Shown: piece after piece, positions 1-64,000 of the stretch
Position numbering within the stretch: the first letter of the stretch is position 1
How the letters are laid out: each line of letters starts with the position of its first letter
Notes under the pieces: model-generated
Database searches by the model: none
Seen by the model: only the letters and a program-made list of their open reading frames with translations
Told to the model about the DNA's origin: nothing
Program-made: the position numbers and the translations under genes
Origin: Cladophialophora immunda
Taxonomy: Eukaryota; Ascomycota; Eurotiomycetes; Chaetothyriales; Herpotrichiellaceae
DNA: 64,000 bases
Reading direction: 5' to 3'
NCBI RefSeq assembly: GCF_000835495.1
Contig: NW_015622545.1
Span: 248,001-312,000, forward strand

Positions 1-209
1 AGGGGACATGATAGAAAGCCTCGGAGCCCATCTTCTCCTCGGGCTCGTTGGGAAACAAGATCCGGACTTCTGGGGTAGATGTCACCCAATAGAAGAAAGC
101 TGCTTGATTCAGCTAACAAGAGACCATCCTCGTTCATGGCGTTGACCGTGAAACTTAGAGCATGGACGTTCCGAGGTGATGTCCACTTTGGGTAAGTGAA
201 GAAGGGCAT
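1..209 (-). CDS. Possible 5' part of an unidentified gene, cut by the left window edge
   Basis: Reading the minus strand from an ATG at 209, the frame stays open to base 1, about 69 codons. A second minus-strand frame is also open from about 107 to 1 and looks at least as protein-like, so an exon change near 107 is possible, but I could not find a good splice pair. No domain was recognised. The position, divergent from the dehydrogenase at 493, would fit a further member of the oxidative cluster. This could also be chance coding potential. Confidence 0.25.
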   Translation of the reverse strand, partial: MPFFTYPKWTSPRNVHALSFTVNAMNEDGLLLAESSSFLLLGDIYPRSPDLVSQRARGEDGLRGFLSCP

Positions 210-492
210 TGTCCTTTGTTAGTTGTAAGCGAGACGACGGTACGATCAGTGAATCTCCATGGGGTAAGAACGTACAAAAAGAGGAGGCTGTGGGGATCTG
301 GGGTCACGAATAGTCGCTTTCGAAAAGACGCTGTGGGGGTTAGAACTATGAGCACCTCGGAGATGCCACTCACCTGAGACAGGATGAAGCCGAGGAGGAG
401 ATGATGGGGGGGGAAGGACAAAGACTGACTCAAAAAAGCGTGCCTGCACTTCCAACCACGATAGTTCAACTGATAAGGACTTTTTCTTGAAC
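210..492. other. Intergenic region, possible divergent promoter
   Basis: No supportable gene. It lies between the possible edge gene and the first dehydrogenase and would hold the promoter of the dehydrogenase. No specific binding site is assigned. Confidence 0.4.
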
Positions 493-1675
493 ATGACAGA
501 GGTCGTCGTCGATGAAGCCGGCATCAAGGATGTCAAGGGCAAAGTGGGAATTGTCACCGGTAATTCATTGTCCCTGAACTGTGATGCCAGAGCGACGACA
601 CTCACCGACCAGCAGGAGGTGCCAGTGGCATTGGAAAAGCCCTGGTGGAATTGCTCCATCGGAAAGGAGCGTCGGTCGTATTTGGCGATGTCAACACGTC
701 TGCTGGCGAAAAACTGGCCGCCGAATTGGGCTCGTAAGATAGCACACCCCTACCTTGTCGGCGAGGCCACCGATTCAAGGCGCGGGAAGACTGACAGTTC
801 CGGCATCATCCAGAAATGTCGACTTTGTGAAGACCGACGTCTTGGTTTGGACAGAACTACTGGGCTTGTTCAAATTCGCCCATTCAAAGTACGGTCATGT
901 GGACTTGGTGTTCGCCAACGCGGGGATCCCCGAGACCAAGAACGCGTTTGAGCACGTCTATGATGAAAACGGCGAGCTCGCGGAACCGTCGATGGTGGTG
1001 ATCGATGTCAACCTCAAGTCTGTGGCCTTGAGTGAGTCTGGCCTCCCACTCTTCACGCCGGGAGTGTCTGGTTAATGGGTGTCTACAGCGACAAAGTGCG
1101 CCTTGTTCTGGTTTCAGAAGAACTCACCGCCTGGAGGCAGCCTGGTCATGACGTGCTCAACGTCGGGGTATAACGAGAGACCGAATCTGCCCTTGTATTC
1201 AGCAGCAAAACATGGGGTAAGCGAGCAGGTCGTTCTCAATTGGCTGAGAAAATGGCTAATCCCTACCGTCCACCCTCACAGGTGGCTGGACTGATGAGAG
1301 CTCTCCGACACGAGGCGCCCAAGCAAGGAGTCAGCGTGGCCTTGATCGCTCCCGGCGGAACAGGTAAACCAAACACGGTCCCCTACCAGCGGACTCTTGC
1401 TTACTCGGGCGCTCACAGAGACTGGCATGCTGGACGAAAGTGCCCGCAACTCTTTCAGGTCCCTGGGCATACCTTTGCAGAGCCCCGAGTACGTGGCCAG
1501 GGCAGCACTGTGGCTGGCCAGCGACCCTGCACACAACGGCAAAGGCCTCACGCTCATCGGCTCGGTAGCCACTGAGGTGGAAGGCCCATTGACGGAAACC
1601 CAGCCGACCTGGTACGGACAGTACAACCTGGACGCGGCGGCCAAGGCGGCCAATGTCAGCTATGTTCGCAAATAG
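493..1675 (+). CDS. Short-chain dehydrogenase/reductase (SDR), six exons
   Basis: NAD(P)-dependent oxidoreductase of the classical SDR family, probably interconverting an alcohol and a ketone. Exons read 493-559, 616-733, 814-1031, 1089-1216, 1282-1363 and 1419-1675. Joined they give 289 residues with no frame break. Splicing restores the cofactor motif TGGASGIG at the first junction; NAG follows in exon 3 and the catalytic YSAAK in exon 4, so the active-site motifs are present. The ATG at 493 places the glycine motif about 20 residues from the N terminus, as usual for the family. It is the first gene of a run with a Zn2Cys6 regulator, a Baeyer-Villiger-type monooxygenase and a second SDR. 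The substrate cannot be read from sequence. Confidence 0.88.
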
Positions 1676-1866
1676 AGAGCGGATGTGATGGAGCCAGTGA
1701 GAAGGCTCTATAAGCGTGAGGGGGTTGGAGGAATAAAGCCGAGGAAATTACCTAATGTAGTTTAGCCGAGACCATAGCCGGTAGCCGAGCCCCAAGATTC
1801 CCCACAATATCCCAGGGTCCCCCCACGCTCCCCCTTGACCACGCCTGAGCCGTCCACCGTCCCAGC

Positions 1867-4366
1867 ATGCGCTGTGACACTGCCAGGGTCACCCGAGACG
1901 CCATGTCAGGCATTATATCCTTCAGTTCCCAGGGAAGATCTGTCACGCCTCTACGGAAGAGGGCGCCTGCTGCTTGCAGTGCCTGCCACGCCCGAAAGGT
2001 CCGCTGTAATGTCGTCTCGAGTGGCCGCCCATGTGCCAATTGCCAGCAAGATGCCATCGAATGCGTCTTGCACGTCTCTGCCCGGGGCAAGCACAAAGGC
2101 CCTCGGCGCAGTCGAGCACCTGCGGGTGGGAGTGTTGACGGGTCTGCAGGACCTCCCCAACCATCCTCGGGGTCGCCACGCGCGCATAGATCTGTGAGCA
2201 ACCTGGGTGGCGGCGATTCAGTCTCGAGTCCAGCCCAAAGTCCTCAGGTCTCGCGCGACAACCCAAGCGCGGAGATGGAAGACTTGGAATCGAATGTCAC
2301 CGGCTACAGAAACATTGTCGAGCACACCTCAGCGGGTGCTCGCGGAGGCGAGACGCACATCTACGTGGGTACGAATTCGGCACTCCTCCACCCCCAGCCG
2401 TTGACTGCTATGGTGCCATCATGGAAGCTGATGACTGGACGCCTCTCTCCAGGCGAGGCTCAGGGATTTCGCTACATCTTCCAGGCCGTCAAGGACCACA
2501 CAATCGCGTCAACCGCACACTACATCGTTCCCGCACCGAACAAGGCCAGTCTGCCGCCGGATGATTACGCCTTTCTGCAAGCCAAGGGGGCCTTCGACAT
2601 CGAGAGCGACGAGCTGCGCGGCGAGCTGATTACGCGATACTTCGAATACGCGCACCCGTTGCTCCCGGTGATTGATCCGTCCACATTCTTCCGCCAGTAT
2701 GAGCTCGAGGGCCCGACGCGGGTCAGCGCCCTGCTTCTTCAGAGCATGTTCCTGGTTGCCAGTAGTGTAAGTTTGTGTTTTCGGGCCCTCATGCCCTCAA
2801 CATGCAGTTCTAAGGCTGATTTTAGTACATCTCGGCCTCTGGCCTCCGGCGGTCGGGTGCGCCGTCCATCACCGCATTGAAGAAGCGGTACTACCTGCGT
2901 GCAAAGGTGAGCGGGCTCGACCAGCACGTCTATTTGGCCAGCCTTCCCGACAACAGTTGACCCTGATAGGCGCTTTATGACTTTGACTATGAGGCGGATA
3001 AAACGTGTCTGGTGCAATCCCTTCTCCTAATGGGGTACTGGTACGGAAACACCCACGATCGAGCCGACAGCTGGCACTGGATCGGCATCGCCACGAGTCT
3101 CAGCCAGGCCCTCGGCTTCCACCGCGACCCGTGCAGGAGCAATATCCCCCTCTACCAACGGCGTCTATGGCGCCGGATCTGGTCGTGCTGTCTTTTTCGC
3201 GACCGCTACCTGGGGCTCGGCATGGGCCGGCCGACCCGGATCACCGCCGAGGACTGCAATGTGCCAGAGGTGGTGATCGACGACTTGGTAGTCGCCGAGT
3301 CGTCGTGGGTAGACCTCAGTGCCGGCGCGATCGCCACGATCCGGAAATGCAACCGACTCGCTCCCATCTTTGTCCGGATGGTCCAACTTGCCAAGATCAT
3401 CGGGGATGTTCTCGCGTGCCAATATCGCCCGGTGCGGTCCCCGGCTTCCAGCCCACGGGTTGACGACCTGGACATGGCCTTGCAGTCGTGGTACCTGAGT
3501 CTGGAACCCGAATGTCGCGTGGACGGCTTGGATTTGCGTGCGGACGGACAGTCCAAGGCGGAGGCGGTGACAAGATCCTTCCTCCATGTCATGTACCAGT
3601 AAAGTTCCCCTCGCGCCTCGATGCAAGAAGAGACCTCTCCTCAAGCTGACGCAAATAGCGCGGTGGTCATCACCCTCTTCAAACCCGTCGTGTTCGACAA
3701 GGAACCCGACCACCCCGAAACCGAGCCAATCAAATACAGCGCCGCATCCGCGTGGGACAGATGTCTGAGTTCGGCTTCAGCAGCAATGACCGTCCTGACG
3801 CACCTCGCCGAGAACGAATTGGTTGGCTATCTCCCCCCCGAAGCGTGAGCATTAGAACCCTCAGTCCAGAATAACAGACACACGTTTCTGACAGTCACCC
3901 AACTACCAGGCCCCCGGCGCTCATTGTCATCGTGTCGATCCTCTTCCTCGACCGCCTGTGGGCCACGGGCTTCAAGCAGCGCATCGCGACGCAAAAGATC
4001 GATCTCGCCATGCTCATCCTCCGGGAGCTGGAAAAGGCGTACTTTGCGGCCCGCTTCATCATCGCCTACTTCACCGCCGCGTTCCAGAAGATTGGCCAGC
4101 TCCAGGAGGCCGCCTCCCAGGGCGTGTCTCGCATCAAACCACCTCCGGGCATGAAGAGGAAATCGGCCGAAGTGGAACGGCCGTCCTCGCCACCGCGGCG
4201 CGACGTGCAAGCCACCACGGTTGAGGGTGCTTCTTGGACTTTGCCCTGGGTCTCTACCACTACTGGGACGAATGCCGAGCACCACAATGCCGTCGATTTG
4301 GCGCCCGAGTGGCTGTCTCCGGACCTGTCTTTCCTGGACGCCGACTTTTTCTTTCTGGGAGAATGA
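1867..4366 (+). CDS. Zn2Cys6 transcription factor with fungal-specific regulatory domain
   Basis: Probable nuclear regulator of the adjacent oxidative genes. Exons read 1867-2766, 2826-2906, 2970-3598, 3659-3844 and 3910-4366, giving a continuous 750-residue frame. The binuclear zinc cluster is near the N terminus, with cysteines at about 37, 40, 47, 56, 59 and 66 and the basic stretch HARKVRC between the second and third. The middle region, including LYDFDYEADKT and the stretch around QALGFHRDP and RRIWSCC, matches the Fungal_trans middle homology region. A second in-frame ATG at 1903 is an equally possible start. Family membership is clear. The target genes are inferred only from position. 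Confidence 0.88.
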
Positions 4367-4589
4367 TTTCCCGTCGCGCATGTGCGATGTCTACGTGCAG
4401 TGAGCGTAGGCGTGGAATGACCACGACAAATTCCGGACTAATTGGAAGAATACAATACATAAGACGTCCTGAAAGATTTCTTCCGTCAAGTCTCGGTCTA
4501 CTGCTCCTTTAACCTGTCGTGTGGTTGCAACTATACCCATCAACGCCACTCTCATCTCTACGCTCTGCAGCCTCCACCCCGAGAATCTC
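4367..4589. other. Short convergent intergenic spacer
   Basis: Spacer between the 3' ends of the convergent regulator and monooxygenase genes. No gene or clear terminator motif was seen. Confidence 0.5.
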
Positions 4590-6720
4590 TCATTTCTGGC
4601 AGAACGGGTCATCGAAGTACCAGACCGCATTGCCGTCCGGGTCGATTTCGGTGTGCGTGTACCCGTTGCCCAGATACTGATACCGGTTGCCGCTGCGGTA
4701 GGTGATGTTGTAGTCCTCGTAGCGCGGGCGGTCCAGGGCCTCGAAGTAATGCAGCCGACTGCCCGGCCAGATGGCCGTGACGGGCCCGTGGACCTTGCCG
4801 TTCTTGAACCACGAGTGGCACGCGGAGCTCCAGGCCAGGCGCTTCATGAGCTCGTGGGTGTGGTTGAACAGGTCGCGGACGCACTCGGGCTTGGGGTCAA
4901 AGGCCCGGACGTTCTCGACCTGCAGCTTGTCGATCATCTGGAACATGTAGCGCGTGTGCCACTCGAAGATAGGCAGCGTGGAGCTGTGGCTCACGGGGCT
5001 GTTGGGCCCCAGGAAGTGGAACAGGTTCGGAAACCCCTCGGCCATGATCCCCATGTACGCCTTGGGAGCGTCGCCGAACTCCTCGCGCAGGTTGCGCCCC
5101 TCGCGCCCGATGACCGTGAAGTGCGGGCTGAAGCTGGTGTCGAAGCCGCTGGCGCACACGATCGCATCCACCTCGTGCATGGCGCCGGTGTCGTCTATCA
5201 CCCCCGTCTCCGTGATGCGTTGCACGCCTTGGCAGACCACTTGGACGTTGGGCTTCGTCAAGCTCTCCAGGTAGCCCGTCCCCGGCGTCATACGTCGGCA
5301 TCCCAGTGCAAAATCGGGGATCAGGTGCTTGATAAGCTCTGGGTGGCTGCCGAGACGCTCTGTCATCATCTTGGTCACGAGCTCCCGGGACGCTTTCTGG
5401 TCTTTGCTGTGAAGGTGGTTCTAGGTGCCGGGGTGTCAGTGATGAAGCGGCACAGAGAGAGAGATAGGAATGGCTTTTTCGAGGCTGGGCAGCTCCCAAG
5501 GCTCTGATCTCGAGGAACAATGACTGCCAACGTACCAGAGTAAATCGCTTGTTCAGTTCTCCTTCGAGATCCCGGCAGTACTTGGTGTACTTTTCTGGGT
5601 CATTCTCAAACTCTTTCTTTTGCTCCTCCGAGTCTGGATATGCCGTCAGCTCCTGTTGTCTCGTGGCGTGTCCCAGGGTGTCAACTCAACCACTTACATG
5701 CGAAATTCGTGCCGTTGGGCCCTGCATACTTGGCTCCAAACCCAGTCGTTATCCACACGGGGGATCGAAGAAACGGTATAACCCTTTTGGCCACTATACA
5801 GCAGTTCGAATTAGCACACGCCGTCTTCTTCTCATCGCTGCGATCGGCTGTCGTTGCCGGCCTCACCTTTCTGCAACTGCGGAGTAATCTGAACCGCAGA
5901 CGAACCACCACCGATGACGGCCACCGTTTTGCCCTCAAAATCATAGTCGTGGTCCCATCGAGCACTGTGCATGATTTTGCCCTGAAAGGCATCAATACCG
6001 GGCACATTGGGGTATTTCCAAGAGCTGAGAGGTGACAGTGTCAGTCCGCTGTTTCCTGGCCGATACTAATGGAGCCATGACTTTTCAACCTACTTCAGAA
6101 TCCCGCCGCCGTTGACAAGAATCTCGCTGGAATCTGTGAGAACTGATCCGTCCGGTGCCGTTATGGTGAGGTTCCATCGCCCAGACTCCTCGTCCCAGAC
6201 AGCCTTCTCGACCTTGTGATTGTACTTGACGTACTTCTCCAGGTCGAATTTCGTAGCCGTGTCTTTAAAGTACTGCCAAATCTCCTCGGAAGTCGAGTAA
6301 TACTCGGACCACTTCGGATTTCGTGCCCAGGAGAACTGACTGGGGTGGTCATCATCAGCAGCGGACGAACAACTCCTTAATCCCTCGGGCGACTTACTAG
6401 CTGTGGCTGGGAATGTCGCATGTGCATCCGGGGTATCGATTCTCGAGCCAGGTGCCGCCCAAGTCGTGGTTTTTCTCGTAGATGACCAGCTCGACGTCTT
6501 TCAGGAAGAGCTGGGCCTTGTGGGCGATTTGGAGGCCCGAGGCACCGGCGCCAACACAGATCATTTTGATGGGACGCCGGGTGAACAAGGGCGACTCGGT
6601 CACTTGATAGCCGGCAAAGTCCTGCCTGTACCATTCATTCTCGTGTAGCAGGCCGTCTGGGAGAGGTTTGGCAGTCGGATCGGGTGCCAGCGACGTGGAG
6701 ACATACTCATTGGACACCAT
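4590..6720 (-). CDS. Baeyer-Villiger-type flavin monooxygenase, about six exons
   Basis: FAD- and NADPH-dependent enzyme predicted to insert oxygen next to a ketone, giving an ester or lactone. The first exon starts at the ATG at 6720 and carries the FAD-binding GAGASGLQ. An exon near 5885-6030 carries FQGKIMHSARWDHD, which matches the FxGxxxHxxxW fingerprint of Baeyer-Villiger monooxygenases, followed by the NADPH-binding GGGSSAVQ. The last and longest exon runs from about 5420 to 4590 and contains the ATGFDT-like motif as ASGFDT. I read six exons joined by GT-AG introns, with continuous frame at each junction I checked; total length is about 590 residues, normal for the family. It is convergent with the regulator and divergent from the second SDR. 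No signal peptide is seen. Substrate unknown. Confidence 0.88.
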
Positions 6721-7209
6721 TTTGGTTATGGGAGGCAGTTGTCTCAATGGGACCGGGGGCCTTTTACAGGTTATGCTTTGAAAGATTAGATGAGGAACTG
6801 AGCAATTGTATTACGATTTACCTTGCCCTTTTATGCTTCTTCTTCGCAGTGGCCTTACCTATGTTCAATCATACCACACTCTAGGTCTCATCAAGGCTCG
6901 GGTTCCACTTTGGAGATGTGGCTGCCGAGGCGAAACCCGATCTGTCGTTCTGTTTTCGATAGAAGCCCTCTTTTGGTATATCCGCGGCTTCATTTCGGAA
7001 GTTGGGAGCATCTTACGGTACGCCAGGAATTGGTCAAGCTCGGTCCATTGGTTTCCCCGCAGAGCACTGAAGGGTTCGTCTTTTGCGAGGACTTAAGGAC
7101 CAGGCGCGAATTGACATAGGGAGGCTTTTGGTTCTCTTTCAGACGAGCAACACACGGGCAGAATTGTGTGACACTGAAAGACAACATTTCTCAGGGCCAA
7201 GCTGCAAAC
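6721..7209. other. Divergent promoter region between monooxygenase and second SDR
   Basis: About 490 bases separate the two divergent start codons. No gene. A shared promoter would allow co-regulation by the neighbouring Zn2Cys6 protein, but I could not assign a binding site with confidence. Confidence 0.45.
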
Positions 7210-8558
7210 ATGCCACTGCAGCCTTACACCAATACGCCAGTCGACTGCAGCGTGAAGCCCCAGACTGCGAATCTCAGCGGCAAAAGCGTCCTCGTGACAG
7301 GAGGTGAGACGGATTGGCTCTCTTATCCTCATGTCCTCGCAGTAATCTGGAGATAGGCGCAAATGGCTTTGGCGAGTCTCATGTCCGTGCTTTTGCTGCT
7401 GCAGGGTGAGCACCCCGAGCGTGTCTTGAAATCCCACTCAACTGCTCGCAGAGTCCTGACCAAATGGGTGTAGGGCTTATGTGAGTTTCGGTGACATCGA
7501 CGAGAAGAAAGGAGCAGCGCTGGCCAAAGAACTTGGACCGTAAGTGGATGAGCCGCCTACATTTGTTGCTTGGGGCCATGGATATTCAGTATCTCACGTC
7601 TTGCTGCTCAGCCACGTCCAATTTGTCAAGTGCGACGCAACCTCCTGGGAGGACCAGTTGAACTTGTTCAAGCATGCTGTCGCCAATTCGCCGAGCAAAA
7701 GTCTAGACATCGTCGTCGCCAATGCCGGCATCACCGGGCCCGACGAGATATTTGCTCTTGAAGGTGTCTCTCTCTGTGTTATCTCCAGCTCCCCTGTAAT
7801 TTCCTGCTTGCACGGATATCCCTCTATCACAGTGCGCTGATGTTTGGGTACTTTGACCGAAAGAACCTAGCAGTGAGCCTACGAAGCCAACTTTGCCTAT
7901 TCTCACGCTCAACCTGATCGGGGCCGTTTATACCTTCAAACTGGGCCAGCATTATCTCCGCATTCAGCCAGAAGGCGAAGGTCGGGACCGCTGTTTCATC
8001 TTCAAGGGCAGCGTCGCCGGACTGCTCGACCAGCCTGGCTCCTTCCAGTACTCTGCCTCGAAATTTGCCCTGAGGGGTCTAATGCGCAGTGCCCGCCGTA
8101 CGTCCTGGCAGGAGGGTATTCGCGTCGCCTACGTGGCCCCATGGTAGGAGATCAGTGAAGACTCGAGTTAGGCTGGGACTGATACACATTACGTCCAGGT
8201 ACACTAAGACCACCATCCTGAAGCCCCAGGTCATAGAGAGATTGGTCTCCAAGGGAGTCGAGTTCGCCGAGATCGAAGACTGCACAACGGCCGTTCTGAG
8301 GATTGCCTGCGATAAATCTATTAATGGTAACGCGCTGGCCCCATCTTGATCCCCGTACTACGTTCCCAAAGAAAAGACTGACGTGAGACGTGTCTAGGAC
8401 GATCTTTTGCTATACTCCCCCGGTCTGTGGCAGCTCCAGGATATGTTGATGCGCAGATGGACGACTTTGAAACTGAACCGTGGAAAAGTCTTCAGGATAT
8501 CACCTTGGCGGCGTCCATCCGAACAATGAGTGCGAGTGTCCAGAATGCTCAGAAATAA
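7210..8558 (+). CDS. Short-chain dehydrogenase/reductase (SDR), multi-exon
   Basis: Second SDR of the cluster, a probable NAD(P)-dependent alcohol dehydrogenase. The ATG at 7210 precedes the cofactor motif, which splicing restores as TGGANGFGE across the first intron (7303 to about 7351). Later exons carry SFGDID, then NAGITGP, the catalytic YSASK near 8050, and a last exon after an intron that begins inside the codon for Gly in ING (about 8328). The final exon reads RSFAILPRS and runs to the TAA at 8556-8558. Stopping instead at the TGA near 8349 would give a short, family-atypical end, so the spliced version is preferred. It differs clearly from the first SDR, so the two are not a recent duplication. 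Confidence 0.85.
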
Positions 8559-10111
8559 ACATCGAATACTAGTTGAAAACAGAGCAGCGATCGGACACCA
8601 ATGGCGATCATACATGATGAATATTGGAGTCCATCCACACTCGGTTCATAGATGATGAGACTTGTGAATACAACTATGCCCTACCAATCGCAGGGCATTC
8701 TCAAACCCGAAGTCGTGCATCTATCACGTATTTCTCATAGTTTCAACACTTCCTAGAGAGCCACGTCGCGTGAATTGACCATCGCCGCGTCTGGAAAGCC
8801 GTAGGCATCAAGTGTTTGGTGCACCGCCTGCTGTCCACTTCGAGGACTACAGCCCAGGACTCGAGATATCCACAACGACTCTTCGTCGATCATTCATGCT
8901 CTTCTATACAGTCTCAAATATCACGTACCTCGTCATCAAACACATGCACGGCATGCGATGCATGAAAGTCAATGACCTTATCATCCCACGGAGCTCGGTT
9001 GAAACCCGACTTGTAGATCGCATTTCTTTGCCAACTTGGAACGCAGTTTACCAATCTGGCTTTCCCCGAACAAAGTATCACCTTGATATCCATTTGCCGT
9101 GGTCTGAGGAGTATATTTCTGCGGTACACGTCGGACAAGAGGCTGTAAGTGGTAGAAACCTGAGCACAACATATTGGAGGTCATCTCAGTCACCTCATCC
9201 GGACCAAAAATCCCCGATTTGTGATTAGCAGCTTTCATAGTGTGTGTTAGATATTCGAGCGAAGCGCCCGGTACAGAGCGAGTCCATGTACCGAGCACGA
9301 GAGCGAAGCTAAACTGATTACAGTGGCGAGCGAAGATCCAGAATGTTAGCACTTTTCTATAAAATAGTTATTTACTACTAGTAGATGAGTTCCCTCCTAA
9401 CTAAGTTATGTTACTATACTAGCGCTCATTTAAGGCCTCAGCCAAGGCCCTAGCGTGATAGTTCCACGTCCACCGACGTAGCCAATCCTGCCGCTCACAG
9501 GATTCTCTTCCAAGGACGGACCGTGGCATTCGGCCATAAGTTTCTCCGGGGCTGTTCCGAACACCCAAAATTCGTGAGCTCTATCATGATCAAAGATCCA
9601 TTCGTGAGCCCCTAGAGCAAGCGACCTCTTTCCACACAATGAACACGCTGCGTCTGTGCTTGATCTTGAGGCCCAGATCGTCCTAGGTGCAACCTGCCTT
9701 TCAGCTCCTCCTTCAAGTTTGCGTCCGTCAACGGCACGGGATAGCGTTTTATGCAAACTGCCGCGCCGTTGTTGGAGGCTTGAGACTGGCTCAAACCGCC
9801 ACGACTGTTTCATAGCTTAGACGTCCTTTCAGACGGCAACCGACGCATCTCGAACCCCAAAAAGGACAACGTCTTCTCATCAATCACCCGACATCATAGA
9901 ATAGCCCGCACGATTAGGCAGTCCTTGTGACTAGCCCGATAGGAATATACCATTTCGATAGGAGGTACCCTGACGCGATCATCAGAGAATAGCAGACAGC
10001 CAAGGAGTTTTCTGTCCGGAGTGGGATACAGTTTCAATTCTTGGTTGCCACCACCTTGTTGTCTTTCTCCACGTTTGCGACATCTCTGGTGCAACACCCC
10101 CCGGGGTCAAA
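8559..10111. other. Gene-poor interval
   Basis: About 1.55 kb without a gene I can support. Open frames here are short and resemble no known protein. Bases around 9350-9425 are AT-rich, with a small palindrome around TACTACTAGTAG. This may be an old relic or simply intergenic DNA. Confidence 0.5.
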
Positions 10112-11200
10112 ATGTCCCACTCGAAGCGCAACACGTCATTGGCTTTCTTTACCTCTCATGAACGCTCCCTCCTCCGTTCAAGTTGGGGGACTCAAACAAC
10201 CCGACTAACACGCGACTCGTTTCTCCCATTTGGGTATTGCCGCCTATGTCTTGGCTATGCGAACTCCCCTGTGGCTTGCGGGGAGGGAAACAAAGAAGCC
10301 CATCTATTCTGCAGGGAATGTGCGTTGAACGATCTCATGGCCCAGCGAAAAGAGATCAAACGACTAGAGAGAGAAGCCGAGATGAGGGAGAGGGAGGAGC
10401 GCGAGGAGAAAGCGCGGGAGGAGGAAGAGAGCAGGAAAAGGGAGCTGGAAAGGTTCGAGAGGACAGCGATGGGGTTTGCAGATGACGGGATCGAATCGAC
10501 GGGAAAAAAGAGGAAGAGAGAAGCCGAGGAATTGCATGCCCATTCGTCGGAGCTGCAACGCAACGGCGAAGGCAGCGAGAAGAACAAGAAAACAAAATCT
10601 TCTGAGGCGAGTTTTTGGGTCCCGGGCTCCGACAGCCTGTCTGCATCCAACACCACGACTTCAAAATCCAAGCAGCAAAAGCTTCACCCGCTATGTCCGG
10701 CATCCACGCCGGAGGATAAACACGGCTACTCGCTGAAATCACTCATCACCGTCAATTTTGCAGAGATCGAGCCCGAAAATAGGGCCGGCGGCGGGAAGGC
10801 GGACGAACCAACGAGGGTCTGTCCGAGCTGCAAGAAAGCCCTAACCAACACTTCAAGGCCGATGTTGGGGACGGCAGACGGATGTGGGCATGTGATCTGC
10901 GGCGCATGCGCTGACTTGTTTCTCGTTGGTACCCGTTCCAATGGTGTGTCGTCGAAGCGGGGCGACACAACAAATCCGAGTATCCTCTGCTACGTCTGTG
11001 AGGCGGATCTGAGCGGACCATCGCCCGGAGCTGGAGATAGTCACGACAAGGGAGGCAAGGACAAGAAGCAGAAGCACAAGGAGGGAAAACACAGCAGTCG
11101 AAAGGTGGGCAGACTGGTCGAGATTAGTTGCGAAGGTACAGGGTTCGCTGGCGGAGGGTCGAATGTGGCGAAGCGGGAGGGCGTGGCATTTCAGTGCTGA
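10112..11200 (+). CDS. NOSIP-like RING/U-box family protein
   Basis: Single-exon gene, 362 residues, similar in layout to nitric oxide synthase-interacting protein, a nuclear ubiquitin-ligase-type protein linked to the spliceosome. The N terminus MSHSKRNTS and the following zf-NOSIP region with CRLCLGYANSPV and FCREC form a degenerate RING/U-box. A long charged helix follows (about residues 85-140), then a low-complexity stretch, and near the C terminus a second zinc-ligand-like region with VCPSCKKAL, CGHVICGAC and CYVCEADL. The tail GGGSNVAKREGVAFQC fits the family, whose members end close to such a motif. Whether it is an active ligase cannot be judged from sequence. Confidence 0.82.
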   Translation: MSHSKRNTSLAFFTSHERSLLRSSWGTQTTRLTRDSFLPFGYCRLCLGYANSPVACGEGNKEAHLFCRECALNDLMAQRKEIKRLEREAEMREREEREEKAREEEESRKRELERFERTAMGFADDGIESTGKKRKREAEELHAHSSELQRNGEGSEKNKKTKSSEASFWVPGSDSLSASNTTTSKSKQQKLHPLCPASTPEDKHGYSLKSLITVNFAEIEPENRAGGGKADEPTRVCPSCKKALTNTSRPMLGTADGCGHVICGACADLFLVGTRSNGVSSKRGDTTNPSILCYVCEADLSGPSPGAGDSHDKGGKDKKQKHKEGKHSSRKVGRLVEISCEGTGFAGGGSNVAKREGVAFQC

Positions 11201-11654
11201 TTCAGAATGGGCAGCTTTCAGTCTGGCCATTCTATGTTCCCTGCACTTTCCTGAGTGCCCTCATAGTGCTCCGTATATCTGGTGGCTCATCGGGCCTTGT
11301 CGCCGCTCCAGCAGCGCGAGTCAGGGAATTGCATGAGGCTGCCGGAAGCGGATTATCATAATTCTCCGATGGGGGGAAGACTGAGCCTCAGCCAAACTTG
11401 ACGTGTGCTCAAACTGCGCTGCGGAATTTTGGGATCAGCCTCGTTCTGCCGACGACCATGCCTCACTCTCCTTTCCTCCTGGCATAATATCTGGCTTGTA
11501 ATCTCCTCGTCTGCTTGAGCAGATACTGAAATGGGTGCTCGTCTGGACAACCGAGGGTCCATTGCAATATCACAAGAGCCAGACTGATCGGCCGGCGCAC
11601 TTTATCCCCGCCTCCCTCCTCCGAACCGTTAAAGACGACAACCCGACCGCCAAA
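11201..11654. other. Intergenic spacer
   Basis: About 450 bases between two tandem genes. The open frame of the next gene extends upstream of its ATG, but the homologous start lies at 11655. Nothing else is seen. Confidence 0.5.
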
Positions 11655-12740
11655 ATGCAGGGCTTCAACATGGGCCGCTACGTCCCTCCGGACCTGGAGG
11701 GCGTGGTCTCCTTCAACACCGCCTCGGGCAAGGGTCACGCGCTGGGCTCGCGCGCGCGCAAGCTCAAGACCGAAGGCGTCCTGACCGTTCGCTTCGAGTG
11801 CCCGTTCGCCATCTGGTGCACGCACTGCCGGCCCGAGCAGCTCATCGGGCAAGGCGTGCGGTTCAATGCCGAGAAGAAGAAGGTGGGCAACTACTTCTCC
11901 ACGCCGATCTGGAGTTTCCGCTTCAAGCACGCCGCCTGCGGCGGCTGGGTGGAGGTCCGCACGGATCCCAAGAACGCCGAGTACGTGGTCGTCGAGGGCG
12001 GGCGGCGGAGGGACACGGGCGCCGACAAGCTCCTGGACGGCGAGATCCAGATCACCGGCGGCGGGGTGACCGAGGAGGACAAAGAGCGGCTGGAGCGCAA
12101 CGGCGGGTTCGGCGCGCTGGAGAAGAAGATCCAGGACAAGACGCTGTTTGATTCTCAGAAGGAGAGACTCGAGAGTCTCCTCAAGGCCAGCGAGCGCGAC
12201 TGGGCGGACCCGTACGAGCGGAGTAAACGCCTCCGCGCCGAGTTTCGCGTGGGCAGGCGGAAGAGACAGGCCGACGAAAAGTCCGGGGAGGCGTTGAAGG
12301 AGAAGTTCGGGCTGGAGCTGGACATGGTGGGCGAAGATGCCGAGGACGGCGAGAGGGCCAAATTTGTCGAGTTTGGTGACCATGCCGCTGAGCTGTCGTC
12401 GTCGACGAGCTCGAGGAAGCCCATGTTTAGCACTGCTCTCAACACTGGGCCGTTGATTCCCCTATCTATTTCCACCCCCTCATCCTCCTCTCGGTCGAAG
12501 TCCAGCACCGCCGCGAAGTCGGACCACAAAAAGGAAATACTGCAAAGCACGCTACGAAGCAATACGAGGATCGCGTCCGATCCTTTCTTGAGAGAGGAAG
12601 ATGTCTGGCAGCCTAGAGTCAAACGGAAACGGCCGGACGAAGGGGTGACGGAGCAGAAGCAAGAGAAAGAGAAAGAGACGAAGACAAAAGTGGCAAACAG
12701 CACGGCGTTGGTGGTGGGCTATGATTCAGATTCATCGTGA
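11655..12740 (+). CDS. saf4: Saf4/CCDC130-type pre-mRNA splicing factor (Yju2/CWC16 family)
   Basis: Nuclear spliceosome-associated protein of 361 residues. The N-terminal half is the conserved CWC16 domain: MGRYVPPDLEG, then SRARKLKTEGVLTVRFE, CPFAIWCTHC, GVRFNAEKKKVGNY and a second zinc-ligand region with HAACGGW, where the usual first cysteine is a histidine. TDPKNAEYVVVEGGRRRDTG closes the domain. The C-terminal half is charged and low complexity. The start at 11655 was chosen because the family begins immediately before the Tyr-Val-Pro-Pro motif; the upstream in-frame extension to 11535 has no family similarity. The N terminus resembles CCDC130/Saf4 rather than Yju2 itself. Confidence 0.88.
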   Translation: MQGFNMGRYVPPDLEGVVSFNTASGKGHALGSRARKLKTEGVLTVRFECPFAIWCTHCRPEQLIGQGVRFNAEKKKVGNYFSTPIWSFRFKHAACGGWVEVRTDPKNAEYVVVEGGRRRDTGADKLLDGEIQITGGGVTEEDKERLERNGGFGALEKKIQDKTLFDSQKERLESLLKASERDWADPYERSKRLRAEFRVGRRKRQADEKSGEALKEKFGLELDMVGEDAEDGERAKFVEFGDHAAELSSSTSSRKPMFSTALNTGPLIPLSISTPSSSSRSKSSTAAKSDHKKEILQSTLRSNTRIASDPFLREEDVWQPRVKRKRPDEGVTEQKQEKEKETKTKVANSTALVVGYDSDSS

Positions 12741-12848
12741 TACCCCCTGTTCCCATGCTCGACTTGATACATGTCCCAGTCTGGTTTTGGTTCCCGTGCA
12801 GAATAATCATACATTTTGAAACCGTCTTCTTGTGCCCTCGTACAACGC

Positions 12849-14390
12849 TTACTTCTGCCCTTCGGGATTTTGCTGGATCGTCTTCGTGTCCGTCTCCTTC
12901 AGCGCTTGCAGCGGCCGTCTCTGTGCTCCAGCAAAGCCGCCTCGAGGAGGCGCTGGCGCTGGCGCTCGACTCGCCCAGGGCGCCTGCGTGACACCGTTGA
13001 CGAACCCCGCTGGTGCTGCTGACGGTTTCGCAGCCCAGGGAGCAGCCGTTGACCCCATCGGCGGGCCACTCGGTCTCATCGCGCTTGGGGCATTGGTGTC
13101 CATTGGGTTTCGGAGGGGTTGACTCGCAGCGTGTGTGGAGGGTGGTGGCGGCCTGGCTTTGGGATCCCGCTCCCACTCGAACAGAGATCCGAAGGGAAAA
13201 TGCTGGACGACGGGGAACTTGGAGAGCACTTCTGCGTTGTACATCTTGATCATGCCCTTGTTGATCTTGCCCCAACCGTCCTTGATGCCAGATATGTCGA
13301 AAAGCATGGGGCTGTGTTCCCAGAACGGACCCCTTTTGACGTCGTAAATGAACGCTATGGCCGAAAAGTACATATTTGAACCCTTCTCCTTCTCGACGAG
13401 GTTGAGTTTTGTCACTGCAGATGCCTCGGGCGCGTCAGGGAGCGACCCTTCGGTAGGGGTGTCGTCTGTTTCAGCGATCGGCGGGCATAGTTGCGCAGAG
13501 CCAAAAATATATGGGAGGAATGAATTGTCATCCAAGCCCCAAACACCGTGAGACCCGGCCGGTTCCAAGGTGTACGTCTTGATGAGTTTCCTGATGAGGA
13601 TGAGGTATAGCTCGAAAACCCCCAGGGCAATTCCTCGCTCTTCCACTCCCGCTTCGGCCTCGGGGAAGAAACTCAGCTTCCACAGGCAAGCCAGGAAGGC
13701 AAGAAAGCTGAGCTCGTGGCCTGTCCCATAGTCCAGCCGTTGAGCGCTGCCAAGGCTTCCCAGGAAATATGAGGTGAGTTCTTCATGCGCTGGTCCTAGT
13801 TCTTCTGGCAGAGATTCCGTCAAGAGGTCGCCAACCTGTTCCTCGACGATCCTGTACCACTTGCGGAAGCTGACGTTGCCAAATCGCCGAGGGCCGGTAT
13901 CAGGAGGAACCGCTTCGACGAGCTCTATTAGCTTATTCAACAGACTTCGCAGCCGATACACGGCATCTGAGAACACAACGTCCTCAGAGTCTAATCGCCA
14001 GGTCGTAATTGCGGTCGTTCCTCCAGTCTGATTTTTGCGTGGCAAAACCGACCTGTTCAATTGCAGCATAAATGTCATGATGTCCCGATATGCCAGCGAC
14101 ATCAGAAAGAAGGAAACGTCAGGGCCATCGAAGATCTTTTTCACCGGCTTCTCAAACTGATGCTCCTTTACGTCGGCAATTTTTGCGAGTGTTGGAAAGT
14201 TCGCCATCTCGCTTGTTCCTTGGACTCGAACACGAATCTGGAAGTGATCCTAGAGAACATACAGGACAAGAGTTTACATGAAAGCCGACGATTCTGGACA
14301 ATTCACCTCAGTGGGGGATGGTGAAATACGCGGATAGTCGATGTGACGATAGAACGTCTGCGCTTGGCTCGATGACGAGGCTGAACTCAT
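12849..14390 (-). CDS. PP2A phosphatase activator (PTPA, Rrd1/Rrd2 family), two exons
   Basis: Peptidyl-prolyl isomerase-like activator that helps form active PP2A-type phosphatases. The long exon contains the family signatures [18 protein letters not shown], a [16 protein letters not shown] ATP-binding motif and [19 protein letters not shown] extend the gene upstream: an ATG at 14390 opens a short first exon, an intron starts GTGAATT and ends CTCTAG, and the joined frame enters the long exon in phase 0. Total is about 495 residues. The tail of about 100 residues is rich in Pro and Ala with repeated APWA motifs, an extension seen in some fungal members. It overlaps no neighbour and is divergent from the gene at 14562. 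The choice between Rrd1 and Rrd2 is not settled. Confidence 0.87.
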
Positions 14391-14561
14391 CAGGTAATCT
14401 CAGCCTCGTGGCAACATCGCCTGCGCAACCACTGCCCCGCGGGGCGCGTCAAGTTGAACTTTAAGCCTCCGACTTCAACACTGACCCCAACGCTTCGAAC
14501 TCCATACCTATGGACCTTATGATAGTTCCAATCCGTGTCTTTGTCTCTAAGCTGGTGATAA

Positions 14562-16772
14562 ATGCTGCGCACGACGCGGCGATCTGTTGCTCGCGATGCG
14601 GCAGAGTGGGAAGCAGAAGACGTGACAGCCATCCTCAACGAGGAGGCTGCCAACTTGACGCGAAGCTCTCCCCGGAAGAGGAAGCGAGAATCCCGCGGCG
14701 GCTCCAGTGCGACAAGCCCCTCGAACAAACGTATCCAACTCGGGCAGCCCACCCCGTCTACCTCTAACCTGCCCATGTCAACAACTGCAAGTCCCTCGCG
14801 GCGCAAATCCGGAAGACTGCAGGCGCGGAAGTCGCTTTCAGCACCTAAACATGTCAATCGACCCGACCTGTACGAGATCCCTGATGACCCCGAACCGAAA
14901 GCTGGGACAAACCCCTTGTTGAAGCCGATCAAGAAGTTCAGGCCGCTCAATGTCCGACCACAACAGACTGCTTCGCCTTTCAAGGGCAAGGGTGTCCTGG
15001 AAACTAGAACAAATGCGCTGGTAAACTTGGACGATTCACCTCGAAAGAGGCCTGTGAGGAATCGAATTGAGAAGATTGGCCGGTCTCTTCACAAAGCCCG
15101 TCGCCCTGCGAGCAAGCTAAAGGAAACGAGTGCGATGGTGGATCAGTTACCCTTTGACGGTGAGGATATTTTCGAGGCTTCCCAGAGAGAAGAACTTGGG
15201 CAGAAGTCCTCACAACATGGTCGAAGTTCTCCAGAAGAGTCTCCCCCAGTCGAAGATGTCCCGCCCAGACCTTCGAAAAAGGCACTCCCGTCCAAAGAAC
15301 GACACCCCGCCCAAACAGGGAGTGACGCCGACGCCGAGCTTGGGCGAAATCCGCAATCCCCGGCAATATATTCTAATCCACTCCCGGAAGTTGCAAAGCA
15401 AACATTGGCTAAAGAAACGTCCAAGCCCGTTATTGTCGACGAGGCGGTTGAAGAAGGCCGAGAGAAGGAAGCAGACAATGCGGCATACGAGGAAGGACGA
15501 GCACCTGTGGAACTTCCTCCGGAACGAAGTCAGCGGCCACGGACTCGAGCTGAACGAGACGCTGCAGAGCAGTCTGCGGCCGAGGCAGAAGCCAAACGAG
15601 AGCAAATGGTTAAAGACACTTTGTCAGGCATCGAGGTAGCTGTGCAAATCCGTGAATGCAAGGATGCCTGGACAGACTCCCTTGTTGCTGCTGCCGAAAT
15701 TGCTGAGAACCGCACTTCCTCTGGAGCAGAGTCGATCAAAGGCAAGGCTTGTGCGCGTGAGTTCAAAAAGATGGCGCATATTTACAAGAAGCTCCATCGT
15801 GGAAATTCTGGGTCCCCTAGACGACTGGAATATGAAAAGCGGGAGACGCTGGGACTGTTGAAGCGACGATGCAAACATATCTGTGACTACCACTATAAGC
15901 CCGATATGCCATACGACCTCGAGCGGAAGAGGATGGTACGTGACTTGTACGAGCACTTGATTCCTAGCTCACTCGACCTGGCCAAGCGAGCGCTCAAGAC
16001 CTTATTTCAAAACGATGAGTTCAGTATGGCGGCCTTGAGGGAAATCTGCCAACTTCTGAACATAACATCCAGGCTAGTGAACAACGCCCAGGCTTGGAGG
16101 CCGCGACCTGAGCTGGGAAATGCGGTCAAAAGCAAGACACACTCGGACATCAAGCCCAATGTTGAAACCATTGTGGAGAAGTATCGTCGTGCCATTGACG
16201 AGGATGAACGAGAGAGATTCGTTGACGAGCTCGAAGTTCGACAGAAGCAGAATTTGGAGAGACAGCAAGCCGAATACCAGCGCAGAAGAGAGGCCGTGCG
16301 GGCAAAACATCGACAATATCGCTGTCATGCTTACCACGATGGTGCACCGCTACCAGACCAGCCAGTTCCCGGCTCACAGCGGCCCCTGGTTGATATTGAC
16401 GACATATCCATCGACGACGAACGTGCCTGGGCAGAGCCTGGACGCCGAGAAGGAACCGGACATGCCAACGGGGCGGCTGCACCTATCAGACCGGGACTAA
16501 GACGAGAACCCACTGAAGACATTCCCCCTCCAGATGAGACGGAATGGAGTCAAAATGAACTGATTGTGTTGGTCAACGCCCTGCAAGAGTTTACCAGTGA
16601 GTCAAGATGGGAGGATATCATTGACGCCTATGGCGGGCCTTGCGGGAGACTGGAGAGATACGACATGGATCAGATCATGGCGAAGGCTAGATGGGTCAAG
16701 CAGACCATGGCGAGACAGCTGGAGGACGAGCTGGACGAGTCCTGGGACTGGTTGAGGAGTGTCCCGGGCTGA
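14562..16772 (+). CDS. Uncharacterised nuclear protein with C-terminal SANT/Myb-like segment
   Basis: Single-exon, 736 residues. The first 300 residues are disordered and basic, with runs such as SPRKRKRE and SRRKSGRLQARK and a short conserved-looking DLYEIPDDP. A charged helical stretch around residues 340-360 and again around 540-600 suggests coiled coil. The last 75 residues, from TEWSQNELIVLVNALQEF through SRWEDIIDAYGG to the end, have tryptophan spacing like a SANT or Myb-like domain. This suggests a chromatin or DNA-bound factor, but I do not recognise the family and assign no role. Confidence 0.7.
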   Translation: MLRTTRRSVARDAAEWEAEDVTAILNEEAANLTRSSPRKRKRESRGGSSATSPSNKRIQLGQPTPSTSNLPMSTTASPSRRKSGRLQARKSLSAPKHVNRPDLYEIPDDPEPKAGTNPLLKPIKKFRPLNVRPQQTASPFKGKGVLETRTNALVNLDDSPRKRPVRNRIEKIGRSLHKARRPASKLKETSAMVDQLPFDGEDIFEASQREELGQKSSQHGRSSPEESPPVEDVPPRPSKKALPSKERHPAQTGSDADAELGRNPQSPAIYSNPLPEVAKQTLAKETSKPVIVDEAVEEGREKEADNAAYEEGRAPVELPPERSQRPRTRAERDAAEQSAAEAEAKREQMVKDTLSGIEVAVQIRECKDAWTDSLVAAAEIAENRTSSGAESIKGKACAREFKKMAHIYKKLHRGNSGSPRRLEYEKRETLGLLKRRCKHICDYHYKPDMPYDLERKRMVRDLYEHLIPSSLDLAKRALKTLFQNDEFSMAALREICQLLNITSRLVNNAQAWRPRPELGNAVKSKTHSDIKPNVETIVEKYRRAIDEDERERFVDELEVRQKQNLERQQAEYQRRREAVRAKHRQYRCHAYHDGAPLPDQPVPGSQRPLVDIDDISIDDERAWAEPGRREGTGHANGAAAPIRPGLRREPTEDIPPPDETEWSQNELIVLVNALQEFTSESRWEDIIDAYGGPCGRLERYDMDQIMAKARWVKQTMARQLEDELDESWDWLRSVPG

Positions 16773-17415
16773 ATGTACAACACAGAGACTGTAGTATTAC
16801 TTTTGATAGCGTTTGCTTCATGATACCCCTGACTTGGTCTGCAGGTTGTTGATACCAATGAATGATAAGCCAATCCACATGGCACCAAAAACGAACGGAG
16901 CTCCAGATCCCGAATGTTCTCGTAGAGCCAGCAGTGTCAATCCCTCCTCGTTCAAAGCAATCTTGGTCATACTTGTCGCGGCAGGGCGGGTGAGACGGCG
17001 GCGCAGGTGTCTCAATTGAAAGAGCAGAGGCCAGAGCCCTCCGGAGCAGGCTGAAACCACTAATCTCGGGGAAGCAGTGAGGACTGAGGAATGGCGAGAG
17101 ACACATCCGTGATAGAGAACTTAGCCTCGTGATGCGGTCGCTGGTGGTGGGGGCTCGCTTCTTCGCTTCGTTGCTTTGCTCGCTTCTTTCGGCCCGTCCT
17201 GGAATCACGACTTTTCCACGCAGCCAAAAAGGAACGCGTCGCGGTGACCTCAACCTTCTCGCTTTGCTCTCCCAATCGGTCGACGCCAGCAGGTCTGAGA
17301 CTAGGCTGATTGACTCCTCCTCCTATCTCTCCTTCCTGACAGATTTCTGCTTCTGGTCCATCTCCCTCTTGTTTTGCGGTCGATCTCGTCGGAGCCCTGC
17401 CCTCGGTCTGCAGCC
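16773..17415. other. Intergenic region with the promoter of the coiled-coil gene
   Basis: About 640 bases without a gene. Several pyrimidine-rich tracts lie just upstream of the next ATG, common in strongly transcribed fungal promoters. No specific site is called. Confidence 0.45.
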
Positions 17416-20400
17416 ATGGACAAAAAGGATGAAACTGCGACTGCGACTGCAACTGCGACTGTGAGGCCGAAGGCAACAAATCCTCCGTCACGGCCAGTGA
17501 CCAGGACTCCGGCCTCCAGATTGTCCACCACAACCAGGCCGGCCTCTACTTCTACGTCTACCTCGTCGGCTGCTAGGCCTGCCGTGGGAAGTTCATTGAG
17601 CAAGCCGCCAGCCAGACCGAGTGCTGCGAGCACGACAGCCCGAAAGACCCCTGTCACAGCCTCAACTTCCTCAATTGCCACACACAAGAAAAGAGAATCA
17701 GACACGTCGGTTGATGAGAAACCTTCCGGCGACGAGAAGGGCAAAGATGGCATATCTGCGAGGCCAAAGAGGATGTCTCTGGCTCCCTCCACGACTTCTG
17801 ATCGGGCCTCCACTTCCAGGTCGGTTGCTCCCACTCCTGCTCGCCGGACATCAATGCAGACAACGACATCGAGTCAACAGACCGGCGGCAGTCCAATTGG
17901 TGCAAGGAAGGTAGCTGCCACCCCGAGCACCACTCGCACCCCGACGACCCCCTCTGCCACGCGTGCTAGGCCTCTCGCCTCCTCAAGAAGTGTTGGTACC
18001 GGCGCTCTTGCCGACAAGAAACGTCTAAGCACGATTCCTGCGTCACCCGCAGTCAAGGCTGGAATGGAAGAGCCGGAAGACAACAAGGAAAATGCAACAT
18101 CGGCTGGAGATGAGAAATCAGCCGGGACCGCTCGTCCCCCGTTGGGATCGCGGAAATCCACGAGGTCACTTTTGATAGAGCAGCGGATCCGAGAGTTCGA
18201 GCTTGTCAACAACATGTTACGAGCAGCTATGACCGCGGACGGTGCCGATGAACAAGAACAGCAGTCCATGGATGATGACGCTGCAAGTAAAATCGCAAAG
18301 CTGAAGTCGGATCTTGCCAAGGTCAGGGCATTCGAACGTACTCACGGTCGAGTACCAACGGCTGCGGAACTGGAGGAGGTGCAATCCGTGATTGAGGAAA
18401 CACCCTCTGAATCGGCGGTCGAAGCAGACAAACCTCCGCTGGAAAATCTCGAGGCTGCAATTGCACCAGAGCTGCAGGAGGAGACTAGCAAAGCCCAAGT
18501 CGCCGCGTTACAGGCGGAGCTGACTGACTTGAAGGCCAAACTCGAACAATTCAGCAAGAGCGCGCAGGAGGAGGGCGTACGCGTGCTGGATGCCACAGAA
18601 GCTATCCGGAACGAGCATGCCGCCAAAATTGAACAACTCTCATCAGCCCACGAAACTAAAGTCTCGGAAATGGAGCGTGCACATCAAGAAGAGCTGCGAG
18701 AGCTTTCCCAGGGCCAGGATACCAAAACAGAACAGCTTACCCTAGAACTGGCCCTTGCGCGGAAGGAGATCGACCGGTCTAAGTTGGAACTGGAAGAACT
18801 TCGCAATGCGGCTGCTGAGCAGGCTTCGACAAGGGATAGCAATGCACAGCTGGAAAAGGAGATGGAGACCAAGATTGCAACCCTCGAAGCTGATTATCAG
18901 GCGCGGCTTGCCGAAATCCAGGGCAGGCTTGAGGAGGTAAGCGCAGAGGTTGCGAACAAGCAAAAAGAAGTTGTCCATCAACAGGAAGAGCTTGCCAAAG
19001 CCAACGAGGAAACTACCCGACAAAACGAAGTGATTCGATCTTTGGAGAGTCAAGTGCTCGAATTTCAGCAGACAAAGGGCGAGGAAAGCAACGCCCAGGC
19101 AGCGCTAAATCGTGCGCTCGAGGACCAGATCAAAGCTCTACGGCAGGAAAAGGCCGATGCGACCGCCGCCGCCGCTACATCCCTCGCGGCGGCCGAGGAA
19201 GCCCATACCGCGGAAATAGACGCCATTAAAAAGCAATTGAGCGCTGCGCAAGAAGAACTGAAAACAATACAGAGTGTGCAAGAAAGCGAACTGCAGACCG
19301 TGCTAAAGAAAGCTGAAGCTGATCTGGCCGCCGTAAACGACGAGCTTGAAAGTAGCAAAGCTTCGCATTCGAGTAGAATCCAGGATCTCGAAGCTCAGCT
19401 GCAAAAGGCCAATGAAGAAGCGGAGGCGAAAAAAGCAGATCATGACGGGGCTCTCGCGGCGTTGCAAAGTCAAGTAAACGCAGCCAAAACTGCTCTGGGC
19501 GAGGTTACCACAGAGCATGACAAAATTTTGAAAGACCACGAGTCCCAAAGCCAGTCTGCTCGAGAGGAACTTGCTGCACTGAAATCTACTCATGAAAAAG
19601 AACTCGAAAGTCTTCGGTCCGGATCACAGGCGGAACACGACGAAGAAGTGGCAACGCTGAAATCTGGCCATACTGAGCATATCCAACAGCTTGAGCAAAA
19701 GCTCCACGACTCGCAAAAGGAAGTGTCGACCCTTAAGCAAACACACTCCTCTCAAATCAAGCAGCTGGAGGACCAGATGAACGCGTCCCTCAAAGATCTG
19801 GAGACCATTGAAGCTGGGCACTTGCAGCAACTCGATCGTGTGAAGTCCGAGGCATCGGAGTCGCAACAGAAGGCCGTCGAAGAAGCTGAGAAGATTCACA
19901 TTGAACGGGTACGGAATCTTGAGCAGCAGCTCAATGCTGTCGAGGCCGAATTGGCAGACGCACAATCTATCCATTCGAAGCAGCTGGAGGAGGTGTCGCA
20001 TCAACAAGCCAATGAGCATGAAATTGCGCTGAACGCATTGAAGGAGTCGCACGCCACTACAGTCAAGGAATTAGAGGATCAGCTCAAGTCTGCTCAAGAA
20101 TCTCTGGAAACAGTCAAAGCTGACCATGCGAAGCAACTCAGTGGCTTGGAAGAGCAGATCTCCTCTCGTCATGCTGAGACAATCACTTCTCTCAAAGCCG
20201 AGCACGCACAACAATTTGAAGATATGACGATCAAGGCAAAGTCTTCTCACGAGGAAGCGTTGGACGAATTACGATCGTCCCTAGCAGAAGAGAAGCGCCA
20301 GTTGGAATCTCAAACGAGGTCTCTCCAACAGGAGCTCGAGGGCAACCGATTCCAGACCCAGATGGTGAAGTCCATTCTTGAAAACACCGAGAAAGAAGCT

Positions 20401-21849
20401 AAGGAGAAAGAGGACGAACTCAATGAAGCTCTCGAGAAACTGAAAGCAGATATGTCGACCTCGGTCATCAAACTTGCCCGAATGAGTGAGCTCCAGATGC
20501 AACATGACCAAGTATTGGAGACGAAGAAGGCTTTGGAGGCCAAGGTCGAAGAGGACATGGAGGCCTTGCGCGCCGAACATGAAAAGTCGCTCGCCGAGCT
20601 CGAGAAGTCGCTAAAGGGGCAACATGAGCAAGCCATCGAGAGAGTGCGCGAGGAGCATACCAAATCTGTCGAGGCCAGCCAAGCCGCGAATCAGTCTCAA
20701 TACGAAGAACTCCAGAAACGGATGAAGGCGGAACACGACAACCAATTGGATGAGATCATGAAGACCTTGGAGAGCCAGTGGAAAGTCCAAGTCGACCAAC
20801 TGGAGGAGCAAAATGCGGCCGCTAGTGCCCGCCTCGCCGAAGCCGAGAATCGACATGAGGAAGCCTTGCGCAAAGTCAAATCGGAGCACGAAGCCGCACT
20901 TACGCAACTGCAAGCGGAGCTGCAGGGGGCGCGCAATGCTGCTGAGTCTAGCCAGTCGTCATCCGCCCAGCTGGACGAACTTCGAACTCAACTTGCCGCG
21001 GCACAAGAAGAAGCCATAGAAGTCGAGAAGAAATACCAAGAAGCCATGGTTCTAGCACGCGAGGAACGAGAATCTGCTCTGGCAGCGATGAAGCAAGAGC
21101 TCATGGATGCAAAGGAAGCTGCAGCGCAGCGACCGGATCCATCGCAGCTCGAGGAATTGAACGAGAAGTACACGACTGCCCAGAAGGAGCTTCATGCACT
21201 GCAGGAGAAGCACGACCATGCGATCCGCGAGGCGAAGGCGGAGTACGACACTCAACTCGAAAAGGTCCTCACCGAACTGAACGATGCCAAACTGGCGGTG
21301 CAGAAGGCTCCAGAATCAGAGCATGTCGACGCCATCAAGGCGAGCCTCGATGAAGCAAAGAAGACCATCATGTCACTTGAAGCCGAGCTGCAAGGAGCAA
21401 TGCTTGAGATCGAAACGCAACGAAATCTTGCCGAGAGTGCGCAGAAGGAAGCAGAGCGATTCAGGGCTGAGGCTGCTGCGCTTCCAAGCCCGAAGCCTGG
21501 TGCGAAGTCTGCGACTCCCCTTTCTCCTGCCTCTCCGAAACAAGGGCTGGAATCTAGTCGATGGGCCAGCCCTCTAGAAGCTCCTGAAGACGCCGCGACG
21601 AGAACCACGGCTGCCGAAGCGGCGCCTGCAGCAGGTCAAGAGGAAGCCCCTGCACCAGCAACGAACGGGAAAAGTCGCAATGTTGCAGGCCAGTTGGCCG
21701 GCATCCAGGAGCAAATCAAGCAGTTGGACGACCTGAGCGAAGACTTTCTCGAAGAGCATCAGAAGATGGCGGGGATCTTGAGCCGTGTCGACGACCAGAC
21801 TCAGACGGCAACGACGGATGTTGAAAAGGACGACGAGGATTTAGATTAG
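17416..21849 (+). CDS. Very long coiled-coil protein
   Basis: Single-exon gene of 1477 residues from the ATG at 17416; the open frame upstream has no ATG. Residues 1-250 are disordered, rich in Ser, Thr, Pro and Ala, and begin with an Ala-Thr repeat coded by a CTGCGA-like microsatellite. From about residue 260 to 1350 it is an almost unbroken coiled coil with heptads such as QLEEQN and repeated KSEHEAALTQL-like units, giving weak internal repetition. A conserved-looking tail follows a Pro-rich break, with QLAGIQEQIKQLDDLSEDF near the end. Similar fungal proteins are often labelled M-protein-repeat proteins. A structural or scaffold role is likely. No motor, membrane segment or enzyme domain is visible. 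Confidence 0.82.
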   Translation: MDKKDETATATATATVRPKATNPPSRPVTRTPASRLSTTTRPASTSTSTSSAARPAVGSSLSKPPARPSAASTTARKTPVTASTSSIATHKKRESDTSVDEKPSGDEKGKDGISARPKRMSLAPSTTSDRASTSRSVAPTPARRTSMQTTTSSQQTGGSPIGARKVAATPSTTRTPTTPSATRARPLASSRSVGTGALADKKRLSTIPASPAVKAGMEEPEDNKENATSAGDEKSAGTARPPLGSRKSTRSLLIEQRIREFELVNNMLRAAMTADGADEQEQQSMDDDAASKIAKLKSDLAKVRAFERTHGRVPTAAELEEVQSVIEETPSESAVEADKPPLENLEAAIAPELQEETSKAQVAALQAELTDLKAKLEQFSKSAQEEGVRVLDATEAIRNEHAAKIEQLSSAHETKVSEMERAHQEELRELSQGQDTKTEQLTLELALARKEIDRSKLELEELRNAAAEQASTRDSNAQLEKEMETKIATLEADYQARLAEIQGRLEEVSAEVANKQKEVVHQQEELAKANEETTRQNEVIRSLESQVLEFQQTKGEESNAQAALNRALEDQIKALRQEKADATAAAATSLAAAEEAHTAEIDAIKKQLSAAQEELKTIQSVQESELQTVLKKAEADLAAVNDELESSKASHSSRIQDLEAQLQKANEEAEAKKADHDGALAALQSQVNAAKTALGEVTTEHDKILKDHESQSQSAREELAALKSTHEKELESLRSGSQAEHDEEVATLKSGHTEHIQQLEQKLHDSQKEVSTLKQTHSSQIKQLEDQMNASLKDLETIEAGHLQQLDRVKSEASESQQKAVEEAEKIHIERVRNLEQQLNAVEAELADAQSIHSKQLEEVSHQQANEHEIALNALKESHATTVKELEDQLKSAQESLETVKADHAKQLSGLEEQISSRHAETITSLKAEHAQQFEDMTIKAKSSHEEALDELRSSLAEEKRQLESQTRSLQQELEGNRFQTQMVKSILENTEKEAKEKEDELNEALEKLKADMSTSVIKLARMSELQMQHDQVLETKKALEAKVEEDMEALRAEHEKSLAELEKSLKGQHEQAIERVREEHTKSVEASQAANQSQYEELQKRMKAEHDNQLDEIMKTLESQWKVQVDQLEEQNAAASARLAEAENRHEEALRKVKSEHEAALTQLQAELQGARNAAESSQSSSAQLDELRTQLAAAQEEAIEVEKKYQEAMVLAREERESALAAMKQELMDAKEAAAQRPDPSQLEELNEKYTTAQKELHALQEKHDHAIREAKAEYDTQLEKVLTELNDAKLAVQKAPESEHVDAIKASLDEAKKTIMSLEAELQGAMLEIETQRNLAESAQKEAERFRAEAAALPSPKPGAKSATPLSPASPKQGLESSRWASPLEAPEDAATRTTAAEAAPAAGQEEAPAPATNGKSRNVAGQLAGIQEQIKQLDDLSEDFLEEHQKMAGILSRVDDQTQTATTDVEKDDEDLD

Positions 21850-22072
21850 TGGTCTTCACCGGGCGGAGTCCAGATGTGACGGAATGAAGGAGTGTTGAGT
21901 GTTCGCTCTCACTCTGACGAGGCAAGAAGACTATTGGAGATGGGAAATCTCCCAGAGTTGTTGGATGATAGTAATACGGGGTCTTGTCGCCATGTTGCGT
22001 CTTTGATGTTGTTGGTTTTTCCCTCGTCGAGCAGCCCCGAGGCTCCCCTTTTTTTCCTTATGACCCTCATTC

Positions 22073-22097
22073 CAGTTTCAGTTTCAGTTTCAGTTTT
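22073..22097 (+). repeat. TTTCAG microsatellite, about four units
   Basis: Four copies of the hexamer CAGTTT/TTTCAG in direct array. Confidence 0.85.
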
Positions 22098-22138
22098 ATA
22101 TCCAGCGAGCAAGCGCGTGAGCAGCAGTACAGCACGGC

Positions 22139-22159
22139 ACGAAGCGAAGCGAAGCGAAG
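22139..22159 (+). repeat. CGAAG microsatellite, about four units
   Basis: Direct pentamer repeat of the form GAAGC in the same intergenic region. Confidence 0.8.
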
Positions 22160-22438
22160 ACGGAATTTCTCTTTTTCTTGGTTTCCTCCCTTCTCTCATT
22201 TAGCGGCTGTTTCCTCCTCTCTTGAGCGGAAATGAATGGATTCTTGTTTGTTGCTGTGCAGTGTCCAAATGTTGAGTCGAATCGAGTTGAGATACCCTCT
22301 TGCGTCTGTCTGTCTGTCGCTCTGCCGATCTTTCTGTCTATCTACTTTGTCCCTTGGTGGATGTTGGACGTTGGACGTTGGACGATGGAAGTATTCTGGA
22401 AAGGGAGCAAAGTCGGGTATTGATCATCCATCCCATCC

Positions 22439-22461
22439 TCTAGCTAGCTAGCTAGCTAGCT
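22439..22461 (+). repeat. TAGC microsatellite, about five units
   Basis: Perfect tetramer repeat, self-complementary as CTAG/GCTA units, so it can form a hairpin. Confidence 0.85.
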
Positions 22462-22966
22462 TGCCAGCCACAATACTCGGTAATTAGCTACAATTCTGAT
22501 GCAATGCCATACCGTACCGCGCTACGCTATGTGGCACCATGCCGTGCCGTGCGATGTATTCGCAAACAGGACGATAGCTAATTAGGATGTATATACGGAG
22601 TCCTACTCCATCCGTATCAGGCATGTGTTCGCTACCCGATCGGGGACGCCAATCAATCAGTCAATCAATGGATTGAAGTTTCACTTAGTTAACAAAGACC
22701 AGTTCCTTATTTGGCCTGTTCGGTTTGGTTGATGGGCGGCAGTGCGTCCCTTGTCTCCCTTTTCCAGGGCATGAGAGTTATTCGATTCACGAGGAGAGAT
22801 CACTTGGGGAGATGCACGAGTGGAAATAGTCACGTCGCTGGAATCACGCATGGATCACTCATTGTGTGAATGCGTGTATATATGCTCTTCAAACTACATG
22901 AACTATACTTACTGCATGCTCCTTGTGCACGGCTTCCGTGTCCCGTATCTCGTCGCAACGACGGAC

Positions 22967-25900
22967 CTAGTCCATCTCGCCCAGACTGCTCAGTAACCAC
23001 TCGGGCTCGGCGTCGTCGTCTTCTGGGTCATGAGAGAGGAGGGACCCCGCTATAGAGGCAGAGCCAGACCTGGAACCAGAACCAGGACCAGAACCAGGAC
23101 TCTGCAGTGCTGGATCCCTTGCGTGGTCGGCGCCTCCTTCGCCTTGACCTGATGTGGTCTCCCCGCTCCTGGCGGTCGGCTGTTTTGGCTGGAGCGTGGC
23201 GGTCCCTGATAGGGACTGGGCAGACAGTGCCATAGCCGCATCGGGTATATGCTTCGAATGCGTCGACGGTTCTACATCCTCGCTTGATCCTCCGACTCCC
23301 TCGGCCGTTATGCTCCGGGGCTTGGCACTGCTATCTCCGGCAGCGGCGGCGGTCGCATTTCCCGCAGCACCAGCAGCATCCTTCAATCTCTCTTCGGTTG
23401 ACGTGTGTTCTGCCTCAGAGAGCGTCGCAACTGCTTCCGGCTTGATCGAGTCGCCATGAGCCGCGCGAGACCGCGGCTGGGATTCATCATCTCCGTCCTC
23501 ATCCTCGGGCAGGAAGCCGCCTCCTTCATTGTCCTCTTCGAAAATGAACCTGCCACCTCCATCGTGCGAGATGTTGCCGTGTAGGGATGCCGCATGTCCG
23601 TGGTTTTGACTCTCTCCAACATTCTGGTCCATATCATCATCGGAGATGAACCCACCGCCCGCATCGTCCGCCTCATGGAGAAACCCTCCACTCTCGTCCG
23701 CATTCGGCGGTTCCGCTACGACTCGGTCGCGGCGCCGCGACAGGTCAGAGAAAGGCAGTTGTGCGAGCTTGTTCGGAGATCTGACGACAATCACATCTTG
23801 ATGCACAACTTCGGCGGGAAGAAGCTGGTTCAGTGGTTTCAGGTTTGGTGGCGTCGAAGGAACAGTGTTGGCAGCATCTTCGCTTTCATCCAGTTCCGCC
23901 TGGTCTAGCATGAATCCGCCACCATCTTCCTCGTCTCGGTAGGTAGCGTCTTCTTCTGCATTGGCGTCTTTGTGAATGCTGAAGTGTTTCTGGTTCCCGT
24001 ACTGCCGATGGACATGCTCGTGCACGCGCAAAGCAGTGAGCCATCTCTTCCACATCGCCAGAATGATCTTGGTCCTCGCTTCCTGCACCTCTTCTGTCGC
24101 CTGGGCCTCCAGACCCTCAATCACGTTGATCATGGCGTTGGTCATATTCATGCTTACAACCACACCATCAATGACGGCTGTGCCCTGCCGGCCTTTGAAC
24201 TGAAATCCCGTCACCGCATCTGCATAATTTATCTCAAGAACGCGAGCCGCTGCCGATGCCAGCGGATGGCGGATGTGGACTGCACCAGCGGGTATCATCG
24301 AGGGAACGTAGACATCCAGGTTTCCGTATGCGTTGCGGGGTATCTTCTCATCGACGACAGGCGGCGGCTCGTAGAGACTGGTCTGGAATTCAGCATAGAG
24401 AGCCATTCCTTCTTGGGCCTCGTCTTCGTCGTCAAGGTCTTCAGCAGTTGCAGCGTCCAGGTTCCGCTGTCGCTTAGGGACCACTCGTTTCAACGGCTGC
24501 TCCCCTTCATTGACATCACGACCCCGCCGGTACCACGCATCCGCGGTCCGACATACATGCACATCTCGTCTGCGGAACACACTCTCAAGCTTTGCGCTTT
24601 TTAGGGGCCCAGAACTCACTTTGCCCACCTCATGTCGAGGATGTATGACCTCGTTCAGCCGTAAGTGCCGTTCTAAGACATAGACAGGATGTCCTCTAAA
24701 ATCCTGTATGTTTTTGGGCATGGGTTCGCTTTCGGCGCGCTTGAGCAGACTTGCATCCTCGATCTCGTCCCGTGTCTCGCTGAACGGCTTCTGAAAGAGG
24801 TTCATCGTCACCTCCCACCACTTGTCGCCACCCTTTGTACTCTCCACTCGTTGCTTTCGTGTTTTTGCGTTGTACCATTGAGTGTAGCGCCTTGTGACAT
24901 CTCTGGCTGAGTCGTCATCTTCAAATGCGATAACGTAAGTCATGCTGTTGAGTTGATCAGATGCAGGAGGTTCGAACCCGGTCTTTGGTTTGTTGATTGT
25001 GTTGCGGACGAGAGGGTCCAGCGGGATCCAAGTTTGCACAGAAGGCGACAGAACTTCGACCCAAAATATCGGAAAGGGAGACTCGACAATTCTCTTTTTC
25101 TTGGGAGTTGGAGTGCGTTCGCGCGTAGTAGTGACGTTCCTGTCTTGCGTCCCCGAACCAAAATTCTGGGGAGGCGCATAGATGTATTGGGGTTTGGGCT
25201 TTTCTGGGGTCTGTCCCTTGGCGATTCCAGAGAATGGCAGGACTTGAAGAGAGCATACTAATCGGGCATCTACTGCTACTGAGCGGAGTAGGGCGCAGAA
25301 TAGTTGAGCTCCTAGATCTCTCGAACCCGAGCGAGAGACCGCTGCGGCTTTGAAGTCGTCAAAGTCGACCAAGTCTTCAGCATCGTCGCTCTCCTTGACG
25401 GCGTCGACGTCTTCTCTCCAATGAGCGCGATTCATCCCCCGTGCAGTGATTTTCCACTGCTGCCTCCAAAGAGCGCAGACTTCCTCGATGCCCTTGTTGA
25501 ACGAATGTGATCTCTGATATTGAGGTTTAGACTCGTCGACATGAAGTAACGAGATCACCTTGCGAGGCACGAGAGGCTTCAAGAGAGAATGCACGAACTC
25601 ACTGTTGCACCATCTGTTACGGCAGTTGAGGTGTGCCAGTAAAAAAACGAGGTGGGCCTTGTGTACATCCAGGCGAAGCTTGCGCTCTGCCAGACTAACA
25701 GGCTTGCGTCGTTGAATCGCGCGCCTCGGCGTACTGGTCTTGGACAAATCGAGTTCGAGGGTCTTCTGTTCAAGTAGCCGGTCTTCGACAGCGTGGTTTG
25801 TGGTTGCTTCGAGATCGACGTCTTCAAACTCGGCGTCGGATTCGTCCGAGTCCTCGAAATCATCGAAGACGACCTGTTGGATCTTGGGAGGTGCATAGTC

Positions 25901-26170
25901 AGCAGGTGCCGTACCGCCATCATCTTGGGCGTCTGTCCGAGAACCAAATAGGTCAAAATCGAGTTCGATCTGGGTCGACGGTTCCTCGCTTATCTTCCGC
26001 CGCTTGGTAGCTCGCGAGTTCGAAGCCGAAGCCTGTTCCTCGGCGACGGCGTCGGCGAGCATATCGCCATAAACTTCAGGAATATCATCTCCAGGCTTTT
26101 TGGGTTGGCGAGCGGACCGACGTGTCGGCCTTGACGCTCTTGCAGCCGGCTGACTCGCCCTGCGCGGCAT
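22967..26170 (-). CDS. rad4: Rad4/XPC-type DNA damage recognition protein
   Basis: Nuclear damage sensor of global-genome nucleotide excision repair. Single exon, 1067 residues, start MPRRASQ at 26170. The basic N terminus is followed by the transglutaminase-like region (from about residue 160, with HLVFLLAHLNCRNRWCNSE and later SPFPIFWVEVLSP). The beta-hairpin domains come next: HPVYVLERHLRLNEVIHP (BHD1), NAYGNLDVYVPSMIPAGAVH (BHD2) and VTGFQFKGRQGTAVIDGVVV (BHD3). The roughly 300-residue acidic tail is disordered, with repeated GGGF-type units such as DDAGGGFISDDD. It is longer than yeast Rad4, mainly because of this tail. It is divergent from the tRNA/Bfr2 side. Confidence 0.93.
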   Translation of the reverse strand: MPRRASQPAARASRPTRRSARQPKKPGDDIPEVYGDMLADAVAEEQASASNSRATKRRKISEEPSTQIELDFDLFGSRTDAQDDGGTAPADYAPPKIQQVVFDDFEDSDESDAEFEDVDLEATTNHAVEDRLLEQKTLELDLSKTSTPRRAIQRRKPVSLAERKLRLDVHKAHLVFLLAHLNCRNRWCNSEFVHSLLKPLVPRKVISLLHVDESKPQYQRSHSFNKGIEEVCALWRQQWKITARGMNRAHWREDVDAVKESDDAEDLVDFDDFKAAAVSRSGSRDLGAQLFCALLRSVAVDARLVCSLQVLPFSGIAKGQTPEKPKPQYIYAPPQNFGSGTQDRNVTTTRERTPTPKKKRIVESPFPIFWVEVLSPSVQTWIPLDPLVRNTINKPKTGFEPPASDQLNSMTYVIAFEDDDSARDVTRRYTQWYNAKTRKQRVESTKGGDKWWEVTMNLFQKPFSETRDEIEDASLLKRAESEPMPKNIQDFRGHPVYVLERHLRLNEVIHPRHEVGKVSSGPLKSAKLESVFRRRDVHVCRTADAWYRRGRDVNEGEQPLKRVVPKRQRNLDAATAEDLDDEDEAQEGMALYAEFQTSLYEPPPVVDEKIPRNAYGNLDVYVPSMIPAGAVHIRHPLASAAARVLEINYADAVTGFQFKGRQGTAVIDGVVVSMNMTNAMINVIEGLEAQATEEVQEARTKIILAMWKRWLTALRVHEHVHRQYGNQKHFSIHKDANAEEDATYRDEEDGGGFMLDQAELDESEDAANTVPSTPPNLKPLNQLLPAEVVHQDVIVVRSPNKLAQLPFSDLSRRRDRVVAEPPNADESGGFLHEADDAGGGFISDDDMDQNVGESQNHGHAASLHGNISHDGGGRFIFEEDNEGGGFLPEDEDGDDESQPRSRAAHGDSIKPEAVATLSEAEHTSTEERLKDAAGAAGNATAAAAGDSSAKPRSITAEGVGGSSEDVEPSTHSKHIPDAAMALSAQSLSGTATLQPKQPTARSGETTSGQGEGGADHARDPALQSPGSGPGSGSRSGSASIAGSLLSHDPEDDDAEPEWLLSSLGEMD

Positions 26171-26556
26171 TGCTTCTAGACTGTTTGAGAATGTGAAGAG
26201 TGTGGCTCATTGTACAGCTGTAAAGAGGGAGGTTCCTTCGTGAATGACGTGTCCACTCAAAGGCTAATGCCCACGAGGTGCGTATTGATCAGAGGGTTGT
26301 CCATCGATATGGAGTGGTGTCAATGTCAAGGGAGGCATCCAGCGATGCGCGGTGGAGGATCGACTTGGCTGCCTGGTTGTCTTCCCCCAAATCAAATGAC
26401 GTTGGGGAATGACAGCCACGTGATCGCACAATTTTCCCCCTCACTGAGGCAAATTGTCGTCCTCGAGCAGTTCGTGAATAGTGGTTGCTCCAAGCGAGAA
26501 AAAAAGAAAAGAAAAAGAACCAGAATAAGAACAAGAAAGAGAACCATTAAACCAGC
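26171..26556. other. Spacer between rad4 and the tRNA gene
   Basis: About 390 bases upstream of rad4. Purine-rich runs occupy 26501-26570 on the plus strand. No gene is seen. Confidence 0.5.
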
Positions 26557-26561
26557 AAAAA
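26557..26561 (-). terminator. RNA polymerase III terminator
   Basis: A run of five T residues on the minus strand begins about 15 bases after the tRNA discriminator base. This is the expected place and form of a Pol III stop. Confidence 0.7.
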
Positions 26562-26595
26562 GAAAGCAAAGAGAAGGGCTGAACTGGGAATTGAA

Positions 26596-26651
26596 CTTAG
26601 GGTGAAAGTTAGTAACCTGCCGTCGCCCAAGAAATGTATGGTAAAACTCAC
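26596..26651 (-). other. 56-nt spliceosomal-like insertion in the tRNA-Pro T arm
   Basis: Begins GTGAGT, has TACTAAC at 26614-26608 with the branch-type A 13 nt from the 3' end, and ends CTAAG. These are the donor, branch and acceptor signals of fungal spliceosomal introns, and the length matches mRNA introns of this window (52-60 nt). Removal exactly joins T-stem CTGGG to T-loop TTCAATT. Its last base G leaves AGTTCAATTCC at the 3' junction, a near-consensus B box. Confidence 0.78.
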
Positions 26652-26667
26652 CCCAGGACCTCTTACA

Positions 26668-26684
26668 ATCAAGACAGAAAGACT
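26668..26684 (-). other. Canonical 17-nt tRNA intron at position 37/38
   Basis: Lies one base 3' of the anticodon, the normal site for the tRNA splicing endonuclease in fungi. tRNA-Pro(UGG) is a common carrier of such an intron. Confidence 0.75.
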
Positions 26685-26747
26685 CCCAAAGCAAGAATTC
26701 TACCTCTGAACTATTCAGCCGGATTTTAGCTTATTTCGTAGACTGCA

Positions 26748-26755
26748 ATATATAT
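26748..26755 (-). promoter_or_regulatory. TATA-like box upstream of the tRNA gene
   Basis: ATATATAT lies about 28-35 bases upstream of the tRNA 5' end. Many fungal tRNA genes have an upstream TATA element at this distance. Confidence 0.55.
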
Positions 26756-26958
26756 CCTCATAAAGTAATCGGCCACGTCCGGGCAGTGGCTGAAAGCTTG
26801 CGGAGCCTCAAGGGACCAAAGTCCCCCATTAGTCGGTGGCACCAGTGGGAATGGATGGACCTGCGGGGAAACTTGCGCCGAGTTCTCCAAAAAATTATTT
26901 CGATTGCAAAAAGAGCCTGCAGCACAGCAAACTTCGTCGCCTTGCAGAACACGACCAT

Positions 26959-28665
26959 ATGATGCCGAGTCTCAGAGAACAGGTCGCTGACCTGGAGCGG
27001 AGGAAAGTGAAAGGTCAGTCCTTCATGTCGTAGCAGGCGCTGCTAGTCATTGTTGCTCACTATTGTCCGGCAGATTATGACCCCGAAGACGGTGCGTATT
27101 TGCGCGCGAGCGACGACGAAGAGTCTGAAAACGAAGGAGACCTGCAAGATGATCTCAGCCGGGCGCATTACGAAACGGTGGGCAAGAGCAGACTGCGGCG
27201 GCCAGAACAACCAACGCTGGACGCAAAATACGGAGGGGTGGCGGTGAGTCGCAGAGCGCTCGAAGATGAAGAGGACGACGACCCCTTTGCGCCCGCCGAA
27301 GAAGACGAGGAAGAAGATCCGTTTGCTGCCAGGGATGAGGACAATTCTGGCTCTGAAGCGGTCTCGGAAGAGAACGACAACCAGCTGCTGTCAGCCAAGG
27401 GTCTCGGTTTCCAGGCTAGCAAGCTGGAGCCACAAAACGTTGTTGATGATGATGGAGAAGATTCGCGGGATGAGGCAGAGGATGATGGGTCAGACCTGTC
27501 AGAGGACCACTCCTTCGACGAATCTGATGTCAAGATGGACGACGACCACGAAACCTCCTCTATATCATCTGCCACCTCACCACCTCCATCACGAGCTGCG
27601 AAATCCTCCCGGAGTGCGGAACGGGAAGAATTGAGGAAAGCTGCCTTCGACTCTGCATCGACCGCGGCACTGGCGTCGGCACTGTCAGCTGGAGCCGCCG
27701 CGGACGTGAAAAAGGGCCAAGCCGTCAAGCAACAACGGCAAACCTTTGACCGCCTCCTCGATGCCCGCATCAAGTTGCAAAAGGGCATCACGGCCATGAA
27801 CGAGCTGCCGACGTCCTTCGCCGACGAAGAGGAGGAGTTGAAGAGCGCGGCGCAACAAGCTGAGGACGCCGCGCTGGCGCTGTGGTCGACCATCGACTCG
27901 ATACGCACGGCCATTATTTCCGCCCGAGACGGGCCTTCATCTGATGACAAGGCCGAGGAGAAGACCCTCAAGAGGAAACGCCCTCTCAACCCGACAAAGA
28001 TGACCCCCCTCTCGGACATCTGGGAGCATTCCACCTCGCTCGAGACACACTCCCACACGCACCGCCGCAGCGTGATCGACAAATGGCACGCCAAAACCCA
28101 GCCAGTGCTCGACCCGGCCGCCCAGTCCAAACTACTCAAGCCGTCCCACCGGTCCTCTGCGACGTCGCGCCTGACGGACGTGCTCGACGCCTACCTTGCG
28201 ACCGAGTCCTCCAAGCTCACCGCCCAATCCTACGCGCCCGAGACGCACACCTATGACGACGGCCCGTTCTACCAATCCCTGCTCCGCGACCTGATCGCCT
28301 CGCGCTCCGCCGGTGCGGCCGCGGCGCTCGTCACCGACGGCGCCGGCGTCGTCGCCGCGTCCGCGCTGCCAACCAGACTCCACGTGTCGGGCAGCAAGCA
28401 CAAGCGGGTCGACACCAAGGCCAGCAAGGGCCGCAAGATCCGGTACACGGTGCACGAGAAGCTGGAGAACTTCATGGCCCCCGAGGACCGCACCACGTGG
28501 AGTGAGCCGGCCAAGGCCGAGTTCTTCGGCAGTCTGCTGGGCAGGGTCGGGGCGTTGGATGAGCGGGAAAGGGGAAGTGATGACGACGCTGACGGAGGGG
28601 ATGGGATACACACAGATGGGAACGACACGGGAGAGGTCGAAGCATTGAGGTTGTTCAGGAGATAG
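26959..28665 (+). CDS. bfr2: Bfr2/AATF-type ribosome biogenesis protein, two exons
   Basis: Nucleolar factor for 18S rRNA processing and early small-subunit assembly. Exons 26959-27013 and 27074-28665 join in frame to give 548 residues. The intron is GTCAGT...CGGCAG and splits an Asp codon, restoring the conserved start SLREQVADLERRKVKDYDPED. A long acidic region follows (DEEDDDPFAPAEEDEEEDPF and similar). The AATF leucine-zipper region covers about 190-330, including FDRLLDARIKLQKGITAMNE. The C-terminal TRAUB domain includes SKGRKIRYTVHEKLENFMAP. A second in-frame ATG at 26962 immediately follows the first. It is divergent from the tRNA-Pro gene. Confidence 0.92.
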
Positions 28666-28936
28666 GGCTGCACTTTAGAGGATGGCAATTGCTTAATGAT
28701 ATTCTATTCCATGGTTCACACACAGGCCGTGCGCTAGTCATTGCATCACAGCGCCTTCCAGCGCGACACAATGCACCTCACGACAAGTTCAACAGATATG
28801 CACATCCCGAACCAGCCTCCCCGCCACGCAAGTTCGGGATACTTAGAGAAAGAGACCATTCAAGGACACCCAGAAGGACCTCAAACAGCCAACCCCGACA
28901 CCACATTTCTTCCCCCTCCAGTACCGTTGACTCAAC

Positions 28937-31555
28937 CTATTTCCGTCTCGTATACCCCGGGACCTGGTACGGGGTGGGCACGAACCACTTCGGGAAGACG
29001 CCGGATTCGCGCTGACGGTGGATATACGCGGCGGTGACGTGTCCATCCTGCGTAAAATTCGACTGCGTGTCGTTGTTGAATCCGGGAATCGGTGAGTACT
29101 GTCTCTGCAACGGGGGCGGCCGTTCCGGTGAAGATGGTAGTGAGAGTTCCGAAGAGTGGCTGGCTGTGGAGGCGGTTTCAGATTGAGGCTCTCCAGGTTG
29201 TGAGCTGGACTGGGGGCTCTGATATTTGGAGGTGTGACTGCCGTTTGTCTTCACAGCCGACCCTGATCTGCTTTTGCCGGCGGTGACTGGTTCGGTATGC
29301 TCTGGAGGGAAAGCCACCTGAGGTCGAGATGGCCGAGGCGGGAGGGAAGGTGGATCCAAATCCAGATCTACATCATCTTCAGAATCGGATTCTAGAGCTG
29401 GACCGATGTCGCGATTCTGTTGAGATTCGTCGCGTCCGGCATGTTGGGGAATCTGGCTGAGCGGAATACTGGAGGAGCTGGAGTCTTTGATCGTGATCTT
29501 GTCGGGCTCGCCTTCAAACACACTCTCCCGACACTGGTGTGGGAAAGATGACGGGGGAAGAAAGCCTTGCGTAACATCTTGGGTCGACATTTGTGACGGG
29601 TGAGGAATTGAGGCCGGATGGACAGATCCTTGCGTGGCAAGTCTTCCCGATGGAAGAGAAGGCGACGAGGAGGTATGTAAGGTATCGTTTAGCGGCGCTT
29701 GTGTTAGCTTTCGATGGACGCTCGATGGATGTACAAACAAAGGCTTCGGGAAAGGTACTTCGCCTGCCTCATCGTCGACAAGTTCAGGTGCCTCACTATC
29801 CGCGTCTGCGCTGCAACGCTCTACAAGTCTCGGTATCGGCGGAGGCGATTCTGACGAGCGCAATGCGCCAATATTTTGAAGGACGGAGCATGGAGCGTCA
29901 CCGTCTCTAACGTCACGTTCGCGATCAATCGACGGTGGTGTCGAAAACAGAACCGCATCGATTCTAGCTTTTGACTGTTCTAGAGGTTGCTCTGCTGGAC
30001 TAGGGGATGATAAACGGTGCTGAATCTGTATATTGAATTGCGTGTCATTTGCAATTGGTGATCCGAAATCCGCAGCCTCGCAACTTTCCTCCGAAGATTC
30101 ACTTGCCGGCTCTTTTGGATCTTGTGTCTCTGAATGGACGGGCGGCGAAGACCTGACGATGCCATCGAGAGGTGGAGTGGAGGACTTGGTTGCCGAAAAG
30201 TGAGCGTCAGCAAAGTCTCGGACAGTGACGCCTCGATCTCCTTTCTGTGCAGAGTCCGCCGCATCTTCTGTCCTTGTGCCACCGCTTCTGCTCGCAAAAA
30301 GCTGACTCAGGTTTGGTAGATTGTCCTCACTCCCGGCGTTCAACGAGGCCAATCCACTTCCCTGTGCTTGGCTTGTGGCAGGAATTTCAATGTCTTCGGC
30401 GGCACTGTATGGAGCTGCAGGTGCTTGGACAGCGGTCGCAGGTCTTATCAATTCGGGGGAGGACGAAGGAATTGACCACAAAATTGCTTGAGGATCCTCA
30501 ATAAGTGTAGGACGTTGAGGCCGATCTCGCTTCGGAAGCTTCAGGACGACCACCCTGCTCTTATTCGACTCATTCCTGGAGGCTCCCCGTCTTTTCCCTC
30601 CTTTCCTAGTTGGGAATGCTACAGCAGGAACATTGGTCGATCGTTCAGCCAAAGGTAGTCGGCGCGTTCTAGAAGAGGTTACGGGCGGCTTTCGATTGCT
30701 CCTCTGCGTACTCTCACATAAGCTTTCCGGAGACTGGCTTGAGAGAATGACAGTGGTGTTCTTTTTTGGTGTTTCAGGGAGAGCAGAGCATCGACTTTTC
30801 GACAGTGTATCCGGTGCGATTTCAATCTCATCTTCTGTCGTGTCCACAATCTCCAAAGGACAGTTGAAGGGCTCATCTACACCGTTGTGGTTCCCTTGTT
30901 CCGCCTCATCAGTCAATGCTTTCGCAAAGTAATCGAAGTTCTTCACTGGATCCGAGAGCACCTCATTCTTCGATGCCAAACGCTTAGATGCTCTTCGAGG
31001 TTCTTCTGCATTCTCCTCGTCTGCGAAGCCAACCTTTCTCTTTCTCTTGGTAGGCCTGTACTCTGCCTGGCTATCTCCGTTCGCGGGTTCGGTCTTCTGC
31101 TTCGTCGGCAAACTCGCAGCGTTAGGAGTTGCTTTGCGTTTTCGAGGCCTCCTCGGACTGTCATATGTGCCGTCTAGTTGCGGGACAGCGCAACCGCCAT
31201 CGTCGCCGTCTGCAACGCCAATCATGGTGTCATCAAAATCTTGGCAATCTCGAGGAAGAGAACTGAAGAAATCCATCTGGGTCAGTGTAGACTTCGGTCG
31301 TTGTGCGCTCTGGCGAGGTTTTTTTGGCGCCGGCGTATGCCTTTGCCCGTCATCTAGATACAGCATGTCGGCTTCATCATCGCTTGGGGGGAAGGTGGTG
31401 ATCCATTCGGCCTGGGTCAGAGTCCGTTGGCTCTTCGAGGGTCGACTGCTAGAGGTGCCGTCCGTGTCATTTCGTCGTTGTCGCTTCCTAGGCGCCGAAG
31501 ATGCGGGCCTGGTCTTCCGCTTGGTGCTGGTGATTGACCAAGCGATTTTGGACAT
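28937..31555 (-). CDS. Uncharacterised disordered nuclear protein with duplicated TLTQ motif
   Basis: Single exon, 872 residues, start MSKIAWS at 31555. Mostly disordered, rich in Ser, Pro, Arg and acidic residues, with many basic clusters such as APRKRQRR and KRKRKVGF that suggest nuclear location. Two aligned copies of a short motif lie near the N terminus: TLTQAEWITTFP at about residue 45 and TLTQMDFFSSLP at about 90. The C terminus is ordered-looking and tryptophan/aromatic-rich (SPIPGFNNDTQSNFTQDGHV, then GVFPKWFVPTPYQVPGY). I recognise no family. The spaced short motifs with a conserved tail suggest a scaffold or adaptor. Confidence 0.68.
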   Translation of the reverse strand: MSKIAWSITSTKRKTRPASSAPRKRQRRNDTDGTSSSRPSKSQRTLTQAEWITTFPPSDDEADMLYLDDGQRHTPAPKKPRQSAQRPKSTLTQMDFFSSLPRDCQDFDDTMIGVADGDDGGCAVPQLDGTYDSPRRPRKRKATPNAASLPTKQKTEPANGDSQAEYRPTKRKRKVGFADEENAEEPRRASKRLASKNEVLSDPVKNFDYFAKALTDEAEQGNHNGVDEPFNCPLEIVDTTEDEIEIAPDTLSKSRCSALPETPKKNTTVILSSQSPESLCESTQRSNRKPPVTSSRTRRLPLAERSTNVPAVAFPTRKGGKRRGASRNESNKSRVVVLKLPKRDRPQRPTLIEDPQAILWSIPSSSPELIRPATAVQAPAAPYSAAEDIEIPATSQAQGSGLASLNAGSEDNLPNLSQLFASRSGGTRTEDAADSAQKGDRGVTVRDFADAHFSATKSSTPPLDGIVRSSPPVHSETQDPKEPASESSEESCEAADFGSPIANDTQFNIQIQHRLSSPSPAEQPLEQSKARIDAVLFSTPPSIDRERDVRDGDAPCSVLQNIGALRSSESPPPIPRLVERCSADADSEAPELVDDEAGEVPFPKPLFVHPSSVHRKLTQAPLNDTLHTSSSPSLPSGRLATQGSVHPASIPHPSQMSTQDVTQGFLPPSSFPHQCRESVFEGEPDKITIKDSSSSSIPLSQIPQHAGRDESQQNRDIGPALESDSEDDVDLDLDPPSLPPRPSRPQVAFPPEHTEPVTAGKSRSGSAVKTNGSHTSKYQSPQSSSQPGEPQSETASTASHSSELSLPSSPERPPPLQRQYSPIPGFNNDTQSNFTQDGHVTAAYIHRQRESGVFPKWFVPTPYQVPGYTRRK

Positions 31556-32767
31556 GACACAAACATCCTACTACTCTTGATGAAAGGAGGCTGGTAGGAG
31601 TGAGGCAAGGACTGTTCTTCGGATGTGGCTCAGTGGTATCCTGGTCGCCTGCGGGGCGCACCCGACGCGAGAATATCGAAACACGACGCGCAACGCGTTC
31701 GCGTCACGGACCCACGTGATAAACAGCCATTGAAAAATCTCGAGATATTCATCGTGAGAGCCTGGTGAGAGGCTCAATATAAGGACGTACGCAGGACAAA
31801 GTCTTGGTGAATGGAAGAACTCATAACAGGCTACCTAGATGGCACATGGTGTCTTCGACTTTGCTGGTTGCCTGGGGGTCATTTCCGTCACAGCCGTTAC
31901 TTGGGCTATTCTCGAACTCGCGGATACAAGTCAGCAATATCAATCTCTGGCTGAATGTGCGAAGCCGCGTAAGCTCCATAAGCAATAGACCTGATCTCCG
32001 TCTCTGCTAGCCTCGACGATTGCAGTCGATCCATCTATACAGTTGGAGGACGACTTAACACTAGTGGTACAGATTAGCGACTGGGCCACGCGGATTGAAA
32101 AGACGCTAGTGGTATATCTCGGAGTGTTTGCTCTTTCCTCATTGGCCTACCAAGATTAACATGATGTCATGTCTGTCGACGTCGAATAGCACCTCCGACC
32201 CAACGTCAACTTTGTTTGTTCTGGCTCGAGGTCTGCACCTGGCACGACAATGGTCTTTGCGGTTGAACAAAGGAGATTGCCAAAAGCACGAACGAAGCGA
32301 AGCATATGGCAGCTTGTCTGAGGCTTCACGGTACTACAGTGACTTCTTTGATCACTGCTAAGAAAGCCAATAAAGAGTGGTTGATGAATGAATGGTACTA
32401 CGTCCTTTCTCCATTGATTTACTCGACACAGGCTTTGTGTACAGGATATCAGATCTTTTCAATGAGGCATTGTCTGCGACTGCTCTCTCCGAAGGCATCG
32501 AGACTTTGTGTGCCAGACCGCCTCCTAGCATGGGACTGGACTCTGCAGAGCTTAAATATCTCGAGGCTTTCCAGCTTCCAGTGCTTTCCTTTCTTCATAC
32601 CAACAATACGCAACAAAACACCATCTTCATCTTTGAGGCGAGAAAAGCAACTCATCACAAGACTTTGCTATCTCAACTTCGCTGCTCTTCTCAACTTCAA
32701 AGCTGAAGACCCATCAACACACTCACCAACCATCCAAAACTTCTCCGACTTTCATCCCACCTTGACC
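31556..32767. other. Long intergenic region upstream of the small Ser-rich gene
   Basis: About 1.2 kb. A 5'-half tRNA-like stretch occurs near 31628-31670 but does not fold into a full tRNA. The frame of the next gene is open back to 32306, yet that part is not protein-like. The region otherwise probably holds regulatory and leader sequence. Confidence 0.4.
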
Positions 32768-33064
32768 ATGCCTTCTGATTCGCACTCCTCCGGCAAGTCG
32801 TCTTCGAGCTCCGGCTTCGGCTCGTCGTCTAGCAAGAAGTACAGCTCTTCATCCGGCTCTAGGTCTTCCTCTTCTGGCTCCAACTATTCTTCCCGCACAA
32901 TAACCTCCCGAGACTACGACCGCTTGGCGACTGCTGTGACTGCAGCGGCTCGCTCACAGTATGGGACCTACGGTGGCACCGTCCGTAACTCCAACGGCAA
33001 CTATGGAAGAAGAGGCGCGGTCTCCGAGGCTGACAGCTACTTCTCTTATGCCCGCGTGGATTGA
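32768..33064 (+). CDS. Small Ser-rich protein, unknown function
   Basis: 98 residues from the ATG at 32768, in a good context after a long pyrimidine- and CAA-rich leader. The first half is almost all Ser and Gly with Lys (SSSSGFGSSSSKKYSSSSG). The second half is better ordered: SRDYDRLATAVTAAARSQYG, then YGGTVRNSNGNYGRRGAV, ending YFSYARVD. No signal peptide or membrane segment. The strong composition and long leader resemble small abundant or stress-induced fungal proteins, but this is inference. Confidence 0.6.
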   Translation: MPSDSHSSGKSSSSSGFGSSSSKKYSSSSGSRSSSSGSNYSSRTITSRDYDRLATAVTAAARSQYGTYGGTVRNSNGNYGRRGAVSEADSYFSYARVD

Positions 33065-34372
33065 ATTCAGATGCGTTCGGAGCGCAAGTTCGAGAGCAGG
33101 TAGGCGATGAGAAAGATCCGGCCTGCAACTAACAAACAGGGCATGGGGTGCAGTAGCAGGCTACTACTGACCTCGACAAGAAAAGTTCGCGAAAAGGCAA
33201 GCAGAAAGGTAAGTGAAAATGGTAAGTGAAGATAAGTGAGGCTATGGTATCCCCCCCCCCTTTTTTTCTTTCTTTTTTTAGGGGTTTTTCCTCGGTGATT
33301 GTTCACAAAAGCCTGACCTTATGAGGGCTTTTGTCGCAGTCGTAGGCAAAATACAATTGATCGTTTTCCCCTAAAATCCTCTTTCCATCTGCATTCGTTT
33401 TCCTCTGAACTCATCCCCCCTGCATGATTATTTAGACGCCATTGATGTGAAGTTTGTCTGAGGAAATACGAGATTAACAATTGCCCATTAGGTCCTACCT
33501 AGCACGGACTTTTAACATGGATAAATCCCAATCCCTAGTGCCCCGAAGACGTTATGATAATAGCGACAGTGACCAGGCAAACTACGCAAGGGAAATTACA
33601 AAGGACCATTTGAAGACGAGTGGTTTCTTTCAACGAGCGTTGGCCCCATTCACTGAGTGGCTATATCTTGGGCGACCTCAGAAATGCCCACCGTTTGTGT
33701 CCCAACAGTGAATACCTGCAGCTCAACATATCCGTAGAGTCTCGTAGCTTCCATTCAGCGCTCTATGAACGACCACTCCATTGGCAATGCGCCTGTGTCA
33801 TTGTCGGTTGAACGTTGCACTATAGACATAGGCGCGCTGGTCAGGATGACACACGTTCTGTTTTATCCTTTGTCGTCACGCTCGTTGAGCAGTCGGATGC
33901 TGCGATGAGAGGCACAGCTGCGCGTCGGCCCGTTGCTAGCAGCGATCTTGGCGATGTCAATGCATTCTGATTGGGTCCATGGGCGCAGCTTTTTGCCACT
34001 TTCGGTCGCGATTGGTTGCATTTTTGGAGTTAATTTTTTCGTCGATATGGATGCCAGTCTCCTGGGCGCTGTAGAGGTATCCGAGAGATGGAAGGCACAT
34101 GTGAGTCTGCCTTGCCATCCACCGCCTTTTGTATCACTTCGAGGGCTGCATGAGCAATTTACTCCGCACCACGGGATGAGGACATGGGTGGACCTCGTTC
34201 ATCAGCTCCCGCGCATTACCTACAAGGCTGGCTGGCAGCTGTCAGAGGGGTGTGCCCAACAGTCACATGTACGCTTTATCGTCAAGACATTGGTCGATCA
34301 CTTGCTCATCAATATTACAAAACCACGACATCGTCAGGCTTCGAACGACTTTTCTCCTCCCCTCGCGACACC
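33065..34372. other. Gene-poor interval opening the decay island
   Basis: About 1.3 kb with only short, unsupported open frames. It contains the poly-C/poly-T tract at 33251. Confidence 0.5.
33251..33281 (+). repeat. Homopolymer C10/T-rich tract
   Basis: Ten C residues run directly into a T-rich tract (T7, then CTTTC, then T7). Such tracts are prone to slippage and read error. Confidence 0.9.
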
Positions 34373-35674
34373 ATGGCGGAAATGACGGTCACGTCAGAGC
34401 CTCACGAGCTACCCGACAGAAAGAAACTGGCACGACTCCAGCGAGTTTTGGATCAACGTCGGCCGGATTTGACCCCATTCGTGGACCTGTACAAAGACCT
34501 TCATCAGCACCCTGAGCTTTCATGCTTCGAATCTCGTACTGCCAGTGTGGTGGCTGCATGCCTGCGACGAATGAACTTAGAGGTTAGAACATCGGTGGGG
34601 GGACATGGAGTGGTGGGGTTGCTCAAGAATGGACATGGCAAGACAATCCTCCTGCGTGCCGAACTGGACGCTCTTCCCATTGAGGAAAAGACAGGACTAC
34701 CGTACGCCAGCAAGGCGCGAATGAAGGACGTTGTAGGGGTGGAGCGGCCTGTGATGCATGCATGCGGCTACGATATCCACATCGCATGCGTGTTTGCCAG
34801 CTTGAAACTCCTGCAATCAGCTTCGAAAGAATGGTCTGGCACCATTATTGCTGTCTTCCAGCCCAACGAAGAGACTCCTGGTGGTGCCTAGGCGATGATC
34901 GACGATGGTTTGTACGATGCTTGTCCACCGCCGGATCTTATGCTGGCCCAGCATGTCGGCATGCCAAAAGCAGGCCTCGTTGCAGTGAGAACTGGCCCTG
35001 TGCTCCCGGCTTCCGACTATGTCGAGATCAAGATTCACAGTGACGGGGTCGGCGTCAACCCATCAGAGTGTCCAGAGCCGGTCAGTATTGCCAGCTATCT
35101 TGTCACCCGGTTCCAAAGAATTGTTGGAACCGACATCGACCATAAGGACTTTGCAACACTTGTCTACCGAGATCTCCATGCGGGAGGGCCGGGCACACTG
35201 TTTACGAACCAGGTTAGCATGCGCTTGGAGACTAAGACCACGAGCACTGCAGTCTGAGACCAGGTCTTCCATGCTGTCAAGGCAATTACAAATGCTGAGT
35301 GCGGAGTCTTCGCTGGAAAAGTCACAGCCACGGTTGAAATGAGCTCCCGTGCGCCAGTCACTGTGAACGACACTCAAATGGCACAACAGCTTCAGGTATA
35401 TTTCACTCTACACTTCGGAGATCGCTTCTGGGTACCTCCCATGGACACACCGGCCGAAGATTTCTCCTTGCTGAGCGGTCCGTCACCTGTGCCGTTTGTG
35501 TACTAGAAGCTAGGAAGCACCGACCCGGCTAAGTGGGACGAAGCTGCACGAAAGGGAGGTAGCATTCTGGAGCATTTGCCGACAAAACATTCGCCAGAAT
35601 TTGCTCCTGCGCCCGAGCTCACCATTTCAACAGGCACAGACGCAATGGCCCTCGCAACAATGCTCTTCTGTTAG
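34373..35674 (+). pseudogene. M20 amidohydrolase pseudogene with three in-frame stops
   Basis: Related to M20-family metallo-amidohydrolases that hydrolyse N-acyl amino acids. From the ATG at 34373 one frame runs about 433 codons to 35674 and reads as the whole family: HQHPELSCFES, ILLRAELDALPIEEKTGLPY, MHACGYDIH, IIAVFQPNEETPGGA, then AMIDDGLYD, MPAEDF-type DTPAEDFSLL and a Thr-Gly-Thr-Asp-Ala end. It is interrupted only by TAG at 34889, TGA at 35255 and TAG at 35504, with no frameshift. Each stop is one transition away from the expected codon (CAG Gln, CGA Arg, TGG Trp). The metal-ligand motif ACGHD reads ACGYD, also one transition. The gene is dead as read unless stops are sequence errors. 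Confidence 0.85.
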
Positions 35675-36589
35675 GCTGTCCGAGGCGTTTGACGACGGTC
35701 CAACACAATGAGAGGAACCCGCGTTCAAAAGACCGAAATATTTTTTCCGCGGGCAACAGGTGTGCAAGTGGAACAGCTGTCTGCGCCGCACCCATCACAA
35801 GCAACCGACCAATAAGGGGCACAAATATGTGAACTTGCAGCTCAACTACGGGCGGATGAGAAGCAGCATTCATGTGATGATGAGAATCCTGCCCTGGCCG
35901 CCTTCTGCGACCACGCATTCTTTAGCTCTTGTACGACAGATCCCACCAATCGAGTAACAGGCGTTGAAGGCCGTGAATTTCTTTTTCGTGCAACTGTAGC
36001 TGTCGAGACTTAGTGCCTGTCCAGTCAGTCCAACACCTACTCACTCAACAGCGCGGGGCGTGGCCTGTTACAATCGATTGAGCCTCAATGGGATCGCAGA
36101 TCGGCCTCGGGACTCTCCAGCCTCTGACGAGTTTTTCAGTGTAGCGAAACAATCGATCTGGGGTTGGTTCTGTGTCCTAATTGGCAAACCGAGATGGCGT
36201 GGACTTAAATCTTGAGGACGTGAAATGAGATTCATTGAGCCCCTGCTCTACGCGAGCCTTATTCTTTTACGAGCCAGCGCGATGCAATAGCGCAATCTCA
36301 ACCTCTAATTCTTTTTTTCCATATCTAGTGGAGGCTAGTGAGATTGGAGGCTGATATGCAAAAGAATGCATATGAAAAATATTCAATTCCACTGAGTCCA
36401 AAGGTCGAGAATCTTTGAATCGAATTGCTTAAGGGTTGTGGCTGGTACATTGAGACAAATTCCCATCTTCACTCGAGTTTGCGTACTGACTCTAGACAAA
36501 GGTACATATATAAGTGTGGGAAACACTCGGCAGCTTTGCCCATCTTGCCCTTCGCCTTGAAAATCGCCTAACAGAGAAGAAATCAAGCC
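35675..36589. other. Gene-free interval within the decay island
   Basis: About 0.9 kb. It becomes AT-rich from 36280, with a short inverted motif around TATGCAAAAGAATGCATA (36354-36373). No gene. Confidence 0.5.
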
Positions 36590-37533
36590 TCTCTAGCCTT
36601 GCTGGCCGAGTGTCTCATGTCTCTCACGGCTCTGGGCATCCACACCAATGAACCATCCGAGGTCCTGGAATTTGCATGCGAGCATTTCAGGCTCCGACGC
36701 CAAAGTGCGGGACCAATACGGAAGCGGAGATGCCCCCCTCCCAAACGCAGTACGATCTTGCCATGGGCTTTGCAACCATGGCCGTGGCATACAACAGAGC
36801 CGACATGTTTGAAGAATCGTATGAGGAATCCAAGATCGCACTCGCCATGTATCGTTCATTCAAGATGTATAAGGATTGGAAAACGGTGCCGTACTACGCG
36901 GTAGCGCACATGGGATGGGCCCCCTTGGTCGCTGGGACGATTTCAGGAGGCCGAGGATATCCTCCTTGACGCCGTGAACGCGGACAAACAGAATGGCAAA
37001 GGAGGATCCTACGGGTAAAATTATCCCAAACCCCTCGGCGAATTCAAATCATCTTGTGCCTGTTGTTTTGCCTGGGAAAACGCCGTTCGCCGACTTTTCC
37101 TCTCCCCGGACTTGGTGGCATTCTGCTCCCGTTGGGAAACATCCAGGCCGACCTGAGAAAGTTTGATGACGCTCGAGCCAGCTATCAGGCCGCCGTCGAC
37201 ATGTTCTATGCCGCCAATGGCAATAATTACAAGACCTCGCAGGCGCGGCTTAAGCTTGCTGATCACAAGATCCGCGAGGGTCTGCTGGAGGAAGCGTGGC
37301 AGGATTACAAACTGGTGATCGAGGCATTTGAGCGCAACAGCCACTACAAGCGTGAGCTTGCTCGGACCGAAATCAAAGCCGCGCGGCTTCAGACACTGAT
37401 GGACAATTCGCTGCTTTCGGCCACTCTGATCAAGCAGGCCCAGGCATTACTTGACGAATTGGGTGTTTCCGCCAGTGCCAGATCAATCACCGAGGCCGAG
37501 ACGCCCAGGATGGTGAGGATTTGGTCTCGCTGA
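36590..37533 (+). pseudogene. Truncated, frameshifted TPR-repeat gene
   Basis: Pieces of a tetratricopeptide-repeat protein lie in changing frames. One frame reads LAECLMSLTALGIHTNEPSE and EFACEHFRLRRQ (36599-36700). Another reads YDLAMGFATMAVAYNRADMF to YYAVAHMGWA (to about 36921). A third reads PWSLGRFQEAEDILLDAVNA (36920-37017). The C-terminal part, from LGNIQADLRKFDDARASYQ to 37533, is intact. The change near 36700 and the one at 36920, where one extra base separates two parts of the same helix, look like frameshifts. The change before 37130 could be an intron starting GTAAAAT. There is no plausible N-terminal part upstream. Confidence 0.65.
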
Positions 37534-37623
37534 GGGGAACCAGTCTCGTTCGTGTATCATGTGTCAGGATCCCATTCCCAAAGCCGGACGGCCTGGCACA
37601 ATCTATGGACCCCAGCCCCAGCT

Positions 37624-38695
37624 TTACCGATCGACCGATCGAAGTTTCAGCGCCCGTGCAACCTTGACGTAAGAAATCTTTTTCCGAAAGCCCAGCACCG
37701 CCGCGAAGGCCGTAGCTGGTACTAGAGTCACCACGAGAATCCAGATGCTCTTATTTGCCCGAGCCGAGCTCTGTGAAATTGGTCCCGAAAATGGACGTAG
37801 TGAAGGATAGAGGCAGGAAGAAGAAGGCGAGCAGGTGAGTGGCTCCATGCTGTCTGCCTTGAGCATGGCGCGCCGCGACTCCTCGAGCATGACTCCGTTC
37901 GAGACAAAGTTCATGCTCTCGGTGGCGCGCTGCGAAAGATGTGCAGCCTGGCGGTGCCGGTATGCGAGGTTATCGATGAGCTTGGCTTGGACGGCACCGC
38001 CTTCCGATGGGCGCCCGGGGTTCTTCTGGGCGCCGGCAGACATGGTTGGATCAATGTTGTTGATGAAGCTGGGGGCGGAGGAAGACGAACTGCTCCAGAG
38101 AGTCGTCGGCGGCGGCCAGTGTCGATGGGTCCGCGTGGAAAAACCCAGACGGAGCTCTTCGATGCTTCGTGTGTGGCTGTTGATCAGCTGTTTTGTATGG
38201 TGCAAATCATCGAGAGCTAGATTTTCCCTGCCCTCGCAGGAGCGCATGGTATCGTCGAGTCGTCGTTGAAGCATGTTGAGATACTGTGTTTCGCTACTGA
38301 TGTAAAAGAAGAACAACTCGCTGAGCGCATACGACGGATCGTGGCATGCTGCTTGTACGTTCAATGTCAGCCCGTATTGTTCGGGGATGTGGTAGATGCT
38401 TTGCCGGTGTGACTTGCGAGCGGCGGACTCTGGCTGGCCGGGAATCGCATGGAGCGATGATAGAAGCTTGGAGGGGATATTTTGGACCGTGAGGAACACA
38501 ATGCTCGTCTGGATCGATGTTTATTTTGCAATCGCTCTGCCACGGGGCAGCAGGACACTCCCGTCGCTCTCGACCAGCATCAATCCAGACGATAGCTGCC
38601 AGATGTTCATCTCCACATGCCCTCCGTCGGCAATGTTGTCCTTCCCTTCGACTTGTGGCCGCTTCCTCTCGGTATGCACATGACGTTGAAGGGTC
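37624..38695 (-). pseudogene. CorA-like transporter gene, apparently broken
   Basis: C-terminal half of a fungal CorA-type divalent cation channel-like protein. Read from about 38695: VEMNIWQLSSGLML, a probable 42-nt intron, then the helical domain with PSYALSELFFFYISSETQYL and VSNGVMLEESRRA, and a last membrane helix SIWILVVTLVPATAFAAVLGF. The first membrane helix and the GxN loop are out of frame: between 37839 and 37757 the alternative frame reads LLAFFFLPLSFTTSIFGTN and FTELGSG. One base is missing before it and one extra A lies after it, so the two shifts cancel. The 5' part of the gene is also missing. A sequencing error at both sites is possible but less likely. Confidence 0.65.
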
Positions 38696-39399
38696 ATCCC
38701 AATTGACTCCCACTTGGAGGCTTAGCGTCGGCCAACTAGCTTTAACCGTAACCGAAAACGAAGTTCCTAATTCAGCTTAGTACGTCAACGGCGCCCCCCC
38801 CATCCAGCACACAGAAGGACAAGAAGCTTAATATAGACTCAAAGCTTGGATGATCGGTGATACCTTAAATGGGTAGATGGCCAATGAACGGGATACCTCG
38901 GAAATCCCACTATGCAACGATTGGCTGGACACAAAGCTTCAAAGTGCAGGCGGCGGTTGTGGGAGAAATACTTCGCACGACTGTTCATGGGGACATGCAG
39001 GCCATATACGCAGTACATCACAAAAGAGCGTGCAGATTCTCCTTTCTGGAACATCCAAAAGTCCATTTGATGCCAACACGGCGAAATGGCCTGGCGGGCG
39101 GGCTGTCGGATTTGTAGTTATGCTTTGAGACCACGAACCGACCTCCGCCGTGACCGCTGAAGACCGTGAAGGCCGTACGTGCATAAAGTGACACGCGCAC
39201 GTTGAGTAACAGCCTCAGGAAACCATAGAGGAAGCCAGTTTCCCCGCACAGCAGGAATCTCCCCCGCACATGGAACAAATATAAAACGTCGTTGTTGTTT
39301 AGGTAGCTTTTGTTGTCTTTGTCCACAGCCATTATTGCCAGTTCGTCCCGCATCCCCGTAGGTTTCACATTGTTTGTTCCCAAACCGGCCGACGATAAC
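38696..39399. other. Intergenic region
   Basis: About 700 bases with no supportable gene. It presumably holds the promoter of the gene starting at 39400. Confidence 0.45.
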
Positions 39400-40683
39400 A
39401 TGTCACTGCCTCAGCTCCCTCACAGTGGCCGTCGCCGCGGCGATGAGCCCCGCGAGGCCAACCCCGCGGGCAACGGTGACCCTGGCACCCAAAATTCACA
39501 GTCGATTCACGTTAGTGACAACAACAACAACAACAACGGTGACAACGATGACGAAGTGAATGGAACAAGGACCCGCACAGACCGCCCCTTAGACACTTCT
39601 TCGCTTCCTTCGCTGACCGACTTGGATTCGTCCCTCCCATCAGCTTACCCTCGTTCCGTGTGCTCCATAATCCAAGACATCGAAAGCCGTTTGTCTGGTC
39701 GCAGCCGAGAAGACGAGCCTTGGAAAGAGTATCCACTGGGAGTCGACGACTGGAAGATCCTCCGATGGTTTCTTGACAACTGCGGTTGGAAAGTGCGGTA
39801 TGTTTTGAAAACAGTTTCGTGCTCTTAACCTTTGGCCAAAGCTAACCTCCCCTCCCCCCCCGGGGGTCCGGCCTCCACAGGTTTGACTATTTTTCCCGGA
39901 TTCAAACATTTGTCCACCGCATGCCTTCCACAGCCCATGACACCTTCATCTATCAGCTCTGCATCGAGCTGATAGTGAAGGTACGGAACCTTCCCGCCGG
40001 GGACCAGGAGCGAGAAGAGTTTCGCCGCCTAATCATAACTCATGGGAGTGGCGATGTGAAGACGACAGGCTCTAGCACGCACTCACCGGATAACTTCATC
40101 ACCCATCGGCGCACACCAATGTATGGCCTCTATATTGAGTTTGCCTGGTCACAAGATCGCAATAGGCTGCCGGAACTCGCCGAGTTCTACATGTTTGAAA
40201 GTGGACGGCAGACTCAAGTGGTGATTGGCATTGACTGCGACTCCCGCCGGACGAAGAGAGTCACCCTACGCTGCTGGAGACGCAGCAACCCCACCGGTGA
40301 CCAAATCAGTGAATATGTCCAGGTGAGTACGTTCAACTCCCGCTTCTTACAATAGCTGCTAATCTCGACGACCAACACAGGAACTGCGAGCGGAGAATGG
40401 TATGCGTGTCCCGGGCCCTCCCTTGCGGATATCCATGGTCGACATGGCTCGTCCGGAACTTGTCCCACCCTCACTGCACGGCGAGGCCATTGAGCTCTCG
40501 GTCGACGAGCTGTGCGATATCATCGACCTGGCGGAAGAGCAACAGACACTTGTGAAAGCTAAAACAGCAGCCAAAAACGAGAACTCCTTACCGACTGCCC
40601 AAGTTCCGGCAAGTCCGCAGTCAGACGCCGACATCTCGTCCCCTGAACGCGAAGATAAACGCCAGCGAGCCGACACAGATTAG
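39400..40683 (+). CDS. Fungal protein of unknown function with possible PD-(D/E)XK-like core
   Basis: Three exons, 39400-39797, 39881-40322 and 40381-40683, joining to 380 residues; both junctions keep conserved-looking sequence (WKVRFDYFSR and EYVQELRAENG). The first 80 residues are disordered and include a poly-Asn run coded by an AAC repeat. The central part has LGVDDWKILRWFLDN, FVHRMPSTAHDTFIYQL and then HSPDNFITH followed 14 residues later by YGLYIEFAWSQ and LAEFYMF, and VVIGIDCDSRRTKRVTLRCW. This layout resembles a widespread uncharacterised fungal family with a PDxxF...VIEVxxSQ core that I think is nuclease-like. That assignment is inference. The C-terminal tail is charged. Confidence 0.78.
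39523..39540 (+). repeat. AAC trinucleotide repeat coding poly-Asn
   Basis: Six AAC/AAT-type codons within the disordered N terminus of the protein starting at 39400. Confidence 0.8.
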
Positions 40684-41510
40684 GGAACACATCGAGCTCG
40701 CCGCATGCGGCCACGCGATCGATCACCAGTCCAGACCCGAAGCCGAGCTCGTGCGCTCCAGCACACTCCTTCATGACGAACGGCACGCGAGATACCCGAC
40801 ACCAGCTGGAGACGAGGGACGAGGAACGAGGGACAATAAGAGAGTTCGGAGATCCTAAGAGGAGATTTTTGGGGCGAGCTCACCTAATAATGTACGAGTA
40901 ACGAAAAGCAGCGTGAAACGACTTTCCCAGTGGGGCGAAGATAGCTCGGCCAGCATATCTAATAGATGTATGAACAATGAACAGCTCGAAGGAGCTCTCC
41001 CTAGGGAGAAAACACCTCTTAACACTAGAGACCACTTATGTAATGAACAGATGCTATTATGGCTGTCGGTAGAACGGCGTTTTATTGTCTGGTCTCCGGG
41101 AGCTACACTAGTGGCTATCCTACTATGTAGGTATGACTTGATAGAGCACCATGTGGATCTCTTGAATGCGGTGTGTCAACTACCCTGTGTCTCAGGCTGT
41201 GCCGCTGGTTTCCCAACTTGGCTCGCTTGGACTGGGGGAAGTGGGCCAGAATGAACAATATTACACATTGACATACATACATATCTCATGCATACATAGG
41301 CCATGATGCTTGAATATTTCTCTACTTGCTACAAAAGTCTCAAAAAGAATGTTATATTGCGTGCCAAACTTCCATGAACGAATCTTCCCAGTGCCCCGTT
41401 TCTGTAGTCACACACATAGCCCGTCGTCCCAGACTGATGTGAATATATGGTCAAGATCCGAGAACCAGAACGGCCTGGAACGGGCACTCTCCACCCACTG
41501 GGTTCTTTCT
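40684..41510. other. Convergent intergenic region
   Basis: About 830 bases between convergent genes. The part around 40990-41140 is AT-rich with a short inverted pair AGAGACCA/TGGTCTC, possibly a degraded element. No gene. Confidence 0.45.
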
Positions 41511-43767
41511 TTACAACGACCTTCGGACAATATTTGCGTGATTATGGCGTCCGAGGTGGTTGTGGCCACGCTTCCTCAAGCCCGAGTCGATCTGATCAAT
41601 CGGACCCTCGGCCGTATAGGCAGACCATGCGGTGCAAAGATCACTGACGCTGGAAGGGATCTCGGCTGATGGGAGAAGGTCGGTTCGCTCCTATAGAAAC
41701 TGTCAGCCATGAAACTAGAACGGAAAACCTGAGAAGAATTACCAGGATATTCATATACAAGCCGGCGCTCACATGCCATGAGATGTGGCAGTGGAAAGGC
41801 CATACGCCGGGGTTGTCCGCATCAAGTTGAAATGCCATGTACCCGCCCGGTTGAAGCTGGACAGTGTCCCGTCGCATTGGATTTGAAGGGTTGACGACGC
41901 TACCGTCCCAACGGCCAGAGCCTTGGTTCAAGAGAAACATGTTGTGGCCGTGAATGTGCATGGGATGCACGAGAGGGCTGTCGTTGTTGACGACAATGGT
42001 GAAGCTCGTGTTGCTGCCAAAGTCGTACACATTCCATTCCTCGGGAAAACTGTCATTGCCAGCGATTGCGAGCGGGAGAATAGGGAGGTTGTAATCCGTA
42101 CGGAAAGTCGAGCCGTCCATGGTCCATAGGAAGTGCCCAGTGGCGTTGATCTCAAAATTCAGGTCAACCTGGATCGTCGTGGTCGACTTTGGTGGCGTAA
42201 TGGGGACATATGGGACCGTCTGGCTCAGCGGGTCGTTGCCGCACTGCGTCTCGTCGACGGGCCATGCTTTTGAGGCTGGTTCGGAAGTGGTGTTCGCATT
42301 CTGGTAGTAGACGATTCCGAGACCCACAGGTTGTGTGGTACTGCCACAGCGTGCTGGGACTATGGATCTCATCCAGACCGCGGAACTGGGAGACCCGATG
42401 GCTTGAACAATCACGTCCGCACGCTGGCCAACCCCGAGGGTGACGGAGTCGGTGGTATATGGCTGAATAGGGACAAAGTCGTTTGCGATTACGGTAAGTG
42501 TATGGTTGTCGATACTGAATACCTGTGTAGCAGCAGAGCCAGCATTGATAAGCCGTAGTCGATAAGATTCCCCGGAGTTGAATTGGAACTTGGAGAGACC
42601 AGCATTGGGTGTGCAAGTCGAGTTATCTTCCATTGAGGAGCAGTCGTAGAACCCTTTGCCGTTGATGAGAGTGTTGTCCGCAAATGGCCGAATCTTGGAG
42701 AGGTCTGTGCTCATAACGTCTGCTACTATCGTGCTATATTCCGCATGAAAGTAATCTGATAGGATGACCGGTCCAAGATCCTCGTCGTAGACAGCATTCT
42801 GGGGTCCGTGAACGACGATTGCGCCAAGAACGCCACCAGCAGCCTGGGCACTGAAGTGAGAGTGATACCAAGAAGTGCCGTAGAGATCAGCATTGAACGT
42901 GTAAGTAAAGGTTTGTCCGGGAGCGATAGGGCATTGCGTGATCCCAGGCACACCATCCTCCCAGGGAGTGCCTGACTGTAACAGCCCATGCCAGTGGATG
43001 GATGTGCCTTCCACAGGGCCCGTAATGCTGTTCGTGACTGTGACTTGGATGGTATCGCCCCAGTTTGCTTCAATGGTAGGACCAGGATATGCGCCGTTCA
43101 CATAGAGAACCTCCAATTCGACCCCATCAGGGGCCAGATAGCCTCGCGTGATCTCAAAGTTGTACGAGCGAACGACACCGGTGACGGGAGCTGATGTGTA
43201 CGGATTAGTGCCGCTTGCTGTTCGGTCTCCCCAAGGGAAACCCCCAGCTGGTGCCACGGTGGAGTTGCATTGGCCTGGTGCATCTCCAATATACCTGTCG
43301 TATTTAGGTGCCCATAGCGTGCCGAGGAGGGAATTACCGTTGGTCTTGCTCTGAGGGAGCCCATTGATTCCGAGAGATCCGCTATGCTTGGGAATGTCGG
43401 TGCTCGACGCACCCTGAGCGAATATGACTGTCGACAACGACGCTGGCAATTGGGCCGTGCCAACTATCTTTGCGCCAGAGTACGAGACTCGAGCGGGTTG
43501 GGAAGGACGTGATGGTGTTGTCACCACTGCCTTGCTGGTGGTGTCAGCCTTGCTGGGAGTGCTTGGATTGTGTTGAGGCGCCGGGGCTGGGGCTGGAGCT
43601 GGAGCTGGAGCAGGAGCAGGAGCAGGCGCAGGGGCAGGTTGGTGAGAGGGAGGGGCGGGAGCTGGAGCTGGAGCACCGGGTCTTCCGGGAGGGCCTGCTG
43701 AAGCTTGAGGCATAGCCTGGAAGAAGACTGCCAACAGCAGCACTAACCATGCTGAAGAACGTGCCAT
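41511..43767 (-). CDS. Secreted laccase (multicopper oxidase), two exons
   Basis: Copper enzyme oxidising phenols with O2. Start at 43767; exons 43767-41743 and 41690-41511 join across a 52-nt intron to 734 residues. A signal peptide (ARSSAWLVLLLAVFFQ) is followed by an unusual Pro-Ala linker of about 60 residues. All four copper motifs are visible: HWHGLLQSGTPWEDG, GTSWYHSHF, HPMHIHGHN and WPFHCHISWHVSAGLYM. Unspliced, the frame would end at 41641 with an unrelated tail. Splicing instead gives ERTDLLPSAEIP and an end region with IDSGLRKRGHNH, the DSGL processing site typical of ascomycete laccases. It may serve melanin, lignin-phenol or detoxification chemistry; which one cannot be read here. 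Confidence 0.93.
43575..43680 (-). repeat. Short tandem repeat coding the Pro-Ala linker of the laccase
   Basis: Hexamer units of GGAGCT/GGAGCA type (plus strand) in two blocks code for alternating Ala-Pro in the laccase N terminus. Confidence 0.85.
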
Positions 43768-45070
43768 TTTGCAGAGTGCTGACAGCTAAAGAAAGGAAGA
43801 TAAGGTATCAAAGGAATGGACGACGCTGGTTTGCGTCACTGAACAAAACGAATGGACGACGCCAACGGCGCCAAGGATACCTCAAGAGCGAACACAGGAA
43901 GCGACAATGACAGAACTGAAGGTGAGAAAGAACAAACCTAGTATCGAAGGACGATCAAGGCTTAAGAAATGTCGACGCCCTCTTCGGCCGGTCAGCCTGC
44001 CTCGTGCGGCCGAAGTGACAACGGCGAAATTATCATAATGCGCTGATGTTGAGGCTGGTCCGCTTGCAGGTCTCGACCAGTCAGCGGTGGTCCAGCCAGA
44101 CATACGGAGCCTTGTGGCGTCTCCCTCGCTTCTCAAAGGTGCCACAAGTGCGCTGGAGATGAAGATGGAAAAGACTGATCCGCGATCTTATCGGATTTGT
44201 CCAGGCTCGCTAGCTAGCGAAGGGTCGAGACGCGAATCGGCGAAGAAAGGGGGGACCGCATTCTATCAGATATCCTGGTTGATAAAAATGCACCATCCAT
44301 GAATTGGCCGAACTATCCACATGACGTCTCGACTGATTCCAGCTCCGCCTTCATTGATGGCACAACTCATAGTTCCCAATCATGCAAGCAGCAGGAAGTT
44401 CGGCTCGGAAATTCTGTGCGTAGGATCTGTACCAGTACAGGTACGTAAGGACGCATCTGAGCTGCGTGTTTGATCAGAGAGGCGTTTTGAGTATTGACGG
44501 CATTATAATGGGGCGACGGTCAAACGGCGAGCATTGACTTCGATAGCTTGACGGTCGGGAGACTGGTCCCTACAAAGCTTGGGAAAGCTTACCTCGACGA
44601 CGAGATTGTGGAACGGCCGGATTCGGGTAAGATGGCTCCTGGATCTGGCAAGGAGGCTCGTTGTGGCTTGTTTTGCGCAGGAAGAAGTGGACGAGGTGGA
44701 CAAAGTGGACGACGGAGCAGAAGTCAATGTAGACGCGCATCACCTGACGCGGCGAGTCGGACAGTCACGTGGCTTGTCCACCGACTGCCGGATTCAGGGG
44801 GAGGCTGCAACTTCTGCAATTTCCCCCTGCACCAAGGCTGAAGCCTCGAAACCAACGCGGGAACCAACTTGACATGGATGACATAAATCGCGGAGCCTTT
44901 GTCGCTCAGACGCCGAAACCGTCATCTCCAGCAGGGCATGTGAAATGATGGAGATGGCGATCTAAGTTGCGCGACATGTTCGGACAGGCGACGCGCAGCG
45001 AGGGTACGCGAGCAGAATAGCGTCCACCCACAACACCACTAATGTTCTATATTCTCGCTGATCAAAACAT
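43768..45070. other. Laccase upstream region
   Basis: About 1.3 kb between the laccase start and the glyoxalase-like gene end. No gene is supported. It must hold the laccase promoter. Confidence 0.45.
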
Positions 45071-46211
45071 TCACAGTCTGCTCTCTCTCGCCTTGGCTCC
45101 GTCCTTGCCCTCGCCCTCGCCCTTGAGCACAAAGAACCACTTGACACCTAGCAGATTCGTCCATCCGTCCCCGCAAAGACCCTCCTTGCTCACCACGTCC
45201 AGCATCTTCGCGAGCCTCTCCTTACCTTGGACTTCAATGGTGATGCTCTCCAACCCCTCAGGCAACCCGTCCACTCCCGGCACGAAGTTCAAGCGGGCGT
45301 TCGTGAAGACCAGCTCGCTCCCTTGCTTCTCCACCCCGAAATAGTCCTGCCATTGTTGGGCGGCGGCGGCCACGTCTGTTTGACCGGGTGCCAGGCGGAG
45401 GGTGGCTCTGACCAGCTTCAGGTGTGCGCAACGCTTCATGCCCGCCGAGTACCTTGCGTAATCCTCTCCGCAGGCGTGCCAGGGACTGAAGGGGCTCTCT
45501 AGCGGAGTCGGATTCGTGGCCGACGGGGCGTGAGAATCCAATTCGGGCATCATCCCCCCTTTTTGCGAGCGTCAGTCTGATTAGCAGTCCGAGAAAATAG
45601 GACAAAGCTTTGCATCGTTGCGCGTCTCAGTCCGGAATACTCCTGGAGCACTACTTACCAGCAATGCCCTTCGGATGATACTGGATGCACTCGACGTCTC
45701 CGTGCGGGTGGTCAAAGATGACCTTGGCCAGGTTATTCGACTCGATGTATTTTCTCCTCCCCGCAGCGTCCAATGTCTGCATGATGATCATGTACCCGCC
45801 ATCGCCTCGTTTCTCCAGCAGTCTCCCCACCGTCGTGTTAGGTTGGAAGGGAGAGCACACTTCGATGATGTCGCCTCCAATGGCCACTTTGGTTTCGGTG
45901 ACAAATGTCAGCCAGAACTTGGCCAGCAAGAGGTACAATGGAAGTTCGTCCAGGATAGCATTTCGTACCGAGAAAGTTCTTTATTCCCCATCGCGCCACT
46001 TGCGGATCCACGAATACAACTTCTGTGTCAAGAACCCTTGTCTTTTGTGATTTGTACAGGTGAGCTGACATGTGCCGGAGCAGGCTGGCAGACACTGGTT
46101 TTTACCTACCAACAGATCTCGAGCCCGACCAAGGTCCTTTGCAATGAGAGCAATCTGCCTCAGCCTGGTTGGGGCAGTAGGTGGGATGCCGTGTTCCGTT
46201 GTGTTTGCCAT
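45071..46211 (-). CDS. Glyoxalase-like (VOC superfamily) protein with SRL C terminus, four exons
   Basis: Probable metal-dependent VOC-fold enzyme of the Glyoxalase_3 type, substrate unknown. Start MANTTEHGIPP at 46211. Exon 1 carries LRQIALIAKDLGRARDLL. A short exon 2 (about 46040-45979) carries DTEVVFVDPQVARWGIKNFL. Exon 3 (about 45891-45658) carries AIGGDIIEVCSPFQPNTTVG and GGYMIIMQTLD. Exon 4 carries DYFGVEKQGSELVFTNARL. The frame runs through GT-AG introns to the TGA at 45071; total about 290 residues. The protein ends ESRL, and SRL is a recognised variant of the peroxisomal PTS1 signal. The next gene upstream is a peroxisomal-type enoyl-CoA isomerase ending SKL, which supports a peroxisomal role. 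Confidence 0.82.
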
Positions 46212-46748
46212 TCTGCTACGCCCCCTCTTCTTTCACACAGGAATGGTCGAAGTCGACGTCCAGCAGTTCGCGGGATCAGCATGCAATACTCCTCCAAACT
46301 TCTCCGCTCTAGCCTTGCTGAGTTCAGGCTATGTGCAACTGATTTGCGGTAAAAGAGGAATGGGAATTTGTGACGAGTCTACCACAGGTCCAATGTAATA
46401 TGCCGGATGTCATCAACTGCATTTGGGGTATTGGGCCGATCACCGTCTATGGACCTCGGCTATCCCACACAAGGCTACGAGGCTGGGCTCCGGCTGGGCT
46501 CGTGTCTTCTCACGATCATTGCCCACGAGAAACGTGAGCGATGGGCCTGATTAAAACGCAAATGCAGTAGTAGGTAGGATATCGAGGAAGACGCCTTTTT
46601 CTCCAAGACAGACTACAACGAGGAGTGAGCACAGTTTACAGGCACTCTGACAAAGTCCACCACTTTTAGACAGGCTAATTAACTAGACAGTATGTAGCGC
46701 TGGCATCTCTTTTGCTCCCCAAATAGAGAATCACTTTCTCTCTCCCTT
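46212..46748. other. Intergenic spacer
   Basis: About 540 bases downstream of the isomerase gene and upstream of the glyoxalase-like gene. Nothing is recognised. Confidence 0.5.
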
Positions 46749-48155
46749 TTAGAGCTTCGACCGCGACTTTGACTTTTCTGGTGGCCATGTGTTAGCGTAC
46801 CTGACTTTGTGTCACCGCGCGCGACCCTGGTCACCACTTACCAAGCAACAGCTTGTTCTTCTCCGCGAACCTCTGCTTGGGGGCGTCCTCGACGAACCGC
46901 TCTGCCAGGGCCTCGGCGGCGTCGTACACGGCGAGCATCCGCTCCCGCCGCAGGGGAAGGTTCTGCAGGCGCTTGGTCTCCATCATGGACTTGCCGTCGT
47001 TGATGCTGAGCTGCTCCTCGAGGAACTCGAGGACCGTCTGGTGGAAGCCCTGGGCGGGGAAGACGCGGTTGATGAGCCCCCACGACTCGAGCTCCTGGGC
47101 GGTCAGCTTGCGGCCGAACATGAGGAAGTCGTTGGCGCGGTGGGCGCCGATCGAGTGGTAGAAGGCGGTCGCGGAGCCGAACTCGGGCACCAGGCCCAGC
47201 GCGCTGAAGGGCACCTGGAGGTATGCCGTGTCGGCGGCCAGGACGATGTCGGCGATGCCTTCGAACCAGGCCGCGCCGCCGCCGACGGCGGGCCCGTTGA
47301 GCGCCAGCACGAGCACTTTCTTGTGGTCGATCATGGAGCGGAGGAGCTCGATGGCTGGATCGGGTCAGACACCATCACTGCCTGTCAGTTACCCGTCCCA
47401 CGGGGTGGATAACGGTGGGTTTGGTTCGAGGGGGGGCGAGTGGCGATCTTACCGGTGCTGATACTGGCCATGAAATCAATCTTCTTCGCCGCCGGGTTGG
47501 GAAACTCGACGCTCGGCTTGCCCGCGGCGGCTGCAGGATGCAAAGCACTCATCGTCAGCCTGGCACTCACAGAAAGAGGATGGATCGAGCCAAACAGACC
47601 AAACGACATGCCCATGACCTCGCCTGCAAAGAGCGCCCGGTCAAAATAAAGGAAAGGACAAGAACCTTCACCCCCGCCCAAAGAAAAAAGAAAACATGGT
47701 CGAACAATCCTCGGGTCGTAGACCGTAGAATACGAATCAAAGAAATGGACGACGTACCTTTGACATCCGCGCCCGAGGAGAAGAACCTGCCCTCGCCCGT
47801 GAGGACGGTGAAGACAGTGTCGGGATGGTCGTTGAGCTCGCGCAGCGCCGACACCGTGTCCATCAGGATGCTGCCGCCAAAGGCATTGAGGGATTTGGGC
47901 CGGTTGAACTGGAGCAGATTAGCGACATCAACACCGACAACATGGCACTTAAGATAAAAGCTGGAAACATATGGTCCAGATGCTTCATAAACATGTGCTG
48001 CACATGGCGAGCCTGGCACCGACTGACACGGGCAAGAGAACGCGCTTTGGGAGAGGACGCTGGGTTTCGGGTTTGGTACGCACCTTGATGATGCCGATCT
48101 TGCCCTTGACTTCGTAGATGATGTCGTTGTATTTGTACTTGCTTGCGCTGGCCAT
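46749..48155 (-). CDS. Enoyl-CoA hydratase/isomerase with PTS1, probably peroxisomal
   Basis: Crotonase-fold enzyme, most like peroxisomal Delta3,Delta2-enoyl-CoA isomerases that feed unsaturated fatty acids into beta-oxidation. Start MASASKYKYND at 48155, first exon ending GKIGIIK. Then FNRPKSLNAFGG with GRFFSSGADVKG (oxyanion region), an exon with FPNPAAKKIDFMASISTG, and a long exon with LALNGPAVGGGAAW and the rest of the fold. The long exon could end in frame as LLLGKW-stop at about 46831. An intron GTAAGT...CACCAG (46841-46778) instead joins a 29-base last exon that reads EKSKSRSKL. The SKL ending is a textbook PTS1, so the spliced form is the main call; total about 280 residues. Hydratase versus isomerase is not fully settled. 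Confidence 0.86.
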
Positions 48156-49398
48156 GGTTGTTGGGTTTTTTGGTGGTTGTCTGGCTGGGTCTGAATCACG
48201 ACGAGGGTATTTATCGACAATACGTATTTATGTACGGTAAACAACAGCGCGCCTTCGAAATTGAAAAAGATAAAGAGACGGAGAGTACCCGGCTCAACTA
48301 TAGTAGAGGCACGGGAATGCTGATGATGGGAGGAGAAGGGTGACAATGTACGGAGTAGAGAACAAGATACAACGGCCACTTGAGGCCTGGGGCACAGTCC
48401 AAAAATAACACAGGACAAGGCGGCCTGGAGCTGAGCTTAAAGCGCGCACTGACGTCCGACTGCCTACTCGTACCCTTCCAAGTATGTATGTATGTATGAA
48501 GAGAGTCGAATAGAGTAGAGTAGGACAGGTAGTTCTCCCACGGCAATACTCGGCCTGGTCGGGTATATCACGTCCTCGTGTGGGGTTGGAAGAGGCTGGC
48601 TGACCCAAGCCTCGGTTCGCGGAGTCTGGCATAACAATCCCAAGCGCCGCTAGAGTTGGAAGAAGTGATGTTGGGGCACCAGGGGTGTGTGCTTTGCTTA
48701 CTCTCCCTGCTCCTCAGTCCCTAGAAGCGGTCAGAGAGACTTGCCTATCAGGTAAGTAGGTCACTTACGGGGCCTTCTGCCGTCTGACCAGGCCTCCCGC
48801 CAGCTCGCTCTCCAAGGCTGACGAAGCGAGACAAGTCCAGGCCGGCAAATGGACGTGTACCCTTTACTCTATACAGACTTTCATGACTGTCACGGTTGAC
48901 CACCCATGAATATGCCCGAGCAAGGCCTATGGTCATTGTCGCTGTCGTCGGGCAGCTTTGTAGCTATTCGTCTGCAAAGGACAAAACCTCTAGTGTCTCC
49001 GTAGCAACCTGTCCGGTCAGACGACAGAGACGGTATGATTCAGATGTCCAGTGGTATAATCTGTCCTGTGATAGTATTGCACTCCATCGTCATGGCATAA
49101 CTCTGAGGTCCCCGAAGGTATATTGGCTTTGTACGATGTCGGGCAACACGGCAGGAGTCGCAGCCGTATTCCATCTGGAAACGCGCAATGAGGACAGCGT
49201 CTTTTGGCCGAGGGACGATTGATCCCAACCAAACTACTCAAGGTAGGTAAGACCTTCTGAAAGCTTTGGTGCGATGGGTGATAATAGTTCGGCCGGAGTC
49301 TCAAGGCACACAGTTGGATTCCAGGATGCACGGAAAAGTTGCTTGTCTCAATGGTCACCTCAGTTGCAACGCCGATAGGACTTCCATGGCATGTCCGA
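48156..49398. other. Intergenic region
   Basis: About 1.2 kb from the isomerase start to the folylpolyglutamate synthase end. A small GTAT repeat lies at 48482-48498. No gene is supported. Confidence 0.5.
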
Positions 49399-51089
49399 TC
49401 AATGTTCGTCTGTTTTCCACTGTTGCAACAAGTAAAGCGCACCACCGACCAGATGCAAGCTACCCGTCACCAGCACTTGCAGACCGTCTCTCTGCAAGCT
49501 GGCGCTGTGGGCGCATTCCAATGCTTCTTCAATCGAAGGTAGATATCGGGTCCTGGCAGTGGGATAGATCGATCGCCACAGATCGCAGTACTGTTTCGGA
49601 AGATCCGTCAGTATGCTATCCGGAGGCTTCAAAGTCTTATCTAGTTTCTGTCAGTATCAAACTTGGAGCGCCAGTCTATTGCATACCTGGTCGAATTGTC
49701 CCATCACGTCGTTCCTGGTACGTTGTAAACACCATCTCAGGACAATGGATATCACTCCGCTCGACCGCACTCGCCAATGCTCTCAACAACGACGCGCCAT
49801 CCCGTTCTTCCGACATATGAGAGAAGATGATCATACACGGAGGACCTTGTTGACTAGAATCGCACACAGAAGACGACATCGTTATCTCAGCAAACCACTT
49901 GACCGCCTGTCCAATGCTCAGTTCGTTGTGAGCTCCGTCGAGGAACCAAGCACATTTGTCTGTCTTGATCACCTCAAACCTGCCGGGCCATGAGAAGTTG
50001 TCGATACCCCTCTGGATGTCCTGCTCGCTCAGCGTATTTTCCTCGAACGGGCTTTTTCGGGAGACAAAAGCGTTGACGAGAGCGATGGCTAAGGAGCAAT
50101 TGATGCGTTGCACTTGCGCACGCAACGCGTTCGCATTAGGAGGTAGAGAAGGACGGATAGGGACAACCTCGAATTGAACGCCTTTCTCAGCGGCCCGGGA
50201 TCTCAGAACAGCTTCAACCGCGGGCACTTGTGGAGCAGAGAAAGCAGGCGTGCCGTTCTTGAAGATGCCGGCCTTGTGCCAAGCTATATCCTCGATGCCA
50301 GGTCCCAGCTGCGCCAGATGATCTAATCCGATGGATGTGATTCCAGTCACGACGGGTGAAGAAACAACATTTGTAGCGTCGTACTCGCCACCATGATGCG
50401 TCTCAAAGATGGCTGCTTGGGCTCCCTCCTGAGAAAAGGTGTGGATGGCCAGCAATGCAATCAGTTGCAGATACCGAGGCTGTCTCTCGTCCTCGGCCAC
50501 CACTTCATCCTGCCGTGAGAACAACCGGTCCCAGACCTCGAAAAAGTACTTGGTGAACAGATCCTCCGAGATGGGTTGCCCATTGATTTGAATCCGCTCT
50601 CGAATGGACGTCAGATCTGGTGAAGTGTAGAGACCAATTTTGGTGGGAAACCCCGTTCGTTTCCCCCATTCTTGCAGTAAAGACCGAGTGAATGCACAGG
50701 TACTGCCTTTTCCTTTTGTCCCAGCAACGTGTACAATGTTCAAGGCCGCTACATCCCCGTCCTTCGATGTTTGTTAGAAGAGGTGTGGTTGGAGTTGAAC
50801 AAAAGCCTTCAAGACCTACCGTGTAGCCTATCTTTTGCAGCCAATTCCTCATACCTGCTATGCTCGGCGTCCCACGCAAGGAAGAACGAGCTTCCGCTCG
50901 TGGTTTGTCGGCAGCATGAGGACTGAGAATGGGGCTGGCCACATTTTTGGGCCTTGTCTTCCTTCTCCTGGTTTCGAGGAGCCTCAATGCGTTCTGAAGC
51001 TTCCTCAGTCCAAGTCCTCAAACAGTAAGGCAGCAGCGGCCTACCTCATATGTTCTTTTGAAACATGATCCCGTACCTTTCGGATGCAT
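49399..51089 (-). CDS. Folylpolyglutamate synthase, four exons
   Basis: Mur-ligase-family enzyme that adds glutamates to folates. The first exon starts at an ATG at 51089 and ends FKRTYE, then an intron GTAGGC. The second exon carries NALRLLETRRR and MRNWLQKIGYT. The long third exon carries the P-loop HVAGTKGKGSTCAF, GLYTSPDLTSIRERI and SIGLDHLAQLG, with HKAGIF and WFLDGAHNELS. The last exon starts after an intron near 49685-49630 and reads KPPDSILTDLPKQYCDLW, ending at 49399. Starting instead at the Met just before NIVHVAG would lose the family N terminus. Total is about 490 residues, normal for the family. No mitochondrial presequence is evident from this start. Confidence 0.9.
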
Positions 51090-51484
51090 GTCGAGGGCTA
51101 GGCGTAACTGCACGAACTGTCCAATGCGCCCCTCTTCCTATGACCGGTGCATCATAGAGTGTGAGAGCCAGCCTGGGCCAATAATGTCGAAAATCAGCTA
51201 TCAGTGGTCCAGTGGTCGGTGCGATGATACTGTTGTGTAGGATATGGGGCAGTGAAGTTGGATTGACGGACACCAGGACTTTGACAAAAAGCGATCATTG
51301 TGCTTCACCGTAGTTGATAGCTACTGCAAATCATTAGCTCTTTGACGCCGAGAAAAGTACGTCACTCTGCAGTTGCACCGCGCAGTGTCTTTCGAGACTG
51401 CCTTTCTCTCTGAACGCACCCGACCACGCCGAGCACTCTTAGATACTTGAACAGCGCGTATAGGCGCCTTCACCATTCGGCAAG
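51090..51484. other. Divergent promoter region
   Basis: About 400 bases between the divergent folate and PRKRIP1-like genes. No gene or specific site is called. Confidence 0.5.
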
Positions 51485-52129
51485 ATGTCTGAGCCTATTC
51501 CGGAGGCCATCCCCACCTCCGCCGACCCTCGTTCGCACCGTCCGATTAAACGCGCTCGGGGCGCCTATACTTCCAACCCCAACGCCCGCGCCACCTCGCA
51601 GCAGGCCCATGAAGTGGAATCTCTCTTCCTAGACCCCTTACGACCAGTCCAACTGCCCCCCTCCTCGAACGGCGTCAAGAAACCGCTGCCCACACCCCCT
51701 GAAATCGTCGCGAACGTCCAAGGCTCGAGCGCAGGTGCCGGCTCCGGTGAATTTCACGTGTACAAGGCAAGTAGACGCAGGGAGTATGAGAGATTGCGCG
51801 CCATGGACGAAGAGGCAAAGAAGGAGGAGGAGGATGAGAAGTGGGAGCGAGAAGAACGGGAGAGAAGGGAGAGGGACGAAGAGAAGACCCGACGGAATCG
51901 GGAGCGCAGGGGTCGGAGAAAGGGAAAAAAGGACAAAGAGAAACAGACGGATGGCGCCGTGAATGGAGCGAAGGAGGGTCTTGACCTTGGAGAGGCCCAA
52001 GGGGTCAAGAGGAAGGCGGGTGGTTTGCAGATCCCACCAAAAGGGAGCCAAGAAGAAGAGCAAGGCTCGGACTTTGGGGTGGCAGAAGTGGTGAAAGAAT
52101 CGGGGATCACGATTCATGATGATGATTAG
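51485..52129 (+). CDS. PRKRIP1-like spliceosomal protein (DUF1168)
   Basis: Single exon, 214 residues. The family core is clear at about residues 80-125: GSGEFHVYKASRRREYERLR followed by a long charged helix (EEAKKEEEDEKWEREERE and onward). The human member is a nuclear protein found in late spliceosome complexes. The N terminus with RPIKRARGAYT and the C-terminal acidic end IHDDD are low complexity. Start MSEPIPEAIP at 51485 fits the family length. No neighbour shares an obvious pathway. Confidence 0.85.
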   Translation: MSEPIPEAIPTSADPRSHRPIKRARGAYTSNPNARATSQQAHEVESLFLDPLRPVQLPPSSNGVKKPLPTPPEIVANVQGSSAGAGSGEFHVYKASRRREYERLRAMDEEAKKEEEDEKWEREERERRERDEEKTRRNRERRGRRKGKKDKEKQTDGAVNGAKEGLDLGEAQGVKRKAGGLQIPPKGSQEEEQGSDFGVAEVVKESGITIHDDD

Positions 52130-52322
52130 GAAACCACCGTCATGCGTCTGATATAGGAAATGAGACTAGACGGGACGAGCAAGGGGAGCACAAGCACAAC
52201 ACCTGCGGGGCCGTAGGCGCCGACAAATGAGCCGAATGCGAGAGATGAGTCGAAACTTTTCCAAATGCTGGTATATCATACGACAGACTCATTCCTTCCC
52301 GGCCGCTTCAGATCCGGCGGTC

Positions 52323-53547
52323 TCAGGCTTCCTTCTCCCTCGCAACAATCGCCCGATCGATTCCGCTCCACCACCGCACCACCCTCTGGACAGATCCCGG
52401 CATCACGCCCAGGAACGGTACACAATTGGCGTAGAAGGGCATGCGAATCACTCCGCTGTCGCCTCTTTCCACCCGCCGCACAATCTCCTTGGCTACGTCC
52501 TTGGCCTCTAACACCGGTCCGAAAAAGTGCGTGTAAAAGGGGACTTGCGTGATATCCGCGAACAGCTGTGTGGATAACTGACCTGGTTCGACCAGGATGG
52601 TTTTCACTTTGTGAAAGACAGAAGGATCGGGACAGGTGCGGAGCTCGTGACACAATGTGTTGTGGAGGGCCGAGACGGCAGCTTTCGAGGCGTTGTAGTC
52701 GGCCAATTTAGCCGGGGCGAGGTGCGAGAGAATCGAGGAAATTGTTATTATATGTGCCCCCTGGGATGAGTTGAGTAGGATCGGGAGGATGGTGGAAAGG
52801 GTGGTGAAGTGGCCGAGGGCGTTGGTAGTGAAGGTTTTGGTGGCTTGTTTAGGAGACAAGGATTTTGGGGTCTCCACGAAAGCGTCGTCGGCCAGAGGGA
52901 GGCCATTGATGGATGTCGCTGCGTTGTTGATCAGGATGGTTGGCGGGCCGAGCTGATTGACATCTATCGTGAGCCCAGGAACGAAATAACAAAGACAGAA
53001 GAGAACATAAGAGTCTGTCCCAACCTACCTCCTCAACAACCCTGTCCACCGCATTCTTCAACTCTTGGGCATTACTCACGTCCACCACCTCCCAGACCAG
53101 ATCCCAGCGCTCCATCTCTTCGTGCGCGTCCTCGTCGGGCTCCTGGACATCCAAGATCGCCACCCTTGCGCCCTTTCTCATGGTCATCTCAGCCAGCACT
53201 CTGCCCAGCCCGCGCGCGCCGCCCGTGATGATCACGACCTCGTCTTCCCACACAACGTTCCTGCACCTGCCGTACGTGAGGTGGTGGTTGAGGAAGACGG
53301 CCAGCTCGACGGCGGCGAGGAACGCCGTGTAGTATAGCGTGTAGTACGCGAGGGGTTCCCGATGCTTGTGCACGGCGGCCAGGCACAGGTAGAAGACCAG
53401 CGTGATCCACGGGTGGAAGACCGAGTTGGCCAGGATCAGCAGCAGCAGGTCCAGCGTGATGTGGCGGGACCATGACGGGCTGGGTTGCTGCTGATGCTTG
53501 GGATTGGGATGGAATTTAGAGGATCTTGTCGTCCGCTTCAACACCAT
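52323..53547 (-). CDS. Membrane-anchored short-chain dehydrogenase (RDH/17-beta-HSD-like), two exons
   Basis: NAD(P)-dependent lipid or steroid/retinoid-type dehydrogenase of the endoplasmic reticulum or lipid droplet kind. The N terminus carries two hydrophobic stretches (LDLLLLILANSVFHPWITLVFYLCLAAV and, at about residues 67-90, YTLYYTAFLAAVELAVFL). The Rossmann motif IITGGARGLGR follows at about residue 105. The intron starts GTAGGTTG near 53025 and ends ATCAG near 52955, restoring ILINNAA. The catalytic YNASK lies at 52692-52706 and a C-terminal hydrophobic/basic region follows. Total about 385 residues. It differs from the two soluble SDRs at the left of the window. Confidence 0.86.
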
Positions 53548-54374
53548 GATTGCTAACCTTGCCTCTGTCCTTTTTCTCGCGCTTTGTTTTTTATTGATCT
53601 CTTGGTCTTCTTTGCCTCTTGCTTTGTAGAGTCCTGGGATTTCCTTAAAGTAGCGTTTGCCTTCCCCAAAGACTTGTCTTTAGTCCGCCCGTGGATGAGA
53701 CTGTCCAGGTTTCACTCTCGGAAGATTCGCTCTGGCAATAGACTGGAGACGGTCAGGTTGAGAACAGGCAGTCTCGGGTACAGTAGAGCATACGGAGACA
53801 AGAAAAAGATCTGATTGCCGAGAGATGGAGAAGATATGTGCCCGTCACGACGGTGCGAGCAGGATGAGGGTGCAAGGTTCCTGGTTTCAGCGTCTCTGCA
53901 GCCAATGAGGGGCCTGCAATCTGTGACGAAGCTGAAACAACACACCACAGGGGGGATAAAGGAGAGAACAGCTTCAAGCACGAGACCAAACGCTTCAAAA
54001 GCAAAATCTATCCATTAATAGTACTCTCATACCGAATGGCCATGATGTCGACTGCTGAGAGGCGATTGTCCCTCCACTCTCCTGGCCAAGTCTATATAGA
54101 CGTTTGAGAAGAGTAGAGGACCATAGGTTCCTCGCTGGCTGCCCGTAATGATATCTTGCTCCTTGCTCTGAAGTCTATCGCCTTTTGATCTTTGGTCTCT
54201 GCCAGATAACAATAGTGCAATGCTTGAAGCCTTCTCCCACCATTCGCTATCCAGCTGGCGATGGCTACCTCCCTGGCTGGTCCGAATCCCTGCCTGATGA
54301 TGACAATGATGCACTCGCTGAGTCTCGATGCCCGTGCTGGCCTCAGACTCACAATCAGTACTCGTGGCTAAAAA
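53548..54374. other. Intergenic region
   Basis: About 830 bases upstream of the membrane SDR and downstream of the Cid1-like gene. Nothing recognised. Confidence 0.5.
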
Positions 54375-57300
54375 TCAAACCAGGTCCCTTGGGAGCTCTG
54401 CAAGCAATCCTTGTTCGTCTCCGCTGCCAGCCTCGTAGGGTGTGTGGCCGCCGCTCATACCAGCAAGCTGCGGTCCGGTGCTCGTCTTCCATCCCATCAT
54501 ACCTCCACCACCCCATTCGTATTCCTCTTCAATATGATATTGAGCCCCGTCCCTAGCACATCCATTGCCGCCTCTTAAAATGACAGCAATATCTTCCAAT
54601 TGTCGTGGATCGAAACAAAAGCCGGGATGTAAGGGGATAGGAAGAATGTTGGGATCTTCATCTCGTGGTCGTCTGCTGCTGTCGAGGTGGGGATACAATG
54701 TGGCAGGGACCTCAAGCGATGAATTCTCTGTGCCTTGGGTCTCTTCCGACTCCATAACCGCTGATGACTCGTCAGCATAGTGAGACTGGGTGTCTGCTTT
54801 TCCAGAGAAGGCTTTCGCCTTCAAGCGGTGAGAATCTCCCACCACACATACTTCTTCGTTAGGTATGTGGCTGGCTGGAATGGGTGTTCGGAATTGTTCG
54901 TTGACCAATGCATGTGCTTCGCTCGCAACTGCTGGCCCGGTGTAGAGCTCAACATTCGTGTCAACGCCGCTTTTCAGGGAACTCGGAAGCTTTGAAAAGA
55001 AGGCGAGTCGCTGGGTGCGTAGAAAGTCCAAATTTGGAATTCGAGAACCACCCGGAGGTGTCAATGGCACTCTTTCGGATATGCTATCAGGAGAAGGGCG
55101 ACTTTCAGGAGGAAGCGGCTTGCTTGGTAATGTGTCAATGTGTGCGGAACTCAGATCGTTTGCTGCTTCCTCCATGTCCTGAGCGGACTTCTGAGTGTTT
55201 GTCTGCATGGCAGACGCTGCTGTCTCAGCCGGCCCTGATGGTCGAGCTCGGTCGTTGACTTCAGTATTAAGCGTCTCTGTTGCAACCCGTCGAGACATGG
55301 GATTGCGCTGCTTGGAAGTGAAAATACTGTGCTTGTAGTGTTGTCGTAATTGCTGGTTCATCGCTTCTCGCTCTTTCCAGGTCATCTCCGGTTTGTAAGG
55401 AAAAGCAAGGTCAATTTCTGCGCAACGAGAGACTGGGTGGTGCTCCGCCGTTCCACCACGTATGGGTGCATCTCGCCTTCGAAGCCAGCGGCCACCGATG
55501 GTGTTTCTGTCCCATAGGATGTTTACCCCTACTTGGCCTGCCGGATCCTGATATGTTGCTTTGTTGTCTGCGTTTTCCGGAGATGCGGCCTTGCTCTTTT
55601 CATGGGTGTCTGCCTCATATAATTCACCCGCTTCCGCCTTCACGTCAGCCTCTGGCACGCCTTGCGGCCCAACACCGCTCTCCATCCTCGGTGCTGTTAC
55701 TTTATCCTCGACAAAATGAGGACGGACAGATGCAACCATGCTCTTTATTCCCCCATTCCGACTGCCTGAAGGCCATGGTGCTTGCTGGTAACCTAGTTTC
55801 TCCCTTTGATTGCGATATGGTTTGCCGATGTACGGATCTGGTCGTCTAGGGTCATAGGGACACTCTTCATCTAATTTTCGCAGCATTGGGTTTGAGAATG
55901 ATCTCAACGTGCCCTTCCTCGCTTTCACGTCTCTCCAGTGGAGCCAGCGTCCATCCTGGGTGTCAATATCCCAGGCAACAGGATTCCCTGCGTGATCGTA
56001 GCCATTGGCAAGAAGCACGTCTGACACACAAGTGAATAAATCCTTTGGCTCGGCCTTGATTGATGGAGCGGCACTACCAATACTTTCCTGCTCTTCTGCA
56101 TTTTCATAAGTATGGTTGGTTGAATCTTCTTCGTCGTCACTTTCGGCTAATACCTTTCTCTGTCGCCAAGTCTGTGGCTTCAATGGCGGGTTCCTGTCCT
56201 GAGGGTGGTTTGTCGAGGTCAGCTTCGACTTTGACGGCCAACGCCTGCTTCCTGCACGCACATGGGTCTCGGAATTCCCCAAATCAGAACCTCCCAACGT
56301 ACCATCTGTAAGTGGATCTGGAAACTCCTCATCCCGTTTCCGAAGCAGTGCTTTCTCCTTAGCCTCCAATTCCTGTCTCATCTGCATTTGTCGTTCCTTA
56401 CGGGCTTCCAAGTCTTTTCTTAATGTGTCAACTCGCTCTGTGACAGGGGTGAGGAACTCCTCTACAGGAATCGCCTGATCCGTGCCGACTGTGTTGATGA
56501 TTGACCACGCTCGACGAAACTCGTCTCGTATCGCGATTATGCCATGGTGTCCCACCGTGCGTGCGACGTTGTGTTCGATCTCGAATGGATCCTCGATCGC
56601 TAGCAGGTACCGAAGACGGACTGATTTCGTCTGTGTCTGTTGCCATTTGGCCTCAGTCCACCCTTTGGCTTGCTTAGAAATGAGACCACCTTTTGTTCTG
56701 ATCGAGATAACATCCCGAGTCCAATGAAAGCCTTGGTAGGTTGCGTAGTACTGAAAGAACCCTCTCAGCAATTGGCCTACGGGCTCTTTGTTTAGGTTTG
56801 CAGCCATGTCTTCTCGAATTTCTTTCAGACTTTGGGGATCCTGGACGAAGCGGATATCGAATCCCTCGAACAACTCGATCGCCCTCTCTGGATGCCATGA
56901 ATCATCAATCTTGGCGAGATACTGTAGATTGGGAATGACAGGTGGCTTTGCAACGTTCATCAGATAGTGAAGAACCATGAGAATCCAGCCATAGCTTGAT
57001 AGAGTGCCGCGATATGGTGTGTTGATGTCTCTGGTCTTGGCCCATATCTTTACAAAGACCCCAATTTCTCTGACTCGCGGATCGAATCCTTGGTAGATTC
57101 GAAGCATGGCCGAGTTGTGGAGCGCCACGAAGTTGGAGAAGTTGATGTCACACTGGATACCACAATCCTCGGTGAACTCTAGACCCTCATTACCACGACG
57201 GCCTTTTTTCGCAGGTGCAGTCTCTCCTAGATTGAGGTCGTTCAAGGCCTGTCCAACCGAATCTAGTTCCGGAGGAGGTTCATCTGATGTTGGAGGGCCC

Positions 57301-58394
57301 GACTCAACAACCACCCTTTCACGGTGGGACTCTTCCCACGCGGCGCGGTTTTCTCGTAGATTGCTGAGCAGCTCCGGGGTTGGATTCTGACAAATGCGAA
57401 GGATTGGGACACGCGTCTTAGTGATAAGCCTGGCTCCATATTCGTGGTCAAGGAAGGCTTTCTCCAAGACACGACCAGTGTCAGTCTTGAAGGCCTGCTC
57501 GTCCTCCTGATCATCTGATGCTATCTTGGCGTCGCTCGTGGGCTTCATGTTGACTTCTGTTTCGGGTCCTTCGAGGTTTGGTAGTGACAAAAGGAGATCC
57601 ATGTCGGATCCCGCTAGCGCGAAGCCATTGGCAAGACTGCCATAGCACCTCAATCTGACATTGTCTTGCTTCAAGTTTGGATATTCGGCACCTAATGCAC
57701 GTCTCGCAATACTCTCCAAAGTGCGTCGGAAATTTTCCTTGACATCCCGCTCCTCCTGGCCAAATTTGTGTGCCTCATACGCCCTTCTCCCAACGCTGGT
57801 GAGGTAGTCCGCTTGCATCGAGACCAAATGCGTCATGGACCGCTGTTGCTGTGCTGCGCCAAAGTGCATAGTATCATTAGGATTGTACAGCTGACGGTGT
57901 GGGTGTGTTGGAGGTCGGCCATTAGTGTGGAATGCGGCAGGGTTCATGAACTGTGGCTGGTGTTCTGAATGGAAATGATGCTGTGGCTGGCGTTGCGGCA
58001 CACCGGAGCCGCGAGAACCTCGATAGTTACCTCTTGCACGTTCTTGATATTCTCTGGGAGTGCCATGGCGTGCAACGGGGAAGTTCTGAGCTTGGGGGTC
58101 TGGAGGATGTTGGGATCTCAGCGGATAAGTAGCATTGCTCCTCCCACGAGGCGGCGGTTGCGAACCCAGTGGTGGAAAAGAATCATAGTTCACGGTGAAT
58201 GAGGAGGCGGGTTGTTGACTTTCCGGACGAAGTTGCTCTTCTTGATCTTGATGTCGCCAGGCAGCTCTTGTCTGGCCTTGGCCTTGGCCACGACGACGGC
58301 CACCTCTTGCGCGAGGTGCAGACTGTTGTGCCATCTCATTGAGTCGATTCCAGACATGAGGAGAGAAGCCAGACTGATCTCCTGGGGTATCCAT
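54375..58394 (-). CDS. Cid1-like nucleotidyltransferase (terminal uridylyl/poly(A) polymerase family)
   Basis: Non-canonical RNA nucleotidyltransferase of 1339 residues, single exon. The N terminus is disordered and RGG-like (RARGGRRRGQG). The catalytic motif YGSLANGFALAGSDMDLLL at about residue 251 has Gly-Ser and two Asp ligands; the third Asp is in CGIQCDINFSN at about 420. The nucleotide-binding and PAP-associated region follows with SYGWILMVLHYLMN and, later, IEDPFEIEHNVAR. The 600-residue C-terminal part is disordered and carries two copies of a small unit: VAWDIDTQDGRWLHWRD and VNILWDRNTIGGRWLRRRD. Whether it adds U or A cannot be decided by eye. Confidence 0.88.
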   Translation of the reverse strand: MDTPGDQSGFSPHVWNRLNEMAQQSAPRARGGRRRGQGQGQTRAAWRHQDQEEQLRPESQQPASSFTVNYDSFPPLGSQPPPRGRSNATYPLRSQHPPDPQAQNFPVARHGTPREYQERARGNYRGSRGSGVPQRQPQHHFHSEHQPQFMNPAAFHTNGRPPTHPHRQLYNPNDTMHFGAAQQQRSMTHLVSMQADYLTSVGRRAYEAHKFGQEERDVKENFRRTLESIARRALGAEYPNLKQDNVRLRCYGSLANGFALAGSDMDLLLSLPNLEGPETEVNMKPTSDAKIASDDQEDEQAFKTDTGRVLEKAFLDHEYGARLITKTRVPILRICQNPTPELLSNLRENRAAWEESHRERVVVESGPPTSDEPPPELDSVGQALNDLNLGETAPAKKGRRGNEGLEFTEDCGIQCDINFSNFVALHNSAMLRIYQGFDPRVREIGVFVKIWAKTRDINTPYRGTLSSYGWILMVLHYLMNVAKPPVIPNLQYLAKIDDSWHPERAIELFEGFDIRFVQDPQSLKEIREDMAANLNKEPVGQLLRGFFQYYATYQGFHWTRDVISIRTKGGLISKQAKGWTEAKWQQTQTKSVRLRYLLAIEDPFEIEHNVARTVGHHGIIAIRDEFRRAWSIINTVGTDQAIPVEEFLTPVTERVDTLRKDLEARKERQMQMRQELEAKEKALLRKRDEEFPDPLTDGTLGGSDLGNSETHVRAGSRRWPSKSKLTSTNHPQDRNPPLKPQTWRQRKVLAESDDEEDSTNHTYENAEEQESIGSAAPSIKAEPKDLFTCVSDVLLANGYDHAGNPVAWDIDTQDGRWLHWRDVKARKGTLRSFSNPMLRKLDEECPYDPRRPDPYIGKPYRNQREKLGYQQAPWPSGSRNGGIKSMVASVRPHFVEDKVTAPRMESGVGPQGVPEADVKAEAGELYEADTHEKSKAASPENADNKATYQDPAGQVGVNILWDRNTIGGRWLRRRDAPIRGGTAEHHPVSRCAEIDLAFPYKPEMTWKEREAMNQQLRQHYKHSIFTSKQRNPMSRRVATETLNTEVNDRARPSGPAETAASAMQTNTQKSAQDMEEAANDLSSAHIDTLPSKPLPPESRPSPDSISERVPLTPPGGSRIPNLDFLRTQRLAFFSKLPSSLKSGVDTNVELYTGPAVASEAHALVNEQFRTPIPASHIPNEEVCVVGDSHRLKAKAFSGKADTQSHYADESSAVMESEETQGTENSSLEVPATLYPHLDSSRRPRDEDPNILPIPLHPGFCFDPRQLEDIAVILRGGNGCARDGAQYHIEEEYEWGGGGMMGWKTSTGPQLAGMSGGHTPYEAGSGDEQGLLAELPRDLV

Positions 58395-59135
58395 GCTTTT
58401 TCCTGGTGAAATCGCGGGCAGGACTCAGATGAAGGTCACAACATTTCGCGACAACGGTGGTCTTGGCAAGGAATAGGTGATTCCATCGGCATCGAGTCAA
58501 GGTCAGTGAGCAAGCAAAAGCGAAAGAAGCCCGTTCAAAGTAGGTGAAAACTTGAACGAATCCGTGAGCAGTGGTTGTGAGTGAGATCAAAAGATTCATT
58601 AGGGTGCAGGGTGAGAGTGAATGGATGTAAGAACGAGGGGTTGAATACGTGAGTGAAGTTCAAACCTATTCCCGTCCTTGCCCGCAGATGCGTCAGCCCG
58701 TCGCAGAGAATTGGCCTACGTGAAAATATAGGTGCCCCCAGGGCTCCCTTCCCCCTTAACGCGCACCCTGATTAGCCGCCCGGCGCCCCATCGGCTAATG
58801 TCCTTGGCACCCACCTCCCAGCCTAGTAGCCTAGTGGTTAATTCTACGGCACCCATTAACACGAAGAGGTAGGGCACCCACGACACCTCCAGGCAGGGCA
58901 AGTTAGCGGGGGGACACTGGTGTGCATGACGGCAAAACCTGAAGCTGCCCCTTGCATTCCAAAACACCACCGCTTCACGGCTCATTCACTACATCGCTAT
59001 CATCTCTATCGACCACAACTGACTCCCTTTGTTCTTGGACTTGCAAATCACCGAATCATTTCATAGCATTCCTGTCCCTTTCCTTTAATACTCGGCTGCA
59101 TCAATGCTGTGATAACGCAGGCTCCAGAATCAGCA
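58395..59135. other. Divergent promoter region
   Basis: About 740 bases between the divergent Cid1-like and TFIIF-alpha genes. No gene. Confidence 0.5.
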
Positions 59136-61335
59136 ATGAATCCAACTTCCGCGCCCTTTGGAGTGCCTGCAACCCGTCCTCCTGGCGCTCCTCCTATCGT
59201 CAGACGCAAGAAGCCTGTATCTGATCCCTTTTTCAAAGGCCCCAGGAGCAAACCGACCGTGACCAAGCCTCAACTGAACGGCCACCTCACTCCTCCCGTC
59301 AACCTCAACGGCCATCCACCTCCGAAGTCACAGCCCGTATCTGCGCTGCCTCCACGCGCGGCCTCTCCGTCCACAGCAGCTCTTCCAGATCGTGAGCGCG
59401 TGAGTGGCTTCAGCGACCCTCGAGTTGCAGCCGAAGGAATTTCTTACACGGACTACAAAGTGGTGACAACAAAGAGAGATCTGCTCAACGGCCTCAGGTA
59501 TCATATCCTCCAGCTCCCTGGCGACAAACCCATAGACATTCGCAATGAATCCGAGTTTGCCAAACCAGTCCGTCTGCATCGACGCGATCCTCGCGCCCCT
59601 CCTCCGGGCCATCAGCAGGACAAGAAAGAGGAAGAGCAACCAGAACCAAAGGATGGGCTCAACCCTGCAGAGAGAGAAGAGTTGAATCGGCGGAAGGAAG
59701 CCCGGCAGAAGGAGCGTGAGGCGAACCTGGCGCAAATAGCTCCGTCCCAAAATACCGGCAAGAAGTTGAACTTCAAAAAGAAAACGCAACAAGTCTTCAG
59801 ACCAGACTTTTCGGCCGAAGAGAAGCGTCGAATCCAGAACAACTATGAAGAGAAGCTGCCATGGCATCTCGAAGATTTCGATAACAAGCATTGCTTCGTT
59901 GGGCATCATCAGATCGGCTCTGTCAGCACCAACGCCGCCTTTGTCTACGAGCCATCAGTGGATACTTCAACCGGCAAATTTCGAATCATCCCAATCGAAA
60001 AAGTCTACCAGTTCAAGCCAAAACGGGAGAATCTTCAAAAGATGACGATTGAGGAAGTCGAAGCAGCAATGAAAAAGGGAGGCTCAGATCCCGAGTGGCT
60101 GATCCGCCACCGAGAAGCTCGCATCCAGGAAGCCTTGAAAGAGCGCGCAGCAAGAGAAAGTAGGGCACTCTTTTCTGGCGCAGCTCGGACAACAGCCGAT
60201 GCAGGGAGGACTGGCGAGGAAGCGGACCTGGACTACGAAGATGACTTTGCCGATGACGAGGAGGGCGATCTGTTCCTAGACAAGGATGAGGACGAGAAGC
60301 TCGCAGAGAAACGAATCAAGGAAGATCAGTTGCAAGCTAATTTCCTTGATTTCAAGGATCTCAAGGAGTATGATGAGGCAGAAGAGCGAGAAAAGCGGGA
60401 AGCAGAGGCCAGGAAGAAGAATTTCCGGGACCTGAGAAAAGCACTGGAGAGGCGGGAGCGGAATTACAATCATGGTAGTGATTCGGAAAATGCATCCTCT
60501 GTGAGTTCTACCTTTTGGACACGATCAGGCATGCTCGCTAATACAATGTGCAAAGACCGACAGCGAGGAAGAACGGGAGCGAATCGAGCGTGAACGTCTG
60601 GCCAACATCAAGAAGGAAGAAGAAGCAGAGGCCAAGAAATCCGCTCTGTCCTCGGGCGCCAATACACCCTCGGGTCGGAAAGAGAAGAGAGGTTCTGACC
60701 GCGACGAAGAAGGTGGCATGAGGAAATCGACATCGACTCGCTCTTTGAAACGCCCTGGCTCTCCAAATCTCTCTGATGCCTCTGGCACGGACGTTTCGAC
60801 GCGGAAGAAGAAGCTCAAGTCGAAACATCTGCCTTCTACTCAACCCACGCCGGGCCATTCGAGACCTATGTCCCCGGCCAATGTTCCGCCTAGCTCCTCT
60901 GCGCCGCAGACGTTGGACCCATTGGCGGCATTGAAGGCACGAAAGCGGGCTGGGGCCGCAAGTCCCATGGGAGCCGGATCAGACACCGACACCGACGCGG
61001 CCGCTATGTCCGACAGCAGTCGTGCTCGACGCCTCAAGCTCAAAATGTCGGCCTCTCCGCCTCCCACGGGCGCGGCAGGAACAGCCTCACCACCAGCTCA
61101 ACCGTCCTCGCGTGCAGCGTCCCCAACTCCAGCCTCCGCCGGTGGTAGTGTTCCTAGGCCGGTAGCATTCCCCTCGGCACAAGACATCAAGAACGCGATC
61201 CCGCCCCAAGGCATAACTGTCAAGGATCTTATGAAGGTCGTGGCGCATCCCAAAGACAAGCAGAAGGAGTTTGTGGCATTGGTTAAGGAGGTGGCGAGTT
61301 ACGACAAGGAGAGGGGTGTGCTATTGCCGAAATAG
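59136..61335 (+). CDS. tfg1: TFIIF alpha subunit (RAP74/Tfg1), two exons
   Basis: General RNA polymerase II initiation factor. Exons 59136-60500 and 60556-61335 join in phase 0 to 714 residues. The N-terminal dimerisation fold is visible: DYKVVTTKRDLLNGLRYHIL, FDFSAEEKRR-like PDFSAEEKRRIQNNYEEK and PWHLEDFDNKHCFVGHHQIG. A long charged middle follows. The C-terminal winged helix lies at the very end: FPSAQDIKNAIPPQGITVKD through EFVALVKEVASYDKERG. The ATG at 59136 is the first in frame. The intron is GTGAGT...CAAAG. Confidence 0.92.
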
Positions 61336-61826
61336 AAAACGATTCGCTAACGATCCACGTTGTCGCTATTATGGACGGGCACGGAGAAGCGGCATAGGCT
61401 CTGGTGACTCCGACTGCGATTGTTGACAGAAACGGGAACAGTACAGCAGTTAGTTGGGCAGCTGGGAGGAGAGCTACTAGAGTACCTGGAGACGGCGTGC
61501 GTAGATACCTACAGACTGTACATGATGATTCTTCCCACAACCACGAGGCGAGTAAGAATCCCAAATCGACATGTTTTCAATGGAGCAAAGGCAGATAAAC
61601 ATCCGTTGGTATGCGCTGTATAGATGGTCTGTGACGGTCTGTGATGTGATGATGGCTCTCCCGCTGGTCATTCATTATATAGAGCAAAAAGATGCAGGGG
61701 CTCCGGTATCCAATTTATACAACTCTTCCCAGCCGCCCTCCAGATTCAAGTCTCCTCTCTTTTGCAGGCCCTCCAGCTAGATCTCTGCCCTGCCTATGGG
61801 AGGGGGAAGTTGGTGGAGGGCATTCA
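61336..61826. other. Convergent intergenic spacer
   Basis: About 490 bases between convergent genes. No gene. Confidence 0.5.
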
Positions 61827-64000
61827 TCAGGTGGCGGTATACCGTCCAGTAACCAGCTTCGCCTTGGTCGGCACCGCTTCCCAGCTCTGCTTCACCACCT
61901 CTGTGTCCTCGACCGCCCCTCCATCATCGGCGAAGGGGTCGTTTTCTCTGACAACCAGCTTCTCCACTCCAACGCCGCTGGCCGTTCGTCCAACAATCTC
62001 AAATTTCACCTCGACGCCGCCCTTTTTCGCCAGGCCGCCTTGGGTCACGAACCGAACCAAAAGGCGCTCTTGTTCGGGTTTCACGGTGAATTCATTCATG
62101 CGCCACACCACCGATGATGTCTTGCGCCGGAAACTCGCACCTTGGGTTGGCGCCATCATTGCCGACGTGGCTTTACCAGTCCCTTCTCCAGTGGTGTCGA
62201 GGCTCACGCTAATATGCACATTCCTGAGTGTCACCGGCTCATTGCCAAAGACAGGGTTGAGACTGTACAACACAATCACACTCACTTGTCCCTCGACAAT
62301 TTGCCACGCTGGGGTGATCAACACCGGGCTGTATCGAGCCAGATTGCTCTCTTCCATGTGCAGCTGGTACTTCAAGCAGATCATGGGCGTCGGTCGTCGC
62401 AGCGAAGAGGCCAACACGGAATAACAGCCTGCGCGTTCCTCGGCTTGAGCTGTGGAGTCTTCAGGCGCCTTGATCTGGCTCATGAATATGGGGTTCGCGG
62501 CAACCTTGTCGAGGAGTTCGAAATGCTGGATGCGGATGGTTTCGGTATCGGCATCGTTAAGACCGGTCGGGTTACACGCGAGTGCCACTTCACCGAGGAC
62601 GAAGGACCTGCTGATGCCGGTCTCAGTAAACCAAGAGTGCACAGTTTCGATCACAGAAGCGTTGAGGCCTGGCTCGTGCAGATCTGGATGTGGACTCGGG
62701 CCAGCGAGACTTCTGGATGAGTGCATTGAGGCCGTGTCGGAGCCCATTGCAGCATGATCGTCGTGCAAAACTCCCACTACTGGTGGTCGTTGCAGAGGGG
62801 ATGCGAGGGTACCCTCGGGCGGGGCGGCGTTTTCTGGTATCGCCACAGGCGCAGGAGCACGAGTTGTGTGCGGTAGTGCCTCGGTGCTGCTTGGGATGTA
62901 CATTGTGTTTCGCACATCTCTTCGTCCTCTTACACTGCCTTGGACACGATTAATGCCGGCATTTTGTGCTTGAGAACGTAGCTGGTTGGCCATGTTGTTC
63001 ATCGCCAGTTGGGCTTCGCTTTCGTCTTCTTCAATCGGCTTATCCCGGATCATGAAATTTCGAGCCGACTCATCCACTGAGCCAGAAGCCAAGGCAGCCT
63101 CTTGTTGAGCCTGGACCATGGGGTTCACCGTCTCAGCAACAGGCGGCGGTTGAAACGCAGCTTGTTGATAGGGGTTATTACTAAATTGAGCTGGTGGCGG
63201 GTTGATATTGTCCGCAAGGCCAGGCTGAGTGGGAGCAACTGATGGTTGTGATTCCAAAGGACTTTGTGGCTGCGTAGTTCCGTTTGTCAAAGGGAGAGGC
63301 AGCGGCGGCTCCGACATGTCGCGAATGGGCAGGTCATGCCGTCGATCTTGAGAGACCGAAGACGTGGGCCGATCTTGCGTCGCAGCTGGTGTAAGATCCT
63401 GTCCTGACTCTTCCAAATCCTGAAAGCTTCGCGATGAATCTCCCCTCCTGAACGGCACAAATCGCGTTCTCCTCTTCTCTTCTGTGGGAGGCACTGGTGG
63501 AACAGTGCTCTTCCTTCTGTTCATGACAGTACCCAGACGCTTGAGACCACCCAGTTTGCTCTTCTCTTTGTGCGGCGTAGGAGCATCGGGCACTATAGCA
63601 CAGTTAGAACCCGTCGAACAACAACCTGATCAAACTCACGGGGGGCCAGTCTGTCTTGGCCGGCGAAAGAATTCGAGCGTTGGTTCTGTCCCTCAGACGT
63701 GCCTCGAGGTGGCGGCGGTGTCGGTGGTGCACGGAGTGAGGAACTGGTCGGTCTCCCACCAGCTGTCGCTGAACTGAGCCTTCGCAGAGGACCGGCTCCT
63801 CCGCTGGCGGCCCGTGCTGCAAATGTCTTTATTTCGTCCGCTGTCTCGACGTTGAGCAGTGCGTTCAGACACGACTCCGCGCTGACCTTGTTCTTTTCGA
63901 TGCAGTCCACCTCGTGTGTCTGGAACTGTGTGAGGACATCTCGCAGATGGTTGACTCGTATCTCATCCAGCACTTGTAACTGTTCAAAGACATAGGGTGC
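61827..64000 (-). CDS. syp1: Syp1-like endocytic adaptor, 5' end beyond the window
   Basis: Endocytic F-BAR/mu-homology adaptor of the Syp1/FCHO family, acting at early clathrin sites. The visible part starts at the right edge with the end of the F-BAR region (LRDVLTQFQTHEVDCIEKNK and the following helix). An intron near 63640-63594 (GTGAGT...CTATAG) leads into the long last exon. A disordered Pro-rich linker follows, then the C-terminal mu-homology domain from about 62680: VIETVHSWFTETGISRSFV, PVLITPAWQIVEGQVSVIV and WRMNEFTVKPEQERLLVRFV, ending at 61827. The first exons lie outside the window. Confidence 0.88.

Follow-up and report, generated by a model that had tools for sequence, protein, structure and literature searches.

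The 64,000-nt stretch of DNA analyzed here (the window) comes from Cladophialophora immunda (Herpotrichiellaceae, Chaetothyriales), whose assembly comprises 42.2 Mb in 39 contigs. Its minus strand carries a tRNA-Pro(UGG) gene (26576..26720) that measures 145 nt with both of its introns, matches the Rfam tRNA model RF00005 and folds into a cloverleaf after both introns are removed. One of the two, placed by the cloverleaf reading, is a canonical 17-nt tRNA intron at position 37/38 (26668..26684, minus). The other is a 56-nt intron of spliceosomal type at tRNA position 53/54 (26596..26651, minus), delimited by the sequence, by ARAGORN and by a deletion scan. It runs GTGAGT…TACTAAC…AAG; the branch motif TACTAAC occupies 26608..26614 (minus), and its branch A (26609) lies 13 nt before the end of the intron. 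The last exon bases upstream of it are the 5ʹ strand of the T-stem, CTGGG (positions 49–53; 26652..26656, minus), and the first bases past it are the T-loop TTCAATT and the 3ʹ strand of the T-stem, CCCAG (positions 54–65; 26584..26595, minus). In the spliced form, all base pairs form in the acceptor stem (GGCTGAA/TTCAGCC) and in the T-stem (CTGGG/CCCAG), the T-loop reads TTCAATT, and C occupies position 73.

The gene is surrounded and pervaded by Pol III-like signals. Box A, TAGTTCAGAGG (26703..26713, minus), is uninterrupted and agrees with the consensus at 8/8 positions. Box B as it stands in the DNA, AGTTCAATTCC (26587..26597, minus), scores 8/9, rising to 9/9 after splicing; in the DNA, G53 is supplied by the AG of the intron's terminal AAG. 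A TATA-like upstream element was seen in the sequence at about −35 to −29 (26749..26755, minus), and a T5 run resembling a Pol III terminator (26557..26561, minus) starts 14 nt past the tRNA 3ʹ end. All these features bear out a sequence-only reading of this DNA, which had described a complete minus-strand tRNA-Pro after two removals, a 17-nt intron at 37/38, a 56-nt insert at 53/54 with GTGAGT, TACTAAC, a branch A 13 nt before its end and a terminal AAG, fully pairing stems, and a flanking TATA-like box and terminator. The tRNA gene is followed on the same strand by a 1067-aa open reading frame (22967–26170, minus), whose start is about 400 nt further downstream.

Searches with existing tools agreed with this layout. 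The unspliced gene (26576–26720) scored 30.9 bits against RF00005, with a gathering score of 29, over the full model (1–71). ARAGORN, run with the tool's settings, reported no tRNA anywhere in the unspliced 64-kb window and called Pro(tgg) once the 56 nt had been removed. Within the window, the tRNA model alone reached its Rfam gathering score, and the insert is 56 nt long against the hundreds of nucleotides of group I or group II introns. Nor does the insert belong to the canonical tRNA introns, since it lies at 53/54 and not at 37/38.

We searched the whole assembly for other tRNA-Pro(UGG) copies, a test that the sequence-only reading had named. The joined T arm of tRNA-Pro(UGG) had no exact match in the 42.2 Mb. 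A 20-nt D-loop/anticodon pattern, searched with at most two mismatches, matched 18 sites versus 11 for its reversed control, and 3 of the 18 were tRNA-Pro genes, namely the UGG gene of the window, one CGG gene and one AGG gene. No intact Pro gene of any isoacceptor was found by this pattern at up to two mismatches; a more diverged copy would escape both searches. All proline codons would therefore depend on the spliceosome. The locus C4:4402522 was rejected: it has the 16 nt at which the window gene ends (3ʹ) in common with that gene, and no tRNA body was found there. The class of tRNA pseudogenes does not suit the locus either, because the spliced cloverleaf is complete and the patterns used revealed no intact copy.

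To compare the insert with mRNA introns, we used the folylpolyglutamate synthase (FPGS) gene of the window, which is PV07_08472 of C. immunda (100% identity; its 511 residues lie in four exact DNA blocks) and the sole annotated gene serving as a yardstick. Its introns are 51, 58, and 46 nt long, begin with GTAGGC, GTAGGT, and GTATGC, and end with CAG, AAG, and TAG, respectively; CTRAC is present in the last two of the three. The 58-nt intron (50762–50819, minus) ends in AAG, so an annotated mRNA intron at a distance of 24 kb sets a precedent for the AAG end of the tRNA-Pro intron. On sequence, and with this one annotated gene for comparison, the claim that the insert has the signals and length of this organism's mRNA introns was upheld. 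Pairs of the form GTRNGT…CTRAC…YAG spaced 40–69 nt numbered 10 in the window versus 3 in the reversed sequence, and 29 in the 3-kb loci (some tRNA introns included) versus 9 when reversed. An ab initio intron caller gave 71 nt for the FPGS intron that is annotated as 58 nt, and in a Pfam search with five joined predicted proteins, the enoyl-CoA hydratase junction was the one that fell inside a domain match. A second protein of the window is 95% identical to C. immunda CLAIMM_08321.

The insert turned out not to be a lone oddity: the sequence-only reading concerned one gene, whereas such inserts occur across the genome. We collected tRNA genes by an Rfam search of the assembly, which scored 63 of 935 candidates and gave 23 matches, by patterns for box B, the D arm, and the T arm (loci among the matches listed) and by short fetches, and read them with a finder script that detects a tRNA whether or not GT…CTRAY…AG pieces have to be taken out. 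Among the 40 tRNA genes read, 15 have spliceosomal-type inserts outside 37/38 (19 inserts in total) and 25 have none. The interrupted genes are Pro(UGG), Pro(CGG), Pro(AGG), Arg(UCU), Glu(UUC), Glu(CUC), Asn(GUU), Leu(CAG), Leu(UAG), Leu(UAA), Ala(AGC), Asp(GUC)-1, Gln(UUG), Phe(GAA), and Ile(UAU), and they include all three Pro genes, both Glu genes, the sole Phe gene, and the sole Asn gene among those found. Six of them, besides the window gene, had first been spotted by eye, before the script. The sites are 3/4 (twice), 7/8, 8/9, 9/10, the D-loop (three times), 23/24, 24/25, 29/30 (twice), 32/33, 42/43, 43/44, the variable loop, 52/53, 53/54, and 60/61; none of the 19 inserts is at 37/38. 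Pro(CGG) has 57 nt at 8/9 (GTATGT…TTCTAAC…TAG), and Pro(AGG) has 53 nt at 3/4 and 49 nt at 32/33 (locus L033). Two spliceosomal-type inserts plus one canonical intron, three introns in all, are present in Asn (L071), Leu(CAG) (L073), Pro(AGG) (L033), and Phe (L118).

Two ARAGORN labels were corrected in the course of this survey. L033, labeled tRNA-His, is Pro(AGG) once its two introns are removed, and L112/L024, labeled tRNA-Trp, is Ile(UAU), which was accepted only with a relaxed anticodon-stem cut-off that tolerates a U-U at 31/39.

The 19 inserts form a uniform class. They are 49–69 nt long (median 54), and all begin with GT and have a purine at +3 (19/19 each), with G at +5 in 18/19. Their 3ʹ ends are CAG in 12, TAG in 4, and AAG in 3, and CTRAC lies 10–15 nt from the 3ʹ end in 18/19, the exception being Leu(UAA) with CATTAAC. 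These motif counts are partly given by construction, because the finder required GT, AG, and CTRAY. In their splice-site ends, their branch motif and their mRNA-intron length class, the inserts have what characterizes U2-type introns. They are not copies of one another: at E 0.01, none of the 19 resembles any insert but itself, and a 181-nt query from the window gene, the one gene used for this search, matches only itself genome-wide. An introner-like element was therefore rejected, as near-identical copies were not found.

The same results bear on the quality of the assembly. An error at 26596–26651 is implausible, as 14 further tRNA genes carry the same kind of insert, and 19 inserts with common splice motifs and no mutual similarity at E 0.01 also argue against it; an assembly or sequencing error can be set aside as having hardly any probability at all.

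As the inserts found by the script meet the motifs by construction, a motif-blind deletion scan offers a fair test of their ends. Every deletion of 40–80 nt around each insert (9,799–13,899 deletions each) was scored with a home-made cloverleaf score, the other insert being taken out first in genes with two. The chance of a GT…AG cut was taken as the size of the best-scoring class, which ranged from 1 to 36, divided by 256. The GT…AG cut fell in the best-scoring class for 16 of the 19 inserts, whereas chance, summed over all inserts, would give 0.58. Around the window gene, any tRNA at all resulted from 11 of the 13,776 deletions, and the best class comprised two alternative registers of the 56-nt deletion, of which one is GT…AG. 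The exceptions were Asn 42/43 (four better cuts), Ala(AGC) 7/8 (two better cuts, the GT…AG cut leaving a U-U mismatch at 6/67), and Asp-1 24/25 (one better cut, yet its Asp paralogue supports the GT…AG cut). An earlier scan with nine genes and deletions of 30–110 nt agreed, with Ala and Asp-1 outside the best class.

A further test used decoy motifs made by base permutation. In 345 decoy runs, no tRNA scoring at least 27.9, the lowest real score, was restored (0/345), whereas the real motif did so in 14 of 15 loci, with about 3 candidate introns per decoy run versus 8 for the real motif. The locus missed was Leu(UAA), whose insert had been spotted by eye. ARAGORN was run on all interrupted genes except Ile. 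In spliced form, 14/14 were found, 11 with the expected anticodon and the other three with another anticodon and an intron assigned; in unspliced form, 7/14 were found.

This exact restoration of tRNAs is also relevant to a reading in which the 56 nt of the window gene are a 5ʹ-UTR intron of a Pol II transcript of the open reading frame at 22967–26170, overlapping the tRNA by chance. That frame lies on the same strand and its start is near. However, removal of the 56 nt rebuilds an exact T arm, and such introns occur at scattered tRNA positions in 14 other genes, which makes a chance overlap very improbable.

A canonical 37/38 intron is present in all 15 interrupted genes and in 19 of the 25 others, reaching up to 57 nt. 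The Sen endonuclease must therefore be active in these cells, and one might suppose that it removes the inserts too, as non-canonical introns like those of archaea and Cyanidioschyzon merolae, the GT…AG look being secondary. Sen needs neither GT…AG ends nor CTRAC at 10–15 nt from the 3ʹ end, which speaks against this supposition. Furthermore, the 25 genes without inserts contain 19 canonical introns, not one of which is GT…AG (0/19), and the inserts match the mRNA introns of the window in size and ends. Precedents for the sites do exist, with archaeal non-canonical introns at 3/4 and 53/54 and nucleomorph ones in the D and T arms, according to excerpts of a review (PMC4090602). Weighing these points, we regard removal by Sen as improbable, and removal of U2-type introns by the spliceosome as the better account.

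Would the interrupted genes simply be dead copies, the working tRNAs coming from intact genes elsewhere? The catalogue leaves room for such genes: fetches that covered part of the pattern matches turned up no gene for His, Lys, Trp, Tyr, Ser(GCU), Val(AAC), or Gln(CUG). Two of the 19 loci fetched for the D-arm pattern were tRNA genes, with several further matches beyond those 19, and the 14 matches of the T-arm pattern (13 loci fetched) gave one tRNA gene, Phe. tRNA debris is present in the genome, as seen from the truncated Asp-like copy L103 (C3:2775230-2775700, minus), whose first 21 nt are identical to tRNA-Asp before it diverges and in which no cloverleaf was found. Isolated insertions in the arms of eukaryotic tRNA genes are supposed pseudogenes in excerpts of the same review (PMC4090602). 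Against this stand the searches for proline genes described above, with no intact Pro gene by the 20-nt pattern and no exact joined Pro(UGG) T arm, the single Phe gene among the 14 T-arm matches, and the spliced forms themselves, which fold into complete cloverleafs and come with terminators as well as promoter boxes. The window gene shows no decay, in that its cloverleaf is full once the inserts are removed. A general loss of function thus has little probability, and working genes with U2-type introns remain the preferred reading.

The signals for Pol III point in the same direction. Each of the 40 tRNA genes has a run of T5 or longer no more than 25 nt past its 3ʹ end, compared to 1.5% of random 25-mers of the window, and a TATA-like string lies within 60 nt upstream of 9 of the 15 interrupted genes. 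The introns cut box A in five and box B in three of the 15 genes (8/15). For scoring, we used strings that we take to be the box A and box B consensus. Splice-site bases largely rebuild the cut boxes, and box B of Leu(UAA) stays at 9/9; in the unspliced DNA, at the best spacing, all 15 genes reach 6/8 or better for box A and 7/9 or better for box B. The boxes and the terminators fit transcription by Pol III from internal promoters, as far as can be judged from sequence. No T5 run occurs in the spliceosomal-type introns, with 1.0 expected, and avoidance of oligo-T inside the inserts was discarded as not significant (P ~0.34). The canonical intron of Leu(UAA) (L080) contains a T6 run, which might cause partial Pol III termination.

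The two Asp(GUC) genes provide a natural empty site. Asp(GUC)-1 (L089) has a 53-nt intron at 24/25 (GTAAGT…ATCTAAC…CAG), and Asp(GUC)-2 (L084) has the same exons and no spliceosomal-type intron. The two genes have different canonical introns, and over the 60 nt of 5ʹ flank they match at 13 positions. Judging from the paired sequences, a spliceosomal-type intron has evidently been gained or lost in one of the paralogues, which opens gain or loss of the intron to a direct test.

The spliceosome is not known to process tRNAs. As for other Pol III RNAs, Tani and Ohshima reportedly described mRNA-type introns in fission-yeast U6 snRNA genes in 1989 and 1991. Fission-yeast U6 is presented as a Pol III RNA with an mRNA-type spliceosomal intron in the part of one paper available (PMC8917221). 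It resembles the present case as a small Pol III RNA gene with a spliceosomal intron. Unlike the tRNAs, however, U6 is a component of the spliceosome, whereas here many tRNA loci are interrupted at many positions; in C. immunda, the single U6 snRNA match above the cut-off (L126, C3:4237854-4237954; 101 nt) is uninterrupted.

The non-canonical tRNA introns of archaea, nucleomorphs, and C. merolae likewise occupy sites other than the anticodon loop, and a gene may hold more than one of them (PMC4090602, in excerpts). Those of archaea and C. merolae are tied to a bulge-helix-bulge in the portions available of PMC4090602 and PMC3978253, whereas the inserts are set apart by GT…CTRAC…AG and 49–69 nt. 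The nucleomorph introns of Guillardia theta measure 3–24 nt (PMC4090602, in excerpts) against these 49–69 nt. Canonical nuclear tRNA introns (37/38, Sen plus ligase) are present in the same 15 genes, but the inserts occupy other sites and have splice as well as branch motifs. There is also a likeness to the U2-type introns of C. immunda protein genes, with which the inserts agree in ends, length class, and CTRAC (in two of the three compared), differing in that they sit in tRNA genes. In excerpts of the review, eukaryotic nuclear tRNA introns are described as removed by protein enzymes (PMC4090602), and the stem "spliceosom" is absent from the main text of this review and of the tRNAscan-SE 2.0 paper (PMC8450103). 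The sequence-only reading had named no described case of a spliceosomal-type intron in a tRNA gene, and we found no report of spliceosomal introns in nuclear tRNA genes in the open-access literature, among the matches listed and in the parts of the texts available, subscription journals and bioRxiv being outside this scope.

Taken together, these results make it very likely that the window gene is a working Pol III tRNA-Pro(UGG) gene, the sole one found, with one endonuclease intron and one U2-type intron, and that the same holds for at least 14 further genes. The motifs of the inserts, as well as the need for the affected tRNAs, suggest that the spliceosome removes them. Pol III would transcribe a precursor with both kinds of intron. 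The spliceosome would then excise the 56 nt, restoring CTGGG-TTCAATT-CCCAG, and removal of the GT…AG intron would let the tRNA body fold. Afterwards, Sen would cut out the 37/38 intron, the ends would be trimmed, and CCA would be added by the normal path. The spliceosomal step would come before or alongside end-trimming and endonuclease cleavage, because both need a folded tRNA body. In general terms, ordinary spliceosomal introns probably occur at almost any tRNA position in this genome (15/40 genes), and presumably in related black yeasts too; judging by the genes found, the decoding of Pro, Glu, Phe, and Asn codons would then depend on the spliceosome, with the cut promoter boxes largely re-created in the DNA.

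Inserts that hide tRNA genes may be the cause of some very low tRNA counts in Chaetothyriales. In the available parts of the publications, 52 tRNAs, 28 of them spliced, are given without further comment for C. immunda CBS 110551 (PMC5595782), 30 for Fonsecaea erecta (PMC5640708), 38 for Exophiala mesophila (PMC8709033), and 37–76 for domatia strains (PMC8900376), and further published counts are 64 and 73. Such low counts would follow if spliceosomal introns hide tRNA genes. The effect cannot hold equally across the order, because two carton-nest species have 143 and 208 (PMC8900376, in its available part).

If this interpretation is true, many essential tRNA genes with spliceosomal introns would couple translation to the spliceosome, which would be an obligatory tRNA-maturation machine in this fungus. 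Pol III transcripts could then be routine substrates of the spliceosome, and introns could enter even structured RNAs of 73 nt and their internal promoters.
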